Part shown: positions 1 through 64,000 of the stretch, piece after piece
Numbering within the stretch: position 1 is the stretch's first letter
How the letters are laid out: each line of letters begins with the position of its first letter
Assembly: GCF_003590775.1 (NCBI RefSeq)
Contig: NZ_QYUM01000002.1
Location: forward strand, 186,001-250,000
From: Sphingomonas cavernae
Lineage (GTDB): Bacteria > Pseudomonadota > Alphaproteobacteria > Sphingomonadales > Sphingomonadaceae
Direction: 5' to 3'
DNA: 64,000 nucleotides
Made by a program: the position numbers and the translations under genes
The notes under the pieces: model-generated
Told to the model about the DNA's origin: nothing
The model's database searches: none
What the model saw: the letters and a program-made list of their open reading frames with translations, nothing else

Positions 1-536
1 AGGAGATGGCGTCGCTCGACCTGCCGATCTTCCTCGACCTGAAGTTCCATGACATCCCCAACACCGTCGCCAAGGCAATCCAGGCATTGCGCCAGCTTGA
101 ACCCGCGATCCTGACGGTTCACGCCGCGGGCGGACGGGCGATGATGGAGGATGCCAAGGCCGCTGCCGCCAACGGCACCAAAGTCGTGGCTGTCACAATG
201 CTCACCAGCCTCGACGGAAACGACCTGACCTCGATCGGACTCAAGGAGGATACGCACGAGCAGGTCGTGCGGTTGACGGAGCTTGCGAAGAAATCGGGGC
301 TCGACGGCGTCGTCTGCTCGGGTCACGAGGTCGCGGCCGCGCGCAAGACATGGCCCGACGGCTTCTTCGTCGTGCCCGGCGTGCGCCCCGCGGGCGCCGC
401 CACGGGCGACCAGAAGCGGCTGATGACCCCGCGCGGCGCGCTCGACGCGGGCGCCTCGATCCTCGTCATCGGCCGTCCCATCACGCAGGCCGAAGACCCC
501 GATCAGGCCGCACGCGACATCGCGGCGACGCTGTAA
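1..536 (+). CDS. pyrF: Orotidine 5'-phosphate decarboxylase, 5' end cut by window
   Basis: This enzyme decarboxylates OMP to UMP, the last step of de novo pyrimidine synthesis in the cytoplasm. The motif DLKFHDIPNT near the visible start is the family signature and carries the catalytic Asp-Lys-Asp set. The C-terminal half shows the phosphate-binding segments VVPGVRPAG and the ILVIGRPIT strand typical of the TIM-barrel end. The reading frame is open to base 1, and roughly 50 N-terminal residues of a normal 225-235 residue protein lie upstream. The methionine at base 6 is therefore internal and not the start. The gene is followed by trpF after a repeat-filled gap of 139 bases, an order common in alphaproteobacteria. 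Confidence 0.93.
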   Translation, partial: EMASLDLPIFLDLKFHDIPNTVAKAIQALRQLEPAILTVHAAGGRAMMEDAKAAAANGTKVVAVTMLTSLDGNDLTSIGLKEDTHEQVVRLTELAKKSGLDGVVCSGHEVAAARKTWPDGFFVVPGVRPAGAATGDQKRLMTPRGALDAGASILVIGRPITQAEDPDQAARDIAATL

Positions 537-538
537 AG

Positions 539-659
539 CCCTCTCCCCGCGTGCGGGGAGAGGGTTGGGAGAGGGGCACGACGGGAGAGTCGGCCCACTA
601 GTATCAACGCGCTGCAGAACTCCCCCTCTCCCCAACCCTCTCCCCTGAAGGGGAGAGGG
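539..659. repeat. Inverted pair of REP-like G-rich palindromes
   Basis: Two imperfect palindromes face each other between pyrF and trpF. The left one (539-577) has CCCTCTCCCC, a short loop, CGGGGAGAGGG and a TTGGGAGAGGGG tail. The right one (622-659) is the same pattern on the other strand. The pair can fold into two hairpins or one long one, and could act as a transcript stabiliser or attenuator between co-directional genes. The same core recurs at both sides of the DUF559 gene near 11.9-12.4 kb, so this is a dispersed family. Confidence 0.8.
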
Positions 660-675
660 AGGCTAAGGAACCCCG

Positions 676-1320
676 ATGCCCCGAATCACCGCCAAGATCT
701 GCGGCCTTTCGACGCCCGAAACGCTAGACGCCGCGGTCGCGGGGGGCGCGAGCCATATCGGACTGGTCTTCTTTCCGAAGAGCCCGCGTCATGTGCAGTT
801 CGGTCAGGCCGCCGCGCTCGCGCAGCGCGTGCCCGCGCATGTGCTCAAGGCGGGCGTATTTGTCGACCCCGACGACGCGCTGCTCGACGCCGCGATCGCC
901 GCCGGCGGGCTCGATGTGATCCAGTTGCATGGCAAGGAGGCGCCCGAACGTGCCGCTGCCGTCAAGGCACGCTCCGGCAAGGAGGTGTGGAAAGCGCTTC
1001 ACGTTCGCACCAGTCTCGATCTCGCGGGCGCGGGCAGTTACCGTGGCGCCGCAGATCGGCTGCTCTATGACGCCAAGACGCCCGAGGGTGCAGATCTCCC
1101 CGGCGGCATGGGGTTGCGCTTCGACTGGCGGCTGCTCCAGGGCTTCTCTCACCCCCTTGCCTGGGCGCTGTCGGGCGGGCTCGATGCCGCCAATGTCGGC
1201 GAAGCGGTTGGCATCACCGGCGCGGCGCTGGTAGATGTGTCGTCCGGTGTCGAAAGCGCGCCGGGTATCAAGGATGTGGACAAGATCGCCGCATTCCTTA
1301 AAGCGACGGCCCAGCTATGA
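676..1320 (+). CDS. trpF: Phosphoribosylanthranilate isomerase
   Basis: TrpF catalyses the Amadori rearrangement of phosphoribosylanthranilate to CdRP in tryptophan synthesis. The 214-residue length is normal for a stand-alone TIM-barrel TrpF. The N-terminal strand [16 protein letters not shown] carries the catalytic Cys of the KICG motif. [12 protein letters not shown] follows at about residue 30, and [10 protein letters not shown] near the C-terminus is the phosphate-binding loop. An AAGGA sequence precedes the ATG. The stop overlaps the trpB start (ATGA), which points to translational coupling in a trpF-trpB-trpA-accD operon. The trpE, trpD and trpC genes are not in the window. Confidence 0.96.
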
Positions 1321-2528
1321 CCATCATCAACTCGCTTCGCACCCAGCCCGACGAGCGTGGGCATTTCGGGCAGTTCGGCGGCCGCTATGTCGCCGAGACG
1401 CTGATGCCGCTGATCCTCGATCTCGACCGCGAATACCGCGCCGCGAAGCAGGATCCCGCATTCAAGGCTGAATTCGACTATCTGCTGAAGCAATATGTCG
1501 GCCGTCCGAGCCCGCTCTATTTCGCCGAGCGGCTGACCGAGGAACTGGGTGGCGCAAAGGTCTATCTGAAGCGCGAGGAGCTCAACCACACCGGCGCGCA
1601 CAAGATCAACAACTGCATCGGCCAGATCCTGCTCGCCAGACGCATGGGCAAGACGCGGATCATCGCGGAGACGGGCGCTGGCCAGCACGGCGTCGCCACC
1701 GCCACCGTTGCGGCGCTGTTCGGCCTGCCCTGCACGATCTTCATGGGCGCGGTCGACGTCGCCCGTCAGCAGCCCAACGTCTTCCGGATGAAGCTGCTCG
1801 GCGCCGAAGTCCGGGCGGTTGAATCGGGTGCAAAAACGCTCAAGGATGCGATGAACGAGGCGCTGCGCGACTGGGTCGCGAACGTCCACGACACCTTCTA
1901 CATCATCGGCACCGTCGCAGGCCCGCACCCCTATCCCGAACTCGTCCGCGACTTTCAGACCGTCATCGGCAATGAGGCGCGCGAACAGATTCTCGAGGCC
2001 GAGGGCCGGCTTCCCGACATGCTGATCGCGCCCGTCGGCGGCGGATCCAATGCGATCGGACTGTTCCACCCCTTTCTCGATGATCCGGAGATCGAGATCG
2101 TCGGCGTCGAGGCCGCAGGCGAAGGGCTCGATACCGCGAAACACGCCGCCAGCCTCGCGGGTGGTTCTCCCGGCGTGCTTCACGGCAACCGCACCTATCT
2201 GCTCCAGGACGAGGACGGCCAGATTACCGAGGCGCATTCGATCTCGGCGGGTCTCGACTATCCCGGCATCGGCCCCGAACATGCCTGGCTCCACGACATT
2301 GGCCGCGTCCGCTACGAGCCCGTGACCGATGCCGAGGCGCTCGCGAGCTTCCAGCGGCTCTGCAAGCTCGAAGGTATCATTCCCGCGCTCGAATCCGCGC
2401 ACGCGCTCGCCGCGGCTGAACGCATCGTCCCAGGAATGGACAGGGACAAGATCGTGATCGTCAACCTCTCGGGTCGCGGCGACAAGGACATCTTCACGGT
2501 CGCCGACGCGCTGGGGGTGAAGCTGTGA
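1317..2528 (+). CDS. trpB: Tryptophan synthase beta subunit
   Basis: TrpB is the PLP enzyme that condenses indole with L-serine; it works as an alpha2-beta2 complex with TrpA. The 403-residue length is standard for the TrpB1 class. The PLP lysine lies in [10 protein letters not shown] (about residue 96), the [12 protein letters not shown] segment follows, and GGGSNAIG near residue 240 is the phosphate-binding loop. The C-terminal SGRGDKD motif is also present. The ATG overlaps the trpF stop and the trpA GTG overlaps its own stop, so all three are probably translated from one message. Confidence 0.98.
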
Positions 2529-3343
2529 ACGATCGTCTCGCCAACGCCTATGCCCGCGCCGCATCCGAAAACCGCGCCGCGCTCGTTACCTTCGTCACCG
2601 GCGGCGATCCGACGCCCGCGGACACCGCGGCGGTGCTCGACGCGCTCGTCGAAGGCGGCGCCGATGTGATCGAGCTCGGCATGCCCTTCACCGATCCGAT
2701 GGCTGACGGCCCGGCAATCCAGCGCGCCAATCTGCGCGCGCTTGGTGCGGGCACGACGACCGCGGACATTCTCGGCATCGCCAAGGGCTTTCGTGCACGG
2801 CACCCCGAAACCCCACTCGTGCTGATGGGCTATGCCAATCCGATGGTCCGCCGCGGCCCCGAATGGTTCGCCAATGCAGCCAAAGAGGCCGGCGTCGACG
2901 GCGTGATTTGCGTCGATATCCCCAGCGAGGAGGATGACGCGCTCGGCCCCGCGCTTCGCGAAGCAGGCATCCACCCCATCCGCCTCGCCACCCCCACCAC
3001 CGATGCCGCGCGGTTGCCCGCCGTGCTCGATGGCGCTGGCGGCTTCCTCTATTATGTCTCGGTCGCGGGCATCACCGGGCTTCAGCAGGCCGCGCAGGGC
3101 TCGATCGAGGCGGCAGTAGCAAAACTCAAGGCCGGCACTGATCTTCCCGTCGCGGTCGGTTTCGGCGTTCGCACGCCCGAACAGGCCGCTGCGATCGCAC
3201 GTGTCGCCGACGGCGTCGTCGTCGGCTCCGCAATCGTCGAGCTCGTCGCCGAGCATGGCGCCAACGCCGCCGGCTCCGTCAAAACCTATGTCGCATCGCT
3301 CAGCAGCGCGATCGCGGCCGCACGAAAGGAAATGGCCGCATGA
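2525..3343 (+). CDS. trpA: Tryptophan synthase alpha subunit
   Basis: TrpA cleaves indole-3-glycerol phosphate and passes indole through a tunnel to TrpB. The 272-residue protein has FVTGGDPTP near the N-terminus, then [14 protein letters not shown], which supplies the catalytic Glu and Asp, and later [10 protein letters not shown] and [10 protein letters not shown], the phosphate-binding elements. The start is a GTG overlapping the trpB stop, and the stop overlaps the accD ATG. There is no gap or internal promoter space on either side, so expression is tied to trpB and accD. Confidence 0.97.
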
Positions 3344-4194
3344 GCTGGCTCGACCGCGTTCGCAACTCGCTCCCTTTCATCGCCAAGCGCGAGACGCAGG
3401 ATACGCTCTGGCACAAATGCCCTGGTTGTTCGCAGATGATCTTCATCAAGGAATATGAGGAAAATCTCTCGGTCTGCCCCAAATGCGGCCATCACGGACG
3501 CATCGGCCCCAAGGCGCGTTTCGTACAGATCTTCGACGAGGCAAGCTGGACCACGCTGCCCACCCCCCAGGTCGCCGACGATCCGCTCAGGTTCCGCGAT
3601 TCCAAGAAATATACCGATCGCATCAAGGCTGCGCGCGCTTCGACGGGCGAGCAGGACGCCCTGATCAATGCCTCGGGCCGGATTCTCGGCCGCAAGGCGG
3701 TGGTCGGCGTTCAGGACTTCGCCTTCATGGGCGGTTCGATGGGCCTCGGCGTAGGCGCGGCCTTTGTCGAAGGAGCCCGCAAGGCGATTGCGGAGCGTGC
3801 GCCTTACGTCATCTTCACCGCGGCGGGCGGCGCACGCATGCAGGAGGGTATCCTCTCGCTGATGCAGATGCCCAAGACGACCGTCGCCATCGCGGAGCTC
3901 AAGGAAGCCGGACTCCCCTATATCGTCGTGCTCACCGACCCGACGACGGGCGGCGTCACCGCCTCCTATGCGATGCTCGGCGACGTCCAGATCTCCGAGC
4001 CCGGTGCGCTCATCGGCTTCGCCGGCCAGCGTGTGATCGAGAACACGATCCGCGAAAAGCTGCCCGAAGGCTTCCAGCGCGCCGAATATCTGCTCGATCA
4101 CGGCATGCTCGACATGGTCGTCGAGCGGAAGAACCTGCGCGAGACGCTCGGTCAGCTCATTGGCTATCTCTGCGAGGAAAAGGCGGCCGCCTGA
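3340..4194 (+). CDS. accD: Acetyl-CoA carboxylase carboxyltransferase beta subunit
   Basis: AccD pairs with AccA to move the carboxyl group from carboxybiotin to acetyl-CoA, giving malonyl-CoA for fatty acid synthesis. The N-terminal zinc ribbon is clear: CPGC at about residue 27 and CPKC at about 46. It is followed by the crotonase-type domain with GGARMQEG and [14 protein letters not shown]. The length of 284 is normal. It follows trpA with a 4-base overlap and is followed by folC after a repeat-bearing gap, the usual trpA-accD-folC order of this group of bacteria. Confidence 0.97.
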
Positions 4195-4215
4195 CGGCAT
4201 CGACAAACCCCCTCC

Positions 4216-4308
4216 GTCATGCTGAACTTGATTCAGCATCCATGAAAACAGGCGGGGCAGGTTCTTCGCTGTGTGTGTTCATGGACCCTGAAACAAGTTC
4301 AGGGTGAC
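4216..4308. repeat. Inverted pair of CTGAA/TTCAG palindromic repeats
   Basis: Between accD and folC two related palindromes face each other. The left one (4216-4246) contains GCTGAACTTGATTCAGC followed by ATCCATGAA. The right one (4278-4308) contains TTCATGGACCCTGAAACAAG and TTCAGGGTGAC on the opposite strand. Each makes a hairpin, and together they can make a longer stem. Extragenic elements of this GTCACCCTGAA type are familiar from sphingomonad genomes, from memory rather than from a search. It could terminate or stabilise the accD message. Confidence 0.75.
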
Positions 4309-4337
4309 GATCGCATCTGATCCTGAGGCTTGCCCGA

Positions 4338-5663
4338 ATGCCCGATTCCGCCCGTTCCAACGATCCCGCGGTCCAGCGCCAGCTCGACCGATTGACGATG
4401 CTCTCCCCCGGTCGCGACGTGCTCGGGCTGGAACGCATCTCGGAACTGCTCGCGCGTCTCGGCAATCCTCAGGACAAGCTACCGCCCGTCTTCCACGTCG
4501 CCGGCACCAACGGCAAGGGTTCGACCTGCGCTTTCCTGCGCGCTGCGATCGAGGCGGCGGGGATGCGCGCGCATGTCTATTCGTCGCCGCATCTCGTGCG
4601 CTTCAACGAGCGTATCCGCGTCGCGGGCAAGCTGATCGACGACGCCGAGCTCGCGCCGTTGCTCGCCGAAGTGCTCGATTGCTCGGAGGACATCCATCCC
4701 AGCTTCTTCGAGGCGACCACCGCCGCCGCGTTTTTGGCGTTCACGCGGCATGATGCGGAGGCGTGCATCATCGAGGTCGGTCTCGGCGGCCGGCTGGACG
4801 CCACCAACATCATCACCAATCCCGCGATCTGCGGCATCGCCCAGCTCGGCATCGACCATCAGGCATTTCTGGGCGAAACCGAGGTCGAGATTGCAGGAGA
4901 AAAAGCGGGTATTGCCAAGCGCTTCGTACCACTTGTTACGATGGTCTATGCGCCCGCGCTGAACCAACGAATCGCTGAAGTGGCCGCCGCCGCAGGAGCG
5001 CCCGTCCTTGCCAAGGGCACGACGTGGGAGGCGACCCTCTACAACGGCCGGCTCCATTACCGCGACGACAAGGGCAAGTTCGACGCCCCCCGCCCGAGAC
5101 TCGCGGGCGACCACCAGGTGATGAACGCCGCGCTCGCCTTCGCGATGCTGCGCCATCAGAACGCGGTGCATATTCCCGAAACCGCATTCAAGGCCGCAAC
5201 CGGCTGGGCGCAATGGCCCGCACGGCTCCAGCATCTGGAGGAAGGTCCGCTCACCGAATCGCTTCCCGGCAATGCCGAACTCTGGCTCGATGGCGGCCAC
5301 AACCCGGCTGCGGGCGAGATGATCGCGACCTATTTCCGCGATCGGCTAGCCGGCCGACCACTCCATCTCATCCTCGGCATGCTGGAAAACAAGGACCCGA
5401 TGGGCCTGTTGTCACATTTCAAGGGTCTCGCGGCGTCGCTTCACGCGGTGCCCGTGCCCGATCACGGCCATCACTCCACCGCTGATCTCGCCGCGATGGC
5501 GTCACAGATCGGTGCCGAAGGCCATGCAGCGCATGATGTCGAGGACGCTCTGGCAAAGCTTGGCGGCACGCTCGATCCCGCGCAGCCTTCGACCGTGCTG
5601 ATCCTGGGCTCGCTCTACCTCGCGGGCGAAGTGCTCCGCCTCAACAACCAGCCGCTAGAATAA
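4338..5663 (+). CDS. folC: Dihydrofolate/folylpolyglutamate synthase
   Basis: FolC adds glutamate to dihydropteroate and polyglutamylates folates, using ATP. It is a Mur-ligase-type protein: the P-loop VAGTNGKGST lies near residue 56, followed by SSPHLVRFNERIRV. EVGLGGRLDATN and the LDGGHNPA motif of the C-terminal domain are also present. The 441-residue length fits bifunctional FolC. It runs in the same direction as accD but is separated from it by a palindromic repeat, so it may have its own message end or start. Confidence 0.95.
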   Translation: MPDSARSNDPAVQRQLDRLTMLSPGRDVLGLERISELLARLGNPQDKLPPVFHVAGTNGKGSTCAFLRAAIEAAGMRAHVYSSPHLVRFNERIRVAGKLIDDAELAPLLAEVLDCSEDIHPSFFEATTAAAFLAFTRHDAEACIIEVGLGGRLDATNIITNPAICGIAQLGIDHQAFLGETEVEIAGEKAGIAKRFVPLVTMVYAPALNQRIAEVAAAAGAPVLAKGTTWEATLYNGRLHYRDDKGKFDAPRPRLAGDHQVMNAALAFAMLRHQNAVHIPETAFKAATGWAQWPARLQHLEEGPLTESLPGNAELWLDGGHNPAAGEMIATYFRDRLAGRPLHLILGMLENKDPMGLLSHFKGLAASLHAVPVPDHGHHSTADLAAMASQIGAEGHAAHDVEDALAKLGGTLDPAQPSTVLILGSLYLAGEVLRLNNQPLE

Positions 5664-5701
5664 GCAACGCGAACGCTAAAGCGACCTGCATTATATCGGC
5701 A

Positions 5702-5865
5702 CCGCTCATCCTGAGGAAGGGCTGAGCCTGGCGAAGCCCTGTCTCGAAGGACCTTGGCACAGTACGTCCTTCGAGACGCCGTTTCGGCTTCGCCAAAGGC
5801 GAAGTTTATCCTGAGCGACGCCGCAGGCGGCGTCGAAGGGCTCAACGGCTCCTCAGGATGAGCGG
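5702..5865. repeat. 164-base element with perfect 16-base terminal inverted repeat
   Basis: The ends CCGCTCATCCTGAGGA (5702-5717) and its exact complement (5850-5865) enclose a second perfect stem, GTCTCGAAGGAC (5741-5752) with GTCCTTCGAGAC (5766-5777). The inner part also has CTTCGCC/GGCGAAG stems. It sits between the convergent folC and a small gene, where a bidirectional terminator would fit. A diverged relative of the same layout lies at 10551-10696. It looks like a non-coding dispersed repeat unit. Confidence 0.8.
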
Positions 5866-5894
5866 ATGATGATGCACATTTAGCGCGCGGGGCG

Positions 5895-6149
5895 CTAAAG
5901 CCGCGGAAGCCCCGCCACGTCCTCGCTCACCCACAGATGATAGTGCCCGGTGCGCGACCACAGCCCGGCGCCGATGGTGAAACGCCCCCGCTGCGCGTCG
6001 AGCATTACCAGTTCGTGCGGCCGTCCAAAGGCCTGAGCGATCGCGGTCCTGGCGGCCTCCGCCGCGCGGATATCGTCCACCGCGTCGAGCGAGATGGAGT
6101 CGTCGGGGTCAGAATGCTGCATGCGAATGTCGAGGCGATAGGTCGGCAA
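5895..6149 (-). CDS. Hypothetical 84-residue protein
   Basis: I do not recognise a family. The frame is open well upstream of the likely start, but the upstream part looks like non-coding sequence. The plausible protein begins at a TTG (6149) with LPTYRLDIRMQ, or at the ATG at 6122. It shows an alternating acidic and hydrophobic pattern, a helix-like DIRAAEAARTAIAQAFGRP, and a C-terminal GHYHLWV strand. This is compatible with a small alpha/beta fold. It is convergent with folC across the 5702-5865 repeat. No ribosome binding site clearly decides the start. Confidence 0.5.
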   Translation of the reverse strand: MPTYRLDIRMQHSDPDDSISLDAVDDIRAAEAARTAIAQAFGRPHELVMLDAQRGRFTIGAGLWSRTGHYHLWVSEDVAGLPRL

Positions 6150-6304
6150 AGCTATGGATCCGGAAAAATGCGCGGGGGCAGGCACCGCGCCCACCCTCGT
6201 GCCAATCTGGGATGTGCCACACGCTTTGCAAAGCGCAGCGCGGCGCGCTTTCGCAACACATGGTCGACGCGGCAACGAATAATTCCACGTACGACTCAAT
6301 TATT

Positions 6305-6323
6305 GATATTGACTTGCAATATC
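6305..6323. promoter_or_regulatory. Palindromic operator-like site upstream of the gene at 6366
   Basis: GATATTG (6305-6311) and CAATATC (6317-6323) form a perfect 7-base inverted repeat around ACTTG. It lies in an A+T-rich island about 45 bases upstream of the ATG at 6366, in the divergent space between two small genes. The site overlaps a possible -35 hexamer TTGACT (6309-6314). The regulator is unknown. Confidence 0.5.
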
Positions 6324-6365
6324 TAACAGGCAAATTTCACGGACAACGCGCAGAGAGGATGTCTC

Positions 6366-6818
6366 ATGGCCCGGTCCGCCGATCTCAATTACGCCGATGC
6401 TCCGTCCATTCCCGATCTGCGCACGGCACGGCTGTTGCTCTTTGCGATCCGACGCATGGCGGTTGCGGGGCTGGACGACGCGCACGCCGCACACGCGGTC
6501 TTCGCGCATTTCGGCATGAGCTATCGGCGCCCGCTCGTGCTCATCCGTGCGATGATGGCAGAGATCGCGCGCGCTTCGCAGCAAATAGTCAAGGTGGCGC
6601 CATGCTGCTGTCTTCGCATGACCCCTGACGAGGCAACGCTGCTCAAGACCGTCGAGCAGGCCGCTGATCAACCCCGCCGCGCCCACACCCTGCTGGGCGA
6701 CCTGATGGGCACAGCCGATTGCCTGGGCGTCCTCACCACCGCGCAGGCGGTCGGTCAGGCCTTCGCTGATCTCGGCAAGCCGCTGGCGCTGTTCGCAAGC
6801 ACCGCGGGTGACGTTTGA
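6366..6818 (+). CDS. Small conserved hypothetical protein, possibly DUF6628
   Basis: This 150-residue, probably soluble and mostly helical protein has no recognisable catalytic motif. It resembles a family I remember as DUF6628 from sphingomonads, but I could not check this. Features include RTARLLLFAIRRMAVAGLDDAHAAHAVF near residue 20, a Cys triplet (VAPCCCLRM) near 80 and a C-terminal segment LGDLMGTADCLGVLTTAQAVGQAF. An AGAGAGGAT sequence precedes the ATG. The gene is monocistronic, with an A+T-rich upstream region holding a palindrome, which suggests specific regulation. Confidence 0.7.
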   Translation: MARSADLNYADAPSIPDLRTARLLLFAIRRMAVAGLDDAHAAHAVFAHFGMSYRRPLVLIRAMMAEIARASQQIVKVAPCCCLRMTPDEATLLKTVEQAADQPRRAHTLLGDLMGTADCLGVLTTAQAVGQAFADLGKPLALFASTAGDV

Positions 6819-6824
6819 CGACAG

Positions 6825-8051
6825 TCAGGATCGTGCTTCGGCCACCGCCGCCGTTACCGGAGCCGGATCGCGCGGCAGCAGCAGGAACAGCAGGCTGCCG
6901 AGGAAGACTGCCGTTCCGCTGCTTAGCAGAAACACCTCAAAGCTGTCGGTGAGCTTGAGCGTGAGGCTGAGCAGCGCCGCCCCGATCGAAGCGGATATCG
7001 CCATGGCCGCGGTCATCATGCCCATGACGCTGCTGAAAACGCTCACACCGAAATTACGCACGACGAGATAGCCGACGACGTCGCCCTCGGCGCCGAAGGA
7101 CAGGCCAATGAGCAGCACCGAAAGCATCAGGACATTGGGGTCGTCGAAGCGCGATGCCAGCAGGAATAACCCGATTGCGGTGAATCCCATGCCGATCCCT
7201 GCAACGAGATAGGCCGGAAAACGATCGAGCGCGAGGCCACTCGCAAAGCGCCCGACAAGCACGCCGGTCGCGAACGTCGAGATCATGATCGACACGCCCT
7301 TCGCGGTGACGCCGTTATCGAGCAGCACCAGATTGAGCTGGGTGAGCGCGATCACTTGCGGAAGATTGCAGAGCAGCATCGCACCCAGCAGCACCCAGAA
7401 GGCGCGCATACGGAAGATCGTCGCATAATCCTCTTTCGCGGTTTTCGCGCGCGGCGGGACCTCTCCGGAATCCTTGCGTTCGGGCGGCAGCATCAGCAGT
7501 GCCACCGTCCCCGCCACGGCGGAGAACGCCACCAGCGCCAGATAGCCCGCGCGCCAGCCGTGCGCTTCGACGAAGTTGTTGAGAATAGGGCCGCCGACCG
7601 CACCGGTTATCGCGGGTCCCGACGCAACGATCGCGAGCGCAAGGCCGCGCGCGCGCGTCACATACTGGACGACCGTCCTGCTATAGACCGTTGTCGTCGT
7701 GGTGATGCAAAGCACCGCCTGAAACAGGAACAAGGCGATATAGACCCGGATATCCCCGGTCATCTGGCTGAGCCCGAGAAAGGCAAGCGGCGCCACTATG
7801 ACGCCGATCAACGCGGTGCGACGCACGCCGATCATGTCGGTCAGCCGCCCCACGAAAGGAAAGAAGGCGACGCTGACCAGGCCCAGGCTGCCGATCAGCG
7901 CGAACTCGGACTTCGACCACCCGAATTCCCGCAGAAAATGCGGGGCCATGATGCTCGTGACGTAGTTGGTCATCGAGAAGCCACAGCCGAGCCCGATCAA
8001 CGCCGCGACCAGGGGACGCCACTGCGCGCGCAACTCCTGCAGATAACCCAT
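6825..8051 (-). CDS. MFS transporter
   Basis: This 408-residue major facilitator has about 12 predicted membrane segments. The MFS motif after TM2 appears as GRLTDMIGVRRTALIG. A second half begins near residue 215 after a charged loop PPERKDSGEVPPRAKTAKEDY. The overall look, including TTTTVYSRTVVQYVTRARGLALAI, recalls the monocarboxylate/OFA branch, but the substrate is not evident. It lies 34 bases downstream of an SDR oxidoreductase on the same strand, so the pair may import a compound and oxidise or reduce it. Confidence 0.88.
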   Translation of the reverse strand: MGYLQELRAQWRPLVAALIGLGCGFSMTNYVTSIMAPHFLREFGWSKSEFALIGSLGLVSVAFFPFVGRLTDMIGVRRTALIGVIVAPLAFLGLSQMTGDIRVYIALFLFQAVLCITTTTTVYSRTVVQYVTRARGLALAIVASGPAITGAVGGPILNNFVEAHGWRAGYLALVAFSAVAGTVALLMLPPERKDSGEVPPRAKTAKEDYATIFRMRAFWVLLGAMLLCNLPQVIALTQLNLVLLDNGVTAKGVSIMISTFATGVLVGRFASGLALDRFPAYLVAGIGMGFTAIGLFLLASRFDDPNVLMLSVLLIGLSFGAEGDVVGYLVVRNFGVSVFSSVMGMMTAAMAISASIGAALLSLTLKLTDSFEVFLLSSGTAVFLGSLLFLLLPRDPAPVTAAVAEARS

Positions 8052-8085
8052 GCCAACTCCTCTTTCCCGGCGTCACCTTGTCCTG

Positions 8086-8961
8086 TCAGCCATTCGCGCC
8101 CGAGCGAAAGACGAGCCGCTCGCTCTCGTCCCAGAACCGCTCGATCACCGCGTCGTCATCGACGATCGGGTTGGGCGCGCGTGGTTTGCGCTGATACCAA
8201 TAGCCGCCGTTGCTCTGCCCGCCTTCGTCGGACGTGGCGAGCCAGACCAGCGTGTCTGCGCCTTCTTTCTCCGAGAATTTTGGCAGGTCGCGCACGCGCG
8301 CCTGCGTGTCCGCTGGCGCATAGGAGAAGAAATTGGAATCGACCGCACCCGGATGCACCGCGTGGGCGACGATGCCATCATCCGCCAGCCGCTTCGCCAG
8401 CGCCCTTGCGAAAAGCACATTGGCGAGCTTGCCGGTGCAATAAGCGAGCCCCGGGTTGAAGCTGGCGAGATTCTGCATGTCGTCCAGGTTGATCGCGGGG
8501 ATCATCTCGCTGGCGTCAGATGCGGTATTGAGGATGCGTACGGCACCCTGTGGGGCGTTCGCGGCCGCCGCGCGAAGCAACGGCAGAAGCCGCCGGGTCA
8601 GCAGGAACGGGCCAAGGTGGTTGCCCGCGAAATTCGCCTCATAGCCTTCGGCTGTCATCGCGAGCGCGCTCGCCATGCCTCCCGCATTGTTGACCAGCAC
8701 ATCGATGCGATCGGTGAGCGCAGCAATATCGCGCGCGGCGCGCTCTGCCTCGGTCAGCAGCGACAGGTCCGCACGCAGCATGTCGACGGATTGGCCAGAC
8801 GATAATGCCCGGATCTCCGCCTCAGCCGCAGCGATGCGCGCAGGGTCTCGCCCGGTGCCGATGACCCGCCACCCCCGGCATGCGAGCGCCTTCGCCACTT
8901 CCTTCCCGATCCCCGAGCTCGCACCAGTTACAACCGCCACGCGTGGTTTGCCTGACGCCAT
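8086..8961 (-). CDS. SDR family NAD(P)-dependent oxidoreductase
   Basis: This is a classical short-chain dehydrogenase of 291 residues. It has the cofactor glycine motif TGASSGIG (residues 12-19), NNAG (91-94), a catalytic serine in ILNTASDAS (about 148) and YCTGK with Tyr174 and Lys178. GTGRD at the end of strand 2 has an Arg in the position that often favours NADP. The C-terminal extension and the HPGAVDSNFF segment resemble retinol-dehydrogenase-like members. It is the first gene of a likely two-gene unit with the downstream MFS transporter. The substrate is unknown. Confidence 0.9.
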   Translation of the reverse strand: MASGKPRVAVVTGASSGIGKEVAKALACRGWRVIGTGRDPARIAAAEAEIRALSSGQSVDMLRADLSLLTEAERAARDIAALTDRIDVLVNNAGGMASALAMTAEGYEANFAGNHLGPFLLTRRLLPLLRAAAANAPQGAVRILNTASDASEMIPAINLDDMQNLASFNPGLAYCTGKLANVLFARALAKRLADDGIVAHAVHPGAVDSNFFSYAPADTQARVRDLPKFSEKEGADTLVWLATSDEGGQSNGGYWYQRKPRAPNPIVDDDAVIERFWDESERLVFRSGANG

Positions 8962-9104
8962 CCTTGCCTCATCCTCTTTGCCCGCTCGCCGAGCTTATGG
9001 GGCCGGCGGCATGGCGGCAAGCAAAGCGCCGGCAAGGCGGCGAAGGATCGGGTGGGCGTTATCCGGTCCGCCCCGCATGCGAGATTGCAACCAACCCGCC
9101 GGTG

Positions 9105-10466
9105 TCAGCTTGGCGCTTTACGCATTTCGCCATCGGTGCGCGCGTCGCCCTCGCCGACTTTACCCGCGCTGCCGATCGAGGCATCGATCAGCCCGGCGCG
9201 CATCATCAGCCAGAACAGCACGATCCCGGGCACCGCCGCGAGCGTGGTCAGCAAGTAGAAGTTCACATAGCCCGTCGTCTCGATCAGCGCGCCCGCGGTG
9301 GTGCCCGTCAGGAAGCGCCCGACGATGCTCGCCGCCGCCGAGATCAGCGCATATTGCGACGCGGTGAAGCGCAGATCGGTGAGCGCCGAGAAATAGGCGA
9401 CCACCGTGACGCCGCCGATCCCGCTCGCGAAATTCTCGAACCCGATCGCCGCCGCCATGCCCTCATTGCTGTGCCCCGCCGCTGCAAGCAGCGCGAAGCT
9501 GAAATTGGAGACCGCCATCAGGATCAGGCTCAGCAGCACCGACCGCTTCATGCCAAGCTGGGCATAGAGGAAACCGCCGACGAAGATGCCGACGAGATAG
9601 GCGATGAATCCCAGACCCACATCGTAGAAAGCGATCTCGTCATTGGTGAAGCCAAGATCGTTGAACAACAGCCGGAAGGTCAGATTGGCGAGCGTATCGC
9701 CGATCTTGTGGAGCAGGATGAAGAGCAGGACGAGCAGCGCACCCTGTCGCTTGAAGAATTCCAGGAATGGCCCGGCGATCGTGTTCCCGAGTTCGGCAAT
9801 GCCCTTGCGCTGCGCCGCCTCTCGGTGGCGTTCGGGTTCGCCCATGATCAGGCCGGTGAGCATCGCGGGCAGCGCCAGCGAAGCGCACACCAGATAGGCG
9901 GCTTCCCAGCCCATGCGCGCCGCGATCACCAGCGCGACCGCGCCCGCGCCCGCCGATCCGATCCGCCAGCCATATTGCGACATGCCGGAACCCGCGCCGA
10001 GCTGGTTGGGCTTGAGCAGTTCGATGCGGTAGCCGTCGATCACGATGTCGAAGGTCGCGCCTGCCACACCGACGAGGATCGCGGCATAGGCGGTCTGGAG
10101 CAGGCTTGTCTGCGGATCGACCAGCGCCAGGTTGGCAACCGCTGCCATGACGAACAACCCGGCAAGGATCAGCCACGACACGCGCTGGCCGAGCCGGCCG
10201 AGCACTGGGATGCGAACGCCGTCGACGACCCAGGCCCAGAGCCACTTGAGGTTGTAGGCAAGGAAGGCGAGCGTGAAGGCCGTCACCGCCTTCTTGTCGA
10301 TCCCGTCCTGCGCGAGCCGAGTCGTCAGCGTCGCGCCGATCATTGCGAACGGGAAGCCCGAGGAAACGCCGAGGAAGAACGCCGCGATCGGCGCCGTTTC
10401 GGTATAGGGGCGCAAACCTTCGGGAAGGCTCGCCCGCCATCCCAAGCTTTCCGTAGCGTCCGCCAT
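9105..10466 (-). CDS. AmpG-family MFS permease
   Basis: A 453-residue integral membrane protein with 12-14 hydrophobic segments. The N-terminal part, with [41 protein letters not shown] followed by a [16 protein letters not shown] segment, matches the AmpG pattern: a start on 'GFSSGLPL' and then 'KFLWAPLVD'. AmpG imports GlcNAc-anhydroMurNAc peptides for cell wall recycling. The frame is open 75 bases further upstream, but [10 protein letters not shown] at 10466 looks like the true start. No amidase or beta-lactamase gene is next to it, so the muropeptide substrate is inferred from family only. Confidence 0.82.
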
Positions 10467-10550
10467 GCATACTCCCCAACCCGCGAAATTTGGGGAGAAA
10501 CTAGCGGATAATTGCGATATGCCTAGTGGCAGAACGAACAAGAAATCTCC

Positions 10551-10696
10551 GTTCGTCCTGAGTAGAGACCGAGCGAAGTCGAGGACTCGTATCGAAGGGC
10601 CCGTGCGCGATGCTTCGATACGCTGCTTCGACAGGCATGTCCTGAGCGCCTGCCTTGGCAGGCAGTCGAAGGGCTCAACAGCTACTCAGCATGAGC
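10551..10696. repeat. Palindromic intergenic repeat related to 5702-5865
   Basis: The left end GTTCGTCCTGAGTAG (10551-10565) is complementary, with three mismatches, to CTACTCAGCATGAGC (10682-10696). Inside are CGAAGTCGAGGACTCG and the pair TATCGAAGG / CTTCGATA, giving nested hairpins. It matches the plan of the element at 5702-5865: CCTGAG ends, an inner TCGAAGG stem and a GTCGAAGGGCTCAAC segment in both. It sits between the divergent AmpG-like and Rieske genes and reaches to within 20 bases of the Rieske start, so it probably overlaps that promoter or leader. Confidence 0.75.
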
Positions 10697-10713
10697 GGCC
10701 AGGGATGAGGAAT

Positions 10714-11850
10714 ATGAACGCCATCACGCCCACTCCGGGCCAGCTCGCGCTGGCAGATGCGATTGCGCATGGCTGCGCGCGCCAGAGCGACGCGATCACC
10801 TATGTCGAGGCCTCGGCCTATACCGACCCCGCGCGTTTCACTCTTGAGCATGAACGCATCTTTCGCCGCGCGCCGCAGGTGATCGCCCCCTCGGCGCTGC
10901 TGCCAGAACCCAATATGGCCGTGCCGCATGACGGCTTCGGTAAACCGCTGCTTATCGCGCGCGATTCAAAGGGCGTGGCGCATGTCTTTCTCAATGTCTG
11001 CCGCCATCGCGGCACGCGGCTTGTCGAAGGTGAAGAACCGGTTTGCGCCTCGCGCATAGTCTGCCCCTATCACGCCTGGACCTACAAGCTCGACGGCAGC
11101 CTTGTCGGCCTGCCCCGCCCGGACAGCTTTCCCGGCTTCGACAAAAGCGAATACGGCCTGAAACGCCTGCCGACTTTCGAGGCAGGCGGGCTTATCTGGT
11201 TCTCGTTCGACGAAGGCGCCAGCTTCACCGAGGCCGAGACGCTGACGCACGATTTCGACGCGTTTGCACTTGGGCAGCAGCACATGTTCGCGCGGCGGAC
11301 GCACGACGTCGCAGCCAACTGGAAGCTCGTCATGGACGCCTTTCTCGAAAGCTATCACGTCCTGCGGCTCCACGCCGACACGATCGGCCCCTTCTTCCAG
11401 GACGGCGTTACCAGCGGCGATACGATCGGCCCGCACCAGCGCTCCGCGGTAGGCCGCGAATCCGCGGTCGCGGCGCTAGACCTCAACGATTGGAAGGCGC
11501 TGCGCGCATCGATCACCTTCGCCTATCAGCTCTTCCCGGCGACGATCATGATCCTCAGCCCCGATTATGTGAACATCATGGTCCTGATGCCGCAAGCCGT
11601 CGACCGCGTGCTCGTCGAGGATTTCATGCTCATTCCCGAGCCGCCCAGGACCGAAAAAGCGCTCGACCACTGGCAGCGAAGCTGGAAGCTGCTCGACGAA
11701 GGCGTCTTCGCGGGCGAGGATTACCGCGCCGCCGCGCTCGGCCAGAACGGCCTTCAATCGGGCGCGATCGACCGGCTGACGCTTGGTACGCTCGAAACGG
11801 GCATCCGCCATTTCCATGACACGGTCGAGGCGCGGCTGGCGGCGAATTAG
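10714..11850 (+). CDS. Rieske 2Fe-2S aromatic ring-hydroxylating oxygenase, alpha-subunit type
   Basis: This 378-residue protein has an N-terminal Rieske domain with CRHRG and CPYHAWTY as cluster ligands (Cys-X-His and Cys-X2-His). A catalytic domain follows in which [11 protein letters not shown] supplies the two mononuclear-iron histidines. Such proteins insert oxygen using electrons from a separate ferredoxin and reductase. No beta subunit, ferredoxin or reductase gene is adjacent, so it may be a homomultimeric type. The ATG at 10714 follows a GATGAGG ribosome binding site; ATG 10705 is an alternative. The much longer open frame upstream runs through a repeat and is not credible. The substrate is unknown. 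Confidence 0.88.
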
Positions 11851-11905
11851 GCACTGACCGGTCGATAGCGGGCGACGTCCGTAATGGGGCTGTGCGGCCA
11901 TTGCC

Positions 11906-11953
11906 TTGAGCCCTCTCCCGCCTTCGCGGGAGAGGGTTGGGTGAGGGTCTTCT
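11906..11953 (+). repeat. Left copy of REP-like repeat flanking the DUF559 gene
   Basis: The 48-base unit starts TTGAGCCCTCTCCC, has the hairpin core CCCGCCTTCGCGGG and ends GGTTGGGTGAGGGTCTTCT. The copy at 12327-12374 is its reverse complement with two mismatches. The core is the same family as the pair at 539-659. Confidence 0.88.
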
Positions 11954-11972
11954 TTCTTCTACCTTGCGGTAC

Positions 11973-12316
11973 ATGCATCCGGTCCGACGCCAGATCAGTC
12001 CACACGCTGCACGCCTGAGGCGCGACATGACCGATGTCGAGCGCCGCGTGTGGCATGCGGTGCGCGATCGCCGGCTCGAGGGTTTCAAGTTTCGTCGCCA
12101 GGCCACCATTGGCCCGTTCGTCGTTGATTTCCTGTGCGTCGAGGCGGGATTGATCGTGGAACTCGATGGCGGACAGCGCAGCGTGGAGGCCGACGCCCCG
12201 CGTACAGCATATCTCGAAGAACAGGGTTATCGCTTGCTTCGATTCTGGAACAGCGAGGTATCGAAACTTTCGAAGGCGTTCTCGAAACTATCGCCCGCGC
12301 GCTCCACAACGCTTGA
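11973..12316 (+). pseudogene. DUF559 (endonuclease-like) protein, one-base frameshift
   Basis: The frame from ATG 11973 encodes a DUF559 protein: an N-terminal TDVERRVWHAVRDRRLEGFKFRRQ, then IGPFVVDFLCVEAGLIVELDGGQ with the acidic residues expected of a PD-(D/E)XK/Vsr-like nuclease fold, then LEEQGYRLLRFWNSEV. At about 12258 the frame breaks. The following codons in the neighbouring frame read IETFEGVLETIARALHNA and stop at 12316, exactly the usual C-terminus of this family. One missing base between GAGGT and ATCGAA would restore a protein of about 114 residues. Without it the frame runs on through the flanking repeat to 12452. Either the gene is decaying or the base is a sequence error. Confidence 0.85.
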
Positions 12317-12326
12317 GCAGGAAAGA

Positions 12327-12374
12327 AGAAGACCCTCACCCAACCCTCTCCCGCGAAAGCGAGAGAGGGCTCAA
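12327..12374 (-). repeat. Right copy of REP-like repeat flanking the DUF559 gene
   Basis: This is the reverse complement of the 11906-11953 unit, matching at 46 of 48 positions. It begins 10 bases after the restored DUF559 stop codon. The two copies and the gene together span about 470 bases. Confidence 0.88.
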
Positions 12375-12618
12375 GGCATGTCTGAAATTGGGTCGAAAGC
12401 CGCCAAAAACTGCTGTCCTACACATCGCCGATCTATCATGCAGGTCCACTGATAGGCTCTTTGACCAGGTGTAGACGCAAGCCAGGCATCGATCGAACGG
12501 GTCGATCAATGCCGCTGCACTGATCGAGGTGATTCTTCCTGCGGGCCTGACCTTACTGACCTTTGGCCAATCGGGACGCGGAACAGGGATTTCACGTGAT
12601 AGTCCCCGAACCTTCCGA
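12375..12618. other. Gene-free stretch with one strong hairpin
   Basis: I find no credible coding frame here. The one structure is GGCATCGATCGA (12485-12496) and TCGATCAATGCC (12502-12513), which pair at 11 of 12 positions around ACGGG. No run of T follows, so it is not a classic terminator. The stretch may be remnant sequence, or the 3' end of the cupin gene message on the minus strand. Confidence 0.5.
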
Positions 12619-13104
12619 TCAGCCCTCTTCGCGGTCGTAATAGTCAACGTCTGCCTCGGCGCGAAACATCTTGCGAAGTCCGCGATCGCCGCGCTTGCCC
12701 GCTACGACCGACACCTTCCCCGAATCCGGATATTCGCACGCCTCGACCTCGACGAGCGTCGAAATCGCCAGATAACGCATCGTGATCGTGCCCGTGTTGA
12801 TGATCTGGTGCGCCACCTCCGGCCCACCCGGCGGGCACGCGATCACGTCATGCTGGCGGATCGGGTAGTGCTGGTCGCCGAAGCGCAGTTCGCCTTCACC
12901 CTCGAGGATGAAGAACATCTCTTCCTCGCCATGATGCGAGTGGAAGGGGCATTGCACCTTGCCGGGGGGGAGCACGGTCAGGTTGTAGCCCAGGTCGCGT
13001 GCGCCGATTAGGTCGCTGATCGTGGCGCGGCTCGATGTGAAACGGCCATTCTCCTCCACATCGTCGAACGCCAATTCGTCGAGATTGATAATCGGTTTCA
13101 CCAT
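12619..13104 (-). CDS. Cupin domain protein
   Basis: A 161-residue single-domain cupin. The first cupin motif appears as PFHSHHGEEEMFFILEGEGEL, with the His-X-His, Glu and later His metal ligands; the second is near CPPGGPEVAHQIINTG. These folds bind Fe, Mn or Zn and serve as dioxygenases, isomerases or sensors. The C-terminal tail KMFRAEADVDYYDREEG is acidic. The start MVKPIINLDEL is chosen over an upstream ATG at 13140, because that would overlap the neighbouring receiver gene's end (13137). It lies 32 bases downstream of that gene, so they could share a message. The substrate is unknown. Confidence 0.85.
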   Translation of the reverse strand: MVKPIINLDELAFDDVEENGRFTSSRATISDLIGARDLGYNLTVLPPGKVQCPFHSHHGEEEMFFILEGEGELRFGDQHYPIRQHDVIACPPGGPEVAHQIINTGTITMRYLAISTLVEVEACEYPDSGKVSVVAGKRGDRGLRKMFRAEADVDYYDREEG

Positions 13105-13136
13105 TGGCCTGTCCTCCGAAATCAAATCGAGCCTGT

Positions 13137-13562
13137 TCAAACCGCGTACAGCGTCAGCCCCCGCGGCAGCTTCCTGGGCCGCTTGCCGCCAAGGCTCGCT
13201 TCAATCGCATCGATCGCCGCCAGCAGTTCCTTGTGCGCAAAGGGTTTGCCCAGGCACCCGATCGACATCAACGGCGCGTCGACGGGGCAGCTCGCGGTCA
13301 CGAACAGCAGCCGCACCTGGCGGCGCAGCGCCTCGCGCGCCAGATCGGCGCCGTCGCGCTCACCCGTCAACCGGACATCGCTAAGGATCAGGTCGACCTC
13401 TCCGGCATCGAGCACGGCCACGGCGTCGCGATAGCGATCGACCGTGCCGACGACATGATAACCAGCTTCGGTCAGCACATGCTCGGTGTCGAACGCCACC
13501 AGCGGCTCATCCTCGACGATGAGAAGCCGGTTGATCAGCCTTTGCTTCCTGCCAAACAGCAT
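13137..13562 (-). CDS. Single-domain response regulator
   Basis: A 141-residue CheY-like receiver with no output domain. The acidic pocket is LLIVEDEPLVAF near residue 13, the phospho-acceptor is Asp62 in LILSDVRL, the switch residue is the Thr in FVTAS (about 89), and Lys106 lies in GKPF. A short basic tail, GGKRPRKLPRGL, follows the fold. Lone receivers of this type in alphaproteobacteria often work with HWE or HisKA_2 kinases, but no kinase is adjacent; the nearest is at 45.9 kb. The gene precedes the cupin on the same strand and is divergent from rluB. Confidence 0.88.
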   Translation of the reverse strand: MLFGRKQRLINRLLIVEDEPLVAFDTEHVLTEAGYHVVGTVDRYRDAVAVLDAGEVDLILSDVRLTGERDGADLAREALRRQVRLLFVTASCPVDAPLMSIGCLGKPFAHKELLAAIDAIEASLGGKRPRKLPRGLTLYAV

Positions 13563-13655
13563 ATATTGCGCTTGTCCTCTCCCGCGCCCGGTGGGAGCGC
13601 ATAATGGCTCGCGATTGCGCGCGCACGAACTAATTTTCACGTCTGGAGACGAAAT

Positions 13656-14411
13656 TTGGCCCCGCCCCTGAAAAAGCGCAGCGAAGACCGGCCCGAGGGC
13701 CAGCGCATCGCGAAGCTGCTGGCGCGCGCGGGCATCGCCTCGCGCCGCGAGATCGAACGCATGATCGCCGAAGGGCGCATCGCGTTGAACGGAGAGGTGC
13801 TCAATACGCCCGCAACGATCCTGACCTCGCTCCACGGCATCACCGTTGACGGCAACCCCGTCAAGCAGGCGCCACCCGCCAAGCTCTTTCGCTTTCACAA
13901 GCCGTCGGGGGTGCTCACCACGGAGCGCGATCCCAAGGGCCGCCCCACGATCTACGACCGCCTGCCGCGGGACATGGCACGGGTCATGCCCGTCGGCCGG
14001 CTCGACCTCAACACAGAGGGCCTGCTGCTGCTCACCAATGACGGCGAGTTGAAGCGCCAGCTCGAACTGCCGAAGACGGGCGTGGTGCGTACCTACCGCG
14101 CGCGCGCCTATGGTGATGTGACGCAGGCACAGCTTGAGGACCTGATCGAAGGCATCGAGATCGACGGCATTCGCTATGGCTCGATCGACGCCAATCTGGA
14201 GCGCCGCACGGGCGCGAACACCTGGATCGAGATGAAGCTGACCGAAGGCAAGAACCGCGAGGTCCGCCGCGTGCTCGAATATCTGGGCCTCAAGGTCTCG
14301 CGCCTGATCCGGACGAGCTACGGCCCCTTCGAGCTCGGCGATCTGCCTACCGGTGCAGTCGATGAGATCCGGCGTCATGACGTCATCACCTTCCGGAACA
14401 CGCTGGGATGA
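13656..14411 (+). CDS. rluB: 23S rRNA pseudouridine synthase, RsuA/RluB family
   Basis: The enzyme isomerises a specific uridine in 23S rRNA (position 2605 for RluB). An N-terminal S4 domain (RIAKLLARAGIASRREIERMIAEGRIALNG) is followed by the catalytic domain, whose signature GRLDLNTEGLLLLTND holds the catalytic Asp. EGKNREVRRVLEYLGLKV is also typical. The start is a TTG preceded by TGGAG. The length of 251 is normal for the family. Choosing RluB rather than RsuA or RluE rests on general likeness. The stop overlaps the rsmD ATG, so two rRNA-modifying enzymes are coupled. Confidence 0.9.
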   Translation: MAPPLKKRSEDRPEGQRIAKLLARAGIASRREIERMIAEGRIALNGEVLNTPATILTSLHGITVDGNPVKQAPPAKLFRFHKPSGVLTTERDPKGRPTIYDRLPRDMARVMPVGRLDLNTEGLLLLTNDGELKRQLELPKTGVVRTYRARAYGDVTQAQLEDLIEGIEIDGIRYGSIDANLERRTGANTWIEMKLTEGKNREVRRVLEYLGLKVSRLIRTSYGPFELGDLPTGAVDEIRRHDVITFRNTLG

Positions 14412-14944
14412 GGATCATCGCGGGTGAATGGCGTGGGCGCGCTCTGAAAGCGCCCGCGGGCCAGGCAACGCGCCCGACCAGCGATCGCGCACGCGAAGCG
14501 CTCTTCTCGATGCTCACCAGCCGTCTGGGCAGCTTCGAGGGATTGCGCGTCGCCGATCTCTTCGCGGGCACGGGCGCGCTCGGGCTCGAAGCGCTGTCGC
14601 GCGGCGCCGCCCATTGCACCTTTTTCGAAAATGACCGCGCAGCGATCGCCGCGCTCAAGGCCAATGTGGATGGGCTGGGCGTTGCGGCGCGCGCCGAGAT
14701 CCGCGCGCAATCCGCGCTGTTCGCGGCGGGTGGCCCGTTCGATCTGATCCTGCTCGATCCGCCATATGGCACCGGGCTGGGCCAGCAGGCGCTTGCCTCG
14801 CTCTCCGAGCGCAAGGCCTTCAACCCCGGCTGCCTCGTCAGCATCGAAACCGCACGCGATGAGGCGGTCGACGTTCCCGGCCTCATACCCGAAACCGAGC
14901 GCACCTACGGCAAGGCGAAGCTCGTCCTCCTCCGCGCGCTTTGA
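14408..14944 (+). CDS. rsmD: 16S rRNA (guanine-966-N2)-methyltransferase
   Basis: RsmD methylates G966 of 16S rRNA on the 30S subunit using SAM. The 178-residue protein opens with MRIIAGEWRGR and TRPTSDRAREALFSML, both standard for the family. The SAM loop is DLFAGTGALGLEALSRGA, and the catalytic motif is LLDPPYGTG (the (D/N)PPY motif). It is translationally coupled to rluB through ATGA. A palindrome-free gap and a DMT transporter follow. Confidence 0.95.
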   Translation: MRIIAGEWRGRALKAPAGQATRPTSDRAREALFSMLTSRLGSFEGLRVADLFAGTGALGLEALSRGAAHCTFFENDRAAIAALKANVDGLGVAARAEIRAQSALFAAGGPFDLILLDPPYGTGLGQQALASLSERKAFNPGCLVSIETARDEAVDVPGLIPETERTYGKAKLVLLRAL

Positions 14945-15040
14945 GCACAAGCGCCGGGACGCGGTTCGACGCGGCTCCCTTATGATCGGCTCGGCAGAAT
15001 TAATGGGTCACCGACGCCTATCGGTTCTAAGGAGGCTGTT

Positions 15041-15988
15041 ATGACCACGACGATCCAGCAGCGCATGGGGCCCCGCGAATGGCTGGTATTCGGCGTGCTC
15101 TCAATCGTGTGGGGCGGCTCCTTCTTCTTCATCGAGATTTCGCTGCGCAGCTTTCCGCCGCTGACACTGGTGCTGCTACGCGCCACGTTGTCCTCCGCGG
15201 CGCTCCTCGTCGTCCTCCGCATCACCGGACGTCGCCTGCCGACTTCGCTGAGCCTCTGGCTCGCATTCCTCGGACTCGGTGCGCTCAATATCGCAATCCC
15301 CTTCGTGCTCGTGGCCTGGGGGCAGACGCACATCCCGATAGGACTCGCCTCGATCCTCAACGCCACCACCCCGCTCTGGGGCGTGGTGGTGGCGCATGCG
15401 TTCACCGCCGACGAAAAGGCGACGCCCGGCAAGATCATTGGTGTGCTGTCAGGGATTGCGGGTGTCGCGATAATGATGGGCGCCGATGCGCTCGCCGGGC
15501 TTGGCGGCAATCTGCTCGCGCAGCTCGCCTGCGTTACCGCCGCACTCTCCTACGCCCTGGCTGGCGTCTATGGCCGGCGCTTCAAGGCGATGGGGGTCGC
15601 ACCCGTCGAAGTGGCGGCAGGCCAGCTCATCGCGGCGGCGGCGCTGATGCTCCCGCTCGCCGTGATCTTCGACGCGCCCTGGCGCCTGCCTGCGCCGCTG
15701 TTTCAGTCAATCGCTGCGATGGCTTGCCTTGCACTGATATCGACCGCCTTTGCCTATATCCTCTATTTCCGGCTGATCGAGAAGGCCGGCGCAACCAACG
15801 CGCTGCTCGTCACCTTCGTCATCCCGATCCCCGCCATCATGCTCGGCACCTTCCTGCTCGGCGAAACGCTCGAGCCCAAGCATTATGCCGGCATGGCGCT
15901 GATCGGGCTCGGGCTCGCCGCGATCGACGGGCGCCCCTTCGGCTGGCTCAGCCGCGGTCGCGCATCGAGAGCAGCGCCACAAGGCTGA
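15041..15988 (+). CDS. DMT superfamily transporter (EamA)
   Basis: A 315-residue membrane protein with ten predicted helices in two EamA repeats, the first starting WLVFGVLSIVWGGSFFFIEI and the second LAQLACVTAALSYALAGVYGRR. Such proteins usually export amino acids or other metabolites by proton exchange. A strong AAGGAGG precedes the ATG. The last 41 bases overlap the 3' end of the convergent MFS gene at 15948. The gene shows the EamA turn LASILNATTPLWGVVVAHAF. The substrate is not evident. Confidence 0.88.
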   Translation: MTTTIQQRMGPREWLVFGVLSIVWGGSFFFIEISLRSFPPLTLVLLRATLSSAALLVVLRITGRRLPTSLSLWLAFLGLGALNIAIPFVLVAWGQTHIPIGLASILNATTPLWGVVVAHAFTADEKATPGKIIGVLSGIAGVAIMMGADALAGLGGNLLAQLACVTAALSYALAGVYGRRFKAMGVAPVEVAAGQLIAAAALMLPLAVIFDAPWRLPAPLFQSIAAMACLALISTAFAYILYFRLIEKAGATNALLVTFVIPIPAIMLGTFLLGETLEPKHYAGMALIGLGLAAIDGRPFGWLSRGRASRAAPQG

Positions 15989-17225
15989 CGCTCGAAGCCG
16001 CCGCAAGATAGACGCCCACCCAGAACAGTCCCCGTCCCTCCGCCAGCCACTGCGCCGCCACCGGGGTCAGCGCGCCACCGAGAATACCCGCGACGTTGAA
16101 GGTCATCGACACGCCGGTGTAGCGCACGCGCGCGGGGAAGAGCCCGGGCAGCCACGCGCCAAGCGGCCCATAGACCAGCCCCATCACCACCAGCGCGAAG
16201 CTCATCCCGATGAAGATCAGGGTCAGCGATCCCGATTGCAGCGTCATCGGCAGCACCAGCCCCGCGATGATCGCGGCAACGCTGCCCCAGAGCAGCACCG
16301 TCCGCGCGTTATAGCGGTCGGACAGCCAGCCCGACGCCGCGATGCTGCCCGCCATGAAGAAGATCGAAAGAATCTGGAGCCCGAGGAAAAGCTGGCGATC
16401 AATCCCCAGCGTCGTGGTCGCATAACCCAGCGCAAATGCCGTCGCGAGATAATAGACGGCAAAGCACACAATCGCACCGCAGGTGCCGCCCAGTGTCGCC
16501 CGCCAATGGTCGCGCAACATCTCGGCAAATGGCACCGCCGCTGGCGGTGCTTCCTCCAGCGCCTCGGCAAAGGCGGGTGTCTCGGTCAGTTTCAGCCGCA
16601 CCCACAGCCCAACGCCGACGAGCAGGATGCTGCCCAGAAAGGGAATGCGCCAACCCCAGTCCATGAATTCCTCGGCGGTCAGCGTCATGCCCAGGATCAG
16701 GAACAGACCGTTCGCCGCGATGAATCCCACCGGCGCGCCCAGTTGCGGTACCATGCCGTAGCGCCCGCGCCAGCCTTGGGGTGCGTTCTCGACCGCCAGC
16801 AGCGCCGCCCCGCCCCATTCGCCGCCCAGCCCGAATCCCTGTCCGAAGCGCAGGATGCACAGCAACAGCGGCGCCACCCATCCGATCTGCGCATAGGTCG
16901 GCAGAAACGCGATCAGCAGCGTCGATCCGCCCATCAGCAGCAGCGAGGCGACGAGCGTCGACTTGCGTCCGATCCGGTCGCCGAAATGCCCGAAGACACT
17001 CGCGCCCAACGGCCGCGCGATGAAGGCGACGCCAAGGCTGGCATAGGCCGCGAGCAATTGCGCCGATGCCGATTCCGAAGGAAAGAACAGCGGCCCGAAC
17101 ACAAGCGCCGCGGCGGTCGCGTAGATATAGAAATCGTAGAATTCGACCGAGGTGCCGACGAGGCTGGCGATCAGGATGCGGCGATTGGAAGGCCGCTCCG
17201 CAACCGCGTTCATCGTCGTCGCCAT
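15948..17225 (-). CDS. MHS-type MFS transporter (ProP/KgtP-like)
   Basis: A 425-residue metabolite:H+ symporter-type MFS. The N-terminus RRILIASLVGTSVEFYDFYIYATAAALVFGPLFFP is the hallmark of the MHS family, followed by ARPLGASVFGHFGDRIGRKSTL with the intracellular MFS motif, and GGEWGGAALLAVENAP. Known relatives carry proline/betaine, 2-oxoglutarate, citrate or shikimate. MATTMNAVAE at 17225 is preceded by GAGGGG and is preferred; further upstream starts are possible. Its 3' end overlaps the convergent EamA gene by 41 bases. It lies just downstream of an SMR gene on the same strand. Confidence 0.88.
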   Translation of the reverse strand: MATTMNAVAERPSNRRILIASLVGTSVEFYDFYIYATAAALVFGPLFFPSESASAQLLAAYASLGVAFIARPLGASVFGHFGDRIGRKSTLVASLLLMGGSTLLIAFLPTYAQIGWVAPLLLCILRFGQGFGLGGEWGGAALLAVENAPQGWRGRYGMVPQLGAPVGFIAANGLFLILGMTLTAEEFMDWGWRIPFLGSILLVGVGLWVRLKLTETPAFAEALEEAPPAAVPFAEMLRDHWRATLGGTCGAIVCFAVYYLATAFALGYATTTLGIDRQLFLGLQILSIFFMAGSIAASGWLSDRYNARTVLLWGSVAAIIAGLVLPMTLQSGSLTLIFIGMSFALVVMGLVYGPLGAWLPGLFPARVRYTGVSMTFNVAGILGGALTPVAAQWLAEGRGLFWVGVYLAAASSVSLVALLSMRDRG

Positions 17226-17259
17226 CGTGCCGAATCCCCTCGCCATTACCGTTTGCGCG

Positions 17260-17580
17260 TCATCCCTGCGCGAAAACCTTGGTTCCGACAACGCCCAGCA
17301 CGATCATCGCCATGAATCCGACCTGCACCGCGGAGACGCGCTCGCCGAACAGGACGATGCCGCCGATGATCACGCCTACCGCGCCCAGCCCGGTCCAGAC
17401 CGCATAGGCCGTCCCCGCCGAGATGCCCTTCATCGCGAGCGAGAGGAGCCACATGTTCAGAAAAGACAGCGCGATCGGCACCGTCGCGGCGGCAAGCGTC
17501 TGCTGCACCTGCGCCCATTTCAAGCTCAACGCCCAGATGATTTCAGTGACAACCGCAATTGCAAGGATGATCCATGCCAT
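17260..17580 (-). CDS. SMR family efflux protein (SugE/Gdx-like)
   Basis: A 106-residue four-helix small multidrug resistance protein that acts as an antiparallel dimer exchanging protons for cations. The essential membrane Glu is residue 13 in VVTEIIWALSLKW. GTAYAVWTGLGAVGVIIGGIVLFGE covers helices 2-3 with the usual 'AYAVWxGLG' motif. The TEIIWA and LSLKWAQ wording favours the SugE/Gdx guanidinium-exporter branch over QacE, but that assignment is inferred. It is followed by the MHS transporter gene. An inverted repeat around its ribosome binding site may control it. Confidence 0.88.
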   Translation of the reverse strand: MAWIILAIAVVTEIIWALSLKWAQVQQTLAAATVPIALSFLNMWLLSLAMKGISAGTAYAVWTGLGAVGVIIGGIVLFGERVSAVQVGFMAMIVLGVVGTKVFAQG

Positions 17581-17610
17581 CGAACGAACCTCATATTGCG
17601 GGCTCGTTCG
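17581..17610 (-). promoter_or_regulatory. Inverted repeat enclosing the SMR gene ribosome binding site
   Basis: Immediately before the SMR start codon, CGAACGA (17581-17587) and TCGTTCG (17604-17610) form a perfect 7-base inverted repeat 16 bases apart. On the coding strand the loop holds the GAGG ribosome binding site. It could be a translational switch hairpin or a repressor site. I do not see the paired ACGR loops of a guanidine-II riboswitch. Confidence 0.5.
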
Positions 17611-17679
17611 ATGCGGACGCAGCCGGAAACCCGAAAGAGGCGGCGTCGGGTGGCGATCTATGGACGCTGTGCTTCGCTG

Positions 17680-18564
17680 TCAATCAGGCGTGGGCGTCGT
17701 GGCTGCGGGCGCGATCGTCATCGCAGCACCCAACGACGCCGCCACCACGGCCGCGATCGCCGCCCACTGCATCACCGTCAGCCGCTCGCCCAGGATCGCC
17801 AGCCCCGACAGCGCGCCGATCGCGGGCTCGACGCTCATCAGCGTACCGAAAACGCGCGAGGGCAGCCGCGTCAGCGCCATCATTTCGAGCGTGTAGGGAA
17901 GCGCGGTCGAAAGCACCGCCACGCCGATCGCCATCGGGATCACCGCGGGCGTCAGCAGCGCCGCGCCCGCATCGAGCACGCCGACGGGGACGACGAGCGC
18001 AGCCGCGATCATCGTGCCCCACGCGACCGACTGCGTGCCATGATCGCCGCCCGCCTTCTGCCCGAAGACGATATAGAGCGCCCAGCAGCCGCCCGCCGCC
18101 AGCGCGAATGCCGCACCCACCGGATCGACGCCCTGGCTGGTCGCGCCCACGGGCAGCAAAAGCAACAACCCGACAACCGCAAGCCCAACCCACAGGAAAT
18201 CGAGCGGTCGCCGCGATCCGAGCATCGCCACAGCCAGCGGACCGGTGAACTCCAGCGCCACCGCGATGCCCAGCGGCAGGGTCTGCAGCGCCATGTAATA
18301 GAGCAGATTCATGCCGCCCAGCGCCGCGCCATAGAGCAGGATCGGGCGCCAGCCGCCCTTTTCCGGCCGCGACCGCCAGGGTCGCATCACCACCGCCAGG
18401 ATTATGGCCGCGAAGAGCAGGCGCAGCGCGGTCGCGCCCGGCGCACCGACGATCGGAAACATGCTCTTGGCGATCGTCGCGCCCGTCTGGATCGAGACCA
18501 TCGCGACAAGCACGAGCAGTATCGGCCAGGCGGCGCTCTGCGTCAGCGCGCTGACGCGGCTCAT
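17680..18564 (-). CDS. EamA/RhtA-like exporter
   Basis: A 294-residue DMT protein with about ten helices and two EamA halves. The N-terminus (ILLVLVAMVSIQTGATIAKSMFPIVGAPGATALRLLFAAIIL) and the LPLGIAVALEFTGPLAVAML segment match RhtA, the threonine/homoserine exporter type. The C-terminal half has PYTLEMMALTRLPSRVFGTLMSVEPAIGALSG, again RhtA-like. It is divergent from an XRE-cupin regulator, with a shared palindromic region between them. This is the usual arrangement for an exporter with its own regulator. The exported compound is not shown by sequence. Confidence 0.88.
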   Translation of the reverse strand: MSRVSALTQSAAWPILLVLVAMVSIQTGATIAKSMFPIVGAPGATALRLLFAAIILAVVMRPWRSRPEKGGWRPILLYGAALGGMNLLYYMALQTLPLGIAVALEFTGPLAVAMLGSRRPLDFLWVGLAVVGLLLLLPVGATSQGVDPVGAAFALAAGGCWALYIVFGQKAGGDHGTQSVAWGTMIAAALVVPVGVLDAGAALLTPAVIPMAIGVAVLSTALPYTLEMMALTRLPSRVFGTLMSVEPAIGALSGLAILGERLTVMQWAAIAAVVAASLGAAMTIAPAATTPTPD

Positions 18565-18583
18565 GACTTGCTCCGGGAGAAAT

Positions 18584-18627
18584 TGTGCAGCATAGTGCGC
18601 AAAGCCATATGAGCACTATATTGCACA
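18584..18627. promoter_or_regulatory. Shared operator between exporter and XRE-cupin regulator
   Basis: Two 17-base arms, TGTGCAGCATAGTGCGC (18584-18600) and GAGCACTATATTGCACA (18611-18627), are complementary at 14 of 17 positions. They cover the whole gap between the divergent starts at 18564 and 18609. Each arm has two sub-sites (TGCA and AGTGC types). The start codon of the regulator lies inside the site, so binding would block both genes or their translation starts. Confidence 0.6.
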
Positions 18628-19178
18628 GTCAAGACCGTCCCAAGGTTCTGGAGCATGTCGCGGGCAATGTGCGCGCGCTGCGCCAGCAGCGCGGCATGAG
18701 CCAGGAGGCGCTCGCTTCTGCCTCGGACGTCAGCCGCCGCATGATCGTCAACATCGAGACAGGCGACGCCAACGTCAGCCTCGCCACGCTCGACCGCCTT
18801 GCCGAGGCGCTTGGGGTGCGCTTTTCCGATCTGGTCCAGGCGCCGCAGCGCCCCGATCCTGCGCGGATCGAAGTGGTCGCATGGGCAGGCGAGACGCCCG
18901 AAAGTCAGGGAACGCTGCTCTCCAGCTTCCCCGCCGCCGCAGAGGTGGAGGTCTGGCGCTGGTCGTTGGCGCCCGGCGAAACCTATCATCCGGTGATCCA
19001 TGACGCCGCCTGGACCGAGACCGTCTACGTCCTTGAGGGTGCGCTCACCATCCTCTGGGACGAGGTGGAGAGGATCTTGCCAGCGGGCGATTTCCACGCC
19101 TATAACTGCCAGCCCACACGCCGCTATCGCAATGACGGGAAAATCGTCGCGCGTTTCATCCGTACCCTGGCGCACTGA
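18609..19178 (+). CDS. XRE family regulator with C-terminal cupin
   Basis: A 189-residue transcription factor. The helix-turn-helix (VLEHVAGNVRALRQQRGMSQEALASASDVSRRMIVNIE) occupies about residues 12-60, and a cupin sensor domain (TYHPVIHDAAWTETVYVLEGALTILWDEV) fills the C-terminal half. Proteins of this layout sense small metabolites and often control a neighbouring transporter, here the divergent RhtA-like gene. MSTILHSQ at 18609 is preferred over an in-frame GTG at 18585. There is no obvious ribosome binding site before this ATG and it lies inside the operator palindrome, so a leaderless or autoregulated message is possible. Confidence 0.88.
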   Translation: MSTILHSQDRPKVLEHVAGNVRALRQQRGMSQEALASASDVSRRMIVNIETGDANVSLATLDRLAEALGVRFSDLVQAPQRPDPARIEVVAWAGETPESQGTLLSSFPAAAEVEVWRWSLAPGETYHPVIHDAAWTETVYVLEGALTILWDEVERILPAGDFHAYNCQPTRRYRNDGKIVARFIRTLAH

Positions 19179-19221
19179 AGGAGCATTGCCCTCGCGCGCG
19201 CTGTTCCCTAACTGTTCGCAC

Positions 19222-21498
19222 ATGAGTCTTCCCGCGTCACCCGCTCCAGAACCACCCTATATCCAAGGGCTCAATGCGCCCCAGCGCGAGGCGGTGCTGA
19301 CGACCGAAGGGCCGGTGCTGGTGCTAGCGGGCGCGGGAACCGGCAAAACGGCCGCCCTCACCGCGCGGCTCGCGCACCTGATCTATACGCGCAAGGCCTG
19401 GCCATCGGAGATTCTTGCGGTCACCTTCACCAATAAGGCGGCGCGAGAGATGAAGGAACGCGTCGGCCGGCTCGTCGGCGAGGCCGTGGAGGGCATGCCG
19501 TGGCTCGGCACCTTCCACGCGATCGGCGCGAAGATGCTGCGCCGCCATGCCGAACTCGTCGGGCTGCAGAGCAACTTCACCATCCTCGACACCGACGATC
19601 AGCTCCGTCTGATGAAGCAGCTCATCCAGGCGGCCGACCTCGATGAGAAGCGCTGGCCCGCGCGGCAGCTTGGCGGCTTCATCGACAACTGGAAGAACAA
19701 GGGGCTCACGCCGCAGGATCTTGACGCAGGCGAGAGCGAGCTCTTCGCCAATGGCCGCGGCAAGGAACTCTACGCCGCCTATCAGGCACGGCTGCGCGCG
19801 CTCAACGCCTGCGATTTCGGCGACCTTCTGCTCCACATGCTGACAATATTGAAGCGCGACCGCGATGTGCTCGAACACTATCAGCAGCGCTTCAAATATA
19901 TTCTGGTCGATGAGTATCAGGACACCAACTCGGTCCAGTATCTCTGGCTCCGCCTGCTCGCGCAGCGCCACAAGAACATCTGCTGCGTCGGCGACGACGA
20001 TCAGTCGATCTATTCATGGCGCGGCGCACAGGTCGAGAATATCCTGAAGTTTGAGAGAGACTTCCCGGGCGCTGCTGTCATCCGGTTGGAACAAAATTAC
20101 CGCTCGACCCCGCACATCCTCGCCGCGGCCTCGGGCGTCATCGCCAATAATGCAGGGCGACTGGGCAAGACGCTGTTCACCGACGCGGGCGAAGGCGACA
20201 AGGTACAGGTGTTGGGCGTCTGGGACGGCCCTGAGGAAGCGCGCCGCGTCGGCGACGAGATCGAGGCGCACCAGCGTCGCGGCGGATCATTGAACGACAC
20301 CGCGATCCTCGTGCGCGCGCAGCACCAGACGCGCGAGTTTGAGGATCGCTTCATCGCGATCGGCCTTCCCTATCGCATTATCGGCGGTTTCCGATTTTAC
20401 GAGCGGCAGGAAATCCGCGACGCGCTCGCCTATCTGCGACTGATCTTCCAGCCCGCCGACGATCTTGCCTTTGAGCGGATCGTCAACGTCCCCAAGCGCG
20501 GATTGGGCGACAAGGCCATCGCCAAGATCCACCAGCTCGCGCGCATCGAGCAGATTCCGCTCGCCCTCGCCGCCTCGCGCATTCTCGACAGCGACGAACT
20601 CACGCCGCAGGCGCGCCGAGCGCTGGGCAGCTTTATCGGCGATATCGCGCGCTGGCGCGACATGGCCAACGACCTTCCCCATGCCGAACTCGCGCGGCAG
20701 GTGCTCGATGAATCGGGCTATACCGCGATGTGGCAGGCCGAAAAGTCGACCGACGCATCGGGCCGGCTCGAAAACCTCAACGAACTCGTCCGCGCCATGG
20801 AAGAATATGAGACGCTGGGAGCGTTCCTCGAACATGTCAGCCTTGTCATGGACAATGACGCGGCGGTCGATGACGCCAAGGTCACGATCATGACGATCCA
20901 CGCGGCCAAGGGGCTCGAATTCGACACCGTATTCCTCGCGGGCTGGGAGGAAGGTATCTTTCCCTCGCAGCGCGCGCTCGACGAAGGCGGCAATGCCAGC
21001 CTCGAGGAGGAACGTCGCCTCGCCTATGTCGCGATCACGCGTGCGCGCCGCAAATGCGTGATCCTCCACGCCGCCAACCGCCGCATCTATGGCCAATGGA
21101 CCAGTTCGATCCCTTCGCGCTTCGTGGGCGAACTGCCCGACGAACATATCGATTCCGAAAGCAGCATGGCGGGCGGCGAGAGCCTGTGGCGCGCCAACTG
21201 GTCCGAACGTGCCGATCCCTTCTCCAATGTCGGGCGCGGCACAGGGCGCGGCCCCGGCTGGCAGCGCGCGGCGACCACGGGTGGCTACTCGGCCACGCCC
21301 CAGCGTGTGATGGAAGCACGCGCAAGCGCGGTCAGCCTGGGCAACAAGGGCCGCAGCGACCTGTCTGTTGGTACGCGCGTCTTCCACCAGAAGTTCGGCT
21401 ATGGCGAAATCGCCGAGATCGAGGGAAACAAGCTCGAGATCGACTTCGAGCTATCGGGCCGCAAGCGCGTGATGGACAGCTTCGTCTCAATCGCGTGA
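19222..21498 (+). CDS. uvrD: UvrD/PcrA-type superfamily 1 DNA helicase
   Basis: A 758-residue ATP-dependent 3'-5' DNA helicase of the UvrD/PcrA/Rep group, acting in nucleotide excision repair and removal of proteins from DNA. Walker A is AGAGTGKT (about residues 36-43). Motif Ia is AVTFTNKAAREMKER, motif II is VDEYQDTN, motif III is GDDDQSIYSWRGA, motif IV has LEQNYRS, motif V is IMTIHAAKGLEFD and motif VI is EERRLAYVAITRAR. The C-terminal tail ends in a Tudor-like GTRVFHQKFGYGEIAEIEGNKLEIDFE, which binds RNA polymerase in PcrA-like proteins. ATG 19222 is chosen because an earlier open frame runs into the upstream regulator gene. Confidence 0.94.
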   Translation: MSLPASPAPEPPYIQGLNAPQREAVLTTEGPVLVLAGAGTGKTAALTARLAHLIYTRKAWPSEILAVTFTNKAAREMKERVGRLVGEAVEGMPWLGTFHAIGAKMLRRHAELVGLQSNFTILDTDDQLRLMKQLIQAADLDEKRWPARQLGGFIDNWKNKGLTPQDLDAGESELFANGRGKELYAAYQARLRALNACDFGDLLLHMLTILKRDRDVLEHYQQRFKYILVDEYQDTNSVQYLWLRLLAQRHKNICCVGDDDQSIYSWRGAQVENILKFERDFPGAAVIRLEQNYRSTPHILAAASGVIANNAGRLGKTLFTDAGEGDKVQVLGVWDGPEEARRVGDEIEAHQRRGGSLNDTAILVRAQHQTREFEDRFIAIGLPYRIIGGFRFYERQEIRDALAYLRLIFQPADDLAFERIVNVPKRGLGDKAIAKIHQLARIEQIPLALAASRILDSDELTPQARRALGSFIGDIARWRDMANDLPHAELARQVLDESGYTAMWQAEKSTDASGRLENLNELVRAMEEYETLGAFLEHVSLVMDNDAAVDDAKVTIMTIHAAKGLEFDTVFLAGWEEGIFPSQRALDEGGNASLEEERRLAYVAITRARRKCVILHAANRRIYGQWTSSIPSRFVGELPDEHIDSESSMAGGESLWRANWSERADPFSNVGRGTGRGPGWQRAATTGGYSATPQRVMEARASAVSLGNKGRSDLSVGTRVFHQKFGYGEIAEIEGNKLEIDFELSGRKRVMDSFVSIA

Positions 21499-21589
21499 GC
21501 TGCGTGCTGTTGCCACTATGCTGACAACAGGCTGGCAGCAGCAGGCTTCTATACCCTGAGCGAAATATCCACCGGGAAGGAAGACAGCG

Positions 21590-21994
21590 ATGCTCAAGAC
21601 CTATCATGGAAGCTGCCACTGCGGCGCCATACGCTACGAGGCTGACCTCGATCTCGCCGCGGGAACGGGCAAGTGCAACTGCTCGATCTGCACCAAGACG
21701 CGCAATTGGGGCGTTATCATCAAGCCCGAAGCCTTCCGGCTGCTCGCAGGCGAGGAGGCGCTCAGCGACTACCAGTTCGGCACGATGAGCGGACATCACC
21801 TCTTCTGTGCCATTTGCGGCGTTCGCCCCTTCGGCCGAGGCTATGTCGAGGAGATTGGCGGCGACTATGTCTCGATCCAGCTCGCGACGCTCAATGACGT
21901 CAGCCCGGCCGAGCTGATCGCAGCCCCTGTGCGCGTCGCGAATGGACGCGACAATGACTGGATGAGCGAGCCCGCGGAAACGCGCCACCTCTGA
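21590..21994 (+). CDS. GFA family zinc protein
   Basis: A 134-residue protein of the GFA (glutathione-dependent formaldehyde-activating enzyme-like) fold. The zinc-binding cysteines appear as [10 protein letters not shown] near residue 7, CNCSICTKT near 33, and [14 protein letters not shown] near 80. GFA members spontaneously or enzymatically handle thiol-aldehyde adducts, but most relatives have unknown substrates and few show formaldehyde activity. A GGAAGGAAG ribosome binding site precedes the ATG. The gene stands alone between the helicase gene and the L,D-transpeptidase gene. Confidence 0.85.
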
Positions 21995-22095
21995 GCCCCG
22001 GAATACGCGGTGGTACGCTCGTTAATATTTACCATTTGCACCGTCCCAGCCCGGCACGCTCGAAATCACTGGCTGGCCCCGCCCGCCACTTGTGA

Positions 22096-22110
22096 TTAAG
22101 AAAGCGTAAA
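22096..22110 (+). promoter_or_regulatory. Possible CtrA-type site upstream of the L,D-transpeptidase
   Basis: TTAA-GAAAGCG-TAAA fits the CtrA consensus TTAA-N7-TTAA with one mismatch and lies 20 bases before the GTG start. It is a short degenerate motif, so chance is likely; a cell-cycle-regulated cell wall enzyme would be a sensible target. Confidence 0.3.
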
Positions 22111-22129
22111 TCAATCAAGGGGCTGGGCG

Positions 22130-22795
22130 GTGACGGGCAAGCGCAGAGCGGCAATCACAGGAATCGGGACAAAGCTGCTTTTGGCGGGCACGCCCATTGT
22201 CGGGGCGCTGCTCTTCACGGGCCTGTCCGCGCGGACGCCGTCCGCACCGCAAATGCCTATGGCACCGGTCCAGACTGCGCCGGCGCCCGCGGGCGAGACA
22301 AAGCGCCCCGCTGCCCCGATGCAATCCGCGCGCGGCTATGAGGTCAAGGGCGTCCTACAGCTCGACGGACCACTGAAGCACGGCGACTATGTCTGGAAAG
22401 ACGACGGCGTGCCGCCGGGCGAACTCCTGATCACCGTCGACCTCACCGCGCAGACGTTGTCGGTTTTCCGCGCCGGCTATGAGATCGGCGTCGCCGTCAT
22501 TCTCTACGGCGCCGACAACAAGCAGAGCCCGCTCGGCACCTTCCCGATCACGCAGAAGAACAAGGACCATGTGTCCAACCTCTATGACGCGCCGATGCCA
22601 TACATGATGCGCCTCACCAATGATGGTGTGGCCATCCACGGCGCCGACGTGAAATGGGGATCGGCGACGCATGGCTGCATCGGCGTGCCGACCGAATTTG
22701 CCGCACTGCTGTTCGCGCAGGCGAAGCTGGGCGATCGCGTCATCATCACCGATGGCCAGATGATGCAACTGGGTGACGGCGTTCCCGCCGCGTGA
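22130..22795 (+). CDS. L,D-transpeptidase (YkuD domain), exported
   Basis: A 221-residue envelope enzyme expected to make 3-3 peptidoglycan cross-links or attach proteins to the wall. A basic N-terminus and hydrophobic segment (KLLLAGTPIVGALLFTGLSA) form a signal anchor, and a Pro/Ala-rich linker follows to about residue 65. The YkuD domain follows with LITVDLTAQTLSVFRAGYEIGVAVILYG, then MRLTNDGVAIHGADV and SATHGCIGVP, which hold the catalytic His and Cys. The start is a GTG with AAGGGG upstream. The length is typical of sphingomonad YkuD proteins. Confidence 0.88.
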   Translation: MTGKRRAAITGIGTKLLLAGTPIVGALLFTGLSARTPSAPQMPMAPVQTAPAPAGETKRPAAPMQSARGYEVKGVLQLDGPLKHGDYVWKDDGVPPGELLITVDLTAQTLSVFRAGYEIGVAVILYGADNKQSPLGTFPITQKNKDHVSNLYDAPMPYMMRLTNDGVAIHGADVKWGSATHGCIGVPTEFAALLFAQAKLGDRVIITDGQMMQLGDGVPAA

Positions 22796-22863
22796 CCGGC
22801 GTACAGGGCCGTCCCAACGAATAGCCCTAGCCAGAGTGGCCGCGCCACGCCATATCGCGGCGC

Positions 22864-23175
22864 ATGCAATTTGTATCCGCGTACGCAGAGCTCAAGGCGC
22901 AGGTCGCCGCCTGGACCAGTCTCAGCGACCCGATCCTGCATACCCATCTGGGCATGCTGGTTTTCGTCGCCACCGCTGTGCTTCTGCGCAAGCCCTTCCG
23001 CTCGCCCATTCCGCTGCTTATGGTCACGCTGTTCGAGGCGCTCAATGAGTGCCTTGACCGTATCAATCACGGGTCATGGCGCTGGCCCAACACGCTCAGC
23101 GACGTCGCCTTCACGTTGGTCTGGCCGATCCTGATCTTCCTGCTCGCCCGCGCGCGCAAGCTCAGGGCGGGCTGA
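22864..23175 (+). CDS. Small membrane protein, hypothetical
   Basis: A 103-residue protein with three hydrophobic stretches (LGMLVFVATAVLL, SPIPLLMVTLFEAL and VAFTLVWPILIFLLARA). A conserved-looking ECLDRINHGSWRWPNTLSDV lies between the last two. This Asn-Glu...Asp pattern before the last helix recalls small VanZ-like or phosphatidylglycerophosphate-binding membrane proteins, but I cannot name the family. The gene lies between the L,D-transpeptidase and the convergent DUF885 gene. Confidence 0.65.
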   Translation: MQFVSAYAELKAQVAAWTSLSDPILHTHLGMLVFVATAVLLRKPFRSPIPLLMVTLFEALNECLDRINHGSWRWPNTLSDVAFTLVWPILIFLLARARKLRAG

Positions 23176-23182
23176 GTCCTTA

Positions 23183-24916
23183 TCAGAACACCGCCTGCGC
23201 CTCGCCGCCCAGCATTGCCTTGCGGACCAGCGGGATCGGCGGCCCGCCATGCGCGAGGAATGCGTCGTGGAACGCCTTCCACGCCTTGCGCCCGCCCTTG
23301 TCAGCAACCCAGTCGTCCCGCAGCTTGCGGATCATCAGCTTGCCCATGGTGTAGTTGAGATAGGCGGGATCATAGGTGCCCCGCGCCGCCTGCTGCCGCG
23401 CATTGCCCTCGTCCTGATAGCATTCGGTGAGGAAAAGCTGGCGCGACTGATCCTGCGTCATGCCCTTGGCATGAAGCCCGATCGCCGAGAGATAGCGGCA
23501 GTTGCGTAGCAGCGCGTTTGAGAGCTGGCCGACATGCGTTTGGGCATCGCCGTCGCCCAGCCCAGCGTCCCACATCATTTCTTCGGAGTAATGCGCCCAG
23601 CCCTCGGCAAAGGCATAGCCCACGAACACCTTGCCGAAGAGCGACTTGGCGCGATTGGCGTGGAGGAAGTTAAGGAAATGCCCCGGCCACACCTCATGCA
23701 CCGAGGTGAAGAACAGGTCGCGCTCGCCCGGGATGTAGGCGTTCTGCACTTCCTTGGTCCATGCCGGATCGGGCGGCGAGATGTAATAGACCGAGGGCAA
23801 GCCTTTCTCATACGGGCCAGGGATGTCGATATAGGCCGAATTCTGCCGGTTGTAGGGCGGTGACTCCTCAACCTGCGCCTCTTCGGTGCCGGGTATCGAG
23901 ACAAGATCCTTGTCGATCAGAAACTGCTTCAGGTTCGGCAACTGCTTGCGCGCGCCCGCAACCGGACCGCCTTCAGGCTTGTGGGCGTTCATCTTTGCCA
24001 TGCACGCCTGGATCGTCGCACCTGGCGCGAATGTGCCGCACGCCTCCTTTAGCGCAGCCTGATTGCGACGCAGATCTGCCCAGCCCACCTTTTCGAGTTC
24101 CGCAATCGGCACGCCCACACCCTCGGTCTTCAGGACCATCCGCGCGAACTTGTCGGGTCCGAGCGCGAAATCCTGCGTCGCGGTCGCACGTCCGCTCTCG
24201 ATCCACACCGCGAGATCCTTCATCGCCTCAGACGCAGCGCCCGCCGCCGCGTCGAACTCCTTCTGCAGCGCCTCGTCCTTCACCTCGGCAAAGGCGGCTT
24301 TGGCGTCTCCGACATAATAATCGGCCAGTCCCTGAAAGCCCGCCTTGCCAAAATCTATGAAGCTCAGCGGCATCGGCGTTTTCAGGTTGGCGCGGATATT
24401 GATGGCAGCCGCGGGGACCTGCTTCGCGAAGGCGATAAACGCCTTCATCCGCGTCGTCGCATCGGCATAGGGGCGCGCGATATAGACATTGGGATCGAGG
24501 CCACTGATGTAGAAATCCGGGTTTCGGTGCGGCTGATCGGCGTCCTCGAGCCAGAACAGTTCGCCCTCGGCCGCCGCGATCAGATAGTCGCGCTCGAACT
24601 GCTGCTCCTTCGACAGTGTGGACGCGTCGAACGCCCTGGCGTCGGCGATCGTCTTTTTCAGATAGTCCGCCTGTGCCTTGAGACCCGCCGCGCTCCAGTC
24701 GGGCAGCTTTCCGTCATATTCGTGCCGTCCCTGATAGACCGCGAAGCTCGGATTGAGCTTGAAATAGCCCTCCAGATACTGGCCGACGAACTTGCCCCAT
24801 TCGCTCGCGTCCACAGCCTCGGTCGCGGTGGTGTTGTTGGCCTCGGGCACCATCGAACACCCCGCCAACGTCAGAGAAACCGCGGAAACGGCGATTGCAA
24901 GACGGGAAAGCTTCAC
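23183..24916 (-). CDS. DUF885 family lipoprotein (putative metallopeptidase)
   Basis: A 577-residue protein anchored as a lipoprotein: KLSRLAIAVSAVSLTLAGC ends in a lipobox with Cys20. The body is an alpha-helical M3/M32-like zinc fold. HEVWPGHFLNF gives the HEXXPGH motif that holds two zinc ligands, and AFAEGWAHYSEEMMWDAGL gives the third ligand region. The family is annotated as DUF885 and members are thought to be periplasmic peptidases; the substrate is unknown. The start is a GTG at 24916 with AAGGAG just upstream, which rules out an earlier ATG at 25027. It is divergent from an MFS gene. Confidence 0.9.
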   Translation of the reverse strand: MKLSRLAIAVSAVSLTLAGCSMVPEANNTTATEAVDASEWGKFVGQYLEGYFKLNPSFAVYQGRHEYDGKLPDWSAAGLKAQADYLKKTIADARAFDASTLSKEQQFERDYLIAAAEGELFWLEDADQPHRNPDFYISGLDPNVYIARPYADATTRMKAFIAFAKQVPAAAINIRANLKTPMPLSFIDFGKAGFQGLADYYVGDAKAAFAEVKDEALQKEFDAAAGAASEAMKDLAVWIESGRATATQDFALGPDKFARMVLKTEGVGVPIAELEKVGWADLRRNQAALKEACGTFAPGATIQACMAKMNAHKPEGGPVAGARKQLPNLKQFLIDKDLVSIPGTEEAQVEESPPYNRQNSAYIDIPGPYEKGLPSVYYISPPDPAWTKEVQNAYIPGERDLFFTSVHEVWPGHFLNFLHANRAKSLFGKVFVGYAFAEGWAHYSEEMMWDAGLGDGDAQTHVGQLSNALLRNCRYLSAIGLHAKGMTQDQSRQLFLTECYQDEGNARQQAARGTYDPAYLNYTMGKLMIRKLRDDWVADKGGRKAWKAFHDAFLAHGGPPIPLVRKAMLGGEAQAVF

Positions 24917-25080
24917 CGGCCAACTCCTTGAAAGAAACGGGATTGCGACTCGAATGGCGCGGATGCTTGCACCCGCTGCAAGCGCAGACCAGCCCGTTTT
25001 CGACGAACGACATGACCGGTTTTCCAACGCATAGTTTTGCTGCGCTTGAACTGCCGCGCATTGCAGGCATAGAGAGCGCG

Positions 25081-26364
25081 ATGGAAAAGCCGCCGCATCC
25101 TTTCGCGTTTCGTGACTTCACCTGTTACTTCGCGGCGCGGCTCACATCCACGCTCGCGCAGATGGCGATGGTCATCGTGATCGGCTGGCAGGTTTACGAC
25201 ATTGCGCGGACCGATCTGGGCATGACGCCCAAGGAAGCGGCATTCCAGCTCGGACTGATCGGCCTTGCCCAATTTCTGCCGCTGCTCCTGCTGACGCTCG
25301 TCGTCGGTTGGATCGCTGACAGGGTGGATCGGCGATGGATCGCGCGCGGCTCGATCGCGCTCGAAGCAGGATGCGCGATCGCACTCGGACTGCTCACCTG
25401 GACGGGAGAGATCACGCTGCCCGCGCTGTTCGCGGTAGCCGCGCTGCTCGGCGTCGCGCGCGCCTTTGCCAGCCCCGCGCTCCAGGCGCTTGCGCCCAAT
25501 CTCGTGCCCATCGCAGCGTTGCCCACCGCGATCGCGCTGAGCTCGATCGCTTGGCAGACGGGATCGGTGCTTGGCCCGGCAATCGGCGGCATCCTCTACG
25601 ACGCAGATCCCGTCATCCCCTATGCGTTCAGCGCGGGACTTTTCGTGTTCGCGTTCTTCGCGCTGATGCTGATCCGCCCCGTCGCGCGCAGCGCGATCAC
25701 CGGCCCCGCGCACCCTTGGGAACAGATGAAGGACGGGTTGCGCTACGTCCGCCAGAACCGCCTCGTCCTTGGCGCGATCTCGCTCGATCTGTTCGCGGTG
25801 CTGCTCGCGGGCGTCACCGCGGTGCTGCCCATTTATGCGCGCGACATTCTCCACGTCGGCGCCGACGGGCTGGGACAGCTTCGCGCGGCGCCCGCGGTCG
25901 GTGCGGTCGCGATGGCGCTGTGGTTCGCCTGGCGCCCCTTGCGCGAAAATGTCGGGATCAAGCTGCTCGTCGGCGTCGCGATCTTCGGTGCTGCGACCGC
26001 GGTGTTCGGCGTGTCGCGCAGCCTGCCGCTGTCGCTCGCGATGCTCGTGTTGCTGGGTGGTGCCGACATGCTTTCGGTCTATGTCCGCCAGTCGCTGATC
26101 CAGCTCTACACGCCCGACGCGATGCGCGGGCGCGTCGGCGCGGTGTCAACCTTGTTCATTTCGGGCTCGAACGAGCTCGGCGAAGCGCGCGCGGGTTTCC
26201 TCGCCGCGGTGATCGGCCCCACCGCCGCGGTTGCCGCGGGCGGAATCGGTGCCATATTGGTGGCGGGTCTCTGGGCGCGCTGGTTCCCCGAACTGCGCGC
26301 CGCGCGGACCTTTGACCCGCCAAAGATGATCGAAGACATCCCACTTAAGGAGAAAGCGACATGA
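25081..26364 (+). CDS. MFS transporter (EntS-like)
   Basis: A 427-residue MFS protein of the DHA3/EntS type, with about 11-12 helices. The N-terminus is [33 protein letters not shown], followed by [20 protein letters not shown], the MFS loop motif, and the [32 protein letters not shown] segment typical of this branch. EntS exports enterobactin, but no siderophore genes are nearby, so the substrate is open. The stop overlaps the cysK ATG, which suggests an export or import role tied to cysteine supply. Confidence 0.88.
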
Positions 26365-27281
26365 AAGCCGGATCAATCCTGGAGACCATCGGCAACACCC
26401 CGCATGTCCGCGTAAGCCGCCTGTTCAATGGCGCCGAGGTCTGGATCAAGTCCGAGCGCGCCAATCCGGGCGGGTCGATCAAGGATCGCATCGCACTGTC
26501 GATGATCGAGGCGGCCGAAGCCTCGGGGGACCTCAAGCCCGGTGGCGTCATCATCGAGCCAACCTCGGGCAATACTGGCGTCGGCCTCGCGATGGTCGCG
26601 GCGGTCAAGGGCTACAAGCTGATCCTCGTCATGCCCGAAAGCATGTCATTGGAACGCCGCCGGCTGATGCTCGCCTATGGCGCAACCTTCGACCTGACGC
26701 CCAAGGAAAAGGGCATGAAGGGCGCGATCGAGCGCGCGACCGAGCTGATCGCCGCAACGCCCAACTCGTGGATGCCGCAACAGTTCGAAAACCCTGCGAA
26801 CATCGACGTGCATGTGAAGACAACTGCTCAGGAAATTCTCGCCGATTTCAAGGACAGCCCGCTCGACGCGCTCATCACCGGCGTCGGCACTGGCGGCCAC
26901 ATCACGGGCTGCGCCGAGGTGCTGAAAAAGGCTTGGCCGAACCTAAAGGTCTATGCGGTCGAACCCACGCTTTCGCCCGTCATTTCGGGTGGCCAGCCCG
27001 GCCCGCACCCGATCCAGGGAATCGGCGCGGGCTTTATCCCCGCGAACCTTCACACCCAGGCGATCGACGGCGTGATTCAGGTCGATCCCGCCGAGGCCAA
27101 GGAAATGGCGCGCCGCGCCGCGCGCGAGGAAGGCATGCTGGTGGGTATCTCATCTGGTGCAACACTCGCCGCAATTGCGCAGAAGCTGAAGGAACTTCCG
27201 GCTAATAGCCGTATTCTCGGCTTCAACTATGATACCGGAGAGCGCTATCTCTCGGTTCCCGATTTTCTGCCGGAGAGCTGA
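26361..27281 (+). CDS. cysK: Cysteine synthase A (O-acetylserine thiol-lyase)
   Basis: CysK uses PLP to convert O-acetylserine and sulfide to cysteine. The 306-residue protein shows [14 protein letters not shown] with the PLP Lys (about residue 41), [12 protein letters not shown] for substrate binding, [10 protein letters not shown] for the PLP phosphate and [10 protein letters not shown] near the C-terminus. The ATG overlaps the stop of the MFS gene. Its last 53 bases are shared with the best start of the SleB-type hydrolase downstream. Confidence 0.96.
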
Positions 27282-28671
27282 AGCGACGGATAACCAGCCC
27301 GCCCTGCCGCAATTCGCCCTCCCCGGCGACGACGGTTCGGTCACCGACGCCCATGAGGAGGTTTCGCCGGCGCGTCGGCTGCTGGCCGCAACGCTGGCTG
27401 CCACCTTCGCGGTCGGCATCGTCACGGCGGGTTGGCTGGTTACCGGGATGCGTTCGGAGTATCCAGCGACGCCGGCCGATGTGCCTGCGCCAATCCCCGC
27501 GAATGTTCCCGCCCCGCCGCCCGTTGAACCCTTGCAGTTGCGCGAACTCCCTCCCGAAGAGGCCGTCGCGATCAACGCGAAGGTTCCTTTCTCGACGGCG
27601 CCCAACCCGGCCGCACGGCCATTTCGCTATTCGGGGTCCGACGCCGATCGCGCGCGCGCGATCGATTGCCTCGCCTCGGCCGGCTATTATGAGGCGGGCG
27701 ACGATGCCAAGGGCCAACGAGCCGTAGCCCAGGTGGTCGTGAACCGGCTGCGCCATCCTGCCTTTCCAAAGACGGTGTGCGGCGTCGTCTACCAGGGGGC
27801 GGAGCGCGCGACGGGCTGCCAGTTCACCTTCACCTGCGATGGCGCGATGGCGCGTTCACCGTCGCCCGAGGCATGGGGCCGCGCGCGCAAGATCGCGACG
27901 GACGCGCTGTCGGGAAGCGTCTACAAGCCAGTGGGCCTCGCCACGCATTATCATACCAACTGGGTCGTGCCTTACTGGAGCGCGAGCCTCGACAAGATCG
28001 CCGCGGTCGACACCCACCTGTTTTTCCGCTGGACCGGCTGGTGGGGCACCCCTGCGGCCTTTCGCGGCGGGCTCGCCGGTGGAGAGCCCGCGATCATGCA
28101 GCTCGCGCGCCTTTCCGACACGCACCGCTCGGGCCTGCCGCCCGAAATCGTCGACGTTGCGCTCGCGGGTCTGCCGTTCCCGGAGCGCGACAACGCGGAA
28201 ACTATGTTCCTCCAGCGCTTCGATCCGGCCACAATCGCGAAGGCCAACAAGCACGTCGTCAGCGACGGGGACAGCTTCATCGTCCTGCTCGATCGCAAAT
28301 CGTCTTCCGATGCCTTTGCCGCGGTCGCGCTGACGCTGTGCGGCAGCCGCAACTATTGCAAGGTGATGGGCTGGACCAATGCGGCGATGACGCCGGGACG
28401 CTTCCCGGTGCCCGATTCGCTGTTGCGCGGCATGTCGTTCAGCTATCTCCGCAATCGCAGCGAACAATTCGCGAAGCCGCTCTGGAATTGCGCAGAGTTC
28501 AAGCGCGCCGATGCCGGCGAATGCATGAAGGCGCGCGTTCAGGTCACGCTGCAGCCCATAGCGTCTGGCCAAAAGGTCGCACAAGCACCAGCGCCGGCCA
28601 ACGAAACCTCCGTGCCTGCCGCCGCAATCGGCGCCGCACCATCCGAAGACAAGACCGAGCCGACGCGCTGA
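27229..28671 (+). CDS. SleB-type cell wall hydrolase, membrane-anchored
   Basis: A 480-residue envelope protein. After a 50-residue cytoplasmic tail comes one membrane segment ([21 protein letters not shown]), then a proline-rich linker, then a SleB/cell-wall-hydrolase-2 domain. The domain starts [31 protein letters not shown], with the catalytic Glu in YYEA, and continues CQFTFTCDG and [12 protein letters not shown]. The far C-terminal half is not recognised. The only ATG, GTG or TTG in frame before the membrane segment is at 27229, inside cysK, so the gene overlaps it by 53 bases or starts at a CTG. It may remodel peptidoglycan. Confidence 0.85.
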
Positions 28672-28673
28672 AC

Positions 28674-30134
28674 TCAGGCGGCAGGGCGACGCAGCTTTTC
28701 AGCCAGAGCGTCCGCCAGTCGCGTCGCAGTTTCGCTGCTCAGATCGACGATCCGCGGATCGCTGAGCGATGAGGCTCCCGCGGTATCGACAAGCAACGTC
28801 GACAGCCCCAGCAGGCGCTGAATGGGAGAGCGCAGCAGCGTCAGGGTGTGCGCTTGCCTTATCGGCACGATCCAGAGCTTTTGATCCCACCAGCCGCGCT
28901 GGACATAGAGCGTGTCGTCAACCAGCGCGAAGCGGTGAGCGCGACGCTCGACTATCGCCGCGAGAATCAGCAGCGGCACGAGCGCCAGACCGAGCACCGC
29001 AGCGGGGAACATGACGGCCGCAGCCGCGATGACGAGCAGTGGCACGAGCGTGTGGCTTGCGATCGCCTTGAGCACATGGCTGCGCGAAACCTGCAGGAGC
29101 ACGGCTTTGTCGGGCAGTCGCATCCGGTTCGCAGCGTCCAGGATCGGCAGCATCTCCGCCTCATACGCAAGCGGCGCGACGCTTTGTTTGCCACCACCTT
29201 CACGATCGGCGCTGAGCGTCTGGAACAGCAACTCGCCAAGGCCAAACAAACGTTTCATTGCGCCACGCCGGATCAGCGCGAGCTGGATGCGCCTTTTGGG
29301 AATGACGATCTCGGTGCGCGTGAAAAGCCCGCGATCGCGTCGCAGTCCTGCGGGCTCCTCGGCCAATCGAAAGCCATAGTCTCGCGCCAGCGTCCGCGCG
29401 ACGCCGGTCACCACGCCAAGCAGCAGCGCAAGCAGCAGCACCGCCGCGATCGTTGCGGGGGTGAAGCGCCCGTCCAGCCGATCCTCGGCAAAGCCGATCC
29501 ACTGCCCCCAATCTTCGAGGCGAAAGGGCAGGAATTGTTCAAAGGTCTGAAGCAACGCGAACACGCCCGCCAGATAGAGCAGCGAAAAGTTGAACAGCCC
29601 CGAAAGCAGCACGCGCGGAACCGCCATCGCGAACAGTACCGGCGCAGTCGCCGTTTCGTCCGGTTGGCCGGGAGCGCCCTGGTCGCGCGCCCTGCCCGCA
29701 CGCAGTGCGGCGCGCAACCGATCGGCCTCGGCAAGGCTCAGGCTGTCCAGCAGGCCTTCGTCGCCGCCCGCCCCACCCGTCTCGATCCGCACCTTGGCAA
29801 GCCCGAGCAGTCGCTCGAGCGGCCCGCGTTCAATGTCGACATCCTGAATGCGCTCGAACGGGATGCTGCGGCGATTGCGGCTGATCACGCCGCTTTCGAT
29901 TACAATCTCGTGCGCGCCCACGCCATATTGGAAGCGGCTCCAGACGATCCAGTTGATGAGCAGCACGGCCACGCCAAAGACCATGACCATCACGAAAAAA
30001 TACTCGATGCCCTGATCGTTCAGAAAGGTGACGAGCGCGGGCAAGCCGAGCAGCGTGGAGGGCAGGTTCTTCAGATAGCGAAGGCCGATCGACAGCGGAT
30101 GAAGACGCCGATCGGCGACCGTAGCCTCGTTCAC
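28674..30134 (-). CDS. Bacterial PH domain membrane protein (YdbT-like)
   Basis: A 486-residue membrane protein with three bacterial PH-like (bPH_2) repeats between paired helices, the YdbT pattern. Repeat cores include VESGVISRNRRSIPFERIQDVDIERGPLERLLGLAKVRIET and ALIRRGAMKRLFGLGELLF, and the last one IRQAHTLTLLRSPIQRLLGLSTLLVDT. Hydrophobic pairs lie near residues 30-55, 170-200, 225-245 and 365-395. It overlaps the smaller YdbS-like gene upstream by four bases. In Bacillus the YdbS-YdbT pair is linked to resistance to certain bacteriocins; the role in Gram-negative cells is not known. Confidence 0.82.
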   Translation of the reverse strand: MNEATVADRRLHPLSIGLRYLKNLPSTLLGLPALVTFLNDQGIEYFFVMVMVFGVAVLLINWIVWSRFQYGVGAHEIVIESGVISRNRRSIPFERIQDVDIERGPLERLLGLAKVRIETGGAGGDEGLLDSLSLAEADRLRAALRAGRARDQGAPGQPDETATAPVLFAMAVPRVLLSGLFNFSLLYLAGVFALLQTFEQFLPFRLEDWGQWIGFAEDRLDGRFTPATIAAVLLLALLLGVVTGVARTLARDYGFRLAEEPAGLRRDRGLFTRTEIVIPKRRIQLALIRRGAMKRLFGLGELLFQTLSADREGGGKQSVAPLAYEAEMLPILDAANRMRLPDKAVLLQVSRSHVLKAIASHTLVPLLVIAAAAVMFPAAVLGLALVPLLILAAIVERRAHRFALVDDTLYVQRGWWDQKLWIVPIRQAHTLTLLRSPIQRLLGLSTLLVDTAGASSLSDPRIVDLSSETATRLADALAEKLRRPAA

Positions 30135-30592
30135 ATCAGATCCTGCCGAATATGCACCCGAATCTCGTCACGCAGCGTCTCTGCAGTGGCCCGCGACAGC
30201 CCCGGCAACACGACCTGACTATTTGCGGTTCCAGCGGTATGCAGTACCAGCCGCGCGACCCCGAAGGCGCGCTCGATCGGGCCTTGCGATACGTCGATAT
30301 GCTGTACGCGGCCGAAGGGCACGACGGTCTGCACCTGAATGACTACGCCATGCCGGATGCGCAGTTCCTGATCATCGGCGCCGTAGCGCCAGGCGGCGAA
30401 ACGCCGCGTAGGGCCGAACAGCACCGGATAAACCAGAAGCAGCGCGACGGGAGCGACGATCGCTCCCATCGGCACAGGAAGCGCCACCGCCAGCACTGCG
30501 TTCGCGCCCGCCGCTACCGTCAGCACCACCGCACCAACGATCGCGGCGTGGATCCGCATCACCCATAGCTGGCCGGGTTCAAGTCCGGTCAT
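30131..30592 (-). CDS. Bacterial PH domain protein (YdbS-like)
   Basis: A 153-residue protein with two adjacent helices (IHAAIVGAVVLTVAAGANAVLAVALPVPMGAIVAPVALLLVYPVLFG) and one bPH_2 domain (RIRHGVVIQVQTVVPFGRVQHIDVSQGPIERAFGVARLVLHTAG). It is translated just before, and coupled to, the YdbT-like gene. The pair probably forms one membrane complex. Confidence 0.85.
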   Translation of the reverse strand: MTGLEPGQLWVMRIHAAIVGAVVLTVAAGANAVLAVALPVPMGAIVAPVALLLVYPVLFGPTRRFAAWRYGADDQELRIRHGVVIQVQTVVPFGRVQHIDVSQGPIERAFGVARLVLHTAGTANSQVVLPGLSRATAETLRDEIRVHIRQDLM

Positions 30593-30622
30593 CCCGCCTC
30601 CCCTGTCGTCAGGGGTAAGGGG

Positions 30623-32422
30623 TTAGGCGGCGAACAGCTCGGGTTCAAGCGCCATCAGCGACTCAGCACCACCCTCGATCTTGCGGCGGAGCGCGCCCGC
30701 ATCGGGCATGATCCGTTCCGCAAAAAAGCGCGCGGTGATCAGCTTGGCCTCGTAGAATTTGGCGTCGCCAGTGCCCGCATCGAGCGCGGCAGCGGCGGCG
30801 GTCGCCATCCGCAGCCACATCAGACCCAGCGCGACGATCCCCATGATGTTCATATAGGGAACGGCGGCGGCGCCCGCGTTATTGGGATTGGCCATCGCAT
30901 TCTGCATCAGCCACATCGTCGCGGCTTGCAGTTCGCCATTGGCCTTTTCGAGCCTTTCCGCGAAATCACTGAGCTTGTCGTTGTCTTTGGCGACAGCGAT
31001 CTCCTGGCCAACGAGCGCAAAGAAAGCCTGTACCGCGCGGCCACCGTTCAATGCGAGCTTGCGGCCGACGAGATCCATCGCCTGCACGCCGTTGGTGCCC
31101 TCATAGATCATCGAGATGCGGGCATCGCGAACATACTGTTCCATGCCCCATTCGCGAATATAGCCATGGCCGCCATAGACTTGCTGGCTGTTGGTCGCGA
31201 TCTCATAGCCCTTGTCGGTGCCATAGCCCTTGATGACCGGGGTCAGCAGCGAGATCAGGTCGTCGGCCATCTGCCGCTCTTCCTCGGTCTGTGCCTTGTG
31301 GACCAGATCCACCTGCAACGCACCCCAGAGGCATAGCGCGCGCAGCCCCTCGGTCAGCGCCTTGCTCTCCATCAGCATGCGGCGGACATCGGGGTGGACG
31401 AACAGCGTATCCGCCTTCTGATCGGGGTCCGCGGGGCCGGTCAGCGCCCTGCCCTGCCGCCGATCCTTGGCGTACTGGACTGCGTTCTGGAACGCGATCT
31501 CGCCCTGCGACAGTCCCTGGAGGCCAACGCCAAGCCGCGCCGCATTCATCATGATGAACATCGCGGCAAGGCCCTTGTTCTCCTCGCCGACCATCCAGCC
31601 GGTCGCGCCGTCATAGTTCATGACGCAGGTCGAATTGCCGTGGATGCCCATCTTCTCCTCGATCGAACCGCAGGTGACGGCGTTGCGCTCGCCGAGGCTC
31701 CCGTCGTCATTGACGAGGAATTTGGGCACGATGAACAGCGAGATGCCCTTCACATTGTCGGGCGCGGTGGGCGTCTTGGCCAGGACGAGGTGGATGATGT
31801 TCTCGGTCAGGTCATGCTCGCCCGATGAGATGAAGATCTTGGTGCCCGTCACCTTGTAGCTGCCGTCGGCCTGCGGCTCTGCCTTGGTGCGGATCATGCC
31901 CAGATCGGTGCCCGCATGGGGCTCGGTCAGGTTCATCGTCCCGCCCCATGTGCCCGCGATCATCCTGGGCGCGTATTTTTCCTTTTGCTCTTGCGAGCCC
32001 TTGGCAAGGATCGCGGCGACCGCGCCCATCGTCAGCCCCTGATACATGGCGAAGGCCATGTTCGCGCTGATCAGATATTCCTCGAACGCGGTGGAGATCA
32101 CGTGCGGCAGGTTCTGCCCGCCGAATTCCTCGGGCGCCGAAAGCGTGGTCCATCCTGCCTCGATGAACTGGTCATAGGCTTGCTTGAACCCCTTGGGCGT
32201 CGTCACCGAACCGTCGGCGTGGCGCGTGCAACCTTCGTGATCGCCCGACTGGTTGAGCGGGAACAGCACCTCGGACACGAACTTGCCGCCCTCGCTCAAC
32301 ACCGCCTCAACGGTGTCGGGCGTCGCATTCTCGAAACCCGGCAGGTTGGAATAGCGGTCGAGCCCGATCACCTCGTCGAGAATGAAACGGGTATCGCGCA
32401 CGGGCGCGTTATAGATGGGCAT
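30623..32422 (-). CDS. Acyl-CoA dehydrogenase with C-terminal extension
   Basis: A 599-residue flavoprotein that oxidises an acyl-CoA to the 2-enoyl-CoA. Its length and the C-terminal extra domain match the large class that includes DmdC and fatty-acid degrading members. Visible pieces are [19 protein letters not shown] (substrate and FAD contact), [22 protein letters not shown], and the catalytic Glu in [19 protein letters not shown]. The start [13 protein letters not shown] has GGAG just upstream, and an in-frame ATG at 32497 is less likely. It lies 34 bases behind a MerR regulator on the same strand. The exact substrate is not clear. Confidence 0.93.
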
Positions 32423-32456
32423 TCTGTGTCTCCGGTCCGGAAATAATGTCGGCCAT

Positions 32457-32912
32457 TCAGGCCTTGGCGGCCTTCGCTGCTGGTTCGGCGTCGGCATGGG
32501 CCTCCGCCTGCTCGACCATGGCGACGAAGCGCGTCAACTCGTCGATCTGCGCATCGATATCGACGCGCTGCTGCTTGAGCAGCTCTATACGATCGTTGCA
32601 TTTCTCGATCGTGACACGCCGCTGCACGTGACGGCCGTCACCCACATCGTAGAGGTCGATCATCTCGCGGATTTCGCCGAGGCTGAAGCCCACGCGCTTG
32701 GCGCGCAGGATCCAGGCCAGCCGCGCACGATCGCGCTTGGTATAGATGCGCGTCATACCGCGCCGCATCGGCGCGATCAGCCCCTCGTCCTCATAGAAAC
32801 GAAGCGCCCGCGCCGTGACGCCGAACTCTTCGGAAAGATCGGAAATGCTGTAGATATGGCGGTCGCGAACGTCCGGCATATCCAGCGTTGCATGAGTCGA
32901 TTTATAAGCCAT
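32457..32912 (-). CDS. MerR family regulator (LiuR-like)
   Basis: A 151-residue regulator with an N-terminal MerR helix-turn-helix ([28 protein letters not shown]) and a C-terminal coiled-coil with many charged residues ([34 protein letters not shown]). It lacks the metal-binding cysteines of metal sensors and resembles LiuR-type regulators of branched-chain and fatty acid breakdown. It heads a likely operon with the acyl-CoA dehydrogenase and has a perfect palindrome immediately upstream, so it probably controls itself and the enzyme. Confidence 0.88.
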
Positions 32913-32926
32913 GAAGCGAAGCCTAT

Positions 32927-32948
32927 TTGACGTTCACGTTAACGTCAA
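32927..32948. promoter_or_regulatory. Palindromic operator of the MerR-acyl-CoA dehydrogenase unit
   Basis: TTGACGTT (32927-32934) and AACGTCAA (32941-32948) are a perfect 8-base inverted repeat around CACGTT, 15 bases upstream of the MerR start codon. The sequence is close to the ACGT-based motif reported for LiuR-like MerR proteins. It is the likely binding site of the adjacent regulator. Confidence 0.65.
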
Positions 32949-33125
32949 TAGGCGCGGTGAGTGGTTGCCATCGAGCAGTCCCAATATCGGATTGGCCAGG
33001 ACCGCCCCGTCATCCCATCGAAAACCGGGATCTCCGTTCTTCCGTCAACCGCCGATCACGCGTAAATTCCCTCAAAGGACATGGCGCTTGCAGCGTATCC
33101 AGGCCGTTGTCAGAGCTTCCTCCGA

Positions 33126-33581
33126 CTACGATCCATCTCGAAGAAAGGCTACAAACTTCCCTTCTAATTTGCCGACGGTGGCGCCTTCAAAGGTCAATAT
33201 CGACTGGACTTCGATGCGTGCGCGTTTTTTCCGCGTCAGAATTTTCAGGAATTTCGGCCAAACCGAAGCGTCGGACAGAGATGACGTCGCGGTAAACGCC
33301 CCGCTGATAGGGTGGTCATATTCCATTTGATTGGACTGAATGACGACTTCGCAATGATATCCCTCATCCACGAGCCGCAGGTGAAGGATCGACCAGGCAG
33401 CCAGGATTCCAAGAGCAGAGGCGCTGCCGCCAAACACGGTGCTCTTATGGTTGATATTTGGCTCGAGCGGCGCCGAAAGAATGACGGATTCTTTCGTCAC
33501 TGATTGCACGGACGCCTTCATCGCCGCCGACAAGGGAATTTGGCGGTGCAAATAGATTTCCAAACTACGTTCTCTATCCAT
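33126..33581 (-). CDS. YiiD-C-like hotdog thioesterase
   Basis: A 151-residue protein resembling the YiiD C-terminal (TIGR02447-like) hotdog thioesterase domain. The segment LSAAMKASVQSVTKESVILSAPLEPNINHKSTVFGGSASALGILAAWSIL gives the usual 'NHKGTVFGGSL' motif before the central helix. The start MDRERSLEIYL at 33581 is inside a longer open frame. Its base composition is unlike that of its neighbours: counts of two 60-base samples gave 53% and 43% G+C, against about 65% around it. This suggests transfer from elsewhere. It is oriented like hisI behind it but has no obvious link to histidine synthesis. Confidence 0.78.
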   Translation of the reverse strand: MDRERSLEIYLHRQIPLSAAMKASVQSVTKESVILSAPLEPNINHKSTVFGGSASALGILAAWSILHLRLVDEGYHCEVVIQSNQMEYDHPISGAFTATSSLSDASVWPKFLKILTRKKRARIEVQSILTFEGATVGKLEGKFVAFLRDGS

Positions 33582-33618
33582 TCTCCGCCGCCTCAAATGG
33601 CCAGCGACGCAAGCGCGC

Positions 33619-33981
33619 TTACTCGACGCGCTCAAGCCCGTCGTCGGCGACCCGTCGATAGAAGCAGCTCCGCTCGCCAGTATGGCATGCGGGTCCTGCC
33701 GCCGCCGCGATCACCCAGATCGCGTCCTGGTCGCAGTCGACGCGCATCTCCTTCACGCGCAGCACATTGCCTGATGTCTCGCCCTTCATCCACAGCGACT
33801 GGCGGCTGCGCGACCAGAAATGCGCGATCCCCGTTTCGATAGTCTTTGCAAGGGCCTCGTCATTCATGTGCGCGAGCATCAACACGGTGCCGTCATCCGC
33901 AGCGGTGACGACCGCGGTGATCAGCCCATTTGCGTCATATTTGGGGTTCAGGACGGTGCCGGTTTCGCGAAAATCTGCCAT
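33619..33981 (-). CDS. hisI: Phosphoribosyl-AMP cyclohydrolase
   Basis: HisI opens the purine ring of PR-AMP in histidine synthesis and needs zinc. The 120-residue length fits the stand-alone enzyme. [53 protein letters not shown] and [11 protein letters not shown] are the conserved blocks; the cysteines in the last two bind zinc. The start at MADFRETG is chosen, and the in-frame ATGs at 33993 and 34002 are alternatives. Other his genes are absent, so hisI is split from the main cluster. Confidence 0.94.
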
Positions 33982-34028
33982 GTCAAAGCGCATAGCCCGC
34001 ACATGGCTCCCGCCTCAACCCTTGCGCC

Positions 34029-34238
34029 TCAACCCTTGCGCAATGCATCGACCATGTCTTCCTTGGCCGCCGCTCTGCACGCAATGATACCAGACATGCC
34101 CGGCACATTCTCGTCCCGATCCGGCAGCGGCTCATGCGCATGCGCGATCCGCGCTGCCTTTTCGGCAGAACAGCCCTGTTTGAGTAGCGCCTCGAACAGC
34201 ATATCCTCGCTGATCGGTGGTCCATCCTTGCGCGCCAT
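34029..34238 (-). CDS. Small KAARIA-motif protein, possibly DUF7218
   Basis: A 69-residue, charged soluble protein. ISEDMLFEALLKQGCSAEKAARIAHAHE resembles small proteins with a 'SKEKAARIAN' motif that I remember as DUF7218. The second half is RAAAKEDMVDALRKG. A strong AGGAGA precedes ATG 34238. It is divergent from purF with a gap of 80-130 bases. Function is unknown. A Rho-N-like helical fold is possible but unproven. Confidence 0.6.
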   Translation of the reverse strand: MARKDGPPISEDMLFEALLKQGCSAEKAARIAHAHEPLPDRDENVPGMSGIIACRAAAKEDMVDALRKG

Positions 34239-34369
34239 GCTATCTCTCCTGACACGTTCAAACGCATGAGGCCTGCGAGGGCTCCCGGTAATTTTGTTAC
34301 AAAAGGGCGACAAAGGCGATGACTGACCCTATATGCGCCCCGAACGCTCCCGAGCGACAGGCGAATCAC

Positions 34370-35827
34370 ATGCTCACCACACATCCGTTTGACGACGACA
34401 AGCTGCGCGAAGAGTGCGGAATTTTCGGCATTACTGGTGCCGATACCGCCTCTGCTTTGGTGGCGCTGGGTCTCCACGCGCTGCAGCACCGCGGCCAGGA
34501 GGCTGCCGGCATCACCAGCTTCGATGGCGATCATTTCCATACGCACCGCGCAATGGGCCATGTCGCGGGCAATTTCGACCGCGATGAGGTCATCCGTGGA
34601 CTTCCAGGCATGGTCGCCTGTGGCCATGTCCGCTACTCGACTACGGGCGAAACCGCGCTCCGCAACGTCCAGCCGCTCTTCGCTGATCTCGCATCGGGCG
34701 GCTTTGCGATCGCGCACAACGGCAACATCTCCAACGCGATGAAGCTGCGCCGCGATCTCGTGCGCCGTGGCTCGATCTTTCAATCGACCTCGGACACCGA
34801 GACGATCATCCATCTCGTCGCGACCTCCGCCTACCGGACGCTGCTCGACAAGTTCATCGACGCGCTGAAGCAGGTCGAGGGCGCCTATGCGCTGATCTGC
34901 ATGACCCCGGAGGGCATGATCGCCTGCCGCGATCCGCTGGGCATCCGACCGCTGGTGATGGGCAAGCTCGACGACGCGATCATCTTCGCTTCAGAAACCG
35001 TGGCGCTCGACGTTGTCGGCGCCGAATTCATCCGCAGCATCGAGCCGGGCGAGATCGTCATCGTCCGCGAGGGCCAGACCCAGTCGATCCACCCCTTCGA
35101 CAATGTCGCCAAGCGCCCGTGCATCTTCGAGCATGTCTATTTCTCGCGTCCCGATTCGATCGTCGACGGATCGTCGGTCTATTCGGTCCGCAAGGCCATC
35201 GGCGCGCAGCTCGCGATCGAAGCCCCTGTCGAGGTCGATCTCGTCATTCCGGTGCCTGACTCGGGCGTTCCTGCCGCGATCGGGTATGCGCAGGAATCGG
35301 GCATTCCCTTCGAGCTCGGCATCATCCGCTCGCACTATGTCGGCCGCACCTTCATCCAGCCGGGGGACAAGGTTCGTCACCTCGGTGTGAAGCTCAAGCA
35401 CAACGCCAACCGCGCGCTTATCGCGGGCAAGCGCGTCGTGCTGATCGACGATTCGATCGTGCGCGGCACCACCAGCCTCAAGATCGTGCAGATGATGCGC
35501 GAGGCGGGAGCCGCCGAGGTGCATATGCGCATCGCAAGCCCGCCAACACGGCATAGCTGCTTCTACGGCGTCGACACGCCAGAGCGCGCGAAGCTTCTCG
35601 CCGCACGAATGCAGGTCGAGGAGATGCGCGAGTTCATCCATGCCGACAGCCTTGCGTTCGTTTCGATCGACGGGCTCTACAAGGCGTTGGGCGAGGAACG
35701 CCGTCAGGACATCCGCCCACAATATTGCGACGCCTGCTTCACTGGCGACTATCCGACGACGCTGACCGATCATGACGATCTGGCTGTCGAGGATCAGTTT
35801 CAGCTCCTTGCCGAACGGGTAAACTGA
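34370..35827 (+). CDS. purF: Amidophosphoribosyltransferase
   Basis: PurF starts purine synthesis by transferring glutamine amide nitrogen to PRPP. The catalytic Cys follows a short propeptide, LREEC-GIFGI. The glutaminase domain has LHALQHRGQEAAG and HVRYSTTGE. The PRPP site is RVVLIDDSIVRGTT. The cysteines in RPCIFEHVY, HSCFYG and YCDACF fit the iron-sulfur cluster of Bacillus-type PurF, and the propeptide fits that class too. The start is taken at MLTTHPFDDD (34370), giving 485 residues. An in-frame ATG at 34319 would add 17 residues; neither has a strong ribosome binding site. The gene is followed by an SDR gene after five bases. Confidence 0.96.
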   Translation: MLTTHPFDDDKLREECGIFGITGADTASALVALGLHALQHRGQEAAGITSFDGDHFHTHRAMGHVAGNFDRDEVIRGLPGMVACGHVRYSTTGETALRNVQPLFADLASGGFAIAHNGNISNAMKLRRDLVRRGSIFQSTSDTETIIHLVATSAYRTLLDKFIDALKQVEGAYALICMTPEGMIACRDPLGIRPLVMGKLDDAIIFASETVALDVVGAEFIRSIEPGEIVIVREGQTQSIHPFDNVAKRPCIFEHVYFSRPDSIVDGSSVYSVRKAIGAQLAIEAPVEVDLVIPVPDSGVPAAIGYAQESGIPFELGIIRSHYVGRTFIQPGDKVRHLGVKLKHNANRALIAGKRVVLIDDSIVRGTTSLKIVQMMREAGAAEVHMRIASPPTRHSCFYGVDTPERAKLLAARMQVEEMREFIHADSLAFVSIDGLYKALGEERRQDIRPQYCDACFTGDYPTTLTDHDDLAVEDQFQLLAERVN

Positions 35828-35832
35828 CAACA

Positions 35833-36540
35833 ATGACTGCATCATTGGAAGGAAAACTCGCCCTGGTGACGGGCGCGAGCCGCGGGATCGGTGCGGCGAC
35901 GGCGGCGGCGCTTGGTGCGGCCGGGGCGCACGTCATCCTGACCGCGCGCACGGCAGGCGGGCTCGAGGAAGTCGAGGAGCAGATCCATCAGGCGGGCGGT
36001 CAGGCGACGATCGCGCCGCTCGACCTGATCGAGGGCGACAGCATCGCCCGGCTTGCGGCGGCGATCTCAGGCCGTTGGGACGCGCTGGATATCCTTGTGC
36101 TCAATGCCGCGATGCTCGGCACGCTCTCCCCCGTCACCACGATCGACGCCAAGGAATTCAACACGCTGCTCGCGACCAATGTGCTCGCGCAGCAGGCGCT
36201 CATTACCGCCTTCGATCCGATGCTGCGCAAGAGCGCGGCAGGCCGGGTTGTCGCGCTGACGTCCAGCGTCGCTGAGACCCCCCGCGCCTATTGGGGTGCG
36301 TATGGTGCGTCGAAGGCCGCGTTTGAAGCGCTGGTCCTCGCCTATGGCGAAGAAGTGAAGAATATCTCGGCGGTGCGCACCGCGATCCTCGATCCGGGCG
36401 CCACCGCGACCAAGATGCGCGCAAAGGCATTTCCCGGCGAGGATCCTTCGACCTTGAAAGGGCCCGAGATCGTCGCCGCGCGGATCGCCGCACTCGCGGC
36501 AGAGGGCTTCGAAACCGGACACCGCGAACGCGTTAACTAA
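35833..36540 (+). CDS. SDR family oxidoreductase
   Basis: A 235-residue classical SDR. TGASRGIG (residues 13-20) binds NAD(P). LVLNAAML replaces the more common NNAG. SSVAETPRAYWGAYGASKAAFEAL gives the catalytic Ser, Tyr and Lys. ILDPGATATKMRAKAFPGEDP is also typical. It starts five bases after purF and is probably co-transcribed. Substrates are unknown; YciK-like enzymes with this architecture are often found beside purF in this bacterial group, which I recall but could not check. Confidence 0.88.
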   Translation: MTASLEGKLALVTGASRGIGAATAAALGAAGAHVILTARTAGGLEEVEEQIHQAGGQATIAPLDLIEGDSIARLAAAISGRWDALDILVLNAAMLGTLSPVTTIDAKEFNTLLATNVLAQQALITAFDPMLRKSAAGRVVALTSSVAETPRAYWGAYGASKAAFEALVLAYGEEVKNISAVRTAILDPGATATKMRAKAFPGEDPSTLKGPEIVAARIAALAAEGFETGHRERVN

Positions 36541-36608
36541 ATCCTTCAATCGGATTCCAAGGAATGAGGAGGATGATCGGGGCTTTCCGTTAAGCAAGGA
36601 AGTTCACG

Positions 36609-36959
36609 ATGACCTCATCGACGGAAACGACGTCCCGCTATCAGATCGTGGCGCAGGAGGATCGTTGCGCGCCGCGCGCATCGGTCGCCATCCCGGCAAC
36701 GCTCAGGCCGTCGGGCTCAAGCGGCTTTTCGGTCGTGGTGACCGACCTGTCGCTTGCGGGATTCGCGTGCCAGGCTGTGACGGGGATCAAGCCCGGCATG
36801 CTGTGCTGGCTGACGCTGCCTGGACTGAGCGGGCTTCAGGCCGAGGTGGTCTGGAACAACGGATCGATGGTCGGCTGCGCCTTTGCGCGGCTGCTCAACC
36901 AGGCCGTGCTGGACCTGGTTGTCTCGCGCTATCGGATGCCCCAGCCCCCGATGGGCTGA
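36609..36959 (+). CDS. PilZ domain protein
   Basis: A 116-residue single PilZ domain, the usual receptor for cyclic di-GMP. The RXXXR-type start is RCAPRASVAIPATLRPSG and the second motif is VTDLSLAGFACQAV, a D/NxSxxG-type motif. The rest, LCWLTLPGLSGLQAEVVWNNGSMVGCAFARLL, is a beta-barrel with the standard LP...VVW pattern. It has an AAGGAAG just upstream. It is convergent with the serine hydrolase gene, so its target is not suggested by context. Confidence 0.85.
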   Translation: MTSSTETTSRYQIVAQEDRCAPRASVAIPATLRPSGSSGFSVVVTDLSLAGFACQAVTGIKPGMLCWLTLPGLSGLQAEVVWNNGSMVGCAFARLLNQAVLDLVVSRYRMPQPPMG

Positions 36960-36971
36960 GGCTGGCTCGGG

Positions 36972-38159
36972 CTATTGCGGCGCCGCATCAAGCGCGGCAC
37001 TGATCCGTTTCACAAATGCCATGCGTTCTGCGCCTAATTGCTGATCGGTGGCCTTGGGCCATGCGCCCGACAGCACGATCACCAGCCTGCGCGCCCGATC
37101 GATATAGATCATCTGACCGAAAATGCCCTGCGCCTGAAAGGTGCCGTCGGCATTGGTCCACCACTGATAGCCATAGCCCGTGCCTGGACGTCCGGTTTGC
37201 GCCTGCGTGCTTGTAGCGGCGGCGAACCAGCCTTCGGGCACGATGCGCTTGCCGTTGATCACGCCGTCATTGAGCACGAACTGTCCGATCCGCGCATAGT
37301 CGTGCAGGCTCGCCGATAGGCAGCATCCGCCAATATCCTGCCCGCCCGCATCGACCATCCAGAACAGGTCGCGTTCCATGCTGAAGGGTTCCCAGATCTT
37401 CTCCCCGGCATATTCCGCTAGGGTCTTGCCCGTCGCCTTGGTCACAAGCACGCCGATCAGGTTCGTCTCGCCCGTCTTGTAGACCCATTTGGAGCCCGGC
37501 TCGGCTTCGCGCGGCAGTTTCTTCAGATAGGCGATGGTCTGGTCGACGCCGGGCTGCGGCGGATCCCTGTACATCGACGCGACGTCCGACGCCGGATCCG
37601 TGTAGTCCTCATTCCATCGGACCCCCGAGGTCATGGTGAGCAACTGCTTCACGCTCACGCCTTCATAGGCGCTGCCGGCAAGTTCGGGGATGTAGCGCGT
37701 CAACGGATCGTCGACCGACTTGATGTAACCGTCGGTGATCGCCGCGCCGACCAGCGTCGAGGTCAGCGATTTGGCGACAGAAAATGACGTGTAGCGCCCC
37801 TGCGCGGAATAGCCGCGCGCATAGCGTTCAAGCCTTATCTTGCTGTCCTGAAGTACCAGCAGGCCCGCGACATTGTGCGCTGTCATGTGCGCGCCAATAG
37901 GATCGCCGACGCCAAGATCGAAGGGCTTGCCCTTGCCCAGCGGGTACGGCCTTGCCGCTGCCCTGGCGACATGGCCGGGGAACAGTTTTTCCATCCGTGG
38001 AAAATTGGCGTCGCGCTGGGCTTGGCTCCAGAACAGGATCTCGGCACCTGCATCGCGCAACTGGTCGGCATTGTCAGCCGTGACCGTAACGGGTGCCGCC
38101 GCGCAGCCCGCGAGCAGAATCGCGGGCATTGCCCACGTGAATATTCCCTTCAGTTTCAA
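36972..38159 (-). CDS. Class C beta-lactamase-related serine hydrolase, lipoprotein
   Basis: A 395-residue exported protein; the signal peptide ends in LLAGC with the lipidated Cys19. The catalytic Ser-X-X-Lys is SVAK in YTSFSVAKSLTSTLVGAA. A second motif is near WVYKTGETNLIGVL, and the last region GYGYQWWTN follows. These proteins include esterases, EstB-like hydrolases and D,D-peptidases, not only beta-lactamases, and no strong sign of antibiotic hydrolysis is seen. It is convergent with the PilZ gene and lies 16 bases downstream of the cfa gene on the same strand. Confidence 0.88.
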   Translation of the reverse strand: MKLKGIFTWAMPAILLAGCAAAPVTVTADNADQLRDAGAEILFWSQAQRDANFPRMEKLFPGHVARAAARPYPLGKGKPFDLGVGDPIGAHMTAHNVAGLLVLQDSKIRLERYARGYSAQGRYTSFSVAKSLTSTLVGAAITDGYIKSVDDPLTRYIPELAGSAYEGVSVKQLLTMTSGVRWNEDYTDPASDVASMYRDPPQPGVDQTIAYLKKLPREAEPGSKWVYKTGETNLIGVLVTKATGKTLAEYAGEKIWEPFSMERDLFWMVDAGGQDIGGCCLSASLHDYARIGQFVLNDGVINGKRIVPEGWFAAATSTQAQTGRPGTGYGYQWWTNADGTFQAQGIFGQMIYIDRARRLVIVLSGAWPKATDQQLGAERMAFVKRISAALDAAPQ

Positions 38160-38175
38160 ACTGTTTCCCCTGTTC

Positions 38176-39453
38176 TTACCTTGGCTTTACAAGCGTGACT
38201 TGCGCCACGTCGATCCCCTGCCCGCGAAAGCCGCCCTCGCAATACATCAGGTAATAGCGCCACAGATTGACGAAGTGCTCGTCGAACTCACTCGGCAGCC
38301 TCCCGTCGGTCACCGCCGCGTCGAAGTTTTGGCGCCAGCGCCGGAGCGTCTCGGCATAATCGAGTCCGAAACTTTCGCGGTCGCGCCATTCGAGCCCCAA
38401 TCGCTCGGCAATCGCGCGAAAACGACTTTCTGAAAGCAGCATGCCGCCCGGAAAGATGTAGGTTTGGATGAAATCGGCGCTCGCCGCATAGCCTTCAAAA
38501 ATGTCGTCGGCGATGAGGATATACTGGATGGCAGCGCGCCCGCCCGGCTTGAGCAACCGGTGGATCGCCGCTAGATAATCCTCCCAATATTCCTGGCCGA
38601 CCGCCTCGACCATCTCGACACTGGCGAGCGCATCATATTGCCCCGTCGCATCGCGGTAATCGACGAGTTCGAAGCGCACGCGGCCGTCCAGCCCCGCCGC
38701 GGCCAAGCGCTGCTCGGCATAAAGCTTCTGACTGGGCGACAGCGTGATGCCCGTGACCGATGCGCCGTGATCGCGCGCCGCGGCCTCGGCAAGCCCGCCC
38801 CAGCCCGATCCGATTTCGATCAGGCTGTCACCACGCTTGAGCCCCAGCCGACCCAACAAGGTCTCGATCTTGCGCGCCTGCGCCTTTTCGAGCGACTCCA
38901 CTGCCGCGATCGGTTCGGCAAAGAGCGCGCTGGAATAGGTCATGCTCGCATCGAGCCAGAGCGCGTAGAAATCATTGCCGAGGTCGTAGTGGAACTCGAT
39001 ATTGCGCCGCGCGCCCGCACGGCTGTTGCGCCGGAGCCAATGCTGCAGCTTGACGAGCGCGCGGAATACACCGCTGGCCCGTCCGGAATTGCCGAGCCCC
39101 GCCCGGTTGCGCATGAACAGGTCGAATAGCGGCACAGGATCCGAGCTGCGCCATTCGCCCCGCACCCAGGCGTCATACCAGCCGACCGATCCCGAGCGCG
39201 CGAGCCTTAACAGCGCAGTCCAGCTTCGCAGATCCACCTCGGCGGTCGGCCCGGCGCCCCTGCCGCCCAGCACGCGCCGCGATCCGTCGGGCAACCTCGC
39301 CTCGATCGCGCCTTCGTCGAGCCCGGCATCGATCCGATCGAGCAGATGGTGAAAGCCGCGCGCATACACGCTCGCCAGCCAGCCGCTGCCGAGCGCCTTG
39401 GCGCCCGCGGCCCGGGCGAATTGATGCCGACCTTCAGGCAGTTGCACGTTCAT
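38176..39453 (-). CDS. cfa: Cyclopropane-fatty-acyl-phospholipid synthase
   Basis: CFA synthase adds a methylene bridge from SAM to cis double bonds in membrane phospholipids. The 425-residue length is normal. The SAM motif is SLIEIGSGWGGLAEAAARDHGA. MTYSSALF, FEYH-like EFHYDLGNDFYALWLD, VEMVEAVGQEYWEDYL and FIQTYIFPGGMLLS are family blocks. CFA synthases are commonly general-stress genes. A serine hydrolase follows, and korB lies upstream after about 50 bases. Confidence 0.93.
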   Translation of the reverse strand: MNVQLPEGRHQFARAAGAKALGSGWLASVYARGFHHLLDRIDAGLDEGAIEARLPDGSRRVLGGRGAGPTAEVDLRSWTALLRLARSGSVGWYDAWVRGEWRSSDPVPLFDLFMRNRAGLGNSGRASGVFRALVKLQHWLRRNSRAGARRNIEFHYDLGNDFYALWLDASMTYSSALFAEPIAAVESLEKAQARKIETLLGRLGLKRGDSLIEIGSGWGGLAEAAARDHGASVTGITLSPSQKLYAEQRLAAAGLDGRVRFELVDYRDATGQYDALASVEMVEAVGQEYWEDYLAAIHRLLKPGGRAAIQYILIADDIFEGYAASADFIQTYIFPGGMLLSESRFRAIAERLGLEWRDRESFGLDYAETLRRWRQNFDAAVTDGRLPSEFDEHFVNLWRYYLMYCEGGFRGQGIDVAQVTLVKPR

Positions 39454-39503
39454 CGGAGGCGATCCTTACGCAAGCGGAAGCTTTGCGCAATGGTGGCGCG
39501 CGC

Positions 39504-40532
39504 TTATTCGACGCGCGGCTGCTTTTCCACCTGCCAGGTCTGCCCCTTGGCGACCAGCTTCTGGAGGTCGGGGATCTTGCCTTCGGCTATCTGTCGATTC
39601 TGCGCGATCACGGCCTGCTCGAAGCTCGGGCGGGGATCTTCGTAGAGCACACCAAGCGCCATCGGAAATGCCCCGAAGGGCAATTCGACGAGCATATGCG
39701 CGACCGAACGATTGGCGATGTCATGGATCTGTACACCCACGCTCTGCCAGTCGCCGTCGACGACGTCGACAATTTCAAGGTGCAGGTGGTCGAGATTGAG
39801 CCGCAGCCCCTTGCTGCCGCCCGCGAACAGCATCGGTTGGCCGTGCTCGAGCCAAAGCTGTCCTTCGGCCGCATTCGCCTTGTCGGTGAACGGCGCAAAC
39901 ACATCGTCGTTGTAGACGATGCAGTTCTGGAAAATCTCGATGAACGCGGCCCCTTTGTGCGCGTGTGCTGCCTTGAGAACCTCGGGCAGCTTCTTGTTCA
40001 CATCGATCCCGCGCGCCACAAAGCGTGCACCTGATCCCAGCGCGAAGGCACAGGGGCTCGCCGGTCGGTCAACCGACCCGAAGGGTGTCGATGGGCTCCG
40101 CGTTCCGATCCGCGAGGTCGGCGAATATTGCCCCTTTGTCAGCCCGTAGATCTCGTTGTTGAACAGCAGGATCTGGCAGTCGAGATTGCGACGCAGCAAA
40201 TGCATCGTGTGGTTTCCGCCGATCGACAGCGCGTCGCCGTCTCCGGTGATGATCCACACATCGAGATCGGGATTGGCGAGCTTGACGCCGGTCGCGATCG
40301 CCGGCGCGCGGCCGTGAATCGTATGGAAGCCGTAGGTTTCCATATAATAGGGGAAACGCGAGGAACACCCGATGCCCGATATGAACACGGTGTCCTCCGG
40401 CCGAACGCCAAGCTCGGGCATCGTACGCTGCACCGCCTTCAATATCGCATAATCGCCGCAGCCGGGGCACCAGCGTACTTCCTGGTCGCTCTCCCAGTCC
40501 TTGGCGGTGCCGATCTTGGTCATTTCGTTCAT
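39504..40532 (-). CDS. korB: 2-oxoacid:ferredoxin oxidoreductase beta subunit
   Basis: KorB is the thiamine-diphosphate subunit of the enzyme that oxidises 2-oxoglutarate or a related oxoacid to acyl-CoA with reduction of ferredoxin. The 342-residue protein has VRWCPGCGDYAILKAVQRTMPELG, then IGCSSRFPYYMETYGFHTIHGRA. The ThDP/Mg motif is GDGDALSIGGNHTMHLLRRNLDCQILLFNNEIYGLTKGQYSPTS. It is coupled to korA (ATG within the korA stop). An aerobic Alphaproteobacterium with KorAB probably uses it alongside or instead of 2-oxoglutarate dehydrogenase. Confidence 0.93.
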   Translation of the reverse strand: MNEMTKIGTAKDWESDQEVRWCPGCGDYAILKAVQRTMPELGVRPEDTVFISGIGCSSRFPYYMETYGFHTIHGRAPAIATGVKLANPDLDVWIITGDGDALSIGGNHTMHLLRRNLDCQILLFNNEIYGLTKGQYSPTSRIGTRSPSTPFGSVDRPASPCAFALGSGARFVARGIDVNKKLPEVLKAAHAHKGAAFIEIFQNCIVYNDDVFAPFTDKANAAEGQLWLEHGQPMLFAGGSKGLRLNLDHLHLEIVDVVDGDWQSVGVQIHDIANRSVAHMLVELPFGAFPMALGVLYEDPRPSFEQAVIAQNRQIAEGKIPDLQKLVAKGQTWQVEKQPRVE

Positions 40533-42403
40533 GCGAGCGCCTCCTCGATCGCTGCTTCGATCTCCGCGATGCGGAAGGGCTGGCCGCTGATCTTGTTGAG
40601 CGGCTGTGCATCGACCAGATACTGGTCGCGCAGCACCGTCTTGAGTTGACCGGTATTCATTTCAGGCACCAAGATCTTCTCGTAACCGCCTAGTAATCCA
40701 CCAAGATTTCTTGGGAGCGGCCAGATATGGCGGATATGGATATGCGCCACATCCTTGCCCTTGGCCCGCTGGCGGCGCACCGCCTGATGGATTGGACCGA
40801 AGGTCGATCCCCAGCCGACGATCACGAGCTTGCCCTCGGCCTCGCCCAGCGTAACCTCCTGTTCGGGAACATGGTTGGCGATACCCAGCACCTTGTCGCG
40901 GCGGATTTCGGTCATCGCCTGATGGTTGGCGGGGGCATAGTCGATATGGCCGGTGTCGACCGCCTTCTCGATTCCTCCGATGCGGTGCGTCAGCCCATCG
41001 GTGCCCGGCTTGACCCAGGGCCGCTTGAGCTTGTCGTCGCGGGCATAGGGCTTGAAGCCATCCGCCGGCGCTTCTTTCAGAAATTCCACAGGGAAGGGCT
41101 TATAACCCGCCATGTCGGGCACCTTCCAGGGCTCGGCTGCATTGGCGATATAGCCGTCCGTAAGGAGCATCACCGGCGTCATGAACTGCACCGCCAACCG
41201 TACTGCCTCAATGGCGCAGTCGAACGCGTCGGCGGGTGAGCACGCGGCGATCACGGGCATCGGCGCGTCGCCATTACGGCCATAGACGGCCTGATACAGG
41301 TCCGACTGCTCGGTCTTGGTCGGCAGCCCCGTCGAGGGCCCGCCGCGTTGCGAGTTGACGATCACCAGCGGCAGCTCGGTCATGATCGCAAGCCCTATCG
41401 CCTCGGTCTTGAGCGCGATGCCCGGCCCCGATGACGAAGTGACGCCGAGCGAGCCCGCATAGGATGCGCCAATGGCGCTCGCGATCGCGGCGATCTCGTC
41501 CTCGGCCTGAAAGGTCGTGACGCCATATTCCTTGAGCCGCGAAAGGTGGTGCAGGATCGCGGATGCCGGCGTGATCGGATATCCGCCGAAGAACATCGAC
41601 AGGCTCGCGAGCTGCGCGCCCGCCACCAGCCCAAGTGAAATCGATTCCGCGCCCGTCACCGTCCGGTAGAGGCCGGGTTCAACCGGCGCGGCCGCGATAT
41701 GATGCTGCTTCATCGGCCCGCCGATTTCAGCGGTTTCGCCGTAAGCATGACCCGCATTGAGCGCGGCGATATTCGCCTCGGCCAGCTCGGGCGCCTTGGC
41801 GAACTTGGCATTGAGCCAATCGACGATCGGCTTGCGGTCACGATCGAACATCCAGAGCGCAAGCCCCAGCGTCCACATGTTCTTGCAGCGCAGCGCTTCC
41901 TTGTTGCCGAGGCCGAGGGGCTTCACCGCATCGAGTGTGAGTTGAGAGATATTGAAATGGACGAGCTGCCATTTGGCAAGCGAACCATCCTCGAGCGGAT
42001 TGGCGTCGTAGCCCGCCTTGGCGAGGTTTCGCGCGGAGAACTCCCCCTCGTCGGCGATGATCAGCCCGCCGGGCTTCAGTACCCCCACGCTCATCTTGAG
42101 CGCTGCGGGATTCATCGCGATCAGCACATCGGGTGCGTCGCCTGCGGTCTCGATCGAGGTTGATCCGAAATTGATCTGGAAGGCCGATACACCAAAGGTC
42201 GTCCCCTGCGGGGCACGGATCTCTGCCGGGAAATCGGGGAACGTCGCCAGGTCGTTTCCGGCAAGCGCGGTCGACAAGGTGAACTGCCCGCCGGTCAATT
42301 GCATTCCGTCGCCGCTGTCGCCGGCAAAGCGGACGACCACAGCCTCGGGTTCAGGGTGTGAGGATGCCTCTTCCGGGGTTACCTCGTGGACGGCAGATGC
42401 CAT
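40529..42403 (-). CDS. korA: 2-oxoacid:ferredoxin oxidoreductase alpha subunit (gamma-alpha fusion)
   Basis: A 624-residue fusion of the gamma domain (about residues 20-200: VVRFAGDSGDGMQLTGGQFTLSTALAGNDL, then APQGTTFGVSAFQINFGS) and the alpha domain (from about 225: SISLGLVAGAQLASLSMFFGGYPITPASAILHHLSR), followed by domain II and a final transketolase-C-like part. It works with KorB. No ferredoxin gene is adjacent. The sequence has few cysteines, consistent with an oxygen-tolerant type that lacks extra iron-sulfur domains. The 50-75 base gap upstream has no obvious promoter. Confidence 0.93.
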   Translation of the reverse strand: MASAVHEVTPEEASSHPEPEAVVVRFAGDSGDGMQLTGGQFTLSTALAGNDLATFPDFPAEIRAPQGTTFGVSAFQINFGSTSIETAGDAPDVLIAMNPAALKMSVGVLKPGGLIIADEGEFSARNLAKAGYDANPLEDGSLAKWQLVHFNISQLTLDAVKPLGLGNKEALRCKNMWTLGLALWMFDRDRKPIVDWLNAKFAKAPELAEANIAALNAGHAYGETAEIGGPMKQHHIAAAPVEPGLYRTVTGAESISLGLVAGAQLASLSMFFGGYPITPASAILHHLSRLKEYGVTTFQAEDEIAAIASAIGASYAGSLGVTSSSGPGIALKTEAIGLAIMTELPLVIVNSQRGGPSTGLPTKTEQSDLYQAVYGRNGDAPMPVIAACSPADAFDCAIEAVRLAVQFMTPVMLLTDGYIANAAEPWKVPDMAGYKPFPVEFLKEAPADGFKPYARDDKLKRPWVKPGTDGLTHRIGGIEKAVDTGHIDYAPANHQAMTEIRRDKVLGIANHVPEQEVTLGEAEGKLVIVGWGSTFGPIHQAVRRQRAKGKDVAHIHIRHIWPLPRNLGGLLGGYEKILVPEMNTGQLKTVLRDQYLVDAQPLNKISGQPFRIAEIEAAIEEALA

Positions 42404-42478
42404 TAGCGATCGTCCTTCCTGTATCTCTCCATAACCATGCTAGGCGCGTAATGGCTCCGCGGCAAAGCAGAAAACGCA

Positions 42479-43381
42479 TCATCCGCCGGCATAGCCCGCC
42501 GCTACCGAGAGCATCGCCGCCATATGCCGTCGCGCGATCGCCATGCGGTCTTCGCCATATCCCCCGCCGAGCGCGCTCGCGATCGGGATGCCGCGCCGCG
42601 CCGCCTCGCCTCCGACGAAGCGATCGCGCGCTTCAAGCCCGAAATCCGTGAGTGAAAGCCGCCCGAGCCGGTCGTCGACATGCGGGTCGACACCCGCCTG
42701 ATAGAGGATCAGATCAGGCCCGAAGCTGTCGACAAGTGCGGGCAGATGATATTCCAGCGCTGCCATATAGGCGGCATCATCCGTCCCGTCCGGCAGTCCC
42801 ACATCGAGTGTGGAACGCGCCTTGCGTGCCGGGAAATTCTTCTCTGCATGAATCGAGAACGTGGCGATCTCCGGGGCCGTGGCCAAAAGCACGGCGGTGC
42901 CATCGCCTTGATGGACGTCGCAGTCCACGATCAGGATGCGACGTGCGTCGCCCTCCCCGATCAGCCGTTGTGCCGCGACTGCGAGGTCGTTGAACACGCA
43001 ATAGCCAGCGCCTGTATCGTATAACGCATGATGGCTTCCGCCCGCGGCGTTCGCTGCATAGCCATGAGTGAGCGCAAGCTTCGCAGCCAGCCATGTACCG
43101 CCCGGTGTCAGTTGCGCGCGCAGGGCTACACGCTCGCTCACGGGGAAGCCGATCCGTCGCGCTTTCTCCGGCGGCACGCGCAGTTCGACCACCTCGGCTA
43201 CATAGTCGGGACAATGCACGGCCTCTATATGAAGGCGCGGCATCGGTTGCGGTCGATGGACGCGATAAGCCGCGCCGCTCACCGCGAGCGCCTCCATGAC
43301 GAGCCCGTATTTATCCCACGGAAAGCGCGATCCCGCAGGCGCCGGGGTCATGTAATCGGGGTGATGGACGACGTGCAGCAC
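42479..43381 (-). CDS. Histone deacetylase-like amidohydrolase (AcuC/APAH type)
   Basis: A 300-residue zinc hydrolase of the arginase-deacetylase fold. Recognisable are THGYAANAAGGSHHALYDTGAGYCVFNDLAVAAQRL, then ILIVDCDVHQGDGTAVLL with metal-binding Asp and His, and LILYQAGVDPHVDDRLG with the second Asp. GGGYGEDRM is also normal. Such bacterial proteins deacetylate polyamines, acetoin-derived compounds or proteins. It is the last of a minus-strand run and is divergent from the alpha/beta hydrolase gene. Confidence 0.9.
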   Translation of the reverse strand: MLHVVHHPDYMTPAPAGSRFPWDKYGLVMEALAVSGAAYRVHRPQPMPRLHIEAVHCPDYVAEVVELRVPPEKARRIGFPVSERVALRAQLTPGGTWLAAKLALTHGYAANAAGGSHHALYDTGAGYCVFNDLAVAAQRLIGEGDARRILIVDCDVHQGDGTAVLLATAPEIATFSIHAEKNFPARKARSTLDVGLPDGTDDAAYMAALEYHLPALVDSFGPDLILYQAGVDPHVDDRLGRLSLTDFGLEARDRFVGGEAARRGIPIASALGGGYGEDRMAIARRHMAAMLSVAAGYAGG

Positions 43382-43435
43382 AGCTCCTAATTAGGCATCG
43401 GGCCCACAAGAGCCAATGCTCCGCAGGAGAGTCAT

Positions 43436-44413
43436 GTGACCGACTTCTATACCCGTCCCGACACCGAAGCGTTTCTGACCTTCCTGAACGCCCTGCCCGG
43501 CCCCAAAATGCACCAGCTTCCGCCACCCGAGGCAAGGCAGGCGATGCGCGCCATGCGCGATGTCGCCGATGCTCCCGTGGGCGAACTCGCGGTGATCCGC
43601 GATCTTTCGATCGACGGGCCTGCGGGCATGATCCCGGCACGGCTGTTCGACGCACGGGAAACGCGCGCGCTGGGGCCCATTCTCGTATTTTTCCATGGCG
43701 GCGGCTGGGTGATTGGCGATCTGGAGACGCACGCCCCCTTCTGCGCCGAGGCAGCGCGCGCGCTCGACCTGCCGGTTGTCTCGATCGACTATCGTTTGGC
43801 GCCCGAGCACCCCTGGCCCGCTGCGCCCGATGATTGCGAAGCGGCGGCGCGCTGGGTGGCGACCAGCCCCGCAGCGCTGGGCCGCGCGGTCACTGGCCTG
43901 ATCCTGGCGGGCGACAGTGCGGGCGGCAACCTGTCGATCATCACCGCCATGGCGCTGCGCGACGCGCCCGCCGCAGTGCCGGTGATCGCACAGTTTCCGA
44001 TCTACCCGGCCACCGATTTCTCCAAACCCTATGACAGCTACGACAAGTTCGCCGAAGGACGATTGCTGACCCACGACGCCATTGAGTGGTTCGGCAACAA
44101 CTATGCTGCGGATCCCGAGCATGTTCGCGCCTCGCCGCTACTCGGCGATGTGGCGGGCCTGCCGCCCGCCCTGGTGCTGACCGCCGGCCTTGATCCGCTC
44201 CGCGACCAAGGTCGGGCTTATGCGGGCGCGTTGATCGCAGCGGGTGTTCCCGTCGTCTTCCGCGAGGCCAAGGGCAACATTCACGGCTTTATCAACCTCG
44301 CCAGGGGGATACCATCTTCGGTCGGCGACATTGCGGGCGCGCTGCGGGCGCTGAAGGATCTCGTTTCCGAAGCTGAGGCCGGACGCGTGATGGAGCAGGC
44401 GGCAGCGGAATGA
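43436..44413 (+). CDS. Alpha/beta hydrolase, hormone-sensitive-lipase family
   Basis: A 325-residue esterase-type enzyme. The oxyanion-hole motif HGGGWVIGDLE and the nucleophile elbow GDSAGGN place it in the HSL (GDSAG) family. The catalytic Asp lies in AGLDPLRDQG and the His in NIHGFINL. No signal peptide is seen, so it is cytoplasmic. The start is a GTG with GGAG upstream. It overlaps rppH by four bases. The substrate is unknown, probably short acyl esters. Confidence 0.9.
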   Translation: MTDFYTRPDTEAFLTFLNALPGPKMHQLPPPEARQAMRAMRDVADAPVGELAVIRDLSIDGPAGMIPARLFDARETRALGPILVFFHGGGWVIGDLETHAPFCAEAARALDLPVVSIDYRLAPEHPWPAAPDDCEAAARWVATSPAALGRAVTGLILAGDSAGGNLSIITAMALRDAPAAVPVIAQFPIYPATDFSKPYDSYDKFAEGRLLTHDAIEWFGNNYAADPEHVRASPLLGDVAGLPPALVLTAGLDPLRDQGRAYAGALIAAGVPVVFREAKGNIHGFINLARGIPSSVGDIAGALRALKDLVSEAEAGRVMEQAAAE

Positions 44414-44898
44414 GCGATAGCAGCCAACTGCCCTATCGACCCTGTGCAGGGGTTATGCTCGTCAACCAGGCGGGCAAGGTGTTCGTCGGTCAACGGATCG
44501 ATTCGACGCTCGATGCCTGGCAGATGCCGCAAGGGGGCATTGATGATGGCGAGGACGCGGAAACCGCTGCGCTGAGGGAGATCGGTGAGGAGACTGGTAT
44601 CGACCCGTCGCTGGTCCGGATCGTCGCCCGCGCCCGCCATGAGCTGTTCTACGATCTTCCGTCCGATCTGATCGGAAAGGTCTGGAAGGGGCGCTACCGG
44701 GGTCAGCGCCAACACTGGTTCCTCGCGCGTTTCACGGGTACGGACGACGATGTTAAAATCGATACCGATCATCCCGAATTTCGGGCGTGGAAATGGGCCG
44801 AACCATCGGAACTCCCCGCGATGATCGTGCCCTTCAAGCGCAAGCTCTATGAAGACGTCATCGCCGAATTCGCACCTTGGCTGGAATCGATCGCCTAG
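44410..44898 (+). CDS. rppH: RNA pyrophosphohydrolase
   Basis: RppH removes pyrophosphate from the 5' end of mRNA and so starts RNA decay. The 162-residue protein has a complete Nudix box, GGIDDGEDAETAALREIGEETGI, starting near residue 40, with the metal-binding REIGEE set. WQMPQGG before it and KGRYRGQRQHWFLARF after it are typical of the RppH branch. The stop codon TAG is part of a CTAG at which an IS5-type element has inserted; the duplicated CTAG keeps the stop. The protein is thus intact but its downstream region is replaced. Confidence 0.93.
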   Translation: MSDSSQLPYRPCAGVMLVNQAGKVFVGQRIDSTLDAWQMPQGGIDDGEDAETAALREIGEETGIDPSLVRIVARARHELFYDLPSDLIGKVWKGRYRGQRQHWFLARFTGTDDDVKIDTDHPEFRAWKWAEPSELPAMIVPFKRKLYEDVIAEFAPWLESIA

Positions 44899-45706
44899 GC
44901 GGCGTGGACGAATTTGATCCAAAGCCGGATGGCAGCGAGATGGACCATGCCGAGGAAACTTGAGGGCGTTTGATCGTAGCGGGTGGCGACGGCACGATTG
45001 ATTTTCAGCTTGCCGAACATTCGCTCAATGCCGTTTCGCTGCCTGTAGAGCTGCCGATCGTGCTCGATCCTTTCTCGGCGATTGGAGCGCGCCGGGATGA
45101 CAGCCTGTATGCTGCGGCTCGCGAGATCGGCGCGAATGGCGTTGGTGTCGTAGCCTTTGTCGGCCAGCAGAGCCGCCGGAGCGCGGTCCGGCAGGCGGAT
45201 CAGCGTGTCATAGGCCGTGCAGTCGGCGGCTTCACCACCAGTCAGGTGGAAGGCGACGGGGCGTCCTCGGGCATCAGCCAGACAGTGAAGCTTACTGGTG
45301 AACCCGCCCCGCGAGCGGCCAAGAGCGCGTCGACAAGTCCCCCTTTTCCGCCCGCTGCCGAGACATGGGCGCGAAGGGTGGTGCTGTCGATGCTGTAGTG
45401 TCCGGTGTCGGCCATGATCTCGGCAAGCGTCACCGACACGGCCTCCCAGACCCCGGCCTCGCTCCAACGACGGAACCGCCGGTAGATCGTGTTCCAATTG
45501 CCGTATTTTGGCGGGACATCGCGCCAAGCAGTCCCACAGCGCAGCCGCCAGAGTATGCCGTTGACTATCGAGAGATTCTGCTCAGGCCTGCGGCCGCGCC
45601 CTCGGTTCTCTGGCTCGATCGGCAGCAGACCCTTCAGAACGCGCCATTCTGCTTCGCTCAGATCGCCCCGGCTCAAACCTGCCTCCAAAAGGCAGCCTTG
45701 AATCAA
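44895..45706 (-). CDS. IS5-family transposase, two overlapping frames joined by -1 frameshift
   Basis: The first frame (45706 to 45242) holds the N-terminal DUF4096-like part, RRPEQNLSIVNGILWRLRCGTAWRDVP, and the first catalytic Asp in YSIDSTTLRAH. The second frame (45527 to 44895) holds GGFTSKLHCLADARGRPVAFHLTGG, LLADKGYDTNAIR with the second Asp, and RNGIERMFGKLK with the catalytic Glu. On the coding strand a run AAAAGGGGG (bases 45339-45347) lies in the overlap and is the likely slippage site. A -1 shift gives about 270 residues. The stop codon is supplied by the CTAG target duplication. The element looks complete, though activity is not shown. Confidence 0.9.
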
Positions 45707-45743
45707 CCCACACCGTCCACGTCAACCAATTCGTCCACGCCGC
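44899..45743 (-). mobile_element. IS5-family (IS427-like) insertion sequence, 845 bases
   Basis: The ends GCGGCGTGGACGAATT (44899-44914) and the exact complement of that 16-mer (45728-45743) are terminal inverted repeats. The 4-base target CTAG is present at both sides (44895-44898 and 45744-45747). The enclosed transposase is split into two frames, as in the IS427 group, which also favours CTAG targets. The element sits on the stop codon of rppH and directly next to a 130-base repeat. Confidence 0.93.
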
Positions 45744-45873
45744 CTAGAGCCTGATCGGTTGAGGAGGAAGCACTTCGTGCTTCCGCCGATGCCGTGAATC
45801 AGGCTCTATTCTGACGGTTGAGACCTTGATTCACGTTTCAGGATGATTCAACCTGAAACGATCAAGGTCTAGA
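45744..45873 (+). repeat. 130-base CTAG-ended repeat, copy 1
   Basis: The unit runs from CTAG (45744-45747) to CTAG (45870-45873). The ends AGCCTGATCGGTT and, reading inward from the other end, ACCTTGATCGTTT match at 10 of the first 14 positions. Inside are a hairpin with the perfect stem GGAAGCAC-TTCG-TGCTTCC and a second with TTTCAGGATGATTCAACCTGAAA. It is non-coding. A near-identical copy lies inverted at 48986-49116. The layout, with short inverted ends, a 4-base CTAG on both sides and no gene, is that of a MITE. Confidence 0.8.
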
Positions 45874-45944
45874 CGCTCATCCCGCATGGATGCGTTGCCG
45901 TCGTCCCCACCCTGTGCGATGTCTGATCCGGGAGGCAGGAAATC

Positions 45945-47438
45945 GTGACCTTCGACGAAGAACAGCGTGCGCAGATACTCGCGGATTACGGCGTCCTCGA
46001 CGTCCAGCCGGAGGATCGCTTCGACGCGATCGTCACGTTCGCAGGCGAGCTTTGCGAGGCGCCGATCGCGCTCATCGCCTTCGTCGGGCGCGATCGACAA
46101 TGGTACAAGGCCGCCCGCGGCATCGACATTTGCGAAACCCCGCGCGAACACTCCTTCTGTGCGCATGCGATGCTCGGCGACGCCCCGATGATCGTCCCCG
46201 ACGCACGGCAGGATCCGCGCTTTGTCGACAATCCGCTTGTCGCCGGCTCGCCGGGCATTCGCTTTTACGCGGGCGCGCCGCTCGTCTCGCGTGAAGGCGT
46301 GCCGCTGGGTTCGCTTTGCGTTATCGATATGGTGCCCCGTGCCGGGCTGACGCCGCTCCAGCAACAGGGGCTGAATGTGCTCGCCGCGCAGGTCATGGCG
46401 TTGCTCGAGGCCAGACGGCAGCTCCGGCTGGTTGAGGCGCATGACCGTCTTCTCGCCGAGAGCGAGCACAAATTCCGCATCCTTGCCGATACGATGCCGC
46501 AAATGATCTGGTCGGCGCTGCCCGATGGGCACAATGATTATTTCAACGCGCGCTGGTACGAATATACGGGTGTAGATGAGGGAGAGACCGACGGCCATGA
46601 GTGGGACCGGGTCTTTCACCCCGAGGATCAGCCTCTGGCCTGGGCGGCCTGGCGCCGATCGCTCGCCACAGGCGAAACATACGAAATCGAGTATCGAATG
46701 CGCCATCACAGTGGCGAATACCGCTGGGCGCTGGGTCGAGCGCTGCCGATGCGCGACGCCGACGGCCACATCATGCGCTGGTTCGGCACATGCACCGACA
46801 TCCATGACACGCGGCTGGCGGCCGAGCAGCGCGAACTCGTCGCGCACGAGCTTAGCCACCGCATCAAGAACATCTTCGCGGTCATCGCGGGGCTCATCAA
46901 TCTGTCGGCGAGGACCCGTCCCGAAATGCGGGATCTTGCCGAAGATCTCCGTACGCGCGTACTCGCGCTCGGGCGCGCTCATGATTTCGTCCGCCCGAAT
47001 GGAAGCGCGTCGAACCAGGAGGTGAAGCACGCCCGGCTTCAAGGCCTGCTCGTCGAACTCTTCAGTCCTTATGGCGATGACGATCAGCCGCGCCTCGACG
47101 TCACAGGTGCTGATCCCCCAATCGACGATCGATCAGCGACACCGCTCGCACTTCTTTTCCACGAACTTGCTACCAACGCCTCAAAATATGGCGCGCTCTC
47201 CGTGGCGAGGGGCCGCGTGACGGTCGAGATCGTCAATGAGGGCGGCGATTGCGTGATCCTTTGGCGCGAAAGCGGGGGACCCAAGATCGATCACGTCCCC
47301 GAATTCACGGGTTTCGGATCACGGCTCATCGCGCTGAGCATAGGGGCGCAATTGCACGGGACGATCGACAAGGACTGGACCGACGAAGGTCTCAGCGCGC
47401 GCATCCGTATCCCGGTGGAATCGCTCGCGCGACGCTGA
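45945..47438 (+). CDS. HWE histidine kinase with GAF and PAS domains
   Basis: A 497-residue soluble sensor kinase. A GAF domain fills about residues 15-155 (DRFDAIVTFAGELCEAPIALIAFVGRDRQWYK). A PAS domain spans about 175-290 (FRILADTMPQMIWSALPDGHNDYFNARWYEYTGVDEG) with a PAC motif. The HWE-type catalytic part starts at ELSHRIKNIFAVIAGL, with the phosphorylated His305, and ends in FHELATNASKYGALSV and ILWRESGGP, which gives the W-X-E of the HWE class. The start is a GTG. A lone receiver follows on the opposite strand. No membrane segment is seen, so it senses a cytoplasmic signal. Confidence 0.93.
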   Translation: MTFDEEQRAQILADYGVLDVQPEDRFDAIVTFAGELCEAPIALIAFVGRDRQWYKAARGIDICETPREHSFCAHAMLGDAPMIVPDARQDPRFVDNPLVAGSPGIRFYAGAPLVSREGVPLGSLCVIDMVPRAGLTPLQQQGLNVLAAQVMALLEARRQLRLVEAHDRLLAESEHKFRILADTMPQMIWSALPDGHNDYFNARWYEYTGVDEGETDGHEWDRVFHPEDQPLAWAAWRRSLATGETYEIEYRMRHHSGEYRWALGRALPMRDADGHIMRWFGTCTDIHDTRLAAEQRELVAHELSHRIKNIFAVIAGLINLSARTRPEMRDLAEDLRTRVLALGRAHDFVRPNGSASNQEVKHARLQGLLVELFSPYGDDDQPRLDVTGADPPIDDRSATPLALLFHELATNASKYGALSVARGRVTVEIVNEGGDCVILWRESGGPKIDHVPEFTGFGSRLIALSIGAQLHGTIDKDWTDEGLSARIRIPVESLARR

Positions 47439-47449
47439 TCGCGCGGAAT

Positions 47450-47848
47450 CTAGCCGAAAAGCCGCAGTTCGCTCGGCGGTTCGGTCGCAGCGCCCGTCCC
47501 GCGCCTCGTCAAATAGTCCACGGTGGCGCCGATACAGCGCTCCGAAAAGGGCTTGGTCATGACGCCCGCAACGCCTTCCACGCCTTCTCCCAGCAAGGCC
47601 GGATTGGCGGTGACGAAAACCACCGAGACACCGTGATCCTTGGCCAATGCACGCCCAATTGCGGGGCCCGTCTGGCCATCGCGCAGGTTGATGTCGACCA
47701 GCGCCAGATCGACCCGATCGGCGTAACGCATCGCGGTACGGCTGTCGGCAGCGATTGCGACGACCTCGATCCCCTGCGCCTCGAGCGCGCTCTCGATATC
47801 GAGAGCAACCAGGATTTCGTCCTCAACGATCAATGCACGTCGACACAT
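47450..47848 (-). CDS. Single-domain response regulator
   Basis: A 132-residue receiver: LIVEDEILVALD at the N-terminus, phospho-acceptor Asp52 in LALVDINL, Thr80 in VVFVTAN and Lys99 in MTKPF. There is no output domain. Its gene is convergent with the HWE kinase gene and separated from it by only 11 bases, so it is the most likely partner. The G+C-poor 160-base gap upstream (47849-48011), shared with the divergent DUF481 gene, should hold both promoters. Confidence 0.9.
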   Translation of the reverse strand: MCRRALIVEDEILVALDIESALEAQGIEVVAIAADSRTAMRYADRVDLALVDINLRDGQTGPAIGRALAKDHGVSVVFVTANPALLGEGVEGVAGVMTKPFSERCIGATVDYLTRRGTGAATEPPSELRLFG

Positions 47849-48011
47849 TCAATGACACTCTTGTTTCATTCGAGCGCAAAAATGCGCGAGCCTCATTTTG
47901 TATCCATGACCTGCGACAAACGAGACTTTTCTGCATCAACGGCTTGCCAAGGTCGCCCAATGGCGGAAAAATGGGGATCCGATCATCACCCCCCTTCATG
48001 ATGTTGGAAAT

Positions 48012-48953
48012 ATGCGCGTTCTTGCAGCCTCCTTTTTCGCCTTCGCAACCATGACAGCGTTGGCACCGCCGGCATTGGCGATGCCCGATTCCGCCCGGAC
48101 GATGCTGGACGCAGCAATCGCGGGTGGCGACGAGGCCGAGATCATGACCATCGCCAAATATGCCGAAATGACCTGGCCCGACGCCGCCGCCGAGATTCGC
48201 GTACGCATCGGCGTGTGGCGAACCGACCGCAAGATTGCTGCGCGGCCGGACGAAGCCCGAGTCGAGCCCAACGAATCTGCGGAAAAGCTGGCAGAGAAGA
48301 CCGCGTCGCCCGCGGTGCCCTGGAAAGGCAAGGGCGAACTTGGTGGCTATTATGCGACAGGCAATTCCGAATATTTCGGCGTCAGCACGGGCGTGAAGCT
48401 CACGCGCGACGACCCCGTCTGGCGTCACGCCTTCATCGCTCAGGCGGACTATCAGGAAAATGATGGCCAGGCCACGCGCGAGCGCTACCTCGTCTCGTAC
48501 GCCCCCAACTATCGATTCAGCCCGCAAACCTATGTCTATGGCCTCGGCCAGTACGAGCATGACCGCTTTCTCGGTTATGACAGCCGCTACGCAATTTCCG
48601 CAGGAATCGGCTATCGCACGCCCAACGGAAAGCCGCTGAGCGTCGAGCTCGAAGCCGGCCCTGCCTATCGATTCACCGAATTCGTCGATGGCGGCGCGGA
48701 GTCATCGGCGGCGGGGCGCGGCTCGATCAGCGTCGAATGGAAGATCGCGCCGTCGCTCACCTTCAATCAGGATGCCGCGATCTATGTCGATTCGCTCAAC
48801 AGCACGATCAATGGCACCAGTGCGCTCAACGCCAAGGTCTACGGTCCGCTGTCGGCGCGGCTCAGCTACAATGTGCAGTATGAAAGCGCGCCGCCGCAAG
48901 GCAGGCAGACCACCGATCGGCTGAGCCGGGTTTCGCTGGTCTACGATTTCTGA
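48012..48953 (+). CDS. DUF481 outer-membrane protein
   Basis: A 313-residue exported protein with a clear signal peptide (MRVLAASFFAFATMTALAPPALAM). A helical part follows to about residue 95, and the DUF481 beta-barrel fills the rest: GKGELGGYYATGNSEYFGVSTGVKLTRDDPVWRHAFIAQADYQ, then NYRFSPQTYVYGLGQYEHDRFLGYDSRYAISAGIGYR, and a final SRVSLVYDF strand with a terminal Phe, as for outer-membrane barrels. Some relatives are salt-induced. It follows the receiver gene divergently and is enclosed by the inverted repeat copies. Confidence 0.9.
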   Translation: MRVLAASFFAFATMTALAPPALAMPDSARTMLDAAIAGGDEAEIMTIAKYAEMTWPDAAAEIRVRIGVWRTDRKIAARPDEARVEPNESAEKLAEKTASPAVPWKGKGELGGYYATGNSEYFGVSTGVKLTRDDPVWRHAFIAQADYQENDGQATRERYLVSYAPNYRFSPQTYVYGLGQYEHDRFLGYDSRYAISAGIGYRTPNGKPLSVELEAGPAYRFTEFVDGGAESSAAGRGSISVEWKIAPSLTFNQDAAIYVDSLNSTINGTSALNAKVYGPLSARLSYNVQYESAPPQGRQTTDRLSRVSLVYDF

Positions 48954-48985
48954 TCGCGGGGGTTCACCCCGCACAGTTCCCTCAC

Positions 48986-49116
48986 CAGACCTTGATTCAC
49001 GTTTCAGGTTGAATCAACCTGAAGCGTGAATCAAGGTCTCAACCGTTTGAATAGAGCCTGATTCACGGCATCGGCGGAAGCACGAAGTGCTTCCACCTCA
49101 ACCGATCAGGCTCTAG
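48986..49116 (-). repeat. 130-base CTAG-ended repeat, copy 2 (inverted)
   Basis: This is the inverted partner of 45744-45873: the same two hairpins (TTTCAGGTTGAATCAACCTGAA and GGAAGCACGAAGTGCTTCC), with only scattered differences. One end is CTAG (49113-49116) and the other reads CCAG in place of CTAG. The copies flank the HWE kinase, receiver and DUF481 genes. The copy lies ten bases before the M20 gene start and probably overlaps its leader. Confidence 0.8.
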
Positions 49117-49125
49117 AAGCAGCGG

Positions 49126-50337
49126 ATGACCACGCTATCCGATGCCGAACGCGCCGCGATCGAGGCAGCAAGGGATGCCCCAATGCTTGCGCAGGTCGAG
49201 CGCTGGGCAGCGATAAACAGCGGCACGCGCAACCTTGAGGGACTCCGGGAGATGGCGGGCCTTCTGGCCGACGGTTTCGCGCAGCTTCCCGGCGATGTCG
49301 CGCTGGTGGAACCCCAGCCGGTGGAGAGCATCGCAGCCGACGGCAGCGTCGGTACGATCGTCCATGGAAACCATGTTCACCTGACGGTTCGTCCCGAGGC
49401 GCCGGTCCAGATGCTCTTCACGGGGCACATGGACACGGTCTTTCCCATCGACCATTCGTTCCAGTCGCTGCGCTGGCTTGAGCCCGGGGTCCTCAATGGT
49501 CCGGGCGTGGCAGATATGAAGGGCGGCATCGCGATCATGCTAGCGGCACTGCGGGCAATTGAGGCATCTCCCGTTGCATCACGTTTGGGCTATGAGGTCG
49601 TGCTTAATTCCGACGAGGAAACCGGCTCCGCTTCGTCCGCCGCACTCATCGCGCGCGCTGCGCAGGGCAAAGTCGCCGCGCTGACATATGAACCTGCAGC
49701 GCTTCCAGATGGAACGCTGGCTGGCGCGCGCGCTGGCAGCGGCAATTTCTCTGCAATCATTACCGGGCGGAGCGCACATGCTGGCCGCAATCCCGAAGAA
49801 GGGCGAAACGCCGTCGTAGCCGCTGCCGACCTCGCGCTACGGCTCAAAAGGGCCATGGGCCCCGGGCTCGCAATCAATCCGGCCAGGATAGACGGCGGCG
49901 GGCCGAACAACGTCGTGCCAGATCATGCCGTGTTGCGTGTCAATTTTCGGCCGGCAACCCCCGATGACGAACTCCGTGCGCGCGTGCTGCTCGATCGCCT
50001 CATCGCAGACATCGCGGCCGAGCACGAAGTCCATATCCATCTGCATGGCGGTTTCGGTCGCCCTCCCAAGCCCCTTGACGTCAAGGCGGAGCGGCTTTTC
50101 GGCCTCGTCAAACAAGCGGGCTCAGACCTCGGCCTCGACATAGGCTGGAAGGCGACGGGTGGGGTCTGTGACGGCAATAATATCGCTGCATGCGGCGTCC
50201 CGGTGGTCGACACCATGGGAGTGCGCGGCGGCGCGATCCATTCAGCCGACGAATATCTGATCGCGGACTCTCTGCCCGAACGGGCGGCGCTGTCCGCGCT
50301 CACCATAATGAGAATTGCTGAGAGGGGAAAAATTTGA
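49126..50337 (+). CDS. M20 family amidohydrolase, probable N-succinyl-glutamate-type deacylase
   Basis: A 403-residue zinc hydrolase of the M20/CPG2 type. FTGHMDTVFP gives the first metal His and Asp; LNGPGVADMKGGIA gives the bridging Asp; VVLNSDEETGSASS gives the catalytic Glu and a metal Glu; then GRSAHAGRNPEEGRNAV for the dimerisation domain. No signal peptide is seen. Its stop overlaps the astA start. In the arginine succinyltransferase route the last step, cleavage of succinylglutamate, is normally done by AstE (M14-like). No astE is here, so this M20 enzyme may do it. That is inferred from position only. Confidence 0.82.
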   Translation: MTTLSDAERAAIEAARDAPMLAQVERWAAINSGTRNLEGLREMAGLLADGFAQLPGDVALVEPQPVESIAADGSVGTIVHGNHVHLTVRPEAPVQMLFTGHMDTVFPIDHSFQSLRWLEPGVLNGPGVADMKGGIAIMLAALRAIEASPVASRLGYEVVLNSDEETGSASSAALIARAAQGKVAALTYEPAALPDGTLAGARAGSGNFSAIITGRSAHAGRNPEEGRNAVVAAADLALRLKRAMGPGLAINPARIDGGGPNNVVPDHAVLRVNFRPATPDDELRARVLLDRLIADIAAEHEVHIHLHGGFGRPPKPLDVKAERLFGLVKQAGSDLGLDIGWKATGGVCDGNNIAACGVPVVDTMGVRGGAIHSADEYLIADSLPERAALSALTIMRIAERGKI

Positions 50338-51353
50338 GTTTCCGGATGAGGGCCGCGCAGGAACGCGACCTGCAACATCTCTACGAGATGGCCAAACTGA
50401 CGGGCGGCGGATTCACCAACCTGCCGCCCGACAAGAAATCGCTCGCGGCCAAGCTGGAACGATCGGCAAAAGCCCTCACGCGCGACGATGAGGCGCTCAG
50501 CGACGATCTGTTCGTGCTCGTGCTCGAAAATGCCGAGACGGGCGAGGTGCGCGGCACCTGCCAGCTCTTTTCGCAGGTGGGCCAGCGCTGGCCCTTCTAT
50601 TCCTATCGCATCGGCACACTCACGCAGCACAGCGAGGAACTGAAGCGCACTTTTCGCGCCGACATGCTGACGCTCTCGACCGATCTGGAAGGCGCGAGCG
50701 AGGTCGGCGGGCTGTTCCTCCACCCCGGCGAACGCGCAGGCGGGCTCGGGTTGCTCATCGCGCGCAGCCGCTATCTGTTCATCCGCGAGCATCGCGCGCG
50801 CTTTGCCGATCGCATCCTGGCGGAGCTGCGCGGCGTCATCGACGAGGCCGGCGGCTCGCCCTTCTGGGACGGGCTTGCTGGCCGCTTCTTCGGAATGAAC
50901 TTCCAGGACGCAGACCAGTTCAATGCGGTCCACGGCAACCAGTTCATCGCCGACCTGATGCCCAAGCACCCGATCTACACAGCGATGCTGCCCGAAAGCG
51001 CACGCGCAGTGATCGGCATCCCCCACCCCAGCGGCCGCGCGGCAATGCGCATGCTCGAAAATGAGGGTTTCGGATTCGAGAACTATATCGACATCTTCGA
51101 CGGCGGCCCGACGATGACCGCGCGCACCGATGCAGTCCGCTCGATCCAGGAAGCCGAGGATTCGGAAATCGTCGCGATCGGTGTCGAAGGCGGCGAAAAG
51201 GTGCTCGCCGCGCACGGTCGCCTCGCCGATTACAAAGCGACCTATGCCTTTATCGAACGCCACGAAGGGGGCGGCGTCGCGATCGACGCCCATGGCGCTG
51301 CAGTGCTTGGTGTCGATGTCGGCGACACCATAGCGCACGTCGCGCGCTGGTAA
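50334..51353 (+). CDS. astA: Arginine N-succinyltransferase
   Basis: AstA transfers succinyl from succinyl-CoA to the alpha amine of arginine, the first step of the AST route of arginine catabolism. The 339-residue protein opens FRMRAAQERDLQHLYEMAKLTGGGFTNLPPD, the family start. SEVGGLFLHPGERAGGLGLLIARSRYLFI and RFFGMNFQDADQFNAVHGNQFIADLMPKHPIYTAML are characteristic. The start is a TTG overlapping the M20 stop, behind AGAGGGG. The M20 and astA genes should be translated together. Confidence 0.94.
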   Translation: MSFRMRAAQERDLQHLYEMAKLTGGGFTNLPPDKKSLAAKLERSAKALTRDDEALSDDLFVLVLENAETGEVRGTCQLFSQVGQRWPFYSYRIGTLTQHSEELKRTFRADMLTLSTDLEGASEVGGLFLHPGERAGGLGLLIARSRYLFIREHRARFADRILAELRGVIDEAGGSPFWDGLAGRFFGMNFQDADQFNAVHGNQFIADLMPKHPIYTAMLPESARAVIGIPHPSGRAAMRMLENEGFGFENYIDIFDGGPTMTARTDAVRSIQEAEDSEIVAIGVEGGEKVLAAHGRLADYKATYAFIERHEGGGVAIDAHGAAVLGVDVGDTIAHVARW

Positions 51354-51376
51354 CGTCGCGTCAAACGGAGTTCTGA

Positions 51377-52627
51377 ATGTCGCTCAAGGAAATCAATTTC
51401 GACGGCATCATCGGGCCGAGCCACAATTATGCAGGGCTCAGTCTGGGCAATCTCGCCTCTGCGCGCAACGCAGGCCATGTCTCGCAGCCCCGCGCCGCGG
51501 CGCTTCAGGGGCTCGCCAAGATGCGCGCCAATATCGCGCTTGGCCTGACACAGGGCATCCTTCTGCCGCAGGACCGCCCCAATACCGGCTGGCTCGACAG
51601 CCTCAGCACCGATTTCGACACTGCCGAGCCGCATGTCCGCGCCTGTTCCTTCTCTGCATCTTCGATGTGGGCCGCCAACGCCGCGACAGTATCGCCAGCG
51701 CCCGACACAACCGACGGCAAGTGCCACCTGACCGTCGCCAATCTTGTGACGATGCCGCACCGCAGTCATGAATGGCCCGGCACGCTCGCGCAGCTTCGCC
51801 TGGCTTTCGCAGGCACCGCATTCGCGGTCCATGGCCCCGTTCCAGCGCCCTTTGGCGATGAAGGCGCGGCCAATCATATGCGGCTCTGCGCAAGCCATGA
51901 CACGCCCGGCGTCGAGGTGTTCGTCTATGGCAGGAGCGGTGGCCCCTACCCGGCGCGCCAGCATATCGAGGCGTCGAAGGCCGTCGCGCGTCGCCACTGG
52001 CTCGACATGGAACGCACGCTTTTCGTCCAGCAGTCGGAAGAGGCGATCGCCGCGGGCGCCTTCCACAACGATGTCGTCGCGGTTGCCAATGAACGCGTGC
52101 TCTTCACGCATGAAAACGCGTTTGCGGACAAGGAGGCCTTCTACGCCGATCTGCGCCGCCTGATGCCCGAGGCAGAGATCGTCGAGGTGCCCGCATCGCG
52201 CGTCAGCCTGGCCGACGCGATCACCTCCTATCTCTTCAACGCGCAGTTGGTGACGCTCCCCGGCGGCGGCATGGCGCTCATCCTGCCTACTGAGGCGCGC
52301 GACACGCCGTCCGTATGGAACTGGCTTCAGGAGCATGTCGCCGGCAACGGCCCGATCCGCCGGCTCGAACCCGTCGATGTCCGTCAGTCGATGGCCAATG
52401 GCGGCGGGCCGGCCTGCCTTCGGTTACGCGTGGTCTGCGATCCCACTTCGGTCGATCCGCGCTTCCTCGTGGATGCAACACGGCTTGCTGCGATCGAGGC
52501 GGTCGTCGCGGCGCACTGGCCCGAGACGATCGACGCGAGCGCGATCAACGCCCCCACGCTTGTCACGCAGGTGCGCGCGGCACGGCGCGCGCTGCTGGAG
52601 GCGCTCGGTCTGGAGGAATTGGTTTGA
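51377..52627 (+). CDS. astB: N-succinylarginine dihydrolase
   Basis: AstB hydrolyses succinylarginine to succinylornithine, ammonia and CO2. The 416-residue protein starts KEINFDGIIGPSHNYAGLSLGNLAS, the family signature. HNDVVAVANERVLFTHENAF holds a catalytic His, and the active-site Cys is in NGGGPACLRLRVV. It lies 23 bases after astA. AstC (aminotransferase) and AstD (semialdehyde dehydrogenase) are not in the window and must be encoded elsewhere. Confidence 0.95.
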   Translation: MSLKEINFDGIIGPSHNYAGLSLGNLASARNAGHVSQPRAAALQGLAKMRANIALGLTQGILLPQDRPNTGWLDSLSTDFDTAEPHVRACSFSASSMWAANAATVSPAPDTTDGKCHLTVANLVTMPHRSHEWPGTLAQLRLAFAGTAFAVHGPVPAPFGDEGAANHMRLCASHDTPGVEVFVYGRSGGPYPARQHIEASKAVARRHWLDMERTLFVQQSEEAIAAGAFHNDVVAVANERVLFTHENAFADKEAFYADLRRLMPEAEIVEVPASRVSLADAITSYLFNAQLVTLPGGGMALILPTEARDTPSVWNWLQEHVAGNGPIRRLEPVDVRQSMANGGGPACLRLRVVCDPTSVDPRFLVDATRLAAIEAVVAAHWPETIDASAINAPTLVTQVRAARRALLEALGLEELV

Positions 52628-52638
52628 ACGCTGTCGGC

Positions 52639-52654
52639 TTAACTTACAGCTAAC
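52639..52654 (+). promoter_or_regulatory. Possible CtrA-type site upstream of a small membrane gene
   Basis: TTAA-CTTACAG-CTAAC matches the CtrA consensus TTAA-N7-TTAAC except for one base, and is followed at once by CAT, as in strong sites. It lies 64 bases before ATG 52718. A second TTAAG (52663) is nearby. The A+T-rich 90-base stretch between astB and the gene would suit a promoter. The assignment is motif-based. Confidence 0.35.
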
Positions 52655-52717
52655 CATAGACGTTAAGAAATTTGCGCGGGATTCAGCGACTGGCGCGCCC
52701 CTTGCTTAACTGTTGGC

Positions 52718-52960
52718 ATGTGGATCCGGATCAAGCGCCTCTTCGTTATCAAGACCCGATTTGAAGCCTGCCTCATCATCTATGCGCTGGCGGTGGGCGC
52801 GATGGAACGCGGCAAGGATTATGTGGCCCAGTTTCCGGGCGTGGGCGGGTATCTGCTCTGCATGGCGTGCACCGGAGCGGTTTTCATGGCGGGTGCGATG
52901 ATCTTCGACGCGCTGGCCGCCAAGCGCGCGCGGTCAGCGGTCGTCGCGCACCACCCATAG
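52718..52960 (+). CDS. Small membrane protein, hypothetical
   Basis: An 80-residue protein with two hydrophobic helices (ACLIIYALAVGAME and YLLCMACTGAVFMAGAMIFDALA) and a basic N-terminus (MWIRIKRLFVIKTRFE). The second helix has Cys and Gly-Ala residues. I do not recognise a family. An A+T-rich promoter-like region precedes it. Its 3' end overlaps the next convergent small gene by 27 bases. Confidence 0.65.
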   Translation: MWIRIKRLFVIKTRFEACLIIYALAVGAMERGKDYVAQFPGVGGYLLCMACTGAVFMAGAMIFDALAAKRARSAVVAHHP

Positions 52961-53089
52961 CACTGCAGCGAAGGCGGCGGTCATGCCGCCAACGATGAAC
53001 AGCGTCGGGATCCCGAGCGAGATCCCGACGCCGAAAGCAAAGAACGACAGACCCGCCAGCGACGCGATCGCCAGTTCAGTCCGCCTCAT
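52934..53089 (-). CDS. Small two-helix membrane protein, hypothetical
   Basis: A 51-residue protein: MRRTELAIASLAGLSFFAFG and two helices (LAGLSFFAFGVGISLGIPTLF and FIVGGMTAAFAAVLWVV) with a charged tail RDDR. The upstream frame (to 53173) is read-through sequence and not part of the protein. It lies convergent to the 80-residue gene and directly downstream of the 412-residue exported protein gene on the same strand. Function is unknown. Confidence 0.5.
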   Translation of the reverse strand: MRRTELAIASLAGLSFFAFGVGISLGIPTLFIVGGMTAAFAAVLWVVRDDR

Positions 53090-53120
53090 CGAGCCTGTTC
53101 GCGCGGGTGCCCGGCCCGGC

Positions 53121-54359
53121 TCAGCAGCCGGTGTCGACGCCGAGCGCGCCGCCGAGCATGCCCCCAAGACCACCCAGTCCGCCCTTCTTCTTGCACTTCT
53201 TCTTCGGCTGCGCCTCCTGCGTGTCGTCAGCGGCCGACATGTCGCCCATGTCAGGGCCGCCGATCATCCACATCGTGTTCGAGCGGAAGCGGACGCGTGT
53301 GGTCCATTCGGGTTTCCATGGGGTCGCCGGGTTGGCCGGACGCGGCGGGTAGGCGAAGTTCGCCTCGGGGCCATAGGCGTACAGGCTCGACATCAGGAAG
53401 CCGGGAGCGGCTGCCTTCACCTCCGCCGGGATGGTGCAGGTCGTCTGCGTCGGCGGCATCACGACCTTCTCGCCGATGAGCCGGCGGACCGTCTCCGGAG
53501 GCAGCCAGTCCCACAGACCGCCACCGAATTCGCGCATTGTGGAGGATGTCCACCAGACAAAATCACCGGTGTTGCCACCATCGGTTTTCGCACCGAAGGC
53601 CCAGGCGTAATAGCCAGTGGCACCCGTCACCGCGTTCCAGCTTATGTTGGTCGCCCCGCCCGGTTGCTCGCTCGCGCGTCCGGTGATTCCGGGCATGTAA
53701 TCCTGCGCCAGATTGAACTTGATCTCAGGCGTGTAATTGCCCGCGACGCGGTGCTCACCGACGATCGTTGAGCCCCTCCCCGGCTGCTGCCCGCCCTTGC
53801 CGCTCGGCCACCAGCCGAAGGTCTTGCTGTTCGACACATTGGGCCCCTGATCCACGGGAACACGCGTCGAAAACAGGTTGGGCGGCATCTGCCCCGCGGC
53901 CACCTTGGCAAAGTCTATGACGACCGGCTGCCCCGGGCCCGCCTTGGCGCCACACCCCCAATAGAGCAGCAGCCGTCCCTTGGGCCGCTCAAACGACTGC
54001 GGCGGCTCGGATGTGCCGGGCGTTGGCGTTACCAGCGGCAGCATCTTGCCCATTTTTGCGGTTTCAGGCGGAAAATGGTCGGCCTTGGGCGCGCCGGGCG
54101 TGGCAGCATTGCGCGAGCCCAGCCGCAGCTCGACGGTATGCGTTTCGCGGCTGGCGCCACCGCCGCCCATCATCATGCTGATCGCGCTCGTGGCGCCGCC
54201 CGACATGCCCGCCATGCCGGTGGTCGTGCTGACATTCATCACATAGCGCGCAATCGGAGGTGTGGTTGTCGTCTTCTGCGCAACGCCAGGGCCAAAGGCT
54301 ATCCAGATTCCCGTGAACGCTGTGCCGCATATGAGTGAAATACGAGTGTACCGGTTCAT
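53121..54359 (-). CDS. Exported protein of unknown function with Lys/Gly/Cys tail
   Basis: A 412-residue protein with a signal peptide (MNRYTRISLICGTAFTGIWIAFGPGVAQ). A Gly/Met-rich stretch follows (TTTGMAGMSGGATSAISMMMGGGGAS), then beta-rich sequence with FERPKGRLLLYWGCGAKAGPGQPVVIDF, an internal copy-like WNAVTGATGYYAWAFGAKT and FVWWTSSTMREFGGGLWDWLP. The C-terminus reads KKKCKKKGGLGGLGGMLGGALG and ends in VDTGC. Tryptophan-rich beta segments suggest a periplasmic or surface protein. The patterned tail could anchor, polymerise or bind. I do not recognise a family; similar proteins occur in sphingomonads, from memory. Confidence 0.75.
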   Translation of the reverse strand: MNRYTRISLICGTAFTGIWIAFGPGVAQKTTTTPPIARYVMNVSTTTGMAGMSGGATSAISMMMGGGGASRETHTVELRLGSRNAATPGAPKADHFPPETAKMGKMLPLVTPTPGTSEPPQSFERPKGRLLLYWGCGAKAGPGQPVVIDFAKVAAGQMPPNLFSTRVPVDQGPNVSNSKTFGWWPSGKGGQQPGRGSTIVGEHRVAGNYTPEIKFNLAQDYMPGITGRASEQPGGATNISWNAVTGATGYYAWAFGAKTDGGNTGDFVWWTSSTMREFGGGLWDWLPPETVRRLIGEKVVMPPTQTTCTIPAEVKAAAPGFLMSSLYAYGPEANFAYPPRPANPATPWKPEWTTRVRFRSNTMWMIGGPDMGDMSAADDTQEAQPKKKCKKKGGLGGLGGMLGGALGVDTGC

Positions 54360-54635
54360 GCAAAAACTCCCTGAAATTTGCGCGGCCCGGCCCTGCTTTT
54401 TTTTGGCAGTGACGTTATGCTCCCGTAACTACTGGAGCGTGGGACACTCCGCAATGTGCCAGCGCACAACTGTACGGTACTGCGCATTTTTTCATGGGGC
54501 ATGTTACTTTTTCGCCAAAAGTCGCCTCACATGCGATCGAAATGACGAAAAATATCGCAATAAACGAACCGGCACGCAGTTCCCTTCACTACACACCTTC
54601 CCACCTTGACAGGCGACCTCTCAAAAGCGCACTAA
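54360..54635. other. Divergent intergenic region between the 412-residue gene and imuA
   Basis: This stretch of about 280 bases is visibly richer in A+T than its surroundings, with runs such as CATTTTTTCATG and TTACTTTTTCGCC. No good coding frame is seen. It should hold the promoter of the exported protein gene and, at its right end, that of the LexA-controlled mutasome. Confidence 0.6.
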
Positions 54636-54650
54636 GAACATAACGGGAAC
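54636..54650 (-). promoter_or_regulatory. LexA (SOS) box of the imuA-imuB-dnaE2 operon
   Basis: GAAC-ATAACGG-GAAC is the exact reverse complement of the alphaproteobacterial LexA direct repeat GTTC-N7-GTTC. It lies only four bases before the imuA start codon, so LexA would cover the transcription start or the ribosome binding site. The downstream genes are classic SOS targets, which supports the call. Confidence 0.85.
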
Positions 54651-54654
54651 ATTT

Positions 54655-55449
54655 ATGAAAGAGTCGTCCAATCCCCTCGCCACATTGCGTCGGCGCGTTG
54701 CTGGAATTGCCGGGATGGAACACACCCTGCAAAGCCAGCGTTTTGCAACCGGCCATGGTGCGCTCGACATCGCGCTTGGCGGTGGGCTTGCGCTTGGGCG
54801 ACTCCATGAATTGTTCGCATATGAGTGCGACAATGCGGCAAGCGCTTCGGGATTTGCTACGATGCTCGCCCTGCGTGCGCGGCATGACGGTGCATCGACC
54901 CTCTGGCTCAGAACCGATGAGGCGGAGCGGCGCTGCGGGCGCTTATTTGCGCCCGGGCTCGTCGAGCTTGGCGGCAACCCGGATGCGTTCCTGTTTGCGC
55001 TGGCCCCGGACGTCTGCGCGCTGCTGCGCGGAGCGGCTGACGCGGCACGCTGTGCTGGTCTGGGTGCAGTGATCGTCGAATGTTGGGGAAAAAGTCCCGC
55101 GCTCGAGCTCACCGCGAGCCGGCGGCTGGCGCTGGCTGCCGAGCAATCGGGAGTGACGGTGATCATGCTCCGGATCGACGCCACCCCAGTGCCCAGTGCT
55201 GCCGATACGCGCTGGGCTGTGAGCGCCGCACAATCCGTCGCGCTCGAAGCCAACGCGCCGGGACCGGCGCTGTTCGAAATCGAATTGTTGCGCCGTCGCT
55301 CAGGCCCATCGGGCATGCGCTGGCGCGTGGAGTGGGACCGTGACAAATGTGTCTTTCGTGAACCGGCGCTATCTGGCGCTGTGGTTCCCCTTTCTTCCCA
55401 CGGATCGGTTGAGGCGCCGTCCGCCCCGGAATTGCGCCACATCGCCTGA
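54655..55449 (+). CDS. imuA: ImuA, RecA-like accessory factor of the DnaE2 mutasome
   Basis: A 264-residue RecA-related protein that acts with ImuB and DnaE2 in SOS mutagenesis. The RecA-like core includes FATGHGALDIALGGGLALGRLHELFAYECDNAASASGFATMLALRARHDG, which has no classical GXXXXGK(T/S) P-loop, as is usual for ImuA. A second conserved part is GLGAVIVECWGKSPALELTASRRLALAAEQSGVTVIMLR. Its last 110 bases overlap the imuB gene in another frame, so the two are tightly coupled. A LexA box lies immediately upstream. Confidence 0.92.
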   Translation: MKESSNPLATLRRRVAGIAGMEHTLQSQRFATGHGALDIALGGGLALGRLHELFAYECDNAASASGFATMLALRARHDGASTLWLRTDEAERRCGRLFAPGLVELGGNPDAFLFALAPDVCALLRGAADAARCAGLGAVIVECWGKSPALELTASRRLALAAEQSGVTVIMLRIDATPVPSAADTRWAVSAAQSVALEANAPGPALFEIELLRRRSGPSGMRWRVEWDRDKCVFREPALSGAVVPLSSHGSVEAPSAPELRHIA

Positions 55450-56917
55450 TGTTCTGGCCGACGCGCCGTTTGCCTTTGTCGAGAAGGTCAAGGGCGCGCT
55501 TCGGCTTTTCGCAGTGGATCGTCGCGCGCAGGCGCTGGGGCTGGCGCCGGGGATCGCGCTCGCCGATGCGCGGGCGCGTGTGCCCGATCTCCTCGTCTTC
55601 GAACGCGACGACCATGCCGATCAGGACTGGCTCGAACGCATAGCTGATGGCTGCGCGCGTTATACGCCGATGGTGGCAATAGATCCGCCCGACGGGCTGA
55701 TTCTCGACATCGCAGGATGCACGCATCTCTTTGGCAACGAAGGCGCGCTCGCCGCGGATATCGAGATGCGCTGCACGGCGCTGGGGATGACATTGCGCCA
55801 TGCCGTCGCGGCTACGCCTGCCGCCGCGCACGCACTCGCGCGTCACCAGTCATTGCCAGCACCCGACGAAGCGGCTGCAATCCGGCGACTGCCCGTGGCA
55901 GCGCTGGGGCTGGAATCCGAAGCCACGCAGGGGCTGGTGCGTGCGGGGCTTAAGAGCATCGGCGATCTCGCCGCGCGGCCACTGGCAGGGATTGCCGCGC
56001 GCTTCGGGGGCGACGCGGTCGATGCGCTGCGCCATCTCCTTGGCGACGCCGACAGGCCGATCGCGCCGCGCCGGGCGCCGCCACAGATCCTGGCCGAACG
56101 CCGTTTTGCCGAGCCGGTCGCACGCACCGAATATGCGCTGACCGTGCTCGGCGAACTCGTGGCCGAAGCGGCGCGGCAACTCGAAGAACGTAAATGTGGC
56201 GGGCGGCGTTTCGAGGCGGTGTTCTTCCGCAGTGACGGGCTGGCGCGCATGCTGAGCGTGGAAACAGGTCAACCGACCCGCACTCCAAAGCGCGTGATGC
56301 GGCTCTTGCGCGAAAGGATCGATAGCTTGCGCGATCCGATCGATCCGGGCTTCGGCTTCGATCTGATCCGACTGGCCGTGCCCGTGATTGAACCACTGGC
56401 GGCAACCCAGCTCAAGCTGGAAGGGGGCGCTGCCAATGAAGCGCAGGTTACCGCGTTGATCGATCAGCTAAGCACCCGGCTGGGGCGTGGCCGTGTTCGA
56501 CGCCTCTTGCCACGCGACACCCATATCCCCGAGCAGGCACAGCTTGCATTGCCTGCGGTGGAAGCCGGCACACCCGCCGCAGCCTGGCCCGTTTCGGCGC
56601 CCGGCGAGCCACCATTGCGCCCGCTTCATCTGTTCGATCCGCCCCAACCTATCGAGGTGATCGCCGAAGTGCCCGATGGTCCGCCACACCGTTTCCGCTG
56701 GCGCCGCGCGCTGCATGAGGTCCGCCGTTTCGAAGGGCCCGAACGGATCGCCGTCGAATGGTGGCGCAGACGCGATGGCGCCACCGACAAACCCGGCCTG
56801 ACGCGCGACTATTACCGTGTCGAGGACGCACGCGGCCGCCGTTTCTGGATCTTTCGCCACGGGTTGTACGAAGAAAAACCCGATCCCGGCTGGTACATGC
56901 ACGGGCTGTTCGCATGA
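55340..56917 (+). CDS. imuB: ImuB, catalytically inactive Y-family polymerase
   Basis: A 525-residue Y-family protein that bridges ImuA, DnaE2 and the sliding clamp. The palm residues of an active Y-family enzyme are absent: the N-terminal strand reads RRYLALWFPFLPTDRLRR without the DXD, and the later motif is LILDIAGCTHLFG. A possible clamp-binding motif is QAQLALP near residue 398. The C-terminal half, WRRALHEVRRFEGPERIAVEWW with RFWIFRHGLY, is typical of ImuB. Three in-frame GTG codons (55340, 55349, 55358) could start it. The stop overlaps the dnaE2 ATG. Confidence 0.92.
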   Translation: MTNVSFVNRRYLALWFPFLPTDRLRRRPPRNCATSPDVLADAPFAFVEKVKGALRLFAVDRRAQALGLAPGIALADARARVPDLLVFERDDHADQDWLERIADGCARYTPMVAIDPPDGLILDIAGCTHLFGNEGALAADIEMRCTALGMTLRHAVAATPAAAHALARHQSLPAPDEAAAIRRLPVAALGLESEATQGLVRAGLKSIGDLAARPLAGIAARFGGDAVDALRHLLGDADRPIAPRRAPPQILAERRFAEPVARTEYALTVLGELVAEAARQLEERKCGGRRFEAVFFRSDGLARMLSVETGQPTRTPKRVMRLLRERIDSLRDPIDPGFGFDLIRLAVPVIEPLAATQLKLEGGAANEAQVTALIDQLSTRLGRGRVRRLLPRDTHIPEQAQLALPAVEAGTPAAAWPVSAPGEPPLRPLHLFDPPQPIEVIAEVPDGPPHRFRWRRALHEVRRFEGPERIAVEWWRRRDGATDKPGLTRDYYRVEDARGRRFWIFRHGLYEEKPDPGWYMHGLFA

Positions 56918-59900
56918 GCGTGCGCTTCGCCGAGCTGGTCGCCGCGACCAATTACTCCTTCCTGCGCGGTGCTTCGCATCCCGCTGACATGGTGGCGCGC
57001 GCGATCGATCTCGGCATGGCAGGAATCGGAATTGCCGATCGCAATACCGTGGCGGGCGTGGTGCGCGCCTGGGTATCGCTAGGCAAAACACCCGAGGCGC
57101 GGCGAGAAAACATGGCAGCGGCCAATTTCAGGCTGATCGTCGGCGCGCGGCTGGTCTTTGCCGATGGCACCCCGGACATTATCGCCTATCCCGCGACGCG
57201 CCATGGCTGGGGGCGGCTGACGCGGCTACTGACACTGGGCAACCGCCGCGCCGAAAAGGGCGATTGCATCCTCGGTTTTGACGATCTGCTGGGGCATTGC
57301 GAAGATTTGCTGCTGATCGCGATGGCCAATGAGTCTCATGAATTTATGCTGCGCCGGCTTGCGCGCGAACGCCCCGGATCTGTCTGGCTTGGCGCGACCA
57401 TGCTCCGGCAAGGGCGCGATCATCGCATATTGTCGAAACAGATGCGGCTGGCCGAGCGCACTGGCATCCCGCTGATTGCGACCAACGACGCACTCTATGC
57501 CAGCGCCGCACAACGCCCGCTCCACGATATCGTCACCTCTATCCGCGAGGGCGTGGAAATCCGTGCTGCGGGCCAACTGCTGGCCGCCAATGCCGAACGC
57601 CATCTCAAGGCCCCTGAAGAAATGGCGCGGCTGTTTCGCGACTGCCCACAAGCGCTGGCCGAGACCACGGCATTGATCGCGCGCATCAGCTTCACGCTCG
57701 ACGACCTGCGCTATGAATATCCGCACGAGCCTGTGCCCGAAGGCTGGAGTCCGCAAGGCTGGCTCGAGCATCTGGTGATCGAGGCGGCGCACAAACGCCA
57801 TCCGCAAGGACTTCCGACGAAATGGAAGAAGGTGCTCGATGAGGAATTCACCCTCATCCGCAAACGCAACTATGCCTATTATTTCCTGACGGTGCACGAC
57901 ATCGTCCAGTTTGCGCGGACGCGGGAACCGCCCATTCTGTGCCAGGGGCGCGGCTCTGCGGCCAATTCGCTGGTCTGTTATCTGCTCGAAATCACCGCGA
58001 TCGATCCGATCGAGAACAACCTGCTCTTCACGCGCTTCCTCTCCGAGGAGCGTGGCGAACCGCCCGATATCGATGTCGATTTCGAGCACGAGCGGCGCGA
58101 AGAGGTGATGCAATATGTCTATCGCCGCTATGGTCGCAAACGCGCGGGGATCGCCGCGACCGTGATCCATTACCGATCGCGCAGCACGGTGCGCGAGGTC
58201 GGCAAGGCGCTGGGGCTGTCCGAAGACGTGACCGCGCGGCTCGCGAATACAAGCTGGGGCAGCTATGCGAGCGAAGTGCCCGATGCGCGCTTCGCCGAGG
58301 CGGGACTTGACCTTTCCAATCCCGAGGTCGCGCGGCTGAAGGCGATCGTCGCGCAGCTCCTCGAATTTCCGCGCCACCTGTCGCAGCATGTGGGCGGCTT
58401 CGTGTTGACCGAGCACAGGCTCGACGAGATGGTGCCTGTCCACAATGCAGCGATGGAGGATCGCACCTTCATCGAATGGGACAAGGACGATATCGACGCG
58501 CTGGGGCTGATGAAGGTCGATGTGCTCGCGCTCGGCATGCTCACCTGTATCCGCAAGAGCTTCGACCTGCTGCGCGATCACGCTCTGGGTGACTACACGC
58601 TCGACAGCCTGCCCAGGGAAGATCCCGAGGTTTACGACATGCTGTGCAAGGGCGACAGCATCGGCGTTTTCCAGGTCGAGAGCCGTGCGCAGATCAACAT
58701 GTTGCCGCGGCTGCGGCCGCGTGAATTCTACGATCTCGTTATCCAGGTCGCGATCGTGCGCCCGGGGCCGATCGAGGGTGATATGGTCCATCCCTATCTC
58801 AGGCGACGCAATAAGGAAGAGCCTGCGACCCTGCCTTCTCCCAGACCACCCTACCCTGTCGATGAACTGGAGCAGGTGCTGGGCAAGACCTTCGGCGTAC
58901 CGCTCTTCCAGGAACAGGCGATGAAGCTCGCGATCGTCGCCGCGAACTTCACCCCCGACCAAGCCAATGGCCTGCGCCGCGCCATGGCGACATTCCGCAA
59001 TGTCGGGACGATCTACGAATATCGCGACAAGATGATCGGGGGCATGGTTGCGCGCGGCTACGAACCCGATTTTGCGGCGCGCTGCTTCAAGCAGATCGAG
59101 GGTTTTGGCAGCTATGGCTTTCCCGAAAGCCATGCCCAGTCCTTCGCCAAGCTCGTCTACGTCTCCTCATGGATCAAATGCTGGCACCCCGCAGTGTTCA
59201 CCTGCGCGCTGCTCAATTCCCAGCCCATGGGCTTTTACGCACCCGCGCAGCTCGTCCGCGATGCGCGCGAACATGGTGTCGAAGTGCGTGGTGTCGATAT
59301 CAATGCGAGCGGCTGGGATAACAGCCTTGAGCGTCGCAATGACGGCGAGCTCGTGCTCAGGCTGGGCTTTCGCCAGATCGAGGGGTTTCGCGAGGATTGG
59401 GCGAACGCGCTAACCGAGGCGCGGGGCGTAGGATATACGCAGGTCGAACAGCTCGCGCAGCGCGCTGGCCTCCCTTCGCGCGCGCTGCGCCTTCTTGCCG
59501 ACGCAGACGCGTGCAGTTCGATCGGGCTCGGAAGGCGCGATGCGCTATGGGAAGCGCGGCGCACACCGCAGGGCGTCCTGCCTCTGTTTGCAGCGTCCGC
59601 CTCCCCCGAGCTTGCCGAGGAACCCGACGCGAATCTGCCCGCAATGCCCCTCGTTGAGCATGTCCTCACCGACTACCAGATGACGCGCCTGTCATTGAAA
59701 GGGCATCCCATGGCCTTTCTGCGCAGCGATTTCGCGCACGAGGGCATACTGAGCTGCGCCGACACCACGGCGGCGCGCAATGGCTCGCTCGTGCGCACCG
59801 CGGGTATCGTCCTGATCCGCCAGCGCCCGGGCAAGGGCAATGCGATCTTCATCACTCTCGAGGACGAAACCGGGATCACCAACGTCCTGCTCTGGGCCCG

Positions 59901-60165
59901 GCAGTTCGAGCGTTATCGCCGCGCAGTGATGTCGGCGCGGCTGATGCTCGTCGAGGGCGAGGTCCAGCGCAGCAAGGAGGGTGTGATCCACCTGATGGCG
60001 ACCCGCATCCTCGATCGCACAGCGATGCTCGATGGCCTGTCCGAAGGTCCGCCCGTCCATCCCGAACTGGCGCATGCCGATGAAGTGACGCATCCCCAGA
60101 TCCCGCGCGGTCACAGCCATCCGCGTAATGTGCGCATCCTGCCTAAATCACGTGATTTTCATTAA
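56914..60165 (+). CDS. dnaE2: Error-prone DNA polymerase DnaE2
   Basis: A 1083-residue C-family polymerase that performs translesion synthesis as the active enzyme of the mutasome. The N-terminal PHP domain starts SVRFAELVAATNYSFLRGASHPADMVARAI. The catalytic palm motifs are PPDIDVDFEHERREEV and ALGLMKVDVLALGML. FPESHAQSFAKLVYVSSWIKCWHPAVF and a C-terminal OB fold (IFITLEDETGITNVLLW) complete the family. It is shorter than replicative DnaE and lacks its tau-binding end. The ATG at 56914 overlaps the imuB stop; the longer frame upstream is inside imuB. Confidence 0.96.
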   Translation: MSVRFAELVAATNYSFLRGASHPADMVARAIDLGMAGIGIADRNTVAGVVRAWVSLGKTPEARRENMAAANFRLIVGARLVFADGTPDIIAYPATRHGWGRLTRLLTLGNRRAEKGDCILGFDDLLGHCEDLLLIAMANESHEFMLRRLARERPGSVWLGATMLRQGRDHRILSKQMRLAERTGIPLIATNDALYASAAQRPLHDIVTSIREGVEIRAAGQLLAANAERHLKAPEEMARLFRDCPQALAETTALIARISFTLDDLRYEYPHEPVPEGWSPQGWLEHLVIEAAHKRHPQGLPTKWKKVLDEEFTLIRKRNYAYYFLTVHDIVQFARTREPPILCQGRGSAANSLVCYLLEITAIDPIENNLLFTRFLSEERGEPPDIDVDFEHERREEVMQYVYRRYGRKRAGIAATVIHYRSRSTVREVGKALGLSEDVTARLANTSWGSYASEVPDARFAEAGLDLSNPEVARLKAIVAQLLEFPRHLSQHVGGFVLTEHRLDEMVPVHNAAMEDRTFIEWDKDDIDALGLMKVDVLALGMLTCIRKSFDLLRDHALGDYTLDSLPREDPEVYDMLCKGDSIGVFQVESRAQINMLPRLRPREFYDLVIQVAIVRPGPIEGDMVHPYLRRRNKEEPATLPSPRPPYPVDELEQVLGKTFGVPLFQEQAMKLAIVAANFTPDQANGLRRAMATFRNVGTIYEYRDKMIGGMVARGYEPDFAARCFKQIEGFGSYGFPESHAQSFAKLVYVSSWIKCWHPAVFTCALLNSQPMGFYAPAQLVRDAREHGVEVRGVDINASGWDNSLERRNDGELVLRLGFRQIEGFREDWANALTEARGVGYTQVEQLAQRAGLPSRALRLLADADACSSIGLGRRDALWEARRTPQGVLPLFAASASPELAEEPDANLPAMPLVEHVLTDYQMTRLSLKGHPMAFLRSDFAHEGILSCADTTAARNGSLVRTAGIVLIRQRPGKGNAIFITLEDETGITNVLLWARQFERYRRAVMSARLMLVEGEVQRSKEGVIHLMATRILDRTAMLDGLSEGPPVHPELAHADEVTHPQIPRGHSHPRNVRILPKSRDFH

Positions 60166-60239
60166 TTTTCGGGATCGATCTGCTTTTCGATCTGCCAAAC
60201 GCCAGAAGGCGCTTCTCATCTTCATCATGAAGGAAAAAT

Positions 60240-60316
60240 TGGCGCGCCCGGAACGATTCGAACGTCCGACCCTCAGATTCGTAGTCTGATGCTCTATCCA
60301 GCTGAGCTACGGGCGC
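60240..60316 (-). tRNA. tRNA-Arg (ACG)
   Basis: On the minus strand a full cloverleaf is seen: acceptor GCGCCCG paired with CGGGCGC, D-arm GCTCAGCTGGATAGAGC, anticodon arm TCAGA-CTACGAA-TCTGA with anticodon ACG, T-arm GGACGTTCGAATCGTTC-type, discriminator G, and an encoded CCA. The ACG anticodon is read as ICG and decodes CGU/CGC/CGA arginine codons. Confidence 0.95.
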
Positions 60317-60399
60317 GCGGTGTGGAGGGGCTCTTACGGGGCAAGCGCAGAGAGCGCAAGTCCGTTGCAGCCATTTTCTTGCGCGTTTAGGTAACGGAC

Positions 60400-60918
60400 A
60401 TGAAAAAAGCCCTCACCGCAACGTTCCTCCCCTCGCTCCTCCTTGCAGGCTGCGCCACCGAGACCGGGAATTTCCCTTCGCTCGCACCGCGCGCAATCGA
60501 GCAGCGGAGCGACGCTGAAGAGCCGACAGCGCCAATCACGCCCACGCCCGCGGATTCGACGCTCAAGGCGAATCTCGAGCGTTTGCTACAACAGGCCCGT
60601 GAAGGAGAATCGGCCTTTTCGAAGATTCTCGGGACGACCGAACGCGCCGTCGCGGCCGCAAAGGGAGCGGCGCCAGAGGCCGAATCATGGGTCGCAGCAC
60701 AGCAGCAACTCTCTGCACTCGACGGCGCCCGCGCACCCACGGCGGCGGCGCTCTCCGAACTCGATTCGCTCTATGTCTCGCTTGCCGACAGGGCGACACA
60801 GGATGCCAGCATCGGTGGTGTCGAAGAAGCGTTCGTCGCGCGCGGCGAGGTGGAAGCGCTCAACGATCGCCAGATCGCGCGACTGACCGCGCTTCAGGCA
60901 GCGCTCAGCAACCCGTGA
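60400..60918 (+). CDS. Small lipoprotein, hypothetical
   Basis: A 172-residue protein with a lipoprotein signal peptide: MKKALTATFLPSLLLAGC, lipidated at Cys18. The mature part begins with a Pro/Thr-rich linker to about residue 50 and is then almost all helical with heptad-like spacing (LKANLERLLQQAREGESAFSKILGTTERAVAAAKG), ending ALNDRQIARLTALQAALSNP. It may be a coiled-coil envelope lipoprotein. The 3' end overlaps the gamma carbonic anhydrase gene by 14 bases, tail to tail. No known family is recognised. Confidence 0.75.
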   Translation: MKKALTATFLPSLLLAGCATETGNFPSLAPRAIEQRSDAEEPTAPITPTPADSTLKANLERLLQQAREGESAFSKILGTTERAVAAAKGAAPEAESWVAAQQQLSALDGARAPTAAALSELDSLYVSLADRATQDASIGGVEEAFVARGEVEALNDRQIARLTALQAALSNP

Positions 60919-61440
60919 TCTCGGCCTTGTGCGCTTTGGCGAGCATCATATAGCCCGCCACACCCATCAGATTTCCCGCAACCTGTTCCTCGGTCAGCGT
61001 CCGCATCAGCCTGGCGGGGCGCCCTCCCCACATTTCGTTGGGACCGATCGTCTTGTGCGGCGTCAGCATTCCTCCTGCGGCCAGCATCCCGCCGGATTCG
61101 ATGACGGTCCCGTCCATCGCAATCGCTCCCAAGCCGACAAAACCGCGATCCTTCACGGTCGTGCCGTGCAACATGGCCATATGACCGACGAGCGCATCCT
61201 CGCCGATGATCGTCGGATAGCCGCCGGTGCCGGTGCGACCCGAATCGCAGTGGATGACGGTGCCGTCCTGGATATTCGAGCGCGCGCCGATGCGGATGTA
61301 GTTGACGTCGCCGCGCAGCACGCAATTGTACCAGATGCTCGCCTCGGGCCCGATCTCGATATCGCCGATCAGGCGGACGCCGGGGGCGACGAAGGCGGAA
61401 GGGTCGATCCGGGGAGTCTTCCCGTTGAACGGAACTATCG

Positions 61441-61453
<13 letters not shown>
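60905..61453 (-). CDS. Gamma carbonic anhydrase family protein
   Basis: A 182-residue left-handed beta-helix protein with hexapeptide repeats. NCVLRGDVNYIRIGARSNIQDGTVIHCD and LVGHMAMLHGTTVKDRGFVGLGAIAMDG carry the three histidines that bind zinc (IHCD and GHMAMLHG), plus the Arg-Asp pair. The loop SGRTGTGGYPTIIGEDA is standard. Members interconvert CO2 and bicarbonate, or serve as unknown-function YrdA-like proteins. The start MEGVTIVPF is chosen over longer frames that enter the GNAT gene. Confidence 0.92.
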
Positions 61454-63953
<2,500 letters not shown>

Positions 63954-64000
63954 CTTCGCAAACTTCGCCCCGATCCGCGACCAGACGCTGCAAAGTTCAG

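Follow-up and report, generated by a model that had tools for sequence, protein, structure and literature searches.

Among the palindromic repeats described from bacteria, the BoxC/PIT/TM elements come close to the arms reported here. They are intrastrand-triplex repeats, and E. coli copies have been reported to form the triplex in solution (Holder et al. 2015, PMC4666352). According to the accessible part of that paper, the surroundings of the E. coli sites are free of mobility-gene remnants, and earlier work cited in it found such repeats to be without promoter or terminator activity. A second point of reference is the RAYT transposase, which sits between inverted REP sequences; this layout was the basis of the original prediction for the present locus, that is, a DUF559 nuclease gene enclosed by inverted REP-like repeats.

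As to the protein, an earlier profile study that started from YcjD reached Vsr (PMC1189080), and the six recognized families of homing endonucleases include EDxHD, exemplified by I-Bth0305I (PMC3943268). Caulobacter VsrA, a DUF559 protein, has been tied to cytosine methylation and DNA damage (PMC12907096), and in E. coli ycjD occupies the place where other strains have the eef operon (PMC12817139), each as far as the accessible parts of these sources go. In the titles and abstract openings of the openly licensed literature nothing was found linking DUF559 to a repeat family; a report elsewhere is possible.

The decayed unit in the Sphingomonas cavernae window

The window, that is, the whole 64,000-nt stretch of S. 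cavernae DNA analysed here, carries between a Rieske and a cupin gene a unit in which DUF559 is the only recognized gene. Its parts, together with a related gene-less pair, are the following:

11887–12391, + strand: whole unit, bounded by the ends of similarity to the matching intergene of the congeneric genome G003
11902–11959, + strand: left arm, outer hairpin plus inner purine block (inverted repeat I1, 54/58 nt)
11911–11936, + strand: left outer hairpin, with pyrimidine strand, loop and purine strand (sequence, inverted repeat, DNA folding)
11939–11947, + strand: left third block, GGGTGAGGG, the purine stem strand mirrored with one A changed to T (read from sequence)
11973–12316, + strand: decayed gene of a DUF559 (YcjD-type) nuclease (PF04480, E = 9e-34; alignment with the intact copy L002; invariant columns)
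12321–12378, − strand: right arm (inverted repeat I1)
12333–12341, − strand: right third block (read from sequence)
12344–12369, − strand: right outer hairpin (inverted repeat, DNA folding)
539–659, no strand: gene-less inverted pair of the same class, with hairpins at 539–564 and 636–659 and third blocks at 567–575 and 624–633 (read from sequence)

The bounds of the unit follow from a search with window positions 9500–14500, of which query positions 1215–2387 and 2893–5001 match G003, that is, up to 11886 and again from 12392. The corresponding intergene of G003 measures 163 nt and holds a gene-less palindrome pair of a type unlike the window arms; since it has a palindrome pair of its own, it is not a bare empty site.

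Each arm is 58 nt long and the two, which lie 361 nt apart, match at 54 of 58 positions (93%); the 46 of 48 positions counted originally are exact for 11907–11954, the repeat being longer. From the outside inwards an arm consists of pyrimidine strand, loop, purine strand, TT and GGGTGAGGG. In single-strand DNA folding both arms give a hairpin of 12 bp (z = −4.0 and −2.6), perfect in the left arm and with one mismatch in the right, and the loops are 8 nt (first) and 2 nt (second). Neither of the words GTAG and CGTC is present in the window arms, and a known RNA element was set aside, as Rfam gave no match at 9500–14500. That the same repeat occurs without a gene at 539–659 holds in so far as an inverted pair of the same class is found there; it is of another subtype.

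The enclosed gene matches PF04480 with 116 bits (cut-off 20.6, E = 9e-34). The broken frame hinted at from the first reading is accounted for by a one-base deletion near the C-terminus, common to the copy L004, by which the final stretch of the gene comes to lie in another reading frame; the sister copy L002 has an intact frame of 126 aa. Further, the window copy has arginine in place of a histidine that is kept in L002 and does not vary in alignments of 21 and 62 relatives; we take this histidine to belong to the active site (EDxHD motif). Because the frame is broken near the C-terminus and the invariant histidine is replaced, the window copy is taken as dead.

Reading frames of the + strand at 11937–12452 enter the arms, and their translation ends in tails such as PSPNPLPRKRERAQG; parts of annotated proteins may thus be translated palindromes. 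Two further repeats lie nearby. At 10546–10690, where the long frame containing the Rieske oxygenase gene begins, there is another dispersed family, with copies of about 39 nt (97–100%) at several places in the S. cavernae genome and close copies in G001 and G002, as well as weaker copies of about 90 nt in the S. cavernae genome and G003; a 464-kb sample of the S. cavernae genome contained no second copy. Directly after the unit, 12392–12565 has copies of 72–74% identity at two other places in G003 and one of 68% elsewhere in the S. cavernae genome.

Inverted palindromes around DUF559 genes

One fixed test was used throughout: 250 nt upstream of a gene were aligned locally with the reverse complement of 250 nt downstream, a score of at least 40 was demanded, and both arms had to contain a hairpin of at least 7 pairs. 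In a census of 59 Sphingomonadaceae genomes plus the genus, 83 of 108 strong DUF559 genes (PF04480 score of at least 75 bits, a line drawn after seeing the listing) lie between inverted palindromes and 25 fail. The rate is 54/71 for scores of at least 100 bits, 29/37 for 75–100 and 3/24 below 75; the census omits 15 places with split or fragmentary matches or with domains in very long frames, and also the second piece of the broken gene L013. In S. cavernae itself 10 of 13 DUF559 genes pass, among its genus relatives 6 of 6, while L001, the top-scoring DUF559 gene of the S. cavernae genome, is among those that fail.

Control ORFs from twenty 20-kb stretches of the S. cavernae genome and fifteen of other genomes pass in 1 of 505 cases, in a pool that includes two ORFs overlapping the L003 place on the other strand, both of which fail. 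The count of DUF559 against other genes that the original prediction had called for (83/108 versus 1/505) is clearly in its favour. ORFs neighbouring DUF559 loci pass in 0 of 104 cases, and those next to the named loci (best 80 of 553 candidates) in 1 of 142; on these controls chance was set aside as the cause of the flanking. A general trait of small gene families was set aside likewise, as the genes of Phd/YefM antitoxins, another such family, pass in none of 30 cases.

The association extends beyond the family. In a sample of the phylum, 37 of 120 genomes have a DUF559 match; loci from 30 of these genomes were taken, and 13 of the 28 that were new and scored pass. The five weakest (L112–L116), three of them domains in frames of more than 1500 residues, all fail, and among the other 23 there are four more (L093, L096, L097 and L108) with the same motif below threshold; the top scorer of this sample, L089, fails. 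Of the best 80 of 553 named candidates, 51 pass and 29 do not, L264, too short to score, being counted as a miss. The passers among these 80 include Xanthomonas, Variovorax, Paraburkholderia, Methylococcus, Dyella and Halopseudomonas, as well as metagenome-assembled genomes (MAGs) labelled Nitrospira, Planctomycetota and Clostridia, labels that can err; the non-passers include both Legionella loci, Bosea and MAGs labelled Chloroflexi, Spirochaetes and Kapabacteria, in some of which one or both sides have hairpins of this kind that stay below threshold. Of 44 matching plasmid records 10 were examined, and 4 of these reach the score threshold; matching phage records number 2. The link between DUF559 and palindromes is no oddity of sphingomonads; it extends over several classes of Proteobacteria and to MAGs from other phyla.

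Some loci depart from this layout. In an E. coli record ycjD, the DUF559 gene of that species, has such repeats on its downstream side only, and copy 9 of the E. coli repeats (Table 1 of PMC4666352) is located 167 nt downstream of this gene. In Neisseria gonorrhoeae (L083) hairpin repeats of the same kind lie on both sides of the DUF559 gene, in direct and not inverted orientation. Around the Sinorhizobium meliloti locus L085 (CP090106.1), short arm-like pieces recur in other rhizobial records, several of them about 45 nt long at 97.8%, and some part of this query is matched by 151 plasmid records; from this recurrence, rhizobial intergenic palindromes may belong to a DUF559 system. Finally, there is a lower-scoring DUF559 group in the family genomes (L180, L182–L201) that almost never has palindromes (3/24 below 75 bits), and L183 and L185–L187 of this group show dS values of 0.5–0.9 between genera, below most flanked pairs; low dS and few palindromes suggest that it may be an inherited housekeeping gene.

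Gene and hairpins also occur together at the level of whole genomes. Among the 120 phylum genomes, 25 have a strong DUF559 match (here E below 1e-10, a cut of our own); at least two exact CCCTCTCCC-loop-GGGAGAGGG hairpins are present in 18 of these, as against 6 of the 95 others (Fisher 4e-11, uncorrected for phylogeny). The same contrast is seen within genera: G150 has 4 matches and 133 hairpins where G154 has none of either, and G104 has 2 matches and 15 hairpins where G167 again has neither. There are counterexamples; G115 has 57 hairpins without a strong DUF559, G079 has 12 with no DUF559 match at all, and 7 of the 25 genomes with a strong DUF559 have none of the exact hairpin.

Arms, protein and movement of the unit

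An antiparallel purine-motif triplex needs a mirror repeat; a direct copy is what a second pairing partner would require. In 169 arms the third block fits the purine stem strand as a mirror at 0.865, as a direct copy at 0.803 and with shuffled tails at 0.677, where in mirror scoring both A and T count as matching opposite A. Of the 159 asymmetric arms, 92 are fitted better by the mirror and 21 by the direct copy, and 46 tie, so the mirror rule is a tendency. Of 146 arms, 63 have a block matching at 0.9 or better on the gene side, and 8 have such a block on the outer side. The arms tend, then, to be a hairpin plus a purine block following the BoxC/PIT/TM rule, and are predicted to be of the triplex type.

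A second arm architecture (L012, L017, L149, L158–L164 and others) has, ahead of the third block, a second hairpin (ACC...GGT) where the short linker would otherwise be; of 28 elements so labelled, 23 score 75–100 bits with PF04480, the labels coming from regular expressions and some being wrong. Four architectures were labelled in this way, which left 22 of 98 elements unlabelled and some mislabelled.

Arms and proteins diverge together. Over the 4753 pairs formed by 98 flanked elements, protein identity and arm similarity correlate with a Spearman coefficient of 0.36, kinship being ignored; none of 500 permutations, which ignore kinship too, came out as high. For pairs from the same genome rho is 0.53 (n=110). 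Mean arm similarity rises from 0.24 at 30–40% protein identity to 0.88 above 70%. Such a correlation is the trace expected if a protein recognizes its own repeats, and common descent of the units would add to it. The greater likeness of the two arms of one element (0.68 versus 0.37) owes part of its size to the flank test itself and is given no weight here.

Four close stop-free pairs (L159/L160, L005/L008, L159/L167 and L160/L167) have dN/dS values of 0.16–0.26, from which the DUF559 protein is under purifying selection; L002 compared with the dead window copy gives 0.58. A structure model built from 62 sequences reached a mean pLDDT of 85.5, versus 43 for a single-sequence model, and with it Foldseek found the endonuclease-like protein 3hrl, I-Bth0305I (3r3p, E = 3.7e-4) and, more weakly, Vsr (E = 1e-2); a profile search likewise gave 3hrl and I-Bth0305I (3r3p, E = 3.4e-5). 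L002 scores 102 bits with PRK09767, under the equivalog cut-off of 218 bits. A defence-system gene was set aside, the PADLOC matches being confined to weak ones with DpdF, in two of three proteins. For an enzyme that would carry out transposition by itself, the protein is small.

The S. cavernae genome (4.24 Mb) contains, by profile search, 13 DUF559 genes in 14 matched pieces, and no match to PF01797, the profile of RAYT-type transposases. One unit of about 510–530 nt is present four times at unrelated sites, with the window gene, L002, L004 and L013; these copies align over 511–533 nt with 87–97% identity, and by BLAST the similarity stops 7–31 nt beyond the arms. Further units resemble one another: L005 and L008 at 92.5%, with similarity ending before the 3′ arm and L008 failing the flank test, L009 at 72–76% to both, and L010 and L011 at 77% to each other. 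In G048 there are three units with 95–103 of 105 residues identical. Gene-less pairs occur alongside. In 464 kb of the S. cavernae genome there are 13 perfect hairpins, 12 of which have a neighbour within 400 nt; these 12 comprise both arms of unit L003 and, with the remaining ten, five gene-less pairs. The thirteenth hairpin is the left arm of the window unit. At two different sites (L343 and L344), a near-identical gene-less pair of about 170 nt with arms of the window type is found in opposite orientation.

Comparison of filled with empty loci, as the original prediction proposed, turned up both kinds, gene and arms being absent together. At the L010 site the flanks are 21, 10 and 12 nt apart in G003, G002 and G001 and 67 nt in G004, versus about 450–470 nt in S. 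cavernae, where the right arm ends beside the start codon of the next gene; at the L011 site they are 13, 7 and 60 nt apart in G003, G002 and G004, versus 727 nt in G001. None of these short junctions contains a DUF559 gene or the palindromes of L010 or L011, respectively. A unit in G034 is missing in 5 of the 10 congeners read, with both flanks there 17–27 nt apart. No target-site duplication was recognized at the sites compared, the congeners being too diverged for base-exact junctions, and a search of Sinorhizobium and Azospirillum replicons for a strain-level empty site yielded none. It is near certain that DUF559 genes and triplex-type palindromes form one unit, and its mobility is strongly supported.

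Explanations of the unit and its relation to known systems

The data support the association of gene and palindromes and the mobility of the unit, by way of the unit itself, its copies, its presence and absence as a block, the matched divergence of arms and protein, the mirror rule, selection on the protein and the co-occurrence of gene and repeat; what we infer is that the folded arm is recognized, that DNA is cut and that a joining step follows. The window would hold a dead copy of a very small mobile element, made of one DUF559 (YcjD-type) endonuclease gene and two inverted arms, each arm with an outer hairpin followed by a gene-side purine block able to lie back on the hairpin as a third strand. 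The DUF559 nuclease is probably the mover, which spreads and maintains the palindromes: each protein would recognize arms of its own type and cut or nick the DNA at or near the folded ends, after which host repair or replication would copy the whole unit into short intergenic spaces, and gene-less pairs would be moved in trans. Because the only protein has the homing-endonuclease/Vsr fold, and because several copies persist in one genome, break-and-copy as in homing endonucleases is favoured over a strand-transfer transposase, the chances standing at about even.

An improbable alternative is that some other enzyme, or replication errors, move the palindrome pairs, the DUF559 gene being cargo caught between two of them. 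Gene-less pairs are indeed common, as ten of the 13 perfect hairpins in 464 kb belong to five such pairs, and some genomes have hairpins without a strong DUF559; against this, other genes in the control sets hardly ever lie between such arms (1/505, 1/142, 0/104 and 0/30), arm type and protein diverge together even within one genome, the protein is under purifying selection, and PF01797 finds nothing in the S. cavernae genome. It is quite unlikely that the nuclease homes into pre-existing palindrome pairs, the repeat being its target and not part of what moves. For it speak the homing-endonuclease-like fold and the G003 intergene, which has a palindrome pair without the gene; against it, the type of that pair differs from the window arms. 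This explanation is already weakened by the empty sites, as the L010 and L011 sites in the congeners read lack gene and palindromes alike, and in the four-copy family similarity extends past both arms (7 to 31 nt at the BLAST ends).

Very unlikely, too, is an explanation without mobility, in which DUF559 would be a mismatch-repair or defence nuclease, Vsr- or VsrA-like, and the palindromes terminators or control elements of its gene. While the ties of Caulobacter VsrA to cytosine methylation and DNA damage (PMC12907096, accessible part) speak for it, other places in the genome have gene-less pairs of the same type, units multiply as wholes and at a given site are either there or missing as a block, the palindrome-poor group (3/24) is the weaker-scoring and more housekeeping-like one, and the lack of promoter or terminator activity noted above from PMC4666352 argues against such a role. 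That an ordinary REP/RAYT system has lost its RAYT gene at the window place can be dismissed as extremely unlikely: for all that a gene between inverted hairpin repeats is the same layout, PF01797 has no match in the S. cavernae genome, which refutes a remnant there as far as this profile reaches, the window arms lack a GTAG or CGTC tag, arms tend to obey the mirror rule instead, and the enclosed place is taken by DUF559 in many lineages.

With the DUF559 nuclease as probable mover, the results suggest a tiny mobile element of a new kind and make DUF559 a candidate enzyme for a family of bacterial repeats that has long lacked an explanation. Mobile-element enzymes are listed as DDE, HUH, tyrosine and serine recombinase kinds. 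We lean, by a little, towards DUF559/YcjD representing a new class of autonomous elements, with triplex-forming palindromes as ends, a nuclease of Vsr/homing fold specific for its own type, and BoxC/PIT/TM repeats as non-autonomous offspring. If this is true, a widespread "protein of unknown function" would have a function, and a class of mobile element with an enzyme outside those kinds would be added; with DUF559 named as the matched gene, the origin of the BoxC/PIT/TM repeats becomes directly testable. The protein is also a candidate for a nuclease that recognizes folded or triplex DNA.

Compared with known systems, DUF559 shares a homologous nuclease fold with the EDxHD homing endonuclease I-Bth0305I and with Vsr, but unlike EDxHD homing endonucleases it lies here outside any intron or intein, is bounded by palindromes and, with 126 aa, is hardly more than the nuclease domain. 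DUF559/COG2852 with E. coli YcjD (PRK09767) is the same family, the E. coli gene having such repeats on one side only. The CGTC-tagged REPs (Di Nocera 2013, PMC3733652) are likewise palindromic repeats of Alphaproteobacteria, described in the accessible text as lacking a dedicated transposase; their sequence and tag differ from the window arms.

The REPtron, consisting of RAYT and REP/REPIN, is alike in its single gene between inverted hairpins of its own type, in gene-less pairs elsewhere and in type matching; RAYT is a Y1/HUH tyrosine enzyme with GTAG-tagged repeats (PMC3733652, as far as accessible), whereas here a PD-(D/E)XK/Vsr-like nuclease is combined with triplex-type repeats, and one genome can have several copies of the DUF559 gene. 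The original interpretation, a RAYT-like layout with another enzyme class, is partly supported, as layout and count hold; the window arms, however, lack GTAG and CGTC, and across elements the arms tend to follow the mirror rule of BoxC/PIT/TM. With these latter repeats the units share the order of pyrimidine strand, loop, purine strand, short linker and second purine strand, the intergenic location, some inverted pairs and the mirror rule, with one A to T in the window third block. The window arms, with loops of 8 nt and 2 nt, lie outside the published consensus of N3–6 for the first and N3 for the second loop (PMC4666352), and a number of DUF559 relatives have a second hairpin in the place of the linker. 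Above all, as far as the accessible part of PMC4666352 goes, BoxC/PIT/TM elements were published as orphan repeats, whereas here the arms enclose a nuclease gene.
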